Positions 1 to 35,128 of a stretch of 35,128 bases of DNA are shown here, piece after piece; position 1 is the first letter of the stretch; each line of letters opens with the position of its first letter. The stretch is from a virus. The DNA is taken from positions 1 to 35,128 of the IMG/VR virus record IMGVR_UViG_3300031659_000037. The stretch is one strand, 5' to 3'. The notes below the pieces were generated by a model that made no database searches, was not told where the DNA came from, and worked only from the letters and a program-made list of their open reading frames with translations. Both the position numbers and the translations under genes were made by a program.

Positions 1-2
1 GG

Positions 3-1304
3 GAGGCTCTTAAAACAGAGGATACTCATGCTAATAGCGTGGCAATTGGAGCGTCTGCCTTAGCGACTCAAAACGCAGGAGCAGATTCTTACAACGTAGC
101 TGTGGGTTACAACGCAGGAACGGCAGTGACCATAGGCGTTCAGAATACTCTTATTGGTGGTCTTGCAGGAGATGCGCTAACTGATTCTGATTTTAACACA
201 GCCGTAGGTCACCTAGCTTTAAGTTCAGACACACTAGGAAGCAGAAGTACTGCTATAGGTATGAACACGCTAAGAGATCAAAACTTTACGTCAGCCACTG
301 AGACTTACAACGTAGCAGTTGGGCATGGTGCAGGTCTATTAGTAACCACAGGCACAAACAACACCCTCGTTGGTGGTCTTGCAGGTGATGCAATTACTAC
401 TGGTGGTGATAACGTCTCCATTGGCTTTTCTTCTTTAAGTTCTACCACTACAGCAACTAACAATAGTGCGTTAGGTACATATGCTTTAAACGCAAATACT
501 ACTGGAGGCAGTAATGTTGCAATGGGCTATAACGCCTTGGGAGCCAATACCACCGCTCCTCATAATACGGCTATAGGCACATCTGCTTTAACTCTTAACA
601 CCACAGGCACCGGAAACGTAGCGGTAGGCGCCTCGGCATTAGATGCTGCTACTACGGGGAATTATAACACCGCAGTGGGTATAGACGCCTTGACAGATCA
701 CACTACCGCATATGGAAACGTAGCGGTAGGTCGATCAGCAGGACACACAACTACAACAGGGGTTCAGAATACTTTTATAGGGGCTTTATGTCGCGCAAGT
801 GCCGTAGGTTCTAACAACGAAACAGTCGCAGGTTATAATGTAATAGGTCAAGGTGCTGGTTACTTTACTGTAGGCACTGATGCTACTCGGTCTTGGCTTT
901 CTGTTGGAGGAACCTCATGGGGAGCAACCTCTGATGAACGACTAAAAAACAACATCGCTACGTCTACTGTAGGCTTGTCGTTTATTAACGATCTACGTCC
1001 TGTCACCTTTGAGTGGAAAACTAAAGGTGAGATTCCTAAAAACTCTGACGGCTACATAGAAGGATCTACGGAAAGATTTAATAATACTGATAAAGTAATA
1101 CATGGCTTTATAGCACAGGAAGTTAAAGCCGTTATTGATGCTCACTCTGATATAGGGAGTGGTCACGGCGTGTGGGAGACTATGCCTGACGGAACTCAAG
1201 CACTTGCGCCAAGTAACTTAGTACCCATGCTCACAAAAGCGATACAAGAACTTTCAACACAACTAGATGCCGCACTTGCTCGCATCACAACTTTAGAAGG
1301 ATAA
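3..1304 (+). CDS. Tail fibre, C-terminal part, with S74 chaperone domain (5' partial)
   Basis: The reading frame is open from base 3 with no stop, so the gene starts outside the window; the GTG at 39 is only an internal codon. The first 300 or so codons are repeats of the NVAVGYNAL / NTAIGTSAL type, the beta-roll pattern of trimeric phage fibres and YadA-like heads. From about base 918 follows an intramolecular chaperone (peptidase S74, endosialidase type): the motif SDERLK has Ser at 930-932 and Lys at 945-947, the spacing of the self-cleavage Ser-Lys pair, then a conserved LRPVTFEWK segment and a C-terminal helix. By family knowledge the chaperone trimerises the fibre and then cuts itself off. 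The role is host recognition at the tail. Internal DNA repeats may allow recombination. Assignment is firm; receptor unknown. Confidence 0.9.
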   Translation, partial: EALKTEDTHANSVAIGASALATQNAGADSYNVAVGYNAGTAVTIGVQNTLIGGLAGDALTDSDFNTAVGHLALSSDTLGSRSTAIGMNTLRDQNFTSATETYNVAVGHGAGLLVTTGTNNTLVGGLAGDAITTGGDNVSIGFSSLSSTTTATNNSALGTYALNANTTGGSNVAMGYNALGANTTAPHNTAIGTSALTLNTTGTGNVAVGASALDAATTGNYNTAVGIDALTDHTTAYGNVAVGRSAGHTTTTGVQNTFIGALCRASAVGSNNETVAGYNVIGQGAGYFTVGTDATRSWLSVGGTSWGATSDERLKNNIATSTVGLSFINDLRPVTFEWKTKGEIPKNSDGYIEGSTERFNNTDKVIHGFIAQEVKAVIDAHSDIGSGHGVWETMPDGTQALAPSNLVPMLTKAIQELSTQLDAALARITTLEG

Positions 1305-1310
1305 ATACAA

Positions 1311-1556
1311 ATGGAAGATAGAACAGAAGACCAACTAGCACAGGACTACTCAGCACTGGGTGACAGCGTAGCAGTAATCACAGACGTAATCGCAGGAGAC
1401 TCTATGGCAGAAGATGATGCCGCAGACCGACAGGATTGTGTTGATAGAAACGTACAGCACCTAGAGCTTATGGTTGCTAAAGATGATTGGGGCGATGAAG
1501 ACTTTACCGCCACTGACTCTGCTATCGCAGCGGGTAATGGGTACACAGCCTCATAG
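1311..1556 (+). CDS. Small acidic protein of unknown function
   Basis: 81 residues, strongly acidic (many Asp and Glu), no cysteine pattern or membrane segment. The ATG lies 6 bases after the tail-fibre stop, with an AGAAGG ribosome binding site inside the end of that gene, so it is co-transcribed and probably translationally coupled. I do not recognise the family. Position directly after a tail fibre suggests a virion or fibre accessory protein, but nothing in the sequence shows this. Confidence 0.65.
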   Translation: MEDRTEDQLAQDYSALGDSVAVITDVIAGDSMAEDDAADRQDCVDRNVQHLELMVAKDDWGDEDFTATDSAIAAGNGYTAS

Positions 1557-1566
1557 GAGAAACATT

Positions 1567-1731
1567 ATGGAACACTTAGCAGAATTATATGTTGTTGCAA
1601 CATCAGTAGTGACTATCGCTAGTGTTATTTGTAATTATACTAAAACACCTAAAGACGATGCCATCGTTGCAAAGGCTTACAAGCTGCTAGAGAAGTTCGC
1701 GTTCCTTGGTAATAAAGCAAAACAAAAATAA
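1567..1731 (+). CDS. Small single-pass membrane protein, holin-like candidate
   Basis: 54 residues. ATG 1567 was chosen over an upstream in-frame ATG because TAGGAGA lies just before it. Residues about 7-24 (YVVATSVVTIASVICNY) form one hydrophobic segment, followed by a Lys-rich cytoplasmic-type tail containing KLLEKFAFLGNKAK. Size and layout fit a small holin or holin-like protein of marine phages, but this is inference; no endolysin is visible nearby. Confidence 0.6.
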   Translation: MEHLAELYVVATSVVTIASVICNYTKTPKDDAIVAKAYKLLEKFAFLGNKAKQK

Positions 1732-1777
1732 TAGACTGCTTTGGCAGTTCAACCCTTAACTAAACTGGAGACTTATG

Positions 1778-2014
1778 ATGGCTAAAAATGAAAAGAAAAC
1801 CATTACTGTCAATGAAGTAGAACACAACATTGAAGACCTAACCGAGCAACAAATTGCGATGGTTAACCACATTGCTGATCTGGACAAGAAGCTAGGAAGC
1901 CTTGGCTTTAACTTAGATCAGCTAAACGTAGGCCGAGAGGCTTTTGTCAATATGCTCGCGGCATCTCTTGCCAAAGCAAAGAATGCCGAAGATGCAATAG
2001 AAGTAGACGGATGA
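1778..2014 (+). CDS. Small coiled-coil protein, DUF6447-like
   Basis: 78 residues. Two adjacent ATGs exist (1775 and 1778); CTGGAG at 1765-1770 is better spaced for 1778. The N-terminus is a short beta segment (KKTITVNEVEHNIEDL) followed by a helix with heptad-like leucines. From memory this pattern (ITVNG.EY.LEDL followed by a coil) resembles DUF6447 proteins, small phage proteins of unknown function. It lies 1 base before the next virion gene and belongs to the same transcript. Confidence 0.6.
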   Translation: MAKNEKKTITVNEVEHNIEDLTEQQIAMVNHIADLDKKLGSLGFNLDQLNVGREAFVNMLAASLAKAKNAEDAIEVDG

Positions 2015-2015
2015 T

Positions 2016-3959
2016 ATGCCCTTACAAAAGTTACAGTTCAGGCCCGGAGTAAACAGAGAAACCACTTCGTATAGTAACGAGGGCGGTTGGTTTGACTGTG
2101 ACAAAGTAAGGTTCCGTTTCGGCACCCCAGAGAAAATAGGCGGCTGGGAAAAATATTCAGGTAAGAGCTTTCTAGGCACTTGCCGAGCATTAAAGCCCTT
2201 TGTCGCGCTACAAGGCGAAAGCTACTTGGGCGTCGGAACGCATCTAAAATACTACATCAACGAGGGTGGGGGTTATAACGACATAACCCCTATCCGCGAA
2301 ACAACTGCCGCGGGCGACGTTACGTTTGCCGCGGTCAACGGATCATCTACCCTTACCATTACTGACTCTAACCACGGGGCTAGTCAAAATGATTTCGTTA
2401 CCTTTAGTGGTGCGGCCTCTTTAGGCGGTGTAATCACGGCTGCGGTATTAAACCAAGAATATCAAATCACTAGGATCGTTAGCATAAACGCTTTTGAAGT
2501 GGTTGCCAGAGAAGTGGCCTCGTTAAACGACATCACCATAGAGGGTCAATACACCCCTACTCCTGTAGCGGCCAATGGGTCCGATACAGGTAATGGCGGC
2601 GGTTCTATTGTTGGTACATATCAAATTACCGTTGGTTTGGACACAACCGTATCTGGAGCCGGGTGGGGCGCGGGCACATGGTCTCGCGGAACATGGGGTT
2701 CTGCTGCTAACCTAACTGCGGTTGGTGACACGCTGCGTATTTGGAGCCACGATAACTTCGGTGAAGACTTAATTATTAATGTTCGCAACGGCGGCATTTA
2801 TTACTGGGACAAATCCACCAGTTCTGCTCCTTTTACACCTGCGGTAGAGCTATCGCAACTTGCTGGCGCAGACGCTACGACGCCGACTATCGCTAAACAG
2901 GTCATGATTTCGGATCGTGACAGGCACGTAATTGTGTTTGGTTGTGATGCACAAGATAATATTGGTGTTCAAGACCCCTTACTCATTCGTTTTTCCGATC
3001 AGGAAAACCCACTGGTTTGGTCTGCTCAAGCAACTAACACGGCAGGTGATCTACGAATCGGTACAGGCTCTGAAATAATCACGGCCATCGAAACACGTCA
3101 ACAGATACTGGTGTTTACTGATAAATCCTTACACGCTATGCAATATTTAGGACCACCGTTTACCTTTGGTATTTCGATGTTGTCTGAAAACATTACAATA
3201 GCCAGTCCTTTAGCCGCAATTGCCGTAGATGACATGGTTATGTGGATGGGCGAGCAAGAGTTTTACCTATACACCGGCCAAGTTCAAAAGTTGCCGTGTT
3301 CTGTACGATCTTACGTTTTTAATGATTTTAACCAAGACCAAGCAGAAAAAGTTACCGCAGCCGTAAACTCCTCATACTCTGAAATTTGGTGGTTTTACCC
3401 TTCTGCTACCGTAACTAATGGTTTGATGAACCAGAATATAGACCGGTACGTGGTTTATAACTATCAAGAACAAGTTTGGTCTTATGGGACTTTGGCAAGA
3501 AGTGCGTGGATTGACCGCGGAATCGGCCAATATCCTATTGCCGCAAGCTTAGACGGGTATTTGTATTACCATGAATTTGGTAATGATGACGGCAGTGTTA
3601 ATCCACCCGCCGGTATAAACTCTTATATAGAGAGCAGCCAAATGTCGCTGGGTGCTGGAGATAACTTTGTATTGTTAAGCAAGCTTATCCCGGACGTAAC
3701 CTTTGACGGCTCGTCCTCACCTTCGCCAAATGTAGACTTTACCTTCCAAACAAGGCGTTTTCCGGGTTCCGCGTATGACCAAACTACTGTCAGTGACATT
3801 ATTCGGTCCTCTACGGTCCCAGTTGAGCAGTTTACCGATCAGGTACGACTTCGTATGCGCGGTCGGTCGTTTGCATTAAAAATAGAATCAGATAACACGG
3901 GTGTTGAGTGGAGACTAGGAACACCGCGTGTAGAACTAAGACCGGATGGACGTAGATGA
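2016..3959 (+). CDS. Virion protein, probable P22 gp10-like DNA-stabilising/tail protein
   Basis: 647 residues, rich in beta-strand and Trp/Tyr/Gly motifs. The N-terminus has FRPGVNRETTSYSNEGGW followed by DKVRFRFGTPEKIGGW, a signature I associate with phage stabilisation proteins (Phage_stabilise, P22 gp10 type) of marine and alphaproteobacterial podoviruses. Family members close the portal channel and form part of the short tail, often as a beta-propeller. The middle (about residues 280-450) has repeated strand blocks consistent with propeller blades. Longer than P22 gp10 (about 470 residues). It starts the coupled virion operon. Structural role is likely; the exact one is inferred. Confidence 0.65.
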   Translation: MPLQKLQFRPGVNRETTSYSNEGGWFDCDKVRFRFGTPEKIGGWEKYSGKSFLGTCRALKPFVALQGESYLGVGTHLKYYINEGGGYNDITPIRETTAAGDVTFAAVNGSSTLTITDSNHGASQNDFVTFSGAASLGGVITAAVLNQEYQITRIVSINAFEVVAREVASLNDITIEGQYTPTPVAANGSDTGNGGGSIVGTYQITVGLDTTVSGAGWGAGTWSRGTWGSAANLTAVGDTLRIWSHDNFGEDLIINVRNGGIYYWDKSTSSAPFTPAVELSQLAGADATTPTIAKQVMISDRDRHVIVFGCDAQDNIGVQDPLLIRFSDQENPLVWSAQATNTAGDLRIGTGSEIITAIETRQQILVFTDKSLHAMQYLGPPFTFGISMLSENITIASPLAAIAVDDMVMWMGEQEFYLYTGQVQKLPCSVRSYVFNDFNQDQAEKVTAAVNSSYSEIWWFYPSATVTNGLMNQNIDRYVVYNYQEQVWSYGTLARSAWIDRGIGQYPIAASLDGYLYYHEFGNDDGSVNPPAGINSYIESSQMSLGAGDNFVLLSKLIPDVTFDGSSSPSPNVDFTFQTRRFPGSAYDQTTVSDIIRSSTVPVEQFTDQVRLRMRGRSFALKIESDNTGVEWRLGTPRVELRPDGRR

Positions 3960-4252
3960 GCAGAGGCTTAGTACAACCGTTATTTCCGAATGCGCCACCT
4001 GAGTACACCTCAGAGTATATGGCAGAAGTAACTCGTGCTTTTTCGGTTTTTCTCCAACAAGTAAATAACCCCGGTCCGTGGCAGGCGTCAGCTTTGACTT
4101 TGCCAAACCTACAGACCGACAACTATAACCTTCCTCTTGGTGGTGTTTTTCAGTACGGCGATGAATTGCGCATAACTGTTGCCAACATGCCGTACCTTAG
4201 AGGATCACAAGCAGCGGGGGCCGTGGGTAATGTCACGGTGACAATAACATGA
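3956..4252 (+). CDS. Small virion-operon protein, unknown function
   Basis: 98 residues, overlapping the previous gene by the ATGA tetranucleotide. Begins MSRGLVQPLFPNAPPEYTSEY, then a helical stretch and a beta-rich C-terminus ending NVTVTIT. I do not recognise the family. Tight coupling between two genes of the structural run suggests a small tail or head-tail component; no motif confirms this. Confidence 0.65.
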   Translation: MSRGLVQPLFPNAPPEYTSEYMAEVTRAFSVFLQQVNNPGPWQASALTLPNLQTDNYNLPLGGVFQYGDELRITVANMPYLRGSQAAGAVGNVTVTIT

Positions 4253-4482
4253 GTGATGGAACTATTATTTCAATGCCGGACGGCAGCAAATGGAAACCTT
4301 CTACTAGCAGGGACGTAGTACATTGTGTTACATGTACCAATAAGGTTGATACGCCAGCCGAAATTGCTTCTTATCCAACAGGAAATTGTCCTCAATGCGG
4401 TTCGCCATGGACTGGAGAAGAGAACCGCAGTACAATAATACAGGTAACCATGCCTGAAAGCATTACTGGTGGAGCGGGATAA
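4249..4482 (+). CDS. Zinc-ribbon protein
   Basis: 77 residues with two knuckles, CVTC (about residues 27-30) and CPQC (about 46-49), spaced as in a rubredoxin-like zinc ribbon. Starts with a four-base ATGA overlap with the gene upstream. Phage zinc-ribbon proteins often bind nucleic acid or act as small assembly factors; the structural-operon location does not decide between these. Confidence 0.7.
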   Translation: MSDGTIISMPDGSKWKPSTSRDVVHCVTCTNKVDTPAEIASYPTGNCPQCGSPWTGEENRSTIIQVTMPESITGGAG

Positions 4483-6320
4483 TGGCAAAAGCAGCGTTAA
4501 AAGATGAAAAACTAGAAATCGAGGAAATCGAGGAAATCGAGGAAATCGAGGAAATCGAGGAAATCGAGGAAATCGAGGAGCTTGAAGTCCCGACCGGTGG
4601 TATTGGCGATTTTGTCATGGACGATGACGAACTCGAAGCAGCTTACGGAGATGACTCCGAAACAGATGCTAAAGAAGAGTTTGGTGACAACGGTATAGCA
4701 CAATTTCCGGCGCTTGCAGAGCGCATGGCTAAGTATGGTCGAAACGAAGACAACATGCTGGCTCACGTTGCGGAGGGTGAATTAGTCATCCCAGCACAAT
4801 TCCTCGAAGACGAGGTAATGAAGCAACGTATTTACGATATTCTTACAGAAGCCGGGGTTGAAGACCCTGAAGCTTATGTTGTTGGCGCAGAAGCTAACGA
4901 TCTTAACCCTACCACAGGCTTACCTGAGTTCTTTTTGAAGAAACTATTCAAAGGTATTGGTAAGGCTATTAAAGGCGTTATTAAGGTTATTAAGAAAATA
5001 GCGCCTATTGTATTGCCTATTGTATTGGCGATGACGCCCCTCGGACCAATTTATGGTGCCGCGCTGGGTTCAGGTCTTGGAACACTGCTAAACGGTGGTA
5101 GTATAAAAGACGCTTTGAAGTCTGCACTGATAGCGGGTGCTATCGGTGGCGTAACCGCTGGTTTCACGGGTGACACTGGTTCCTTCACTGGAAACGTTGG
5201 CGAAGCTGCTTCAGGGTTTACTGCACGTGTTGGTCAAACCGTGTCCGGTGCAGGTTCTACCTTTACCGGTGGCGGATTTAAAGGAGACGGTAATTTATTC
5301 AGTAGCTACGTGCCAAAAGCTAGCGCAGAAATAGCTACAGCCGCGGAACTTGCATCTCTACCCGTTTTTCAAGGCGCAGAATCTGCGGCTCAAGGTGTGG
5401 AAGCTGCGACTTCACTTGGGTCTCTACCCGTTTTTGGAGACACGGTAACTGCGGCTCAAATTGCATCGGACAGCGTAGTAAGAACAGGCGCGGATCTTGC
5501 GGGTGCTGGCGCGGATCTTGCGGGTGCGGGTGCGGATCTTGCGGATGACGCAGGTCGTTCCCTCTTAGAGAAAACCGGCGATGTTATGTTCCGCGGTGGT
5601 CAAACACCAGAGGTCATAGCAGGACTAAAAGAAACTGCTAAACAAACATACCTTGCCGACATGGCGGCTTCCGGGATTACTCCGACAGAAGCGGGGCTTA
5701 AAGCGGCTCAAGCTGCGGCAGGACCCGGACTAATTACTAGGTTTGGCCCCTCCGCATTAGCTGGAACGGCAGTTGCCGCAGGCGCAGGGTTCTTTGACGT
5801 ACCTGAAATGGAACAGGCTAATTTCTTAGACTATAATTCAGATGGTACGCTTGTTACAGGTAGAGATTTGATTGATGATGATCCCGGCAAATTCTTGGTT
5901 AAAAACCTTGGCGAAATGCAATTGAACGAAGAAACAGGTGAATATGAGCCTATAACTACTGATCTAGCCATTATGGGTGAAGATGCAGCGGGTTATGTGC
6001 CGCCAGAACAGGTTATGCCTGCAATGTCTCCAATTGAGCCACAACGATATTTAACGTCCAGTACCCCCGGCGGACCGTTTGCACGTCCTTACGTGACAGC
6101 CGCAGAGGGTGGACCCATTTTCCCGCGCCGCAACGGCGGCATAGCGCCTGACGAAGGTACTGCGGGTGAAGACAGCGTTCGAGCCATGTTAATGCCCGGT
6201 GAGTTTGTAATGACTACCGACGCAGTACGTGGTTTAGGAAACGGTAATCTTAACAACGGTATCAAGAATATGTATTCGGTAATGCGAAATCTTGAAAGCC
6301 GTGGGAGGCAAATGGCGTAA
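4482..6320 (+). CDS. Large virion protein with Glu-Ile-Glu repeat and hydrophobic core, probable internal/ejection protein
   Basis: 612 residues; start overlaps the previous stop by one base (TAATG). Near the N-terminus an acidic EIE triplet is repeated seven times. Residues about 90-150 carry MLAHVAEGELVIPAQFL and the C-terminus AMLMPGEFVMTTDAVRG, two versions of an ML..GE.V motif I associate with marine phage virion proteins. Residues about 159-232 are basic, then strongly hydrophobic and Gly/Ala-rich (KKIAPIVLPIVLAMTPLG), able to enter a membrane. A second repeat (GADLAGA, three copies) is near residue 340. The picture fits a protein ejected with the DNA or an internal tail protein; the role is inferred. 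Confidence 0.65.
   Translation: MAKAALKDEKLEIEEIEEIEEIEEIEEIEEIEELEVPTGGIGDFVMDDDELEAAYGDDSETDAKEEFGDNGIAQFPALAERMAKYGRNEDNMLAHVAEGELVIPAQFLEDEVMKQRIYDILTEAGVEDPEAYVVGAEANDLNPTTGLPEFFLKKLFKGIGKAIKGVIKVIKKIAPIVLPIVLAMTPLGPIYGAALGSGLGTLLNGGSIKDALKSALIAGAIGGVTAGFTGDTGSFTGNVGEAASGFTARVGQTVSGAGSTFTGGGFKGDGNLFSSYVPKASAEIATAAELASLPVFQGAESAAQGVEAATSLGSLPVFGDTVTAAQIASDSVVRTGADLAGAGADLAGAGADLADDAGRSLLEKTGDVMFRGGQTPEVIAGLKETAKQTYLADMAASGITPTEAGLKAAQAAAGPGLITRFGPSALAGTAVAAGAGFFDVPEMEQANFLDYNSDGTLVTGRDLIDDDPGKFLVKNLGEMQLNEETGEYEPITTDLAIMGEDAAGYVPPEQVMPAMSPIEPQRYLTSSTPGGPFARPYVTAAEGGPIFPRRNGGIAPDEGTAGEDSVRAMLMPGEFVMTTDAVRGLGNGNLNNGIKNMYSVMRNLESRGRQMA
4515..4577 (+). repeat. Seven perfect 9-bp tandem repeats (GAAATCGAG)
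   Basis: Seven exact head-to-tail copies of GAAATCGAG, each encoding Glu-Ile-Glu, inside the 612-residue virion gene. Because the unit is a multiple of three, slippage would lengthen or shorten the acidic helix without breaking the frame. Confidence 0.95.
5490..5544 (+). repeat. Three-copy 21-bp repeat (GADLAGA)
   Basis: GCGGATCTTGCGGGTGC starts at 5490 and 5511, with a shorter copy at 5532, giving a 21-bp period and the protein repeat ADLAGAG. It keeps the frame of the 612-residue virion protein. Confidence 0.85.
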
Positions 6321-9295
6321 TGGCTGAACAATCCACACAGATAGTCCGCGAAGCCCCGGAAATTGAGGCCTACAAGCTAGGTCTACTACAATCGGCTAAA
6401 GCACTTGCTGACCAAGGCCAAACTATTCCGCCCTATATGGTTGCGGAAATGTCTGGCCTCCAGATCAAAGCAACTGAACTCGCGGAAGCGGGTATTGGCG
6501 GTTATCAACCTTATTTAGAAGAAGCTGGTTTTACCCTTGACGATGCACAACTGGCCATGAAAGGTAAGACTATAGACCCTATCACCGGTCTACCGGTAGA
6601 TGTTAAAAATAAGTACCAAGACGAAGCGTCAGCACTTATGACCGCGGGCGCGGCACAAATTCCCGGCCAAGTAACCGCGGGTCAACAAGGTATTACTGAC
6701 GCTATTAATTACGGAAAAACCGCAACGAGCACCGCAACCACTGCTTTAGATCAAGCCGCAACCGGTGCACGGACCGCGGCTACTGATGGACAAACAGCTT
6801 TAGATCAAGCTGGAGCACAAATTCCCGGTGTGATAAGTGATGTACAGGCCGGTAACACGGCTGCAAACCTCGCAGCATCACAAGCAGCAACTCGTGCTGG
6901 TGAAACAGGTATCACTGACGCTCTAGGCACACAATTAGGCGCGGCCAACACTGCTGCTCGTGGTCTTGCCGCCACCGCGGGTCAAGCGGGCATCGCACAA
7001 GCTGCAACAACGCAAGCTGAACTACTAGCGGCCCGTGACGCGGCTAACGCCGCGGCTCAAACATCTGGAACGGCTACTGATACTGCCATTGCAAACGCAC
7101 GTCAGGCTGTTACCGGTGCTGGAACAGGTCTAAGTCAAGCAGGAATTGGTGGTTTAGCTGCGGCACAAGCTGCGGGGACGGCATCACAAGAAGCTATTAA
7201 TGCAGCACGGGCCACAGCCGCCGGAGGAGCGCAAGCACTTGGCGCAGCCGGGTTAGCCGGTTCGGATGCCGCAGCACAAGCAGGTTTAGGCGCTAGATTA
7301 GGTGCGGCTGGAACGGCGGCAGGTTTAGCAGGCACGTCTGATGCTTCGCGGACCGCGGCTCAACAAGCTAGTGCTGGAGGTCTCGGCGCTTATGAAAGAG
7401 CTATGGGCGGTATTGACGATGTTGCAGCAGCGGCTAGAAATGTTGCAGGTCAAGCTCGAACAGGTGGCCAAACGGCGGCTCAACAAGCCGCGGCACAGAC
7501 AGAATCTGCTATTACGGGTGCCAGAGGTATTACTTCTGACGCAGCGCAAGCTTTACAACAAGCTGGAGCATTAGGTACTCAAACAGCACAATCAGGAATT
7601 GCCGGTTTAGCCGGTACTACAGGTGCTTACGATCCTGCTTCTGCGGGTTCGTTTATGAACCAATACGAAGATGCGGCGGTTCAGCAAGCTTTGGCAGACG
7701 TTAGACGTGCTGGCGATATTCAACAGCAGGGCATAGATGCTCAAGCAGTAAGTGCTGGCGCTTTTGGCGGATCACGTCAAGCAGTAGCACAAGGCGAGCT
7801 TAACCGAAATGTTCTTGAACAACAGGGCCGTACTGCGGCTGGAATGCGTCAGCAAGGGTTTGAAAGTGCTTCACAAAGAGCGCAACAAGCTTTTGAATCA
7901 CAACAAGCTAGAGGACAGCAGGCTGCACAGCTTACTGGGTCGCTTGGCGCACAAGGTGCTTCGGCGGGCATACAAGCCGCGCAAGCAGCAGGGCAACTTG
8001 GTTTGTCCGCGGAAGAATTAGCGGCTCGAACTGCGCAACAGCAAGGTCAATTAGGCCTTTCCGCAGAGCAGTTAGCGGCTACAACCGGTATGTCGGCAGA
8101 ACAGTTGGCACAGCAAGGTGCTACTCAAGGCGGACAGTTAGGTCTTTCTGCTTTTGGTCAATCCGGTCAGCAACAAATGGCTGCGGAACAACTTGCGGCT
8201 TCAAACTTGGCACAATCTGGTCAGTTAGGTCAGTCTGCCGAGCAGTTAGCCGGTCAGTTGGGTATGTCCGCTGCGCAGTTGCAAGGTCAATTGGCGGGAC
8301 AGGCTGCTCAAATGGGTATCAGCGCAGAACAGTTGGCGGGACAATTAATTAACCAGCAAGCTCAGACTGGAATGTCGGCTCAACAATTATTGGCGTCTAC
8401 TTCACAGCAAGCAGGACAGCTTGGTTTGTCTGCCGAGCAGTTAGCGGCACAAACAGCACAACAACAAGCACAAACCGGTATGAGCGCCGCCGAAATGGCT
8501 CAAAGAGGCGCACAAGCAGGAGGCCAAATAGGTCTTCAGGCTCAACAGCAAGGTGCTACTTTAGGTTTGAACGCTGAACAAATGGCTTCTGCTAATGCTC
8601 AAGCACTTGCTCAATCCGGTATGAGCCTGCAACAGCTTGCTTCACAAACCGGTATGAGTGCAGCGCAGTTAGCAGGACAATTAGGACAGCAAACAGGCGC
8701 GTTAGCCATGCAAGGCGTTGGACAGCAGGCGGACATCGCCTCACGGGCCGCGCAATTGGGTATATCTGCCGAGCAATTGGCGGGTCAGTTAGCCGGTCAA
8801 GCAGGACAGTTTGGTCAAGGCCAAGCTGGGATGATGATGCAAGGTTCACAACAAGGTGCCGCTCTTGGTTTACAAGGTGCCGAGCTACAAGGCCGTATGG
8901 GCGAAGGTATTGCCGGTCTTGGAACGTCTTACGGTCAACTTGGTCTACAACAAGGTGAAGGCCTTAGTCAGCTTGGCTTACGTCAAGCCGCTCTTGGCGA
9001 GCTAAAACAAAACTTAGGTCAGAAAGAAGCTGGGTTTGTCTTCGATGTTGGCAAGCAGCAGCAAGCACAAGATCAAGCGAATCTGGAAGCATCACGTAAA
9101 ACAACGGTTGAACAACAGTATGAGCCGTATCAACGTGTAGCGTTCTTATCTGATATTTATAAGGGAGCGCCGTCTAGCCAGATGGCTGTATCACAACAAT
9201 CAGGTGGTGGTGTATCACCTGCTCAATCTATACTAGGATTGGGTGTAGCAGGCTTGTCGGCAACGGCGGGTGCTAAAAAAGCGGGGTTATTTTAA
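6320..9295 (+). CDS. Large Ala/Gln/Gly-rich repeat protein of the virion
   Basis: 991 residues; start overlaps the upstream stop by one base, with GGGAGG at 6302. Three parts are visible: an Ala/Thr-rich helical region (residues about 90-430); a conserved block (about 435-545) containing AVSAGAFGGSRQAVAQGE and a Gln-rich helix, recurrent in marine and roseophage virion proteins; and residues about 560-830 with some 13 copies of an 11-20 residue unit built on G(L/M/I)SAEQLA. The C-terminus ends in a Gly/Ala hydrophobic segment (GLGVAGLSATAGAKKAGLF). Composition predicts a long helical or coiled filament. It is likely an internal or ejected virion protein; no enzymatic motif seen. Confidence 0.65.
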   Translation: MAEQSTQIVREAPEIEAYKLGLLQSAKALADQGQTIPPYMVAEMSGLQIKATELAEAGIGGYQPYLEEAGFTLDDAQLAMKGKTIDPITGLPVDVKNKYQDEASALMTAGAAQIPGQVTAGQQGITDAINYGKTATSTATTALDQAATGARTAATDGQTALDQAGAQIPGVISDVQAGNTAANLAASQAATRAGETGITDALGTQLGAANTAARGLAATAGQAGIAQAATTQAELLAARDAANAAAQTSGTATDTAIANARQAVTGAGTGLSQAGIGGLAAAQAAGTASQEAINAARATAAGGAQALGAAGLAGSDAAAQAGLGARLGAAGTAAGLAGTSDASRTAAQQASAGGLGAYERAMGGIDDVAAAARNVAGQARTGGQTAAQQAAAQTESAITGARGITSDAAQALQQAGALGTQTAQSGIAGLAGTTGAYDPASAGSFMNQYEDAAVQQALADVRRAGDIQQQGIDAQAVSAGAFGGSRQAVAQGELNRNVLEQQGRTAAGMRQQGFESASQRAQQAFESQQARGQQAAQLTGSLGAQGASAGIQAAQAAGQLGLSAEELAARTAQQQGQLGLSAEQLAATTGMSAEQLAQQGATQGGQLGLSAFGQSGQQQMAAEQLAASNLAQSGQLGQSAEQLAGQLGMSAAQLQGQLAGQAAQMGISAEQLAGQLINQQAQTGMSAQQLLASTSQQAGQLGLSAEQLAAQTAQQQAQTGMSAAEMAQRGAQAGGQIGLQAQQQGATLGLNAEQMASANAQALAQSGMSLQQLASQTGMSAAQLAGQLGQQTGALAMQGVGQQADIASRAAQLGISAEQLAGQLAGQAGQFGQGQAGMMMQGSQQGAALGLQGAELQGRMGEGIAGLGTSYGQLGLQQGEGLSQLGLRQAALGELKQNLGQKEAGFVFDVGKQQQAQDQANLEASRKTTVEQQYEPYQRVAFLSDIYKGAPSSQMAVSQQSGGGVSPAQSILGLGVAGLSATAGAKKAGLF

Positions 9296-11871
9296 TGATG
9301 AATAGAGAAGTAATGGGCAGGCAGATGTTTGCCAACGGTGGCAAAGTCTACCCTATGCAGGAAGGCGGAGCGATGCACCAGATGCCGGATGGTTCTATGA
9401 TGCCTGACTCCGCAATGCCCGGACCACAAGTGACCCCACCGGGTTTGCCTCCAATTGACCCCAATTCCGTTAACATTAACGAAGCGGCACAAGGCGCTAT
9501 GCAGCAGGGTATTGATCCTGCGCAGCTAGAAGGCATGTTGACTCAATATGCTGATGGTATGGACGAATTAGAAAATGCTGAAGATTACGAGACCGTAATT
9601 AACAGTATTCGAGGGGATCAACTTCCTATCGAGCAGCGTTATGCCGAGCTTTCCGACGTGGTAGGCCTTGAAGATTCACAAGCTACCCCGGAATCCGTTT
9701 TGACCCTACTTCAGCCTGTAATGCAAATGGCAGCAGTCGATCAAGGTATTGGCGGTTTAGCGGCGGAAGAGATGTCTGCTCCAATAGAAGGACCCTTGGC
9801 AGAAGGCATTATGTCTACTGTAAATATGGGCGCTTCTGAAGCTCCAGTACAGGTCCCCGGAGGGCCTGCACCTGTAAATTTTAACCAAGGCGGCGCGGTC
9901 CAGTATATGGCACCGGGCGGTGTCGCCCTGCCTGACCCTAGATTGCAAACTTTGTTTGACCAACAACGCGCTTTGACTAGCTCTATTTATGGAGAGGCTG
10001 ATCAAGAGGCTGCATTAGCTGAACAACAAAAAATGACAAAAGCTCAAATGCTGTTTGACGTGGCACAAGGTGCTTTAGGGTTTGCAGGGGGCGCAGGGCG
10101 TTCCGGTGCATCGCCCGCGGAACAATTGGCCGCGGCGTTTACACCTGTTATAGGTAATATAGGCCAACGTGCTGGCGAGTTAGGCAAATTTAAACAAGCG
10201 CAAAAAGACAGATCGTTAAACTTAGACCTGTCTAATTTACAGACGGCTCAAGCCGCTTTGCAGAGTGAAAAAGCGATAGCGGCGGCTGCGGCTAACGTTA
10301 AGCCCGGTGACAGTTACAAGATTACAGACGCTAAAGGCGCTGTTTTGTGGCAAGGTCCTGTTGGAACAGTAGGTCAGCAACAAGCTCTAATGGCCAAGTA
10401 CCCTAATGCTGTGAATTTCACAGAAGTTAAAGAGACAAAAGCTCCTTCCTTTGTCACGTTTATAAATCCTGACGATACCACCGATTTCCATACTTTTGAC
10501 GGCAACAATTTATCCACCGCTAACATAACAGCAATCGAGGCGGTAAGACAGTCTGTCAATGCCGAGGGTAAACCACTTTACCGTATTACAGGAAACTACA
10601 CACCTAAATCGGATAGTGAAACTGCGGCAAGTATTGTTAATTTCAAAAACCCAGCAACGGGAGATTCCGTAGGTCTTGATGTAAGCACTCCCGCCGGTAA
10701 AACGGAAGCAACTAGATTGCTCGGCGAGGGTTACGAAAAGGCGGGTAGTAGAGACTTGGATGGTGCAAGTTCAACTGCGAAGATTCAAACGGTTGTTAAT
10801 AAAAACGATCCGAATGACATACAACTTTTTGACTTAAATATCCCTGACCAAAGAACAGCGTTTAACGCTTTAGACGACAGCATCTACGTGGCAACAACAA
10901 TGCCTTCTATTGCTGATGTGGCAAATGGGACAGTTGCTGATTTAGGTAATAGCTACGAAGCAAAAGCCCTTAAATTAATTTCTAACGCTGATACGTTAGA
11001 AGCTTATTCAGACGGTACTTTAGACGAAACCACGGCTAACTTAATTAATAATTATCTTACAAATGAGATGGCAGCAAAACCTGCTTGGGACCCTGCAACA
11101 CAAACCACTGTTATGAAACCGGGTCTTGTTGTTTCAACGTCCGTTATGAATGCTATAAACGCACGGGCAACAATCGAAGGGGCTTCCTTGCCTACAATAG
11201 GTGTAAAGGGGGCGCTAGATAAAGATGTTGATGGTAAGATTAGTCGTATACCGTTTGGGGCCGACGGAAACCCTGACTTCTCGGCTTTTGAAGACGAAAA
11301 GTTATTCATTATTACAGGTATCGACCTAACAAAGTCTCAAGGCATGGCATCTACGGTTAACCGTTTCTTTAATATGATGGCGGGGCAGATAAAAGATGTT
11401 AGTGGCCTAGGTTCAGGATATGCGGGAAATAGCGGTAAAATTACTTCTCAGGCTGATACGCAACTTAATGCCCTTGCTCGAAACATAATGCAGACTGCAC
11501 GTCAAGGCGTAGACGGTAGGATTTTTGCTTTAGAGGTTAAGCTGCTAGAAGAAGAGGTTAACGGGTTCAAACCCGGCGGCGCAAAAACAGACAATGCGGC
11601 AAGAGACCAGTTAGTTACCGTTAGAAACAACCTTGCAATGATGTATAGGGAAGCGGAAGAAAAATTTAAATTTTCAAAAAGTGAAAAAGAAAGTACGGAA
11701 ATAAAAGGTTTGCAGGAATCAGTAGGGCAATTGATTGCAGAAACAACTGGAGCTATTGCGGTGTATGATAAGTTTTTAACAACCGATCCCATAGCAGAAG
11801 CCATGTCTGACCGTTCTTCCAGTTCGGTTACAGGTGGTTTGTCTAGGGCTAGTAGCGGAGAACCAGATTAA
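9295..11871 (+). CDS. Large virion protein, unknown function
   Basis: 858 residues; TAATG overlap with the gene upstream. The N-terminus (ANGGKVYPMQEGGAMHQMPDG) is Gly/Met-rich and resembles the starts of other marine phage structural proteins; a related FNQGGAVQYMAPGG stretch appears near residue 205, and similar YKAEGGVIYPVQHMEAGG occurs in the 291-residue gene downstream, suggesting shared peptide elements among these proteins. Most of the rest is helical with no known domain that I can name. Operon position and size point to a tail or ejection protein. Confidence 0.6.
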   Translation: MMNREVMGRQMFANGGKVYPMQEGGAMHQMPDGSMMPDSAMPGPQVTPPGLPPIDPNSVNINEAAQGAMQQGIDPAQLEGMLTQYADGMDELENAEDYETVINSIRGDQLPIEQRYAELSDVVGLEDSQATPESVLTLLQPVMQMAAVDQGIGGLAAEEMSAPIEGPLAEGIMSTVNMGASEAPVQVPGGPAPVNFNQGGAVQYMAPGGVALPDPRLQTLFDQQRALTSSIYGEADQEAALAEQQKMTKAQMLFDVAQGALGFAGGAGRSGASPAEQLAAAFTPVIGNIGQRAGELGKFKQAQKDRSLNLDLSNLQTAQAALQSEKAIAAAAANVKPGDSYKITDAKGAVLWQGPVGTVGQQQALMAKYPNAVNFTEVKETKAPSFVTFINPDDTTDFHTFDGNNLSTANITAIEAVRQSVNAEGKPLYRITGNYTPKSDSETAASIVNFKNPATGDSVGLDVSTPAGKTEATRLLGEGYEKAGSRDLDGASSTAKIQTVVNKNDPNDIQLFDLNIPDQRTAFNALDDSIYVATTMPSIADVANGTVADLGNSYEAKALKLISNADTLEAYSDGTLDETTANLINNYLTNEMAAKPAWDPATQTTVMKPGLVVSTSVMNAINARATIEGASLPTIGVKGALDKDVDGKISRIPFGADGNPDFSAFEDEKLFIITGIDLTKSQGMASTVNRFFNMMAGQIKDVSGLGSGYAGNSGKITSQADTQLNALARNIMQTARQGVDGRIFALEVKLLEEEVNGFKPGGAKTDNAARDQLVTVRNNLAMMYREAEEKFKFSKSEKESTEIKGLQESVGQLIAETTGAIAVYDKFLTTDPIAEAMSDRSSSSVTGGLSRASSGEPD

Positions 11872-14800
11872 TGGCTGATGAAAACGTTGTTGAAGAAAAT
11901 ACTACGTCACAGGTTAAAATTGATCCTGTAATCCTCACCCCAGAGGTAGTAGATAACTTTCGTTTAAATTATGAGGACCCCTCAGAAGCGTTAGCCCGTG
12001 ACTTGGTTTCAACCATGCAAATGGATTATGCCGACCAGATGGCGCAAGACCCTAACTTTCTAACATATGAAGGTTTAATCGGTGGAACGGCTCCTTTTTT
12101 AGACTTTTTGCCCTCCACTAAGGATAAAACGCCCACGGAACGCGCTTTTACAGCCGATCAAGCAGTAGTCTTGTTTAGCAACGCGCAGCCCGCATCTTTT
12201 GCACGGCCTTTTTTATCAGAGTTTTTTAAATCCATACCTGCTACGGAAGCTATGGCAGCGACGGCCCGATTAACCGGACCTCGAATTATTCCGGCGGCTA
12301 CAGCCGCTGGGGCAAGTATCGCGGGGCCACCGGGCGCGGTAGTAGGTTTTGGAATTGGCGTTGCCGGAACAGGGGCTTTGTCTCTTTTAACAGGTGGTGC
12401 AACGTATCTTTTTGGAGATTACCTAGAAGAGCAAGTAATGGGTCCTGATGCCGTAATTACTCCCGGTCAACGTGCCGAGTACGAGGCTTATCGTACCTTG
12501 GGTGGTGGTGTGGGCGCTATTAGGTTTCCATGGCTAATGAGTTCAACCTCCAACATCGCTGGTAATGCAATGCTTAGTAACATTGCAAACGATGCAGGTA
12601 GGGCGCAGTCTTTAAAGCTTGTTTCTGGTTTAGATAACATCATATCTTCAACAGGTAAGGCTGCGGGACGAAACGTAAAAATGACTGCGGCAGGTGAGGT
12701 AGTTGCAAGCGCCGGTTCTGCTGCGGCTGCTTACCAAGCAGAAAGCATGGACCCCGGAGCAACGGGAACACGATTAGCGGCAGAGCTTGTCGGCGGAAAC
12801 TTGCTGTACGCTACTTTTGCAAAGACTTTACCACGTATTTTGGGTAGCGACACTGTTGATGAAGTTAGTGGTATGGCGGTTACAGGTCAACAGAAAAAGT
12901 TATTTGAAAACATTAACAGGTTATACGCCGACTACGGCAGCCCTGAACAATACGACGATTTAGTTAAAAATCTTACAGACCCTGAAATGACTCAAATGTT
13001 ACAAGAGGCATTTCCCGGTGTAGATTTCACAGCCGCACAACGTGGCGGTGACCCCTTGTTGATGGGTATTGAAGCCGTAAAAGCTAGTGGAGAACCCGGT
13101 TTAGAAATGGCTCGTAAAAAAGCAGAGAGCAAAGCTCTTGGTTTTATTACTCAGTTTATAGAAGGCTTAATGGATGACGGCAGTCCTGACAACGTTAGAA
13201 AAGCGGCGGCGTTAAGAAGATCTATTTTTGACGATATGCTAAGAAACGGTCTTGATATAAAAATGACCAAATTCTTAGAAGCTAATGAAAGGTTAGCGGC
13301 ACAGCCCGGACAATCTGCGGCTAGGTCCAAACAAGAATTATCTGAAGAACTTTATGACATGGTGGGTAATTACATTACCGCTGCCGGTAATAAAGAACGT
13401 GAGCTATGGGGCGCAGTTCCTAATATTGAAGTTATCAGCCCTATGGGGCCAGATACAGAATTTGCAGATTTACCTGCCTTTATGCGGGTTTTTGAAGAAA
13501 TATCTTACGGAGACCCTGCGGTACAAAAACAATTTGGCAAAGCCGCACCTGTTTTATTTGATTTCATAGAGAACGCTAGACGTGATCTAGGGTTAGACCC
13601 TGCTCCTGTATTAAGTGATCCTGAAATAGCTTCTTTAGAAAAGTATAAAAGCACTTTTGATAACGCTGTTGCGAAATTATCGGGTTTTGATGCAGAGAAC
13701 GAGATTGTTACCATCATGGAGACAGCAAATGCTTTGCCTCTTGGTGAACGAGCAACTTTCTTGCGTAGAACTCAACAAGATATAAAACAAAACTTAAAAA
13801 ACTTAGCGGAACCCGAAGACCAAAAAAGGTTGGCAGTTGCGTTAGACAAAGCTGCGGACTACGCTGGAGTACAGGCTACTAATGAAAATAGAGCGGTACG
13901 AAGGTCAGGTGAAGCTTCTAGTGACGATGTTGCGCCTATTACCGCGGACCGTTTAGCGGAAGTTCGTGGAAAATTACTAAGGCAAGCTCGTTCATTGGCC
14001 GCGGACCCCGCAACTTCGGATGAAGCCCTTAGAATAGGAAAAGTAGCACAGGCTATTTCTGACGATTTAGACATAGAGGGTTTTGGTGAAGCGTATGATG
14101 TAGCTAGAGCTTATACGCGAGCAAAACATGACTTTTTCACTAGAACAGTTGTGGGACAAATTGGTCAAGCGCAACGCTCCGGTGCTGCAAAGCTACCTGC
14201 GGAAGTTACATTTGAAGCCTTTATTAAGTCAAACCCTAGCGTCACATTAAGTAGGGTTCGTCAATTGCAAGGCATGGCGGAATTTGCAGACCAGCAAGGG
14301 TTGCCAAACTATTTACCAGAAGATGTAATCATGGGTTCAGACCCTGTTTTTACAACCACCACTAATTTAATAGACAGCTATCTTAGAGGCCTAAAACAAG
14401 TGGCTTCAAAAGAAGTATTTGATCCAAAAACAAATACAACGCGAACCGTTATTAATGCAACAGCGTTAGAAGACTGGAAAGCACAAAACAATGACGTTTT
14501 GGAAGCTTTTCCTCAATTGAAAATGGACTTGGAAAGCGCAAGTAGCGCACAAAGAGCCGTTGAGGTAATGCAGCAGAATGTTAAAAAAGGAAAGGACTTA
14601 GCCCGTAGCCAAACTGATTTGGCAAACCTTATTGACGGTATGTCTCCAACAGCAGCGGTAGCGAATGCTTTTAACTCCCCAGTGCCTGTTAAATCTTTCC
14701 GGAACTTGTTTGCTTTAAGACGTATGGGTGCGGATAACGTCCGTTCTAGGCAAGCCGCTAGGACCGGACAACTACGGGCTTTAAAAAATGCCCGAAACGC

Positions 14801-15740
14801 AGAAATACAAGAAGCGGGTTTAGACACTACGGAAGTAAACGCAGCAATGGGTCGTGCCGTATTAGAACACGCCTATTTAGCAGCGGGTGGCGAAGGTGCG
14901 TTTAATCCACAAGTGTTTTATCAAACGCTTTTTGGGAAGATGCCTAAAGCAGACCAATCTTTGATGGATGTTGCCGACCAATTTAATATTTTTCCAGAAA
15001 AGGTACAAACTCGTTTAAAGTTCATGACTCAACAAATGATGAAAGTTCAAGCCGCAGACGCCGCCGGAAAACTAGCGGACCCTGATTTTGTGGCAAGCGC
15101 GGGACCGATACTTGATTTTTATGTGGGTGTATTAGGTTCTGCCGCAGGTAGCGCCGCATTTAAACAAGTGGGTGGTTCTGGTCCGGGTGTGATTTCAGCA
15201 TCCAGCACGGGTACTAGAGAACTTCGCAAATTTATGTTGGAGTTACCTCAAACAGCTAAACTTCGTGCTATTGACATGATGTTTACTGACCCTGTTTTAA
15301 TAGCACGTTTGATGCAAAAACCCGGCACAGAAAGTGGCCAACAAAAGCTGTCGGCACGAATTGTAAGTTACTTAAACGACAAGTTGTTTAACACTGCTAC
15401 GTCTATGTCTCCCTTTATCGTAAGAGAAGGATTTGAGGAAGAAGATCGTGGGCTAGACTCACCTTTAGCTGAAGACCCGAAGGTAGAGATTCCGGCTTTA
15501 CAAGAACGTTTGCAACAGCAACAACCAGTTTTACCGCCCCCTGATCAACGGGGCGCTTTGAATCCACCTACTCAGACTCCCACTCCGAGTAGTGGACCTG
15601 CAACTAGTCCGGTCCAACAACCTGCCGCCGTTCAATCGGCATCACAGGGTTCAGGACCTGTAGACCGGGCTAAGTTTGCAGCTTTATTTCCCGAAGACCG
15701 AGAACTTCTCGGCATCGGAAGCTTGATGGGACAAGCGTAA
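11871..15740 (+). CDS. Very large virion protein, probable internal/ejection protein
   Basis: 1289 residues, the longest gene here; start overlaps the previous stop by one base with GGAG upstream. Residues about 127-183 are Gly/Ala-rich and hydrophobic (PGAVVGFGIGVAGTGALSLL), a possible membrane-entering segment; the rest is mostly helical and charged, with a Pro/Gln-rich tail after about residue 1210. Size, helicity and position as the last of a series of giant virion proteins match podovirus internal core proteins that enter the host with DNA. I see no transglycosylase or peptidase catalytic motif. Confidence 0.6.
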   Translation: MADENVVEENTTSQVKIDPVILTPEVVDNFRLNYEDPSEALARDLVSTMQMDYADQMAQDPNFLTYEGLIGGTAPFLDFLPSTKDKTPTERAFTADQAVVLFSNAQPASFARPFLSEFFKSIPATEAMAATARLTGPRIIPAATAAGASIAGPPGAVVGFGIGVAGTGALSLLTGGATYLFGDYLEEQVMGPDAVITPGQRAEYEAYRTLGGGVGAIRFPWLMSSTSNIAGNAMLSNIANDAGRAQSLKLVSGLDNIISSTGKAAGRNVKMTAAGEVVASAGSAAAAYQAESMDPGATGTRLAAELVGGNLLYATFAKTLPRILGSDTVDEVSGMAVTGQQKKLFENINRLYADYGSPEQYDDLVKNLTDPEMTQMLQEAFPGVDFTAAQRGGDPLLMGIEAVKASGEPGLEMARKKAESKALGFITQFIEGLMDDGSPDNVRKAAALRRSIFDDMLRNGLDIKMTKFLEANERLAAQPGQSAARSKQELSEELYDMVGNYITAAGNKERELWGAVPNIEVISPMGPDTEFADLPAFMRVFEEISYGDPAVQKQFGKAAPVLFDFIENARRDLGLDPAPVLSDPEIASLEKYKSTFDNAVAKLSGFDAENEIVTIMETANALPLGERATFLRRTQQDIKQNLKNLAEPEDQKRLAVALDKAADYAGVQATNENRAVRRSGEASSDDVAPITADRLAEVRGKLLRQARSLAADPATSDEALRIGKVAQAISDDLDIEGFGEAYDVARAYTRAKHDFFTRTVVGQIGQAQRSGAAKLPAEVTFEAFIKSNPSVTLSRVRQLQGMAEFADQQGLPNYLPEDVIMGSDPVFTTTTNLIDSYLRGLKQVASKEVFDPKTNTTRTVINATALEDWKAQNNDVLEAFPQLKMDLESASSAQRAVEVMQQNVKKGKDLARSQTDLANLIDGMSPTAAVANAFNSPVPVKSFRNLFALRRMGADNVRSRQAARTGQLRALKNARNAEIQEAGLDTTEVNAAMGRAVLEHAYLAAGGEGAFNPQVFYQTLFGKMPKADQSLMDVADQFNIFPEKVQTRLKFMTQQMMKVQAADAAGKLADPDFVASAGPILDFYVGVLGSAAGSAAFKQVGGSGPGVISASSTGTRELRKFMLELPQTAKLRAIDMMFTDPVLIARLMQKPGTESGQQKLSARIVSYLNDKLFNTATSMSPFIVREGFEEEDRGLDSPLAEDPKVEIPALQERLQQQQPVLPPPDQRGALNPPTQTPTPSSGPATSPVQQPAAVQSASQGSGPVDRAKFAALFPEDRELLGIGSLMGQA

Positions 15741-16615
15741 TGAGTATTTTTAGGGAGTTCGGGGGCCGTGCTTCGTATTACACGTCTAACGAATTAGATC
15801 GTTTAAAAAACCCTGACAAATACGATTACGACCAAGCAGGGTACGACTCTTATTCCGCGTCAGTGCAAAAGAAACACGATGCCCGACAAGCGGCGGATAC
15901 GGCGTCACGAGACGCTATTCCATATAGTTACGTGGGCCGCGGAACAGGGGACACAAACCCCGCCTTTAGTTTTGCCGGATATAGTGGTCACACTAGCGGC
16001 GGTACTGCCGGAAATGTAAACTTAGCTGGTACTGCCGGAGGCGGCAACATGCAATACAAAGCGGAAGGTGGAGTAATTTACCCCGTACAACATATGGAGG
16101 CAGGTGGCATGATTGTATCACCTTTCGCAAATCCGATGAAATCACAAATGGGTAATAAAGAAATGGTTCAACCAATGATGCAATCTATGGGTCCCGGTTC
16201 TATGCCAAGCCCTTTTGCTAAAAGCCAAGGTCCCGGTTCTATGAGAGGCGTGGGCGGTATGTTTGAAAACATGCAGAAACAGTTTGGTCAGCAGATGAGT
16301 CAAATGCAGTCTTCGCCGTTGAAGGTCTATGGTGATTATCTGAACCAAACGTACACTGGCGCACAAGAGGCCGCATTGCAGTCAAAAGTGACAGAATTTG
16401 TGGACCTCGTAGACCAAGCTGAACGTGCGCACTTTGGTGCGGAAGAAAGCTTTGGTTACGGTAAACCGGCTGCTCCCCCGCAAGCGATTCAAGGAAACGA
16501 TATGGGTATGCCAAGCCCTTTTGCTAAAAGCCAAGGTCCCGGACGAATGCATACCATGGGTCCCGGATCAATGTCCGGGGGCAGCGGTATAGCTTCTTTA
16601 CCTAATGCTTTTTAA
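15740..16615 (+). CDS. Gly/Met/Pro-rich virion-operon protein with internal repeats
   Basis: 291 residues; TAATG overlap with the 1289-residue gene. Begins MSIFREFGGRASYYTSNELD; has an EGGVIYPVQHMEAGG stretch and several GPGSM and MPSPFAKSQGPG repeats, including one DNA segment of 35 bp present twice (16202 and 16508). A central helix (about residues 170-250) contains many Gln and Glu. No known domain. Probably a tail or internal virion component. Confidence 0.6.
   Translation: MSIFREFGGRASYYTSNELDRLKNPDKYDYDQAGYDSYSASVQKKHDARQAADTASRDAIPYSYVGRGTGDTNPAFSFAGYSGHTSGGTAGNVNLAGTAGGGNMQYKAEGGVIYPVQHMEAGGMIVSPFANPMKSQMGNKEMVQPMMQSMGPGSMPSPFAKSQGPGSMRGVGGMFENMQKQFGQQMSQMQSSPLKVYGDYLNQTYTGAQEAALQSKVTEFVDLVDQAERAHFGAEESFGYGKPAAPPQAIQGNDMGMPSPFAKSQGPGRMHTMGPGSMSGGSGIASLPNAF
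16202..16236 (+). repeat. 35-bp direct repeat, copy 1
   Basis: Identical to 16508-16542 and 306 bp apart, a multiple of three. Encodes MPSPFAKSQGP in both copies of the 291-residue protein. Confidence 0.95.
16508..16542 (+). repeat. 35-bp direct repeat, copy 2
   Basis: Second copy of the repeat at 16202-16236. Recombination between the two copies would delete 102 codons in frame. Confidence 0.95.
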
Positions 16616-16617
16616 AT

Positions 16618-16767
16618 ATGGAAGTGATGGACGCGATAGGTGTAATCTGGCCAATTGCGGCGGCTTTCGTGACTCTGGTAATTGTGCTTGCCAAGATGCA
16701 CTCAGACATCGAGCAGATAAAAGAGAAAGTCCGTACCCTTTTTGAACTGTGGAACAAGAAGGACTAA
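16618..16767 (+). CDS. 49-residue membrane protein with coiled-coil tail, holin candidate
   Basis: A short gene starting 2 bases after the stop of the 291-residue gene. Residues about 5-25 (DAIGVIWPIAAAFVTLVIVL) are one membrane segment; residues 28-46 form a charged amphipathic helix (DIEQIKEKVRTLFELW). A membrane segment plus short coil is typical of small phage membrane proteins near lysis or virion genes. I propose a holin or spanin-like accessory, without proof. Its stop codon (16765-16767) overlaps the stop of the opposing helicase gene. Confidence 0.65.
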   Translation: MEVMDAIGVIWPIAAAFVTLVIVLAKMHSDIEQIKEKVRTLFELWNKKD

Positions 16768-18212
16768 CGTAGCCAAGACTGAACATCTTCACCCAGTACC
16801 TGCCCCGCAAGGTCTATCTTGCTACGCAAAGCACCCAGTATCTTTTCGTCAATCGTACCCGGCGATACTAAATCCACATAAGTAACCTTATTTTTCTGCC
16901 CGATACGATGCGCCCTATCTTCGGACTGGAGCCTTATTTCCAAGTCATAACTGTTACTGTAATAAATGACCGTGTTAGCTTCTGTCAAAGTAATGCCATA
17001 ACCACCTGTTTTAGGTTGCCCTACAAAAAACCGTAGCGTCGAATCTTTTTGTTGAAACGTCTCTACGATTTCCTGCCGCTCATCTTGCGGAGTAGCCCCG
17101 TAATAGGTTGCGACCGATTCGGGTCCGAACCGGTCGCGCAAGGCATCAGCTATCTGTTGAATGTCGTGTGTATACGTCGCCCAAATGATTGCCTTACCTT
17201 GAAACTCTTCTGTGATGTCGAGTAGTTCGTTTAGTCGATTACTTTTAATAGACTGTACCTCACCATCATCCGGCTGCAAATGTCCACAGCAAATTTGTTG
17301 AAGTCTCATAATCTGCGTCAAAACACTAGCTGTCGTGGCCAACTCGCCGCTCTGTAACTTAGCCAAAGCCAGCTTTTTCATCTGCACATATAGTTTTGTT
17401 TGTTCGGGAGTAAGAGGTATTTCCCGGCGTGTATATACCTTAACAGGTAAGTCAAGGCAGTCTACTTTTAAAACACGGCTGCTAAACTTATCTAACTTTT
17501 CAGAAAGTTCGTCCAACCGGCGATAGCCCACAATCTGTTGAAAGCTACGGTGACCCATCGTGCGTTTTTGCACATTGGCGTACCGCGCTTGGAAAGCAAA
17601 GTAGCTGTTAAAGCCCAGTGCTTTCTCGGCAAGAAAGTTACATTGGCTGAACAGGTCCATAGGACTCTTTGTTATAGGGGAACCGGTCAATATCCGGCGA
17701 TATTTAGCCCATTTCTGCAAAGCCAATATATTCTTCGTCCGCGCAGCGTTCCTGTTTTTAATTGTAGTCGATTCATCGACTACAACAATGTTATCCGGAT
17801 TTTGATACAAAAAGGCTAAAGCAGCCTCCGTGCCTCGTGTCGAGGAGAAAGCTTCTATATTGACTACAAATACTTTCAGTATAGGGTCACGATTAACGAT
17901 AAAATCTTTTAATTCTGTCTCAAAGCGTTTCGTTTTAGCGGGAATCCAACGCATAATGTCTCGTGGGATACGCTTGGGTAAATGTATAGGGACCTCACCT
18001 TTTACCCAGTTATCGTAAACACCCTTTGGAGCTATGATTAAAGCGGCTTTAACTTTACCGGCTTCATACAATGCAGCCATAGTGTCGATGGCTACTTTAG
18101 ATTTACCCGTACCCATTTCCATAAGCAGCGCGTAATATTCCTTGGCCCACGACTCCTCGAAAGAAGTCCGTTGATGGTCGTATGGTTGAGTCTCATATTT
18201 GTAATCTAACAT
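16764..18212 (-). CDS. SNF2-family DNA-dependent ATPase/helicase (SF2)
   Basis: 482 residues, the only minus-strand gene in the window. Motif I is MEMGTGKSKVA (about residues 31-41), motif II VVVDESTTIKN (DEST where many relatives have DEAH or DESH), motif III ILTGSPI, motif V GGYGITLTEANTVIYYS and motif VI EDRAHRIGQ, all in order, so both RecA-like lobes are complete. SNF2 proteins translocate on double-stranded DNA and remodel bound proteins; phage versions of this compact type are common and may assist replication or recombination. Start at 18212 is preceded by GGGGCAA. A TTGACA / TACAAT promoter lies upstream on the minus strand. Convergent with the virion operon and divergent from the replication operon. 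Confidence 0.92.
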   Translation of the reverse strand: MLDYKYETQPYDHQRTSFEESWAKEYYALLMEMGTGKSKVAIDTMAALYEAGKVKAALIIAPKGVYDNWVKGEVPIHLPKRIPRDIMRWIPAKTKRFETELKDFIVNRDPILKVFVVNIEAFSSTRGTEAALAFLYQNPDNIVVVDESTTIKNRNAARTKNILALQKWAKYRRILTGSPITKSPMDLFSQCNFLAEKALGFNSYFAFQARYANVQKRTMGHRSFQQIVGYRRLDELSEKLDKFSSRVLKVDCLDLPVKVYTRREIPLTPEQTKLYVQMKKLALAKLQSGELATTASVLTQIMRLQQICCGHLQPDDGEVQSIKSNRLNELLDITEEFQGKAIIWATYTHDIQQIADALRDRFGPESVATYYGATPQDERQEIVETFQQKDSTLRFFVGQPKTGGYGITLTEANTVIYYSNSYDLEIRLQSEDRAHRIGQKNKVTYVDLVSPGTIDEKILGALRSKIDLAGQVLGEDVQSWLR

Positions 18213-18237
18213 TCTTGCCCCTATCTTTTAAAAACGC

Positions 18238-18265
18238 TTGACTTTCCTATTGTATAAGATATTAT
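18238..18265 (+). promoter_or_regulatory. Plus-strand promoter for the replication operon
   Basis: TTGACT (18238-18243), 16-base spacer, TATTAT (18260-18265). Lies about 55 bases before the first replication-region gene and interleaves with the minus-strand promoter, so RNA polymerase could occupy only one at a time. Confidence 0.55.
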
Positions 18266-18278
18266 CTGTAATTGTCAA
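18249..18278 (-). promoter_or_regulatory. Minus-strand promoter for the SNF2 helicase
   Basis: Read on the minus strand: TTGACA (18273-18278), 18-base spacer, TACAAT (18249-18254). The predicted start is near 18242, about 30 bases before the ATG. It overlaps the opposing plus-strand promoter. Confidence 0.65.
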
Positions 18279-18318
18279 GGCCCAAAGAGGTGCCTTTAAC
18301 CACGAAAGGAGAATCACG

Positions 18319-18900
18319 ATGAGTGACCTAGAAAAAATGATGGAGCAGGATTTTGAAAAAAATCAAGCCTCATCTGTTGAGAAAATTGACCAGCAGGGGC
18401 TTACTTCAATAGCTGCGTTGGCCAGAACAATCCGTGACAGAGAAGAGCAGATAAAAACCCTTGAGCAAGTTCTCAAGGATGAAAAGAAAGTTCTTTTGAA
18501 ACTTACGGATGAGGATATGCCTTCGATGCTTGCAGAGATCGGCATGTCTTCGTTTGCACTAGATGACGGGTCAACCGTCGAGGTTAAACAAACCTATGGT
18601 GCGTCTATTCTTGTTGATAAACGTCCAGAAGCCTACGATTGGCTACGCGATAACGGACATGATGACATTATTAAAAATACTGTCTTGTGTCAGTTTGGCC
18701 GTGGAGAGGACGATCAAGCAGGAGCCTTTGCGTCTTTCGCGCAACAGCAAGGGTATATTCCAGAGCAAAAAACCGAAGTTCATCCCCAAACTTTACGTGC
18801 GTTCGTCAAAGAACGTTGTGAAGCAGGGGAGGATTTTCCGATGGAATTGTTCGGAGCATGGGTGGGTCAACGCGCAGTAATTAAACGAGGAAAGAAATAA
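18319..18900 (+). CDS. Conserved phage protein of the replication operon, coiled coil
   Basis: 193 residues. ATG 18319 is chosen because AAAGGAG sits at 18305-18311; upstream in-frame codons cross the promoter. N-terminal half is a long coiled coil (residues about 30-75, including REEQIKTLEQVLKDEKK); the C-terminal half is globular with HPQTLRAFVKERCEAGE and FGAWVGQRAVIKR. I have seen similar C-terminal motifs in phage replication regions but cannot name a family or activity. First gene of the replication operon, with a one-base TAATG overlap with the single-strand binding candidate. Confidence 0.7.
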   Translation: MSDLEKMMEQDFEKNQASSVEKIDQQGLTSIAALARTIRDREEQIKTLEQVLKDEKKVLLKLTDEDMPSMLAEIGMSSFALDDGSTVEVKQTYGASILVDKRPEAYDWLRDNGHDDIIKNTVLCQFGRGEDDQAGAFASFAQQQGYIPEQKTEVHPQTLRAFVKERCEAGEDFPMELFGAWVGQRAVIKRGKK

Positions 18901-19676
18901 TGACTAAAAAAAATGAAGTAGCTGAAGCTGGTAGCAGAGAAGTAGCAGTGTTTGATATTGCTATGATGGAGCAGGATGCAGGACAAGGTATGGATAACAT
19001 GGGGACAGAAGACTTAGCTCTTCCTTTCCTGAAAGTCCTATCCGGAAACGATCCAGTATTGGATGAAAATGAAACGGCTCGTAAGGGCGATATTTATAAC
19101 ACCGTAACGGGTATAGCTTATAAAGGTAAGGAAGGGGTTCGAGTAGTACCCTGCGCTTATCAACGTAGGTTTATTCAGTGGGCACCACGTGGCAGTGGTA
19201 GCGGTGCGCCAACGGCAATTTATGAACCGGGACAAGCTCGTCCGAAAACAGAACGGTCTGCCGAAGACAACAAAGAATATGTTGTCGATGGTAGTGGGGA
19301 GTACATCGAAGAAACCCACCAGCATTTTGTAATGCTTCTCAACGAAGATGGGTCCTACGAGACAGCCTTGATTGCAATGAAGTCCACCCAGCTTAAAAAG
19401 AGCAGGAAGTGGAACAGCATGATGGCTTCTCGAACAATGCAGGGTAAAAACGGGCCGTTTACGCCGCCCCGCTTTAGCCACATTTACCACATGAAAACCA
19501 TAGCTGAGGAAAATTCCAAAGGGTCATGGCATGGTTGGGAGATGTCCTGTGAAGGTGTCATTGAAGACGGCGCTCTGTATACCCGCGCAAAGGGTTTTGC
19601 AGAGAGCATCACAGCAGGCGATGTTGTTGTGAAACATACGGATGACGAAGGTGAAGGTAAAACAACACCGTTTTAA
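18900..19676 (+). CDS. Probable single-stranded DNA-binding protein (gp2.5-like layout)
   Basis: 258 residues. The centre is beta-rich with aromatic and basic residues (RRFIQWAPRGSG; RFSHIYHMKT), followed by an acidic tail ending DDEGEGKTTPF. An acidic C-terminus closed by a bulky aromatic residue is the hallmark of T7 gp2.5-like and other replication single-strand binding proteins, where it binds the polymerase and helicase. Location between two replication genes supports this. Primary sequence similarity to gp2.5 is not obvious by eye, so the call rests on layout and context. A terminator follows directly. Confidence 0.55.
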   Translation: MTKKNEVAEAGSREVAVFDIAMMEQDAGQGMDNMGTEDLALPFLKVLSGNDPVLDENETARKGDIYNTVTGIAYKGKEGVRVVPCAYQRRFIQWAPRGSGSGAPTAIYEPGQARPKTERSAEDNKEYVVDGSGEYIEETHQHFVMLLNEDGSYETALIAMKSTQLKKSRKWNSMMASRTMQGKNGPFTPPRFSHIYHMKTIAEENSKGSWHGWEMSCEGVIEDGALYTRAKGFAESITAGDVVVKHTDDEGEGKTTPF

Positions 19677-19684
19677 GTAGTCAT

Positions 19685-19718
19685 GCGGCGGGGTGCGTGT
19701 CATCTCGCCGCTTTTTTT
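19685..19718 (+). terminator. Intrinsic terminator after the SSB candidate
   Basis: GCGGCG (19685-19690) pairs with CGCCGC (19706-19711) and is followed by seven T at 19712-19718. It may cap abundant binding-protein transcripts before the primase gene. Confidence 0.8.
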
Positions 19719-19734
19719 CCGTATGGGGGCAACA

Positions 19735-21270
19735 ATGTCAGTAGATAAATTTATGGCCATATTTGATGGCCTGAAGGAAGCTCACGGCTACTTCAAAATA
19801 GAGAACACAGGCGCGAACGGCAAAGCAAAAGGCAAAGCTGGCGTACTGAGAGAACCCCGAACAAAGAAACTTTGGGAAAACCACTTGTCGGGGACCGGCA
19901 GTGGATTGGGTATCATCCCAATAAATGAAAACAACATGTGTAAGTGGGGTTGTATCGACGTGGACCAGTATCCACTTGACCACAAGATGCTTGTTGATAA
20001 AGTAAGAAAGTTAAAATTACCTTTAGTAGTATGCCGATCCAAGTCTGGGGGTGCGCACTGCTTTTTATTCTCAACCGAATGGGTTTCAGCGAAGGACATG
20101 CAGCGTTCGCTTCAACAAATGTCCGCGGCCCTCGGTTATGGCGAAAGTGAGATATTCCCCAAGCAAATAAAATTACACCTAGACCGTGGTGACGTGGGAA
20201 ACTTTCTCAACCTTCCATACTATGATCACGAGAACGGCCTCCGATATGTAATATTGGATGACGGCACGTCTGGAACGTTAAACGAATTTATTGAGTTGCA
20301 TACTCAATATGCACAAACCCCGGAAGAAGTCGTTAAGCTACAAATAGTAGACAGTGGTGCTACCGACCTATTAAAGGACGGGCCACCGTGTTTGCAGATA
20401 CTGTGTAAGCAGCGCATTAGTGAAGGCGGTCGAAACAATGGTTTATTTAACATCGGAGTATACTTACGCAAAGCGTATCCGGACAGTTGGGAATCTGAAA
20501 TCTTGCGATTCAACATGGAGTATCTATCTCCGCCGTTACCATTGCCGGAGGTCAACATAGTTGCCAAGCAACTAGACCGCAAGGAATACGCCTACAAATG
20601 CTCTGACTCGCCAATTAACTCCTACTGCAACAAAGAGCTATGCCGTACCCGTAAGTTCGGCATAGGGGCCGCTGTAGCGGGCGCTACGGTAGCTAACCTA
20701 CGCAAGTATAACTCTACTCCCCCTGTCTGGTTTATGGACGTTAACGGGGAGCCTCTGGAGCTTGATACCGAAGCCTTGATGAGCCAGCCCATGTTTCAAA
20801 AAGCTTGCATGGAACAACTTAACTTCATGCCACGTTCTACTGCCAAGCAGCAGTGGGAAAGTCGTATTAGTACCTTGATGACTGAGATGCGTGATAACGA
20901 AAGCGCGATCATGGAAGTATCCGTGGACGCGAGTATTAGTGGTCAGTTCTATGACTATCTCGAAGAGTTCTGTAGTCACTTACAGCAGGCGCAGGATAAA
21001 GAAGAAATTTTGCTCCGCCGACCTTGGACTGATGAAGAGGAAGGGGTGACGTATTTCAGGTTAAAAGACTTTGAAAGTTATCTGAAGAAAAACAAATTCT
21101 TTGAGTACAAGTCGCATAGGATAGCTCAACGTTTGAGAGACATTAACGGCGACAGCATGGTATTGAAGATCAAAGGCCGCTCTGTGAGAGTCTGGAAGAT
21201 ACCTGCTTTTGAGAACAGTGATGTAGACTTAAAAACACCATCGTTTGGTGGACAGGAGGCACCATTTTGA
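19735..21270 (+). CDS. Archaeo-eukaryotic-type primase (TOTE/LigD-like AEP)
   Basis: 511 residues from ATG 19735; an in-frame ATG at 19723 (TATGGGGGCAAC context) is an alternative. The catalytic motifs are present: hydrophobic run then DVD (Asp75 and Asp77), SKSGGAHCF (His108) and GNFLNLPYYD (near residue 160). This pattern matches the AEP primase family found in TOTE systems and phage replicases, which makes primers and sometimes extends DNA. A C-terminal Cys cluster (Cys289, Cys298, Cys303 in CSDSPINSYCNKELC) resembles the metal-binding PriCT segments of such primases. The last 200 residues may carry DNA-binding helices. No DnaG or DnaB gene is present, so this is the likely replication primase. 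Confidence 0.85.
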   Translation: MSVDKFMAIFDGLKEAHGYFKIENTGANGKAKGKAGVLREPRTKKLWENHLSGTGSGLGIIPINENNMCKWGCIDVDQYPLDHKMLVDKVRKLKLPLVVCRSKSGGAHCFLFSTEWVSAKDMQRSLQQMSAALGYGESEIFPKQIKLHLDRGDVGNFLNLPYYDHENGLRYVILDDGTSGTLNEFIELHTQYAQTPEEVVKLQIVDSGATDLLKDGPPCLQILCKQRISEGGRNNGLFNIGVYLRKAYPDSWESEILRFNMEYLSPPLPLPEVNIVAKQLDRKEYAYKCSDSPINSYCNKELCRTRKFGIGAAVAGATVANLRKYNSTPPVWFMDVNGEPLELDTEALMSQPMFQKACMEQLNFMPRSTAKQQWESRISTLMTEMRDNESAIMEVSVDASISGQFYDYLEEFCSHLQQAQDKEEILLRRPWTDEEEGVTYFRLKDFESYLKKNKFFEYKSHRIAQRLRDINGDSMVLKIKGRSVRVWKIPAFENSDVDLKTPSFGGQEAPF

Positions 21271-21437
21271 GCCGCATGAAAAGTGCGTACTGGAGAACGG
21301 TACGCGACGCTGACATAGTTATCATGATTGATAAAGAGCGTATGACTATGACAGCAGTCGGAAAGTTTTGGGGAATATCAAAACAGCGTGTGCAACAGAT
21401 TTATAGCAGGGAGAAAAGGAAGGATGCACAAATTTAA
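21267..21437 (+). CDS. Small sigma-region-4-like HTH protein
   Basis: 56 residues from TTG 21267 (TTGA overlap with the primase stop, AGGAGG at 21254 well placed) or 53 from ATG 21276. Residues about 30-48 (MTAVGKFWGISKQRVQQIYSRE) read as a helix-turn-helix of the sigma-70 region 4 or LuxR kind. It may be a small transcription factor controlling the phage operons. No further domain. Overlaps the next gene by 14 bases. Confidence 0.6.
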   Translation: MSRMKSAYWRTVRDADIVIMIDKERMTMTAVGKFWGISKQRVQQIYSREKRKDAQI

Positions 21438-21609
21438 AAACAAACCATGGTTTGGCCTGATTCCAGACGATTTGAGTAATAAGCATCTTGCTGAATTGTT
21501 GGAATGTATTGCAATGGAAGCTGACATGGAGACGGAAGACCGTAAAATTTCGGCAGTAGGTTTGGCAGACATACTTATGACAGCAGCCGAAAGGATTTCA
21601 GATGTTTAG
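21424..21609 (+). CDS. Small helical protein of unknown function
   Basis: 61 residues from ATG 21424, which follows a GGAGAAAAGGAAGG purine run; an upstream GTG at 21388 has no binding site. The product is acidic and helical (HLAELLECIAMEADMET). No family recognised. It lies inside the replication operon, overlapping its neighbours at both ends (14 and 8 bases). Confidence 0.6.
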   Translation: MHKFKNKPWFGLIPDDLSNKHLAELLECIAMEADMETEDRKISAVGLADILMTAAERISDV

Positions 21610-23119
21610 AATCTTTGGGCCTCCGGGAACCGGTAAGACTACCACCTTGTTGAACATGGTAGACAAGGCCTTGGAAGAAGGTACGCCACCAGACCGCATT
21701 GCGTTCCTAGCGTTTACCCGAAAAGCAGCAACCGAAGCCAGAGATAGAGCCGCCGAAAGGTTTAACCTTGATCCAAAGAAAGACTTAATTTTCTTTAGAA
21801 CACTTCACAGCCTTGCTTTAACAATGTCTGACATACGCCCCGAACAGGTGATGCAGGAAGAAAACTACCGTGAACTGAGCCGCACTATCGGTGTGGAGCT
21901 TGGTGCCCAGAAGAACACTTCCATAGATGAAGACGTTCCTAGCATGGTGGCCAGCAGTGATCCGATACTCGGCCTGATTAACTTGGCCCGCTTGCGGAAG
22001 GTAGACCTGCGCGACCAGTATAACGAGAGCCAGATCGAACAGGACTGGAACACCGTTAACTTTGTTGATAAATGCTTGCGAGAATATAAAGAAAGCATGG
22101 GGCTTTTTGATTTTACCGACATGCTTCAGCACTTTGCAGAGGGTGGTGAAACCTTCTGCCCTAAGTTCGACCTATGCTTTTTAGATGAAGCGCAGGACCT
22201 TTCCCCCTTACAGTGGGACATCGCGCATCTTTTAGATAAGCAATCAACGAAGATGTACTGTGCAGGTGACGATGACCAAGCCATCTACCGATGGGCTGGT
22301 GCGGACGTAGACCATTTCATTAACTTACCCGGTGGGTCAGAGATACTGTCGCAGTCCTACCGAATCCCTAAACGTGTTCATGATGTGGCGGAGAATGTGG
22401 TGCGCCGCATTGGCAGACGATTCCCGAAGCAGTATGAGCCTCGGTCCGAACCCGGCAATGTGACGCGGATCACGACGATCAACTCCCTCGACATGTCGCA
22501 AGGGGATTGGCTAATTTTGTCCCAAGCAGGCTACCAACTAAACCCCGTAGCCCAAGACCTGAAGTCAAACGGTTACCTGTTCAACTACCGCGGCAGACGG
22601 TCCATTAGTGAAAAGGTCAGCGAAGCCGTTAACGGCTGGGAACAAATGCGCAAAGGAAAAGAAATATCAGGCAAGGTTGCCCGGATGGTTTACAGCTATA
22701 TGTCTATCGGGGAGCGAGTAGTACGTGGTTTTAAAAAGTTATCGGGTGTCGAGGACAATGATCTTGTGACCTTTGATCGACTAACCACGAACCACGGCTT
22801 ACTGGCCACGGACAGTATGATCTGGTCCGAAGCCATGGATAAACTGCCAGATACTGACCGAGCTTACGTTACCGCTTTACTGCGCAGGGGCGAGAAGTTT
22901 AACGGCGTCCCCCGCATTACAGCGTCCACGATCCACGGGTCAAAAGGTGGTGAGGCGGATAACGTTGTACTGTTCACGGACCTTAGTCCGGCAGCGGACA
23001 CCCAGTTCCAACGGAACCCTGATGATACGCACCGTGTATTTTACGTCGGCGTAACGAGAGCGAAGCAAAGCTTATATATTGTAGACGCTGAAGACGTATC
23101 AAGGAGCTATGACTTATGA
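21602..23119 (+). CDS. UvrD/Rep-like superfamily 1 helicase
   Basis: 505 residues with the SF1A motifs in order: GPPGTGKTT (I, about residues 6-14), FLAFTRKAATEARDRA (Ia), FLDEAQDLSP (II), GDDDQAIYRWAGAD (III), LSQSYRIPKRV (IV), STIHGSKGGEADNVV (V) and VFYVGVTRAKQSL (VI). All ATP-binding residues appear intact. It is shorter than bacterial UvrD (about 720), so the 2B-type insertion is reduced. It would unwind DNA 3' to 5' during phage replication or recombination. ATG overlaps the small gene upstream by eight bases and the next gene by ATGA. Confidence 0.93.
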   Translation: MFRIFGPPGTGKTTTLLNMVDKALEEGTPPDRIAFLAFTRKAATEARDRAAERFNLDPKKDLIFFRTLHSLALTMSDIRPEQVMQEENYRELSRTIGVELGAQKNTSIDEDVPSMVASSDPILGLINLARLRKVDLRDQYNESQIEQDWNTVNFVDKCLREYKESMGLFDFTDMLQHFAEGGETFCPKFDLCFLDEAQDLSPLQWDIAHLLDKQSTKMYCAGDDDQAIYRWAGADVDHFINLPGGSEILSQSYRIPKRVHDVAENVVRRIGRRFPKQYEPRSEPGNVTRITTINSLDMSQGDWLILSQAGYQLNPVAQDLKSNGYLFNYRGRRSISEKVSEAVNGWEQMRKGKEISGKVARMVYSYMSIGERVVRGFKKLSGVEDNDLVTFDRLTTNHGLLATDSMIWSEAMDKLPDTDRAYVTALLRRGEKFNGVPRITASTIHGSKGGEADNVVLFTDLSPAADTQFQRNPDDTHRVFYVGVTRAKQSLYIVDAEDVSRSYDL

Positions 23120-23283
23120 CCAAACTAACTACCACAAGGACGAACATGATTATTCAATACAACAACGGCGACAAATTAATATTCCCCAATATCCCCGATG
23201 CCGATGCCGGACTCGAAAAGCCCGTTTCGGAGCCGCAATGGGTCCGAAACGCCAAAGGTAACTGGGTGAGAGAAACGTTATGA
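23116..23283 (+). CDS. Small protein of unknown function
   Basis: 55 residues, ATGA overlap with the helicase stop and AAGGAG at 23101. Contains YNNGDKLIFPNIPD and PQWVRNAKGNWVRETL. No known domain. Coupled on both sides (its TGA overlaps the next ATG), which supports real translation. Confidence 0.6.
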   Translation: MTKLTTTRTNMIIQYNNGDKLIFPNIPDADAGLEKPVSEPQWVRNAKGNWVRETL

Positions 23284-23459
23284 CCATGTACAAATGCGAA
23301 AACGACTGCTCATTTTGGGGTGAGTATGACGAGCTTTTGATCGCTAGAGAGATTGATCATTACCCATACGGAAACGGAACGGCAGAGCAAGTGACTATTC
23401 ACTGCCTTTGCCCTAACTGCGAAAGCGAAGAACTAACGCAATGGAGAGAAGCAATATGA
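23280..23459 (+). CDS. Small zinc-ribbon protein
   Basis: 59 residues. CENDC near the start and CLCPNC near residue 45 form a two-knuckle zinc-binding pattern. ATGA overlap with the gene before it. Probably a nucleic acid binding accessory protein of the replication operon; target unknown. Confidence 0.6.
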   Translation: MTMYKCENDCSFWGEYDELLIAREIDHYPYGNGTAEQVTIHCLCPNCESEELTQWREAI

Positions 23460-23491
23460 GTGCATTACAACTTAACCAAACGGTACATTAG
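23456..23491 (+). CDS. 11-codon mini-ORF coupling two genes
   Basis: ATGAGT... begins inside the stop of the zinc-ribbon gene (ATGA) and ends with a TAG directly adjoining the ATG of the DUF6378-like gene. Peptide MSALQLNQTVH. It may carry terminating ribosomes to the next start, or be a relic. Whether the peptide matters is unknown. Confidence 0.3.
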   Translation: MSALQLNQTVH

Positions 23492-23821
23492 ATGAAACGA
23501 GATGAAGTTCTGCATGAAGCGGAGAAGCTTATCAATGGACAACGCGCCAAAGATTATGGTGACGCTTACCTCAACCACAACAGAATTGCAGTAGGTTGGA
23601 ACGAAATCGTTAAAGGAGCAATAGGATCACACGGTTACCTTACCGCGGCTCACGTGGCTTTGATGATGGACTGGGTAAAGACCAGTCGCTTGATAGAAAG
23701 TATAGACCATGTTGATTCATGGCTAGATAAAGCAGGATACACGGCCCTTGGGGCAGAGTTCACGGAAAAGGATAATACAAATGGCAAAACTACAAATGGC
23801 AATGTTCGCTCCAAAAAGTGA
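23492..23821 (+). CDS. DUF6378-like phage protein
   Basis: 109 residues. The motifs RDEVLHEAEKLINGQRAKDYGDA, HVALMMDWVKTSRL and DSWLDKAGYTALG match the DUF6378 pattern common in phages next to DNA metabolism genes; helical with conserved Asp, Glu and His. By context it may act on nucleotides or replication, but the family has no established activity that I know. Its last 41 bases overlap the polymerase gene start. Confidence 0.75.
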   Translation: MKRDEVLHEAEKLINGQRAKDYGDAYLNHNRIAVGWNEIVKGAIGSHGYLTAAHVALMMDWVKTSRLIESIDHVDSWLDKAGYTALGAEFTEKDNTNGKTTNGNVRSKK

Positions 23822-25676
23822 GTGGATACCACCACTAGAGTTACCCGACCTAACGTCGGCTAAAAAGATAGCTATCGACGTGGAAACACGGGACCCGAAC
23901 CTCAAGAAGCACGGTCCCGGTTGGCCAACAGGCGATGGAGAAGTGGTGGGCTACGCCATTGCCGTAGACGATTGGTCCGGTTACATCCCTATCCGTCACT
24001 TCGGTGGGGGTAACCTTGATGAGAAGATCGTTAACCGCTGGCTTAAAAAAGTATTCGAGTGTCCCGCAGATAAGATTATGCACAATGCCCAGTACGACTT
24101 GGGTTGGATAAAACAAATGGGTTTTCAAGTGAATGGCCGCATCATTGACACCATGATTGTTGCATCACTGCTTGATGAAAACAGATTTAGCTACAGCCTT
24201 AACGCCTTATCTTATGATCACTTAAATAAAGTAAAATCAGAAAAGGGTTTAGTGGCCGCTGCGCGGGAGTTCGGTGTCGATCCGAAAGCTGAAATGTGGA
24301 AGATGCCAGCCATGTACGTCGGACCTTACGCTGAAGGCGACGCTGAACTGACCCTCGAACTCTGGAACTACTTCTCCGTTCAACTTGGAAAAGAAAACTT
24401 GTGGCCGGTCGCTAATCTCGAACTTGATCTGCTCCCATGTCTCGTTGACATGACGATGCGGGGTGTTCGCGTCGATGTTAACCGGGTTGAGCGAACTAGG
24501 GATAGCCTCCTCAAGCGGGAAAGGGATGTCACGAAAGAGATCAAGCGCATCGCGGGCACTAATGTTGAAATCTGGGCTGCGCAATCGCTCGCTAAAGCGT
24601 TCGATAAAGTCGGAATCCATTACCCAACAACTGAAAAGGGCGCACCGAGCTTCACTAAACTCTTTCTCCAAGAGAACAAGCATCCCCTCGCGCAACTCGT
24701 CACTCAAGCGCGGAACCTTAACAAGACCTCCGGCACCTTCATCAATACCATCATGAAACACTGCCACGCTGATGGCCGTATACATTCCCATATAAATCAA
24801 ATCCGTTCTGACGATGGAGGAACCGTATCGGGCCGCATCTCCATGTCTAATCCTAATTTGCAGCAAATCCCGGCCCGCGATCCTGAACTGGGTCCGATGA
24901 TTCGTTCTTTGTTTCTTCCAGAAGAAGGTGAACAATGGGCGGCTATTGACTTCTCGCAACAAGAACCACGCATCTTGGTGCATTATGCGCATGTATACGG
25001 TAAAACGCGAGGCGTACCGTTAGAGGGTGCAGCCGAGTTCGTAAAAGCGTACAACAATGATCCGAAAACAGACTTCCATAGTTTAGTCGCGGAGATGGCT
25101 AACATTCCGCGGAAGCAAGCCAAGACCATTAACTTAGGTTTAATTTATGGGATGGGTGTTAACAAGATGTCCGAGCAATTGGACGTGACCGTGGAAGAAG
25201 CCAAGGCGTTAACAAAGCAGTACCACAACAGAGTACCTTTTGTCAAAGGTTTAATGACCGGGGTAATGAACAGACTGAACGAGAAATCGTCGGGTGGATC
25301 ATTGACCTCGCTGCTTGGGCGTAAGTGCCGCTTCAATCTGTGGGAACCCGATACGTTCGCCATGAACAAAGCAATGCCCTACAAGGAAGCTGTCGATGAG
25401 TATGGACCCACGACCCGCCTTAAACGTGCTTATACTTACAAGGCGCTGAACAGGTTGATCCAAGCGTCCGCCGCGGACATGACCAAGAAGGCAATGGTCG
25501 ATCTGTATAACCAAGGCATACTGCCCATGCTTCAGATACACGATGAACTGGCTATGTCGGTCAAAAGTGTAGAGGAGGCCCAAGTGGTAGCTAACGTAAT
25601 GGAGAACGCTGTACCGCTCGAAGTCCCATCTAAGTGCGACATCGAAATCGGACCCTCTTGGGGTGAGGCTAAATAA
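23781..25676 (+). CDS. polA: Family A DNA polymerase with 3'-5' exonuclease
   Basis: 631 residues from ATG 23781 (AAAAGG upstream); the in-frame TTG at 23748 has no support. Exonuclease motifs: AIDVETRD (DxE), HNAQYDLG and YAEGDAEL, so proofreading should be active. Polymerase motif A is AIDFSQQEPR (Asp390), motif B RKQAKTINLGLIYG and motif C QIHDEL (Asp588). No 5'-3' exonuclease domain. At the site equivalent to Phe762 of E. coli Pol I this enzyme has Leu452; published work on marine phages links Leu at this site to slower, more accurate synthesis and perhaps temperate life. It is the replicative polymerase, last gene of the replication operon. Confidence 0.96.
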   Translation: MAKLQMAMFAPKSEWIPPLELPDLTSAKKIAIDVETRDPNLKKHGPGWPTGDGEVVGYAIAVDDWSGYIPIRHFGGGNLDEKIVNRWLKKVFECPADKIMHNAQYDLGWIKQMGFQVNGRIIDTMIVASLLDENRFSYSLNALSYDHLNKVKSEKGLVAAAREFGVDPKAEMWKMPAMYVGPYAEGDAELTLELWNYFSVQLGKENLWPVANLELDLLPCLVDMTMRGVRVDVNRVERTRDSLLKRERDVTKEIKRIAGTNVEIWAAQSLAKAFDKVGIHYPTTEKGAPSFTKLFLQENKHPLAQLVTQARNLNKTSGTFINTIMKHCHADGRIHSHINQIRSDDGGTVSGRISMSNPNLQQIPARDPELGPMIRSLFLPEEGEQWAAIDFSQQEPRILVHYAHVYGKTRGVPLEGAAEFVKAYNNDPKTDFHSLVAEMANIPRKQAKTINLGLIYGMGVNKMSEQLDVTVEEAKALTKQYHNRVPFVKGLMTGVMNRLNEKSSGGSLTSLLGRKCRFNLWEPDTFAMNKAMPYKEAVDEYGPTTRLKRAYTYKALNRLIQASAADMTKKAMVDLYNQGILPMLQIHDELAMSVKSVEEAQVVANVMENAVPLEVPSKCDIEIGPSWGEAK

Positions 25677-25678
25677 GT

Positions 25679-25707
25679 TTGACACGTATGCGATAATATG
25701 GGATAGT
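25679..25707 (+). promoter_or_regulatory. Promoter with operator-like TATGGGATA
   Basis: TTGACA (25679-25684), 17-base spacer, GATAGT (25702-25707). TATGGGATA at 25697-25705, the reverse complement of the 9-mer TATCCCATA, overlaps the -10. It starts the accessory operon at 25737, whose ribosome binding site is TTACGGAGA. Confidence 0.6.
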
Positions 25708-25736
25708 CCTCAAACCATCAATTACGGAGAGTAAAC

Positions 25737-26000
25737 ATGAAAGTTGAACTAAGTTATTACGAAATGGTAGAGGCGCTTGAAGATTTTGTAGAAAAAAAAT
25801 ATAACTTGAAACTTAATCTCGACGAAACAGAAACTGAGTTCAAGTACCGAAAAGATATTTATAAGCCTTTAAGATACAAAAACGGTAAAATAAAACATTG
25901 TCCCGTACATGGGTATGAACTAAAGACCCTTGATAGGTGGGAAACAAAGTATATAGCTTTCAACGAACGCTGTGAGATGCAGTTTTTTTTTGGAGCATGA
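25737..26000 (+). CDS. Small protein of unknown function ending in a T9 tract
   Basis: 87 residues; TTACGGAGA precedes the ATG. Acidic N-terminal half (YYEMVEALEDFVEKKY), then a more basic section with HCPVHGYEL. No family recognised. Nine T in a row at 25983-25991, just before the stop and the next ATG (ATGA overlap), form a slip-prone tract: a -1 shift would join this frame to the next gene. Confidence 0.6.
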   Translation: MKVELSYYEMVEALEDFVEKKYNLKLNLDETETEFKYRKDIYKPLRYKNGKIKHCPVHGYELKTLDRWETKYIAFNERCEMQFFFGA

Positions 26001-26278
26001 CTAAGATGGAACTAAAACCAATCGAGGAAGCACAAACAGAAGCCGAAAAGTTTTTTGAACGGGAAGACGTTCAAGCCCTTTTTCATGAAGCTTGTCGGCT
26101 GTCTACCTGTTCGCTGCCTAACTATCAATTAGGGAAAACACTTTGGAAGCGTATGTACGATGCGCCTCATCCGTCAAAACAAAAAAGGGATGAATTGTAT
26201 AAATTGGAAAGAGACCTTTTCCATGTTGCTTGCGCTTTAAACAGGCGCGTAGAAGCCATAACAATAAAAAAAGATTGA
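25997..26278 (+). CDS. Small helical protein of unknown function
   Basis: 93 residues, ATGA overlap with the gene before. Helical, with FHEACRLSTCSLPNYQLGK and a charged C-terminal half. No known domain. A terminator follows, closing this two-gene unit. Confidence 0.6.
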   Translation: MTKMELKPIEEAQTEAEKFFEREDVQALFHEACRLSTCSLPNYQLGKTLWKRMYDAPHPSKQKRDELYKLERDLFHVACALNRRVEAITIKKD

Positions 26279-26298
26279 AGACAATCTATATGATCCTG

Positions 26299-26322
26299 AA
26301 ACCCTGCTTCGGCGGGGTTTTT
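26299..26322 (+). terminator. Intrinsic terminator with TTCG loop
   Basis: AAACCCTGC and GCGGGGTTT (one T-G pair) close a TTCG tetraloop, followed by TTTTT. Ends the unit 25737-26278. Confidence 0.85.
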
Positions 26323-26323
26323 C

Positions 26324-26350
26324 TTGCATTCTTGTATATCTTCCTATAAT
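26324..26350 (+). promoter_or_regulatory. Promoter for the RHH / zinc-ribbon unit
   Basis: TATAAT at 26345-26350; TTGCAT at 26324-26329 gives a short 15-base spacer. The leader holds GGGGGCAT at 26363 and CGGAGAG before the ATG at 26385. Confidence 0.5.
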
Positions 26351-26384
26351 ATCGTAGATATCCGGGGGCATCGGAGAGAAAAAT

Positions 26385-26561
26385 ATGGATACAACACGTT
26401 GGAAAAGCATTCTCGTACCGCGAGAAGTGTACGAAGAGATTAAGGCGCTTTCTAAATCAGAAGGCAGAACCATTGGCGGACAGCTACGGCTAGTCTTCGA
26501 GTGGTATAAAGAAGCGGAGCATCGCAGCAATGACAGTGACGGATCAAACACCGGACAGTGA
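26385..26561 (+). CDS. Ribbon-helix-helix (Arc/MetJ-like) DNA-binding protein
   Basis: 58 residues; CGGAGAG precedes the ATG. WKSILVPREVYEEIKAL is a strand followed by helix, then SKSEGRTIGGQLRLVFEWYKE forms the second helix, the classic RHH order. RHH proteins bind operators as dimers and are typical small phage repressors. It has its own promoter next to operator-like sequences and is a candidate regulator of the cassettes. The acidic tail is short. The last 32 bases overlap the next gene. Confidence 0.65.
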   Translation: MDTTRWKSILVPREVYEEIKALSKSEGRTIGGQLRLVFEWYKEAEHRSNDSDGSNTGQ

Positions 26562-26706
26562 TGACATCGGTAAAAGGTTGAAAGAGAACCTTTGCCCGCG
26601 TTGCGAAACTAAATTGACATGGGTGTCTAAAACAGACGTAACCGCTACACGAAAGTGTAACCTATGCGGGATGCAAGTTTATGACGGCATCAATAAAGAA
26701 GGTTAA
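26530..26706 (+). CDS. Small zinc-ribbon protein
   Basis: 58 residues. CPRC (about residues 22-25) and CNLC (about 43-46) form a zinc ribbon; the intervening TKLTWVSKTDVTATRK is beta-like. Starts inside the RHH gene, so it is probably translated from the same message. Function unknown. Confidence 0.6.
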   Translation: MTVTDQTPDSDDIGKRLKENLCPRCETKLTWVSKTDVTATRKCNLCGMQVYDGINKEG

Positions 26707-26708
26707 TC

Positions 26709-26903
26709 ATGGTGTATGACCTCATTGTTCGAAGGGTTGGCGGTATGGGATACAAACCCGTTACCCGAAGCGAAGAGGGCTTTGGCTACCTGCCCATAAT
26801 TAAAAATGAGAACGGTAAAGAACTTTACCGCGGCGAATTTAAAGAAACTGCCGAAGAAGCGTTGCAAGCTTGTTCAGCAATGTTGGTTAAGATATGCGAT
26901 TAA
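26709..26903 (+). CDS. Small protein of unknown function
   Basis: 64 residues, 2 bases after the previous stop. Beta-rich N-terminus (VYDLIVRRVGGMGYKP) and a helical C-terminus (KETAEEALQACSAML). No family recognised. It contains the 9-mer TATGGGATA at 26744, possibly by chance. Confidence 0.6.
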   Translation: MVYDLIVRRVGGMGYKPVTRSEEGFGYLPIIKNENGKELYRGEFKETAEEALQACSAMLVKICD

Positions 26904-26906
26904 GTG

Positions 26907-26934
26907 TTGCTTATCCCATACCGGAGTGTATAAT
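26907..26934 (+). promoter_or_regulatory. Strong promoter ahead of a terminator leader
   Basis: TTGCTT (26907-26912), 16-base spacer, TATAAT (26929-26934). TATCCCATA at 26912-26920 lies in the spacer. Predicted start near 26941, exactly at an inverted repeat. Confidence 0.65.
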
Positions 26935-26940
26935 ACCCTT

Positions 26941-27009
26941 GAACATGCTAGTCATGTTCTCCGTAGTTGACCCAGACCCCAGTTCGGTTGCCCCCGGCTG
27001 GGGTCTTTT
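26941..27009 (+). ncRNA. Candidate ~70-nt structured RNA or attenuator leader
   Basis: From the predicted start site: hairpin GAACATG / CATGTTC (26941-26947 and 26953-26959, loop CTAGT), a 14-base linker, then an intrinsic terminator. A transcript stopping here would be about 69 nt with a hairpin at each end. Read-through would reach the gene at 27027. It could be a free small RNA or a control leader. Confidence 0.4.
26974..27009 (+). terminator. Intrinsic terminator inside the leader of gene 27027
   Basis: A perfect 9-bp stem, AGACCCCAG (26974-26982) with CTGGGGTCT (26998-27006), then TTTT. It sits between a promoter and the next gene rather than after a gene. Confidence 0.85.
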
Positions 27010-27026
27010 ACGTTAAGGAGACTAGA

Positions 27027-27233
27027 ATGGCGGATTTTGTAGACGGCCTCATGGCCAAACAACCAAACGAGAAGGCACCTGACTTCGTTAAGTGCGCACT
27101 CAGTATCAAAAGAACGGACCTCATCGCGTGGCTCACGGGCCAGACCGATGACTGGATCAACGTTCAAGTCAAAGAAAGTAAAGGTGGCAAATGGTATGCG
27201 GAGGTGGATACATGGAAGCCGAGAAGCGAGTAA
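27027..27233 (+). CDS. Small protein of unknown function
   Basis: 68 residues from ATG 27027 (TTAAGGAG upstream); the longer frame starting at 26967 runs through the terminator and is not used. Contains CALSIKRTDLIAWLTGQTDDWINVQVKE cut by a helix-strand pattern, as in small single-domain phage proteins. Function unknown. Expression may depend on read-through of the leader terminator. Confidence 0.6.
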   Translation: MADFVDGLMAKQPNEKAPDFVKCALSIKRTDLIAWLTGQTDDWINVQVKESKGGKWYAEVDTWKPRSE

Positions 27234-27388
27234 GCGACATCGAATGGTCTTGGGCCGTATCAACCATCAATAAGGTGGTGAACGAATCTTTAAATAAAGC
27301 CGAATGCGATGAACGATTAAAACCTAAACAACGATTGCAACGATCCCTAGAGATCGAAAAAGCATGGCAACGGATTTTACAGGGCTAA
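27212..27388 (+). CDS. Small basic helical protein, unknown function
   Basis: 58 residues from ATG 27212, with GCGGAGG just upstream, better than the in-frame ATG at 27191. Helical and charged (KVVNESLNKAECDERLKPKQR). Overlaps both neighbours by about 22 bases. No family recognised. Confidence 0.55.
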   Translation: MEAEKRVSDIEWSWAVSTINKVVNESLNKAECDERLKPKQRLQRSLEIEKAWQRILQG

Positions 27389-27540
27389 CCTTGGAAGCTC
27401 TCTCATTCATGCTTTTCGGAGCGTTTCTGGGGGTTATGTTCCGAGGTGCGTACTTGATCGTTCAGGATAAAGAACGAGAGTTCCAACGGCGCAAAAAATT
27501 AAGAGAGGAAAACCATGAAAGCACTACTAACCATAGATGA
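27364..27540 (+). CDS. Small single-pass membrane protein
   Basis: 58 residues. Residues about 10-33 (LEALSFMLFGAFLGVMFRGAY) are hydrophobic, followed by a basic helix (DKEREFQRRKKLREE). Starts inside the previous gene and ends inside the HTH gene, whose ribosome binding site GAGAGG it contains. The layout, one membrane segment plus charged tail, fits a holin-like or membrane accessory protein. Confidence 0.5.
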   Translation: MATDFTGLTLEALSFMLFGAFLGVMFRGAYLIVQDKEREFQRRKKLREENHESTTNHR

Positions 27541-27874
27541 AGTCTGCGCAATCGCAGGCGTATCCAAACCAACCGTGTACCGTAAGGTCAAACTCGGTGA
27601 GTTCCCAGCACCAACCAAGGTGCCAACAACCGCGGCCCGCGGACCAAAGCTCGTTAACCGCTGGAAGAAAGGCGAAATCCTAGATCACGTCAAAGCGCAT
27701 AGCGCACTTGAAGATACCGACGAACACTGGTATGAAAATGCGCCCGCGTCAAAAAAAGCATGGACCGAATGGGATAAGACTGCTGTCAGCGTAAGGTGCT
27801 ATGAACACAAGCATTCGATCCTAGCAGTAATCGGTGGAGTGCTGGCAGGTTTGGCCGTCTGGATATTTAAATAG
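27515..27874 (+). CDS. AlpA/excisionase-type HTH protein with C-terminal membrane anchor
   Basis: 119 residues. LLTIDEVCAIAGVSKPTVYRKVKLGEFP (split here by its turn at residue 16) is a MerR/AlpA-type winged HTH at residues 4-32, as in phage excisionases and activators. Residues 101-118 (SILAVIGGVLAGLAVWIF) form a C-terminal membrane segment ending one residue before the stop. The middle is polar. A DNA-binding domain tethered to the membrane is unusual for this family. It might regulate phage promoters in response to the membrane or anchor phage DNA. Preceded by AGAGAGG. Confidence 0.75.
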   Translation: MKALLTIDEVCAIAGVSKPTVYRKVKLGEFPAPTKVPTTAARGPKLVNRWKKGEILDHVKAHSALEDTDEHWYENAPASKKAWTEWDKTAVSVRCYEHKHSILAVIGGVLAGLAVWIFK

Positions 27875-28292
27875 GGGGTGACCCGCCCCCAGACTGTAAA
27901 GGAATGCAAGCAAGGGTGCCTGCGAGGAGTGCCATAAGGGCGGGCCAAAGCCATTATCCTATATAAAAAGGGTGCGGTCCACGGGTCGCGGAACACGAAA
28001 CACGGTTTCTACATATATAGACAGTAAATATAAAATATATTTTTTTGGTGAAAATAGGTGTAACTGGTGTAACCGTGTAACCGGAGCAGTTAAGCCTATG
28101 TTATATATAGAGATATACAGTTACATAAGTAGAAAACAAAAAAGTAACCGTAACCGAGTTTATGTAACCAGTAGGGAGCTTATTGCGTATAGCGGTTCTG
28201 AAAAGTTTTTATATTTATTTATATTTTACTTCCTATATATACCAAACGGCTCTAAGTTATATTAAACTATCGCTTAATAACTGGAGTATTAC
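27875..28292. other. AT-rich non-coding region before terS
   Basis: About 420 bases without a convincing gene. The left end has a GGGGG/CCCCC hairpin (27874-27890, no T run). From about 28010 the sequence becomes AT-rich and holds six direct and one inverted GTAAC box; another AT-rich stretch (28201-28270) runs up to the terS ribosome binding site CTGGAG. Candidates are a replication origin, a terminase-binding site or a repressor-operator cluster. Confidence 0.7.
28057..28169 (+). repeat. GTAACC iteron-like box cluster
   Basis: GTAAC(C) starts at 28060, 28069, 28077, 28144, 28150 and 28164; an inverted copy (GTTAC) is at 28120. The first three form GGTGTAAC-type near-tandem repeats with 8-9 bp steps and the next pair is 6 bp apart, all on AT-rich background. 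Confidence 0.75.
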
Positions 28293-28913
28293 ATGCCACG
28301 ATCTGCCGCACCTAAATCTGTTATACCTACACCGAAAAAGAAAGTAGGTAGACCCAAAGCCACAAAAGCCCAACCACTTACGCGAAGGCAGGAACTGTTT
28401 GTTAAAGAACTGGTTTCTAAAGATGGCCAGATAACTATGCGTGAAGCAGCCATCAATGCGGGTTATCCTGTTGGTTCCGCCCACACTAGAGCTTATGAGC
28501 TAACCAACCCAAACATTAGCCCCCATGTTGTTAACGCTATCCAAGCGTATCGCTCAGAACTGGATGCTAAATTTGGTGTTAACTACCAGCGACACCTAAA
28601 AGACCTGCAAACCATTAGAGACATGGCTTTGAACAATGGCGCGTACAGTGCTGCGGTTCAAGCCGAATACCGGCGAGGGCAAGCGCAAGGTGATATTTAT
28701 GTAAGCAAGAGTGAAATCAGAACTGGCAGCATCGACAGTATGAGCAAAGATGAAGTCATGAAGGCACTCAAGGAGATAAAACAAAGCTATGCCCCGATTA
28801 CTATCGACGTTACTCCCGAAGGAGAAAGCAATCCCCAAAACCGCGACAAAGCGCGAGGCCGACTTTTGGAGGCAGATGAAATCGGGGATGAAGAGGACCG
28901 GACGCGACATTAA
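28293..28913 (+). CDS. terS: Terminase small subunit
   Basis: 206 residues. After a basic Pro/Lys-rich start (KKKVGRPKATKAQPL) comes LTRRQELFVKELVSKDG..MREAAINAGYP, the N-terminal HTH of terminase small subunits, then a helical oligomerisation region and a charged C-terminal tail. The small subunit recognises phage DNA and loads the large subunit for packaging. The large subunit gene lies about 4.7 kb downstream instead of adjacent. The AT-rich repeat region directly upstream may contain its binding site. The end overlaps the nuclease gene by 125 bases. Confidence 0.8.
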   Translation: MPRSAAPKSVIPTPKKKVGRPKATKAQPLTRRQELFVKELVSKDGQITMREAAINAGYPVGSAHTRAYELTNPNISPHVVNAIQAYRSELDAKFGVNYQRHLKDLQTIRDMALNNGAYSAAVQAEYRRGQAQGDIYVSKSEIRTGSIDSMSKDEVMKALKEIKQSYAPITIDVTPEGESNPQNRDKARGRLLEADEIGDEEDRTRH

Positions 28914-29268
28914 AGCGACCCGGTTAGAGACTTGGGCAATGCCCGGAGTGCCTGACGTAGTTTTGTGTGATGAACGTGGTTTGTTTCACTTTGTAGAATT
29001 AAAAGCCACCGCAGGTAACGCGGTCGATCTTCGTCCCCACCAAGTGGCTTGGCTAACCAATCATGGGCACGGTAGCGTCTGGGTAATGCTTAAAAAGCAC
29101 AAAACTAAAAACCAACCTGAACAGCTATTCTTGTATAGAGGTTCGGAAGCAATGGACCTTAAAATGGAAGGTTTAAAGATTGAACCGTTTTACCATACAT
29201 CCGGCCCGGTAGACTGGGATTATGTATTCAACTTGATCTGTCCCACAACATCGCATACAATCCCATAG
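28789..29268 (+). CDS. VRR-NUC-type PD-(D/E)XK nuclease
   Basis: 159 residues from ATG 28789. GVPDVVLCDERGLFHFVELKA supplies the PD...ExK nuclease core in two short pieces (Asp of GVPDV, then Glu and Lys of VELK), and RPHQVAWL with VWVMLKK completes the VRR-NUC fold. EADFWRQMKSGMKR upstream fits the domain N-terminus, so the long start is preferred; ATG 28876 has GGAGG only 3 bases before it and would give 130 residues. Family members are structure-specific nucleases acting on branched DNA; role in resolving DNA before packaging is inferred. Deep overlap with terS. Confidence 0.8.
   Translation: MPRLLSTLLPKEKAIPKTATKREADFWRQMKSGMKRTGRDIKATRLETWAMPGVPDVVLCDERGLFHFVELKATAGNAVDLRPHQVAWLTNHGHGSVWVMLKKHKTKNQPEQLFLYRGSEAMDLKMEGLKIEPFYHTSGPVDWDYVFNLICPTTSHTIP
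29233..29261 (+). promoter_or_regulatory. Promoter inside the nuclease gene end
   Basis: TTGATC (29233-29238), 17-base spacer, TACAAT (29256-29261) in the context ATCGCATACAATCCCATAG. AATCCCATA (29259-29267) overlaps the -10. Drives the gene at 29295. Confidence 0.6.
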
Positions 29269-29294
29269 TCAACTTAACTAATGGAGAATTGACT

Positions 29295-29504
29295 ATGACT
29301 TATGATGAAAGGCACGGCGGGCCGTATGATCGCGGGACCGCAGATTTTTGGTACGGTAGACAATACGACCCTCATTTTTTTAAGGGCGCTACTCATTCCA
29401 CCGATAAGGTTGAACTGAAATATATGACGCCCGCGGAGATAACCGCTTACAGTAAAGGTTATAAAACTGCCGAAGCTAATGGCAGTCAAAAGGATTGGGG
29501 GTAA
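29295..29504 (+). CDS. Conserved small phage protein, unknown function
   Basis: 69 residues from ATG 29295 (GGAGA seven bases before). Starts MTYDERHGGPYDRGTADFWYGR and contains MTPAEITAYSKGY. I recall this HGGP(Y/F)DRG...Y motif in small proteins of many phages and some bacteria, all without known function. It has its own promoter of the shared family. Confidence 0.7.
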   Translation: MTYDERHGGPYDRGTADFWYGRQYDPHFFKGATHSTDKVELKYMTPAEITAYSKGYKTAEANGSQKDWG

Positions 29505-29505
29505 T

Positions 29506-29634
29506 ATGTTTTTTTTAATTAAATGGTGGGCAAGATTGCGTTATGGTTCGGATGAGGTTGATAAGTTTGAACGCGAGCGGAAACAACCCCGACCCCAAAA
29601 ACGACCGCGGCAACGGATAAAGCGCAGGCGGTAA
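29506..29634 (+). CDS. 42-residue Arg/Lys-rich protein
   Basis: ATG 29506 follows a GGGGGT purine run and begins two bases after the previous stop. MFFLIKWWARLR is a hydrophobic-aromatic start, and the last 20 residues are almost all Arg, Lys, Pro and Gln. It may be a nucleic-acid or membrane-binding peptide. The length and a T8 tract at 29509-29516 make the call tentative. A strong terminator follows. Confidence 0.45.
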   Translation: MFFLIKWWARLRYGSDEVDKFERERKQPRPQKRPRQRIKRRR

Positions 29635-29648
29635 GATTAAAAAATATT

Positions 29649-29673
29649 AGCCCGGTTGACTCCGGGCTTTTTT
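29649..29673 (+). terminator. Strong intrinsic terminator
   Basis: AGCCCGG (29649-29655), loop TTGACT, CCGGGCT (29662-29668), then TTTTTT to 29673. Ends the terS-to-29634 region and opens the cassette array. Confidence 0.92.
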
Positions 29674-29690
29674 ATGGTGTAAGGTATGCG

Positions 29691-29722
29691 ATAAATCTTA
29701 TACACAACTATGGGGGCAACCA
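29691..29722 (+). promoter_or_regulatory. Promoter leader of the permuted Cys-rich gene
   Basis: ATAAAT at 29691-29696 in the context TATGCGATAAATCTTATAC, matching the shared promoter family base for base around the -10; no clear -35. The leader contains TATGGGGGCAAC just before the ATG at 29722. Confidence 0.45.
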
Positions 29723-30468
29723 TGTTAAAGACAGTAGAAACAAGCCGAGCAGAAAAAACCAACGGGATCGCAGTAACCTATCGCGCAGGCAATGGCGAAA
29801 AGTATGCGACCTGCCCAGCATCTTGCAAAATGAATTGTAGCGGTAAAGGTGCGCAGGAAATTGACGCAGATTATTTTGATGCGTTATTGGATGCGGTTCC
29901 GAATAAAGGCCAGTCTTTTACCTATACGCATTTCAGTTGGAATAAATGGGCCGACAAATTAAAGCCGGGTAAAACGGTGGTTAACTTTTCTGCGGATACT
30001 TTAGTAAGTGCTGCCGCAGCATCGCGAGCGGTCCCGACCGTTGTAGTGCTTCCGGAATCCGAATGGCAGCACGGGAAAAAAACCAGCGCACCATTATTTG
30101 GTCGAACTAATAACCGCGGCGACTTTATAGTTTCGGACCGGGTGCCGGTGGTTCGCTGCCCCGCAGAATACCGCGACGGATTTAGCTGCCGCGATTGTGG
30201 GAACGGTGACCCGTTATGCGCTCGCCTAGATCGAAACTTTATAATTGGGTTTACTGCGCACGGCGCCCGCAAGAAAAAAGCAGCGGACCCGGAAACCCGT
30301 GGCGGATGTTATGCCGACGGCGGAAACGTTCGCCTACATTGGGACGCCACTAGCAACCACCACCAGCCCGACGAAACCGACGGCGAGAAACTAAAACGGT
30401 TCGCCAAGTCTTTACCCCCACGCAGTATTATACGGCACCATGTTGCCGGGGATATTGGAGCGGAATAA
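29722..30468 (+). CDS. Cys-rich DUF7227/gp88-like phage protein, apparently circularly permuted
   Basis: 248 residues from ATG 29722; an in-frame ATG at 29710 is possible. Motifs in order: CPASC (residues 31-35), TYTH (67-70), VVNFSADTL, VVRCPAEY (Cys146), SCRDCGNGDPLC (Cys156, 159, 166), GFTAHG (176-181), GGCYADGGNVRLHW (Cys196) and LPPRSIIRHHVAGDIG at the very C-terminus. These are all signatures I associate with DUF7227-like proteins, but there CYAQ.G...W and RH..AGD come before TYTH. The Cys and His suggest a metal or Fe-S centre; no activity is established. It has its own promoter and the gene is GC-richer than the replication block, as in acquired cassettes. Confidence 0.6.
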   Translation: MLKTVETSRAEKTNGIAVTYRAGNGEKYATCPASCKMNCSGKGAQEIDADYFDALLDAVPNKGQSFTYTHFSWNKWADKLKPGKTVVNFSADTLVSAAAASRAVPTVVVLPESEWQHGKKTSAPLFGRTNNRGDFIVSDRVPVVRCPAEYRDGFSCRDCGNGDPLCARLDRNFIIGFTAHGARKKKAADPETRGGCYADGGNVRLHWDATSNHHQPDETDGEKLKRFAKSLPPRSIIRHHVAGDIGAE

Positions 30469-30472
30469 CTTT

Positions 30473-30501
30473 TTTAAATATTAGGTTGCGCCGTATACAA
30501 T
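30473..30501 (+). promoter_or_regulatory. Promoter of the DUF932 cassette
   Basis: TTTAAA (30473-30478), 17-base spacer, TACAAT (30496-30501) in CCGTATACAATTTTATGGGACA. TATGGGACA at 30504-30512 is a one-mismatch version of the shared operator-like 9-mer. A terminator hairpin lies between it and the gene. Confidence 0.55.
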
Positions 30502-30516
30502 TTTATGGGACATTAT

Positions 30517-30546
30517 GGGGGGAGGGAGCAATTCCGCCCCCTTTTT
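30517..30546 (+). terminator. Terminator-like hairpin in the DUF932 leader
   Basis: GGGGG (30517-30521) with CCCCC (30537-30541), an interrupted inner stem and TTTTT at 30542-30546, followed within 20 bases by the gene's TACGGAGA site. May attenuate transcription started at 30508. Confidence 0.6.
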
Positions 30547-30566
30547 GTTTTTACGGAGAACATAAT

Positions 30567-31757
30567 ATGACTTATCAAACTAACGCATTTGCGCACGGGA
30601 TTGGCAATTCCGAAGTATCGTCACAGTGGTTTAGCCGCCCGGATGATCAAAAGTTTTTATCTCTTGATGACATGCTGGCCCATAAAAAAATAGACTCGCA
30701 ACGGATGACAAGCCGGACGGTTGACACCCACAAAATCCAGATTGTTGGAGAATTTGACGAAGCGAACCCTAGCCGCGGAGATTTGCGGATTGAATACGCT
30801 GACGACAACCACCGCGAGCACGTGAACAGTCCAACCAATTGGAGCTTTGGACAATTGTCCCAACTGGCCGGAGCGCCTGCGGGTTATCTTAAAGACTTGC
30901 CCGCACCCTTGGCAGCGGATTGCATTCAATGGGGTTTGAAATATAACCGGGGTAAAGAATTGATTAAGGTATACGGCAGTCAAACCGACGGCGGAGAATT
31001 GCGAGCCGCAACTGGTCCCGACTATGGCCGCATTTATGATTGGGAAATACTCGAACCAATTAAGCATTTGGTTGACCAATCCGGCGGACGTTGGAAAGTG
31101 CCGGGGATGATGACGGGAAGTAATAACGGCATGGCGGTTTATGATCCAGAAATACCCGTTTCAATGGATACCACCACATTGTTCGCCAGCGACCGCGACG
31201 TTTTCGTTTTCTTGGTGGATGATCGCAACCCTATCGAAGTCGGTAAGCTTGCCAACGGTGAGCCTGATTTAATGTTCCGCGGGTTTTATGCTTGGAACAG
31301 TGAGACCGGCAGCAAAACGGCAGGTATTGCGGCCATGTATCTGCGCGGGGTTTGTATGAATCGCAACCTATGGGGCGTCGAGAATTTCCAAGAGATTAAA
31401 ATAAGGCATACTAAATTTGCCCCGGATCGTTTCGCCTACGAAGCCCGCCCGGCTTTGGAAAGCTTTGCGCATGGTGCGACCGCTACATTTATCGAGGGCG
31501 TTCAAGCCGCGAAAGCTGCCAAGATTGCGACCGATGACGAAAGCCGTTTAGAGTTTCTAAGCAAACGCGCTGGACTATCTGGGCGCATGGCGAAAGCCGC
31601 AGCGGCGCGACATATGATAGAGGAAGGCCGACCGGTCGAGACGGTATGGGACGCAGCGCAGGCGATAACCGCAATCGCTCGCGATATACCGCACCAAGAT
31701 TCCCGGATTGAAGTAGAGAAAAAGGCCGGTGCGCTACTGGATAAAGTCGCAGCCTAG
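30567..31757 (+). CDS. DUF932 / TIGR03299-like phage-plasmid protein
   Basis: 396 residues from ATG 30567, with TTACGGAGA before it; the frame upstream of this crosses the terminator and is untranslated. LAGAPAGYLKDLPAPLAADCIQWGL, split here after LAGAPAGYLKDLP, together with ATGPDYGRIYDWEIL, ASDRDVFVFLVDD, MYLRGVCMNRNLWGVENF and a helical C-terminus (FLSKRAGL..AAARHM) match the DUF932 family, carried by many phages and plasmids. No biochemical role is proven; it is often in accessory loci. A stand-alone cassette with its own promoter and terminator. Confidence 0.82.
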   Translation: MTYQTNAFAHGIGNSEVSSQWFSRPDDQKFLSLDDMLAHKKIDSQRMTSRTVDTHKIQIVGEFDEANPSRGDLRIEYADDNHREHVNSPTNWSFGQLSQLAGAPAGYLKDLPAPLAADCIQWGLKYNRGKELIKVYGSQTDGGELRAATGPDYGRIYDWEILEPIKHLVDQSGGRWKVPGMMTGSNNGMAVYDPEIPVSMDTTTLFASDRDVFVFLVDDRNPIEVGKLANGEPDLMFRGFYAWNSETGSKTAGIAAMYLRGVCMNRNLWGVENFQEIKIRHTKFAPDRFAYEARPALESFAHGATATFIEGVQAAKAAKIATDDESRLEFLSKRAGLSGRMAKAAAARHMIEEGRPVETVWDAAQAITAIARDIPHQDSRIEVEKKAGALLDKVAA

Positions 31758-31777
31758 GCCAAACCGCAGCACCATCG

Positions 31778-31803
31778 AAGCCCGCCATTGTGCGGGCTTT
31801 TTT
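31778..31803 (+). terminator. Intrinsic terminator after DUF932
   Basis: AAGCCCGC (31778-31785), loop CATTGT, GCGGGCTT (31792-31799), then T to 31803. Same stem as the terminators at 32476 and 33133. Confidence 0.92.
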
Positions 31804-31810
31804 GTGGGGC

Positions 31811-31840
31811 TTTACTTTCCATAGAGTTATCCCATACAAT
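31811..31840 (+). promoter_or_regulatory. Promoter with two operator-like 9-mers
   Basis: TTTACT (31811-31816), 18-base spacer, TACAAT (31835-31840). TATCCCATA (31828-31836) and AATCCCATA (31838-31846) flank and overlap the -10. Leader has GGGGGCAATA at 31851 and CTACGGAGA before the ATG. Confidence 0.65.
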
Positions 31841-31887
31841 CCCATACACGGGGGCAATAAAGCCCGCGCAACTACGGAGAAAATAAA

Positions 31888-32301
31888 ATGGGCAATGTAA
31901 TAGAAATAAAGACGCGACCATCCGACGTGATACTGGACCGCGTTTATAATCCGTCAGAGGATGATAATTTTGGCGGGGCAACCCCTGCACAATTGACAGA
32001 AGCCTGTGGGCTGATCCCCGACTTCTTTTGTCAAGCTTGTTTGATGGCCTCACCTTTAACGCTGGAAAATATCGCCGCCGGTATGGATAGCGTCTACCAG
32101 TTCGGCGGGTTTGGATCGTATCCATACAAGGGCACCATTGATGACGAAGGCACTTATCAAAGCGAAGACAAAGATGATGACGCATTGCCCCCGTTGGCGC
32201 GTTTCATCTTCATGTACTTCGAGTGCTTTGTTTACGAGTACGGCATCGCAGCGATCCGCGACCGTGCGACCCGTCAAACTAAAATAGCGAGGTTTGACTA
32301 A
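31888..32301 (+). CDS. Acidic protein of unknown function
   Basis: 137 residues; ATG preceded by CTACGGAGA. Acidic, with FGGFGSYPYKGTIDDEGTYQ and PPLARFIFMYFECFVYEYG, an aromatic strand-like C-terminal half that recalls some short phage proteins of unknown role. Contains two Cys in FFCQACL. First gene of a two-gene cassette, followed with a one-base overlap. Confidence 0.6.
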   Translation: MGNVIEIKTRPSDVILDRVYNPSEDDNFGGATPAQLTEACGLIPDFFCQACLMASPLTLENIAAGMDSVYQFGGFGSYPYKGTIDDEGTYQSEDKDDDALPPLARFIFMYFECFVYEYGIAAIRDRATRQTKIARFD

Positions 32302-32456
32302 TGGACGCGCAAACAGAAAAGACACTGGCCGAACGGTTGTTGTTCCAGCTTCAATGGCTGGGTGTTATGGGCATGGCTGGCCGTGAAGATGAAGCCGACG
32401 CCGCCTATGTTAAGGCGCAGGAATACGCGCAGGAATTGATTGACGCTGGGCACTAA
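32301..32456 (+). CDS. 51-residue helical protein
   Basis: TAATG overlap with the gene before. Helical throughout (TLAERLLFQLQWLGVMGMAG; AAYVKAQEYAQELIDAG). No family recognised; the coupling suggests it works with the 137-residue protein. Confidence 0.6.
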   Translation: MDAQTEKTLAERLLFQLQWLGVMGMAGREDEADAAYVKAQEYAQELIDAGH

Positions 32457-32475
32457 ACCGGATCAATCCAACACT

Positions 32476-32500
32476 AAGCCCGCCACGTGCGGGCTTTTTT
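32476..32500 (+). terminator. Intrinsic terminator, duplicated sequence
   Basis: AAGCCCGC, loop CACGT, GCGGGCTT (32489-32496), then T to 32500. With its first C it is identical over 26 bases to the terminator at 33131-33156. Confidence 0.93.
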
Positions 32501-32507
32501 GTGGGGG

Positions 32508-32537
32508 TTGCGTTTATCGCATTCTATCGCGTATAAT
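32508..32537 (+). promoter_or_regulatory. Promoter of the 32589 cassette
   Basis: TTGCGT (32508-32513), 18-base spacer, TATAAT (32532-32537) in TCGCGTATAATCCCATAC; AATCCCATA at 32535-32543. The leader holds GGGGCC and a CGCGG/CCGCG hairpin (32553-32565). Confidence 0.65.
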
Positions 32538-32588
32538 CCCATACATCGGGGCCGCGGTGGCCGCGTGTTAATTACGGAGATTAAGACA

Positions 32589-32912
32589 ATGAGAAAAGAA
32601 ACCCAAAAAATCGCAGAGGCTTTTGCACGTGGGCAAGCGGCAAAGGCTGCGCGGACTGAAACGGACGGGCGCACTGTTTGGCTACATGGCAACCGGATTG
32701 CCCAGCGCGAAGATGATGGCAGCGTATGGGTCACCCTCGCAGGCTGGGGAACTGTTACCACCCGCGAACGCTTAAACGGTATCTGTCAGGAATTGGGCGC
32801 ACCCTTTGGCTTTTGCCAGCGGGACCATTCGCAGCGGGTAATAGTAAACGGCGCACTGTTAGACGTTGGCGATCATGACCGCGTTCAAATCATCGCAGGG
32901 GTTGCCGCATGA
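32589..32912 (+). CDS. Conserved small phage protein, unknown function
   Basis: 107 residues from ATG 32589, with TTACGGAGA upstream. TVWLHGNRIAQREDDGSVW and LAGWGTVTTRERLNGI form a pattern I recall in many phage accessory proteins (LHGN.IA...GW.T.TTRERLN), beta-rich and with unknown function. Cassette shared with the next gene through an ATGA overlap. Confidence 0.7.
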   Translation: MRKETQKIAEAFARGQAAKAARTETDGRTVWLHGNRIAQREDDGSVWVTLAGWGTVTTRERLNGICQELGAPFGFCQRDHSQRVIVNGALLDVGDHDRVQIIAGVAA

Positions 32913-33112
32913 TCGCCACTATTCAGCAAATGCCCCTTAAAGATGTCCCCCGCGGTGAGTTCGTCCGCCGCAAGCTGGACGCTAAAAAGACATATACCCG
33001 CGGGGACTATGACCGATCTAGTCGCACCTATTCGCTCGATGACTGGGACGATATAAGCCGCGCTGTGTACCTCAAAGGTGCCGCGCTTGTATGGGTTGGC
33101 TTCGAGTTCTAA
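32909..33112 (+). CDS. Conserved small phage/plasmid protein, unknown function
   Basis: 67 residues; ATGA overlap. LKDVPRGEFVRRKLDAKKTY and a C-terminal VYLKGAALVWVGFEF match a small family seen on phages and plasmids (DVPRGE.V.RK...VY.RG.Y), role unknown. Terminator follows. Confidence 0.7.
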   Translation: MIATIQQMPLKDVPRGEFVRRKLDAKKTYTRGDYDRSSRTYSLDDWDDISRAVYLKGAALVWVGFEF

Positions 33113-33132
33113 AGCCGCCCCAGTGCTACCCT

Positions 33133-33156
33133 AAGCCCGCCACGTGCGGGCTTTTT
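33133..33156 (+). terminator. Intrinsic terminator, duplicated sequence
   Basis: AAGCCCGC (33133-33140), loop CACGT, GCGGGCTT (33146-33153), then T to 33156. Copy of the terminator at 32476. Confidence 0.93.
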
Positions 33157-33280
33157 ATTGCCTAGTGTTTAAGAGTTAATTAAGGCGGGCCGTGCCCCGC
33201 GTACCAGTTCCCAAACCTACGGGCCGTGCTCCGTGGTCCGCTGGCCATTGGCCGTGCACCTTGGCCGCTGGCCGTTAACC

Positions 33281-33298
33281 GCTGCGCGAGCTGCGCGA
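33281..33298 (+). repeat. Tandem 9-bp repeat GCTGCGCGA
   Basis: Two exact adjacent copies inside the GC-rich non-coding region upstream of terL. Confidence 0.9.
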
Positions 33299-33569
33299 CG
33301 CGATGACCTCAGCCGGTGAAAGTTAACCCGCGTCCGGTCCGCCGTGGTCCGTGATCCGTTGCCCATTGCCCCCGGTCCATCCGCCGGGAAAAACGCGCAG
33401 GGTCCCCCTGATATCGGGTCAAAAGCCCCAGCCCGCGACCAATTCGAGGCGATCCGAGCGCCGCCGCCCCCCGCGGCTGCCTGCGGAGGCTAGGGCCATG
33501 TTTCTCGCGAATAATTACTATAAAATTTAAAATAAGGTTAACTGTCTTATATTTGTGCTTAAAATCGCA

Positions 33570-33575
33570 TACAAT
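33570..33575 (+). promoter_or_regulatory. -10 element of the terL promoter
   Basis: TACAAT in AAATCGCATACAATACG, sharing TCGCATACAAT with the promoter at 29256. No good -35; TTATAT at 33548 is the best. The predicted start near 33582 coincides with the first parS-like repeat. Confidence 0.5.
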
Positions 33576-33583
33576 ACGTGATA

Positions 33584-33599
33584 TGTTTCACGTGAAAAA
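33584..33599. promoter_or_regulatory. parS-like site 1
   Basis: TGTTTCACGTGAAAAA, 15 of 16 bases matching the palindromic bacterial centromere site TGTTTCACGTGAAACA. It lies in an 18-bp direct repeat (CGTGATATGTTTCACGTG, 33577-33594). Confidence 0.75.
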
Positions 33600-33607
33600 T
33601 CGTGATA

Positions 33608-33623
33608 TGTTTCACGTGGAACA
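33608..33623. promoter_or_regulatory. parS-like site 2
   Basis: TGTTTCACGTGGAACA, the exact reverse complement of the known parS sequence TGTTCCACGTGAAACA. It lies in the second copy of the 18-bp repeat (33601-33618), 24 bp from the first. Confidence 0.85.
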
Positions 33624-33660
33624 TTAAAAACTGCGTATGAAAAATTAGCTAGGGACCCCT

Positions 33661-35124
33661 ATGAGTTCAGCCCAAACCGTGTTGATGGAAGAGAAAAAAC
33701 TGAAGCTTGAGCTTCGGCTCGCGCAGCTTGAGAAAAACGAAAAGTGCCAAAATGATTTTTTAAGTTTCGTAAAAACAGTCTGGCCTGACTTTATTGCGGG
33801 CCGTCATCATCGAATCATTGCCGAGAAGCTAGAAAGGGTCGCGAGCGGCGAGCTAAAGCGTTTGATTATCAACATGGCACCGCGGCACACGAAGAGTGAG
33901 TTTGCGTCGTTCTTGTTTCCGGCATGGATGATGGGCCGTAATCCGAAAATGAAGATCATTCAAGCGACGCACACGACGGAATTGGCGGTTAACTTTGGTC
34001 GTAAAACAAAAAACTTGATTGAAAGCGACGACTTCAAGGATATTTTTCCGGAGGTAAAGTTAGCGGCTGACAGTAAGGCCAGTGGTCGGTGGGACACGAA
34101 CAAGGGTGGGATGTATTACGCGGTTGGTGTTGGTTCGAACTTGGCGGGACGTGGTGGTGATTTGGTCATTATTGATGATCCGCACTCTGAGCAGACGGCG
34201 ATGAGCAACAATGGCTTTGATGATGCTTGGGACTGGTACACAGGTGGTCCTAGACAGCGTTTACAGCCGGGTGGGTCAATTGTATTGGTTCAAACTAGAT
34301 GGTCTGAGAAGGACATGACGGGCCAGTTAATGAGGGCTATGTCAAAAGACCCTTTGGCGGACCAATGGGAAGTTGTGGAGTTACCGGCAATTTTTGAGGA
34401 TGGGACTCCGTGCTGGCCTGAGTATTGGAGTTTGGAAGATTTGACTTCGGTTAAGGCTTCGATTCCGCCTTCTAAGTGGAACGCGCAGTATCAACAAAAT
34501 CCTACGGGTGAAGAGAATGCGATCATTCGTCGTGAGTGGTGGAGACTTTGGGAGCCTGAAAAAATTCCGGAGTTAGAATATGTGATACAAAGTTATGATA
34601 CTGCTTTTAGTAAACGTGAGACGGCGGATTATTCGGCTATTACGACGTGGGGGGTGTTTTATCCTAATGAGGGTGGTTCGGGTCCTAATTTAATTTTGTT
34701 AGATAGTAAAAAGGGACGTTGGGATTTTCCTGAGTTAAAGCAAGTGGCGCTAGATAATTATAAATTTTGGGAACCTGATACAGTTATTATTGAGGCGAAA
34801 GCGTCAGGGACCCCTTTGACCCAAGAATTACGTGCTATGGGCATACCCGTTGTAAACTTTACACCGAGCCGCGGTAACGATAAGGTGAGTCGAGTCCATA
34901 GTGTATCGCCTTTATTTGAGGCGGGTATGGTGTGGGCACCTGATGAGACTTTTTCGGATGAATTGATCGAAGAGGTTGCTGCTTTTCCTAACGGAGAGTT
35001 TGATGACTTGGTTGATAGTATGACGCAGGCGCTTATGCGCTATAGACAAGGGAATTTCGTTCAACTACCAACAGATGACTGGGAAGATGATGAAAACCAT
35101 GCTAAAGTGAAAGCGTATTATTAA
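33661..35124 (+). CDS. terL: Terminase large subunit
   Basis: 487 residues, ending four bases before the window end. ATPase part: Walker A-like MAPRHTKSE (Lys78), Walker B LVIIDD (168-173). Nuclease part: SYDTAF (Asp313), VIIEAKASG (Glu378), EFDDLVDS (Asp448 or 449 and Asp452), the RNase H-like acidic set. It is the packaging motor that pumps DNA into the procapsid and cuts it. Length is usual for the family. Start preceded by AGGGA, a weak site, and by the parS-like repeats. Codons in about residues 285-365 end in T or A more often than elsewhere in the gene. Confidence 0.96.
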   Translation: MSSAQTVLMEEKKLKLELRLAQLEKNEKCQNDFLSFVKTVWPDFIAGRHHRIIAEKLERVASGELKRLIINMAPRHTKSEFASFLFPAWMMGRNPKMKIIQATHTTELAVNFGRKTKNLIESDDFKDIFPEVKLAADSKASGRWDTNKGGMYYAVGVGSNLAGRGGDLVIIDDPHSEQTAMSNNGFDDAWDWYTGGPRQRLQPGGSIVLVQTRWSEKDMTGQLMRAMSKDPLADQWEVVELPAIFEDGTPCWPEYWSLEDLTSVKASIPPSKWNAQYQQNPTGEENAIIRREWWRLWEPEKIPELEYVIQSYDTAFSKRETADYSAITTWGVFYPNEGGSGPNLILLDSKKGRWDFPELKQVALDNYKFWEPDTVIIEAKASGTPLTQELRAMGIPVVNFTPSRGNDKVSRVHSVSPLFEAGMVWAPDETFSDELIEEVAAFPNGEFDDLVDSMTQALMRYRQGNFVQLPTDDWEDDENHAKVKAYY

Positions 35125-35128
35125 CTTT

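Follow-up and report, generated by a model that had tools for sequence, protein, structure and literature searches.

The Arc repressor of phage P22 acts on a single 21-bp operator that is occupied by two dimers, while the stoperators of mycobacteriophage L5 are single 13-bp asymmetric sites, many of them outside promoters, at which the site of one phage repressor, gp71, recurs in many genome copies. Within the viral DNA analysed here (IMG/VR record IMGVR_UViG_3300031659_000037; 35,128 nucleotides, hereafter the window), one site is likewise repeated, but in contrast to L5 it forms phased arrays on core promoters. The regulator that we propose, a 58-aa protein of probable ribbon-helix-helix (RHH) type, resembles Arc in its size, its PREV...EGR-type helix register, its tentative fold match (1par) and its putative function as a phage-encoded promoter repressor. 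Nevertheless, two to three direct units are present at seven promoters, and the strand residues (W6/S8/L10) differ from those of Arc.

Dimers of RHH proteins occupy their operators in a cooperative manner and shut off promoters by occlusion, frequently those of their own genes (PMC5569661). AvtR of the archaeal virus AFV6 is a viral RHH regulator with several sites in the genome; it shuts off its own gene, and its binding extends from strong sites to degenerate ones (PMC5569661). Unlike the protein studied here, AvtR is an archaeal, fused double RHH protein with an imperfect inverted-repeat consensus. The RHH protein ParR binds 10-bp iterons with one dimer each (PMC5016525), and the plasmid centromere parC shares with our arrays tandem direct repeats at 10-bp spacing, although parC comprises one long iteron block coupled to an actin-like motor, whereas here short arrays are found at many promoters. 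At promoters, BldC-type regulators also recognize direct repeats that vary in number and are spaced by one helical turn (PMC5859096), but BldC is a MerR-like winged helix-turn-helix (HTH) protein with a 9-bp AATTnnnnC repeat, and the phage HTH protein here shows no co-variation with the operator.

A 7-bp unit repeated every 10 bp

The preliminary description of the window had reported the 9-mer WATCCCATA at 25697 (- strand), 26912, 29259, 31828, 31838 and 32535, with a one-mismatch copy at 30504, and each of these positions is correct. The window contains seven exact copies against 0.46 expected, a count that is reached in 0 of 100 dinucleotide shuffles. A comparison of intergenic (5 copies per 1,982 bp) with coding DNA (2 per 33,146 bp) reveals an approximately 40-fold higher intergenic density (Fisher p = 1e-5), with the copy at 29259 being counted as coding, yet sitting at the extreme end of an ORF within a promoter. 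The 9-mer does not always lie in or beside a -10 box, as had been suggested, since the unlisted seventh exact copy at 26744 (-) is inside a coding region and the site at 26912 falls in the -35/-10 spacer. Similarly, the longer word TCGCATACAATCCCATA, described as shared by several copies, is exact once (29251), and has one mismatch at 31830 and two at 32527.

The reported pattern is real, but the 9-mer only partly samples the true unit, which is the 7-mer TCSCATA (with variants TCTTATA, TCCTATA and TTGYATA) repeated head-to-tail with a period of exactly 10 bp. Among related IMG/VR loci, where pairs come from 95 distinct 107-bp contexts, exact pairs on the same strand number 167 at 10 bp, compared with three at 9, nine at 20 and one at 42, and no further spacing within 60 bp has any. 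When one mismatch is allowed in the partner, 268 pairs are found at 10 bp versus 0–16 for other periods below 20, and all three exact unit pairs in the window are spaced by 10 bp. This spacing corresponds to one helical turn and would thus place all units on one face of the DNA.

Approximately nine promoters carry the unit, seven of them as arrays of two or three units and the remaining two as one lone unit and one pair in opposed orientation, and the six best 3-unit matches in the 35 kb are all at promoters. At the promoters of 25737, 29295, 30567, 31888 and 32589, arrays of two to three units in either orientation lie between the -35 and +1 positions. Upstream of 25737, the two-unit array TCCCATA nnn TCGCATA (25687..25703, - strand; 2-unit score 25.1, p = 0.003) sits in the spacer after TTGACA (25679-25684). 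The top 3-unit match in the window (score 34.1) is TCCCACA aca TCGCATA caa TCCCATA (29241..29267, +), which overlies TTGATC-N17-TACAAT upstream of 29295. The array CCCCATA atg TCCCATA aaa TTGTATA (30494..30520, -; 3-unit score 26.5) precedes 30567, encoding a DUF932 protein, and TCCCATA caa TCCCATA (31830..31846, +; 2-unit score 25.3) spans the TACAAT -10 box (31835-31840) upstream of 31888. In addition, TCGCATT cta TCGCGTA taa TCCCATA (32517..32543, +; 3-unit score 26.3) covers TTGCGT-N18-TATAAT upstream of 32589. Weaker arrays are present at the RHH gene's own promoter (see below) and at that of the terminase large subunit gene 33661, where TCTTATA ttt GTGCTTA aaa TCGCATA (33545..33571, +) has a 3-unit score of 12.7 (p = 0.003). 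The 27027 operon is preceded by a single TCCCATA (26914..26920, +) that lies between TTGCTT (26907-26912) and TATAAT (26929-26934) and has no phased second unit, and the promoter of 29722 (DUF7227) has no period-10 array, but opposed units, TATGCGA taaa TCTTATA (29685..29702).

The window belongs to an uncultured aquatic phage group, one of whose genes has relatives in more than 270 IMG/VR stretches. Arrays recur in the orthologous upstreams of 29295 (30/36), 30567 (48/51), 31888 (39/49) and 32589 (4/4), and the terminase promoters of 31 relatives have a mean score of 14.4 at period 10, compared with -3.5 or less at the other periods between 7 and 14. ATCSCATA is found in 36 of 41 upstreams orthologous to that of the 27027 operon; upstream of 29722 orthologues, TATGSGA N4 TCTTATA is present in 28 of 46, and 39 of the 46 contain an exact unit. 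By contrast, arrays are absent from early replication genes: none was found in the upstreams of primase, UvrD, polA or TerS orthologues, nor in a scan of the early promoter at 18213. This conservation strongly supports the earlier proposal that accessory genes, cassettes and the terminase neighbourhood share a single operator.

A candidate RHH repressor and rival readers

The RHH protein (26385..26561, +), already named as a possible regulator, is the best candidate: it is nearly invariant, and its own promoter carries a comparable array. Sequence places it only weakly in the RHH family. Its Pfam RHH_5 match (E = 0.001, 19.2 bits) is under the curated cut-off of 26, and the best match in a PDB profile search is AvtR with a non-significant E of 0.45, no RHH match being significant. 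An AF2 monomer model, in which helices span residues 13-26 and 30-50 and the strand is not assigned, finds MatP, Arc (1par), CdbA, CopG and AmrZ as the best folds in Foldseek (probability up to 0.99, E of at least 0.047). All 46 spanning loci retain the protein, and the predicted DNA-binding strand is nearly invariant, with W6, K7, S8, L10, V11 and P12 identical in all 49 distinct orthologues; by analogy with Arc, we take these residues to face the DNA. We note that this conservation could stem from another role, and that searches of cultured phages returned no useful homologues of the RHH protein or of the HTH protein at 27515.

The array at the RHH promoter, which had previously been overlooked, consists of the degenerate units TTGTATA tct TCCTATA ata TCGTAGA (26332..26358, +) at period 10 over TTGCAT-N17-TAATAT. 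With RHH promoters excluded from the training of the scoring matrix, it is the fourth best 3-unit match in the window, and RHH promoters reach +18.4 at period 10 but -0.2 or less at other periods. Of 55 distinct RHH upstreams, 51 show the signature, which is also seen in divergent RHH relatives, although it is absent from one locus with a divergent RHH protein (L051). Part of the match comes from -10-like sequence.

We suggest, with a probability of about two in three, that the arrays are operators for autoregulated repression by the Arc-like RHH protein via promoter occlusion, a proposal that derives from sequence comparison. The protein would bind cooperatively, one dimer per unit, and thereby exclude host RNA polymerase from the core promoter (spacer, -10 and start), whereas the degenerate array at its own promoter may let the protein repress its own gene once it has become more abundant. 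Because unit number and match quality differ between promoters, with the terminase array being the weakest, they could grade the order of repression. Since the arrays occur in both orientations, we favour a blocking operator and reject a promoter specific for a phage polymerase. The single unit at 26914 and the opposed pair at 29685 are less well explained by the RHH model. For this phage group, a readable regulatory code with a likely regulator would make the timing of accessory and packaging genes predictable from sequence, and the likely RHH regulon with its 10-bp direct repeats can be traced through many relatives.

An HTH_17/AlpA-like protein whose C-terminal part includes a hydrophobic stretch (27515..27874, +; PF12728, 1.1e-7) was initially considered on account of the direct repeats, on which such a MerR/AlpA-type HTH could oligomerise head-to-tail like BldC, whose repeats are also roughly one helical turn (9 bp) apart (PMC5859096). 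It was found in 42 of the 46 spanning loci, and in some relatives a TCCCATA unit is present at the promoter of its own gene. However, the sequence of its recognition helix varies widely (SKPTVYRK to KAKPTIYRRT, SKSTVFKK or SPSTVYYR) while TCSCATA does not change, and arrays are unaltered in four loci with divergent helices (L036, L055, L082 and L153). Moreover, L077 has no homologue in the RHH-TerS interval, yet retains five arrays, tblastn finds no homologue in L179, and the C terminus is a possible membrane anchor. With the helix varying or the protein missing while arrays persist, we consider this reader unlikely. The small HTH protein at 21267..21437 (+), which has weak PHROG matches and had also been singled out for a binding assay, is disfavoured on similar grounds, since its recognition helix changes from SKQRVQQI to SRERIRQI and the operator stays constant.

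That a host transcription factor or nucleoid protein reads the arrays is plausible insofar as the sites overlap host-type promoters and the terminase promoter bears host-type parS sites, but we regard it as quite improbable: real 3-unit arrays in IMG/VR are confined to this phage group, the remaining matches being unrelated sequences, a search of 50 kb from each of four relatives, cultured or sequenced, found none, and the phage itself encodes a nearly invariant RHH protein whose own promoter bears an array. In several copies (29256, 31835 and 32532), the junction between units contains TACAAT or TATAAT, as a conserved core-promoter element, namely an extended -10 plus initiator, would produce; this reading is very unlikely given the - strand arrays at 25737 and DUF932, the arrays lying wholly within the spacer, the up to threefold 10-bp repetition and the array-free early promoter at 18213. 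The unit and -10 boxes do have letters in common, such that a short AT-rich word might recur near AT-rich promoters by composition, yet the shuffles, including those of individual promoters (p = 0.003), argue otherwise, and conservation of the 10-bp period in relatives leaves chance a negligible explanation.

parS sites at the terminase promoter

Two parS-like sites, also overlooked in the preliminary description, follow the weak terminase array, TGTTTCACGTGAAAAA at 33584..33599 and TGTTTCACGTGGAACA at 33608..33623, each with one mismatch to the 16-bp bacterial centromere site (defined as TGTTTCACGTGAAACA or TGTTCCACGTGGAACA) and each an exact parS in relatives. One or two parS sites are present in 50 of 54 TerL upstreams, and in 49 of 54 they are exact. 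No ParB gene (PF02195) was found in 17 related records, some of them fragmentary, and host ParB is thus presumed to be the reader; these 17 records also yielded no integrase. Among the papers listed in literature searches, none offered a direct precedent for phage use of a host ParB by way of parS.

Tentatively, the terminase promoter may be doubly wired, through the weak RHH array and through parS sites read by host ParB, for silencing or segregation. If so, host ParB could silence the packaging and late genes until displaced, or the phage, which has no detectable integrase, could be positioned and partitioned by the host segregation machinery in a carrier state. The conserved parS sites make the use of a host centromere protein by ParB-less phages directly testable. 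Alphaproteobacterial genomes with DUF932 relatives have no arrays or parS near the gene; among the DUF932 relatives in bacterial genomes, two are on MAG contigs that resemble phage contigs of this group.

Direct arrays with a 10-bp period

Seven copies of the 9-mer WATCCCATA are present in the window against an expectation of 0.46, and none of the shuffled sequences contains that many; the word is about 40-fold denser in intergenic than in coding DNA (2.52 versus 0.06 per kb, p = 1e-5). The preliminary description had listed this word as the mark of a promoter family under one shared regulator, and every site it placed is correct; an additional copy lies within a gene at 26744, and the longer 17-mer that was thought to be common to several sites has its sole exact copy at 29251. 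The signal itself, however, is the period rather than the 9-mer. When the sites are aligned side by side, they resolve into pairs or triplets of a 7-mer unit, TCSCATA, spaced by exactly 10 bp, as in the three-unit arrays at 29241 (TCCCACA aca TCGCATA caa TCCCATA) and 32517 (TCGCATT cta TCGCGTA taa TCCCATA).

Relatives retrieved via the DUF932 and DNA polymerase genes yielded 159 loci, including two window segments, in which 167 same-strand TCSCATA pairs are spaced by 10 bp; the only others up to a spacing of 60 are three pairs at 9 bp, nine at 20 and a single pair at 42. Allowing one mismatch in the partner unit gives 268 pairs at period 10, versus at most 16 at any other spacing below 20. The TCSCATA pairs occupy 95 distinct 107-bp contexts, and thus the period-10 pairs are not copies of a single locus. 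We note that tandem runs of a 10-mer, ATCGCATACC, are also present in two unrelated viral contigs, L166 (6651–6727, at least eight copies) and L176 (from 773).

Placement at promoters

With a position matrix applied to the whole window, the best six three-unit matches are the promoters of gene 29295, the DUF932 gene (30567), gene 32589, the ribbon-helix-helix (RHH) gene (26385), gene 25737 and the large terminase subunit gene TerL, whereas the matches ranked next are coding and score 11.4, about the level of other periods. The arrays occur in both orientations and extend from directly past the −35 element to about the start, for example at the promoters TTGATC-N17-TACAAT (29233–29261) and TTGCGT-N18-TATAAT (32508–32537). 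Orthologous upstream regions carry arrays in 30 of 36 cases for gene 29295, 48/51 for DUF932 (on the opposite strand), 39/49 for gene 31888, 4/4 for 32589 and 3/3 for 25737; none was found in the upstream regions examined of the primase, UvrD, polA and small terminase subunit (TerS) orthologues. Phage RHH regulons are known as a kind, and the use of direct 10-bp arrays across seven promoters would be a distinctive version.

The promoters of gene 27027 and the DUF7227 gene (29722) have conserved units that are single or opposed, the latter promoter bearing a conserved opposed pair, TATGCGA taaa TCTTATA (29685–29702), rather than a direct array. The 418-bp intergenic region preceding TerS (27875–28292) contains repeated GTAACC/GTGTAAC words and AT-rich runs without an operator array, and the long intergenic stretch at 33113–33560, situated between 33112 and the terminase promoter, is rich in GGCCGT/CCGTGG repeats. 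The 35,128-base virus record that makes up the window is probably a fragment; its longest relatives reach 54–57 kb.

Candidate readers and proposed mechanism

Three proteins encoded in the window are candidate readers of the arrays, namely the 58-residue RHH protein (26385–26561) that the preliminary description had named as a candidate, the HTH_17 protein at 27515 and the small HTH protein at 21267. The RHH protein is present in all 46 loci spanning polA to TerS, and its strand residues W6, K7, S8, L10, V11 and P12 are invariant among 49 distinct proteins. By contrast, the operator is unchanged where the recognition helix of the 27515 protein changes and where the 21267 protein switches type. 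Locus L077 carries five arrays although the interval from its RHH gene to TerS lacks an HTH gene, and in L042 the sole HTH gene of this interval is very diverged. The hydrophobic C-terminal segment of the AlpA-like 27515 protein (27515–27874) is conserved and possibly serves as a membrane anchor, and the L116 orthologue seems to be an HTH-RHH fusion, with its sequence leading on to another RHH domain (RWKSILVPREVYEEIKDMSKSEGRTIGRQLRLVF).

The RHH gene's own promoter, the fourth-ranked three-unit site in the window, carries a degenerate array (TTGTATA tct TCCTATA ata TCGTAGA). When all RHH promoters are left out of the training set, the resulting matrix gives them a mean of +18.4 at period 10, but at most −0.2 at periods 7–9 and 11–14. 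Of 55 distinct upstream regions, 51 preserve the signature, and the more distant L179, whose RHH protein is 65% identical, retains TCCTATA tat TCGCTTA at this promoter. The AF2 model of the RHH protein matches the fold of Arc, CopG and AmrZ, with E-values that are weak for such a small protein; since the sequence assignment scores under the Pfam cut-off, without a significant profile match, the family label is carried by the predicted fold, length and register.

Precedents for the action proposed for the RHH protein exist among RHH proteins of archaeal viruses (PMC5569661) and plasmids (PMC5016525). Given the degeneracy of its own array, the protein would limit its own expression only at higher levels and, with the terminase array being the weakest among the six best three-unit sites, under such grading the accessory genes would be the earliest to be shut off and the late genes the least affected. 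Alternatively, the arrays may mediate activation rather than repression.

parS-like sites at the terminase promoter

Directly downstream of the terminase array lie two near-parS sites, TGTTTCACGTGAAAAA and TGTTTCACGTGGAACA (33584–33623), and a putative link to parS would be more surprising than an RHH regulon. Among 54 terminase upstream regions of relatives, some from the same contig, 50 contain at least one bacterial parS site with up to one mismatch and 49 an exact one. Both kinds often occur together, 23–25 bp apart and in either order, and upon alignment the parS core is fixed while the flanks vary freely. Searches of 17 related records, some of them fragmentary, detected no ParB and no integrase domain. 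Exact parS is present in at least 120 IMG/VR stretches and is therefore not unique to this phage group. In Pseudomonas aeruginosa, host ParB represses promoters adjoining parS3 and parS4 (PMC5521831), providing a precedent for a regulatory role of parS. The cultured SAR11 phage HTVC027P, a Pelagibacter phage, also bears a near-parS with one mismatch, CGTTTCACGTGAAACA, at 16412, between the annotated features 15983–16207 and 16499–16747.

Follow-up and report, generated by a model that had tools for sequence, protein, structure and literature searches.

A non-circular permutation of a protein chain was shown by cryo-EM in the major capsid protein of phage BPP-1, its order changing from N-alpha-beta in the HK97 fold to N-beta-alpha (excerpt of PMC3863775). 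Such permutations are stated to be rarer in proteins than circular ones, and permuted DNA methyltransferases are cited as a non-circular case (excerpt of PMC10085705). In the open-licence papers searched, no mention of DUF7227 and no literature on phage 'gene product 88' was found. By title, the same papers yielded just one jumbo-phage report for gp88 and radical SAM in phage, no case of circular permutation in radical SAM enzymes, and nothing pertinent on natural circularly permuted TIM barrels or noncircular permutation.

Canonical DUF7227 proteins (PF23872) are built of three blocks in the order A (N-KTG..TCPxxC), B (GCYA..W..RHxxAGD) and C (YTH..CPAE..CxxC..C..AHG). All four phage records that were read (PAK_P1, Roomu-2, CRP-345 and DSL-LC05) have this A-B-C order, in agreement with the original prediction, which had CYA and RH..AGD preceding TYTH, with the AHG segment last. 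PAK_P1, DSL-LC05 and CRP-345, the three that were scanned, each match PF23872 as a single colinear stretch. Colinear order describes the canonical proteins; the Pfam cut-off rule itself says nothing on order. The stretch of DNA analyzed here (the window; 35,128 nt, positions 1 to 35,128 of virus record IMGVR_UViG_3300031659_000037) contains a gene that, with a probability of roughly 85%, encodes a non-circularly permuted DUF7227 protein, its A-B-C order having given way to A-C-B a single time, at the base of one clade of phages.

Block order in the window protein and its relatives

The gene and its blocks are as follows.

29722..30468, + strand: DUF7227 protein of 248 aa, block order A-C-B (PF23872, E 5.1e-29; AlphaFold2 model, pLDDT 90.0, pTM 0.88)
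29722..29856, + strand: block A, residues 1-45 (hhalign to canonical A, 97.6%, E 3.7e-12)
29857..30303, + strand: block C, residues 46-194 (hhalign to canonical C, 99.9%, E 1.7e-31)
30304..30465, + strand: block B, residues 195-248 (hhalign to canonical B, 99.1%, E 6.2e-19; Pfam profile 36-85 at 30301-30456; secondary structure)

The reading frame is open from 29710 and its conserved start is the ATG at 29722, where the original prediction had also placed it. The DUF7227-like identity proposed for the product was confirmed by the PF23872 match, which reached 101.9 bits against a gathering cut-off of 27. That match does not reproduce the block order of the profile, as profile positions 90-218 (29854-30285, 66.7 bits) come before positions 36-85 (27.2 bits), both stretches scoring above the cut-off, so the swapped order is not a chance arrangement. 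The motifs and the order in which they had been reported were all recovered from the product: CPASC (residues 31-35), YTH (68-70), NFSA (88-91), CPAEY (146-150), C156/C159, FTAHG (177-181), GCYA (195-198) and RHHVAGD (238-244). Block A, comprising strand 17-21 and TCPASC (Cys31 and Cys35), keeps its N-terminal position. Block C contains YTH, NFSA, CPAEY, C156, C159, C166, FTAHG and the old C-terminal tail (ARKKKAADPETRG), which serves as a linker in the window protein. Block B, with GCYADGG, W207, two helices and strand 236-240 bearing RHHVAGD, takes the last place instead of the second. The named phage DSL-LC04 has the same A-C-B order, and its PF23872 match is broken into three stretches.

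The correspondence of the blocks was assessed by cutting alignments of 59 ACB and 83 ABC proteins into blocks and comparing all nine block pairs by hhalign. The window fold alignment retained 59 of 62 proteins, leaving out L001 (a named-phage record) and the incomplete L052 and L185; the canonical fold alignment (n = 83, L059 first) was made without the named-phage loci and without L069, which has a long N-terminal extension. Proteins without a usable start (two ACB, 195 to 193; eleven ABC, 164 to 153) and 10 of 346 proteins with missing boundary motifs were removed. Each same-block pair matched at the values listed above, and all six cross pairs gave probabilities below 1%. Over the loci covered (best 80 per search), the AHG-to-GCY distance is 10-12 residues in 194 of 196 ACB proteins, the canonical tail after AHG is 9-27 residues in the 255 of 275 ABC proteins where the motif matched, and the ACB chain ends 2-8 residues past AGD in the 192 of 196 where the motif matched.

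The original prediction had read this arrangement as a natural circular permutation, in which the old termini are fused and new termini lie elsewhere. Its core, a permutation within one domain, is borne out by the block comparison, and the old C-terminal tail does run into block B, as it would in a circular permutant. The circular part is not: the N-terminal 45 residues are homologous to canonical A, and because this block is unmoved, A-C-B is neither of the rotations of A-B-C (B-C-A and C-A-B). Every block is thus homologous to its canonical counterpart in an order that is no rotation, and a circular event is very improbable. The KKKAADPETRGG linker, taken earlier to join the old N- and C-termini, is really the old C-terminal tail and connects to the start of the former middle block, a junction that leaves the old N-terminal block at the N-terminus.

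Block models were run over 473 stretches (472 loci, being the best 80 per search, and the window), giving 275 A-B-C, 196 A-C-B and two A-C proteins; these counts contain overlapping and duplicate loci and the window three times, the distinct block sets numbering 224 ABC and 145 ACB. No intermediate order appeared among the 473 stretches, and since only the best 80 loci per search were taken, rare intermediates could have escaped. The two A-C proteins without B (L054 and L056) stop at the ends of their stretches. An apparent second A block 3' of the ACB gene in L345 (26 bits) was judged to be a chance match in a short ORF.

Conservation was compared between the two sets of distinct proteins (145 ACB, 224 ABC). 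None of the seven cysteines varies in either set, and the R, G and D of RHxxAGD stand at 100% (rounded) in either order. At 31 alignment positions, all seven cysteines included, identity is at least 90% in both orders; besides the cysteines, the residues conserved across both orders are R, GD, Y.H, N.S, F and H. Between the window gene and five relatives, dN is well below dS for the whole gene and for each of the three blocks, showing that the gene is under purifying selection.

Predicted fold and cysteine site

AlphaFold2 gave a canonical model (L059) with pLDDT 96.5 and pTM 0.92. In the window model, confidence is lowest (pLDDT 78-82 in ten-residue blocks) around the linker, at the beginning of B and at the C-terminal end. 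Block B is predicted to form the same elements in both: two helices (canonical, 43-53 and 61-69; window, 201-211 and 220-230) and then a strand (76-79 and 236-240, respectively). The window model is no one-off, as the separate BFVD prediction for a protein of 42% identity (A0A6J5N836) fits it at TM 0.83/0.90. A second BFVD entry, A0A3Q8I2K9, gave TM 0.82/0.85 to the canonical model and 0.46/0.52 to the window model.

The fold of the canonical model resembles a barrel of the TIM type, with Z of at least 2 for 896 of 1000 chains. Its best PDB matches were the radical SAM enzymes EpeE (Z 7.2, rmsd 4.5, 153 aligned), viperin (Z 6.3, rmsd 3.9, 156 aligned) and QueE (Z 6.2). All of these Z values lie below 8, and because unrelated TIM barrels rank close behind, the resemblance is suggestive only. 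Foldseek of the canonical model against the PDB returned nothing under E 0.001. With the sequential aligner, the window model reached Z of at least 2 for just 15 of 996 chains, a loss of matches that would fit an inner strand being reached from the other chain end. In the predicted barrel, block B has most likely not changed place, because its old ends and the new joint lie in loops beside the same putative metal site. Mean-field DCA of B against A and C (effective sequence numbers 32.7 for ACB and 104.0 for ABC) gave a raw rank correlation of 0.075, above all 1000 row shuffles (highest 0.068); the signal was gone once column variability was controlled, and the A-C positive control was empty too, so the analysis counts neither way.

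Behind its first strand, the canonical protein carries C27, C31 and C38 (C27-x3-C31-x6-C38 in PAK_P1), AGD closes the second strand, and block C supplies four further cysteines (C180, C190, C193 and C196). The window protein has C31-x3-C35, and the third cysteine of the loop is Cys196 from block B. Radical SAM enzymes carry a C-x3-C-x2-C motif in a cluster loop, together with a GGE motif. Neither the PAK_P1 nor the window spacing shows C-x3-C-x2-C. By analogy, the canonical cysteine loop and AGD resemble the cluster loop and GGE, and block C could hold a second cluster or a zinc site. We infer that the DUF7227 protein binds metal. Radical SAM family models gave no Pfam match at E up to 10 in four relatives, and neither NCBIfam and PADLOC nor solved structures searched by sequence gave a match. 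The likeliest reading of the function, which we put forward tentatively and at slightly less than even odds, is a putative cluster-dependent enzyme on a radical-SAM-like barrel.

Phylogeny, proposed route and genomic setting

A tree was built from 84 representatives after the ACB chains had been rearranged into A-B-C order. The ACB proteins form one clade (33 of 33, support 100). Phages phiFa, Tunturi_1 and Rey, all three A-B-C, fall outside ABC and ACB together, which makes the A-C-B order the derived one. Thermus phage phiFa and Tunturi_1 match both DUF7227 and GP88 (PF17338), the latter colinearly, and the order of the wider family is therefore A-B-C. The ACB clade is also recovered from single blocks, with support 0.94 (A), 0.88 (B) and 1.00 (C), although the block-B tree is poorly resolved, with two outgroups beside ACB (support 0.40). 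Mean identity between ACB and ABC proteins is 0.35 for block A, 0.34 for B and 0.32 for C. This equal divergence, together with the ACB clade in each block, fits a single rearrangement inside one gene.

Gene 170 of Mycobacterium phage Rey (L364:1452-2156) scores just under the Pfam cut-off for DUF7227 and has no GP88 match. It reaches 355 bits with phrog_2554, which also matches every DUF7227 protein tested. The canonical model matches 'Gene product 88' entries in BFVD. By sequence, DUF7227, GP88 and the Rey gene 170 group look like one superfamily.

We propose that an ancestral A-B-C chain would have become A-C-B in a single event. The block from GCYA to AGD (the loop with the third cysteine, two helices and one strand) would have been lost from behind block A and re-attached after the intact old C-terminal tail, leaving a chain that stops shortly past AGD. 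Cys31 and Cys35 near the N-terminus would still meet Cys196 from the C-terminal block, since B most likely keeps its place beside the same putative metal site. Foreign DNA need not be invoked, because the linker is the old tail. The joints suggest a route in which B-C was duplicated and the first B and the second C were then lost, or an equivalent rearrangement; this route is a conjecture, since no intermediate form was found.

Other histories for block B were weighed against this proposal. One is that recombination or fusion brought in B from a second DUF7227 gene, with which the absence of an intermediate among the 473 stretches (best 80 per search) and the weak B-only tree would agree. The ACB proteins nevertheless form one clade for B as they do for A and C, nested in no ABC lineage, and divergence is equal for all three blocks; we consider a second-gene source unlikely. 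Similarly unlikely is a rearrangement of B in space as well as in sequence, its strand lying beside the last strand in a new sequential barrel. The linker of just 10-12 residues speaks for this arrangement, and the coupling tests are uninformative on it. If the B strand were the last strand of a sequential barrel, however, the usual TIM matches would be expected; they were lost instead (best Z 2.5 for the window model versus 7.2 for the canonical one), and the cysteine, R and GD of B are invariant along with the conserved residues of A and C. The reverse history, with A-C-B ancestral and A-B-C derived, can be given hardly any weight. Both orders are widespread, but the three outgroup phages carry A-B-C and the GP88 matches run in that order. 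What the original prediction had named as counting against it, homologues showing the window's order as the common ancestral form, thus holds by half: the order is common (196 of 473 stretches, best 80 per search) but not ancestral. A single rearrangement inside one gene, with B kept in its old place, remains our preferred account.

The neighbours of the DUF7227 gene in the window are listed below.

28293..28913, + strand: terminase small subunit, conserved upstream neighbor of ACB genes (phrog_51, E 5.3e-10)
28789..29268, + strand: VRR-NUC or resolvase-like nuclease, conserved upstream neighbor (phrog_2165, E 6.9e-13; phrog_93, E 4e-07)
30570..31757, + strand: DUF932 protein, next downstream gene (PF06067, E 2.2e-06; phrog_1362, E 1.9e-46)

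The VRR_NUC match of the nuclease (E 0.023) lies below the cut-off, and its ORF shares about 125 bases (28789-28913), read in a different frame, with the 3' end of the small terminase ORF. Over the loci covered (best 80 per search), 167 ACB loci had at least 1.5 kb upstream, of which 163 contained a small terminase relative and 160 a nuclease relative, and a DUF932 relative was present in 65 of 166 with at least 1 kb downstream; for ABC loci, just 2 of 245 had the two upstream genes and 2 of 234 had DUF932. The A-B-C genes of these two loci (L115:2501-3178 and L132:2501-3178) thus lie within an ACB-type neighborhood. Their neighbors are nearest to ACB phages (small terminase 65-66% to L301, DUF932 67-68% to L201), and their DUF7227 gene is an ordinary A-B-C gene whose nearest relative is another ABC gene (76%). 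Judged by these sequence relationships, L115 and L132 are natural cases in which one chain order has taken the place of the other at a single slot. A slot that holds either order suggests that the two forms are functionally interchangeable. The fuller picture, that the window gene encodes an active, putative radical-SAM-like enzyme with a Cys31, Cys35 and Cys196 triad drawn from both chain ends and interchangeable in its slot with the normal-order enzyme, is possible but doubtful.

A ThyX relative lies near 35 of 275 ABC genes and 0 of 196 ACB genes (best 80 loci per search), L362 and L365-L372 being among the former. A link to nucleotide metabolism is possible; no function is claimed from these neighbors. 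Directly 5' of the DUF7227 gene, a GC-rich hairpin followed by a T run was read by eye at 29648-29680, given which the gene may start its own transcript. Elsewhere in the window, a Pam3_Gp34 family protein (18900-19676; PF23977, E 6.7e-63) adjoins a TOTE-type primase (19693-21270), a UvrD-like helicase and a family A polymerase, with an SNF2-type helicase (16764-18212) on the strand opposite to this neighborhood.

Comparison with known systems

Three things appear new here: a barrel-like cysteine protein whose chain is permuted non-circularly, the split of its cysteines between the chain ends, and the presence of both orders in one slot. The case asks how freely a chain can be reordered with its fold kept, and it is a clean one: there are two orders, no intermediates were found, the derived order forms one clade and the outgroup order is known. 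It also offers confident predicted models, small proteins and natural phages with either order in the same slot, so that the importance of chain order for folding and for assembly of a split metal site becomes testable. For annotation, it illustrates that a domain call from one profile can conceal a rearranged domain.

The closest relative in kind, canonical DUF7227 (PAK_P1, ADD65098.1), shares with the window protein the three blocks, the seven cysteines and the R, GD, Y.H, N.S, F and H residues; it differs in its A-B-C order and in that its C-terminal tail is a terminus, whereas in the window protein the tail is a linker. GP88 (PF17338) and its phage relatives are tied to DUF7227 via phiFa and Tunturi_1 but have the A-B-C order, and the window protein, with no match at E 1, does not reach the GP88 cut-off. 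Radical SAM enzymes such as EpeE, viperin and QueE have a barrel with a three-cysteine loop after strand 1 and a GD ending strand 2, an arrangement that canonical DUF7227, in our own reading, may share (best Z 7.2); the motif spacing differs (C-x3-C-x6-C in PAK_P1), the Z scores are below 8 and no family model matched.

Permuted DNA methyltransferases, cited as non-circular (excerpt of PMC10085705), resemble DUF7227 in having motif blocks in varying orders within one fold. Their fold is unrelated and several block orders occur among them, whereas DUF7227 has two orders and apparently one event. The BPP-1 capsid protein, as described in the excerpt of PMC3863775, likewise has three elements of which the first is fixed and the other two are swapped. 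Its capsid fold is unrelated to the window protein, which is barrel-like and carries cysteines at both chain ends.
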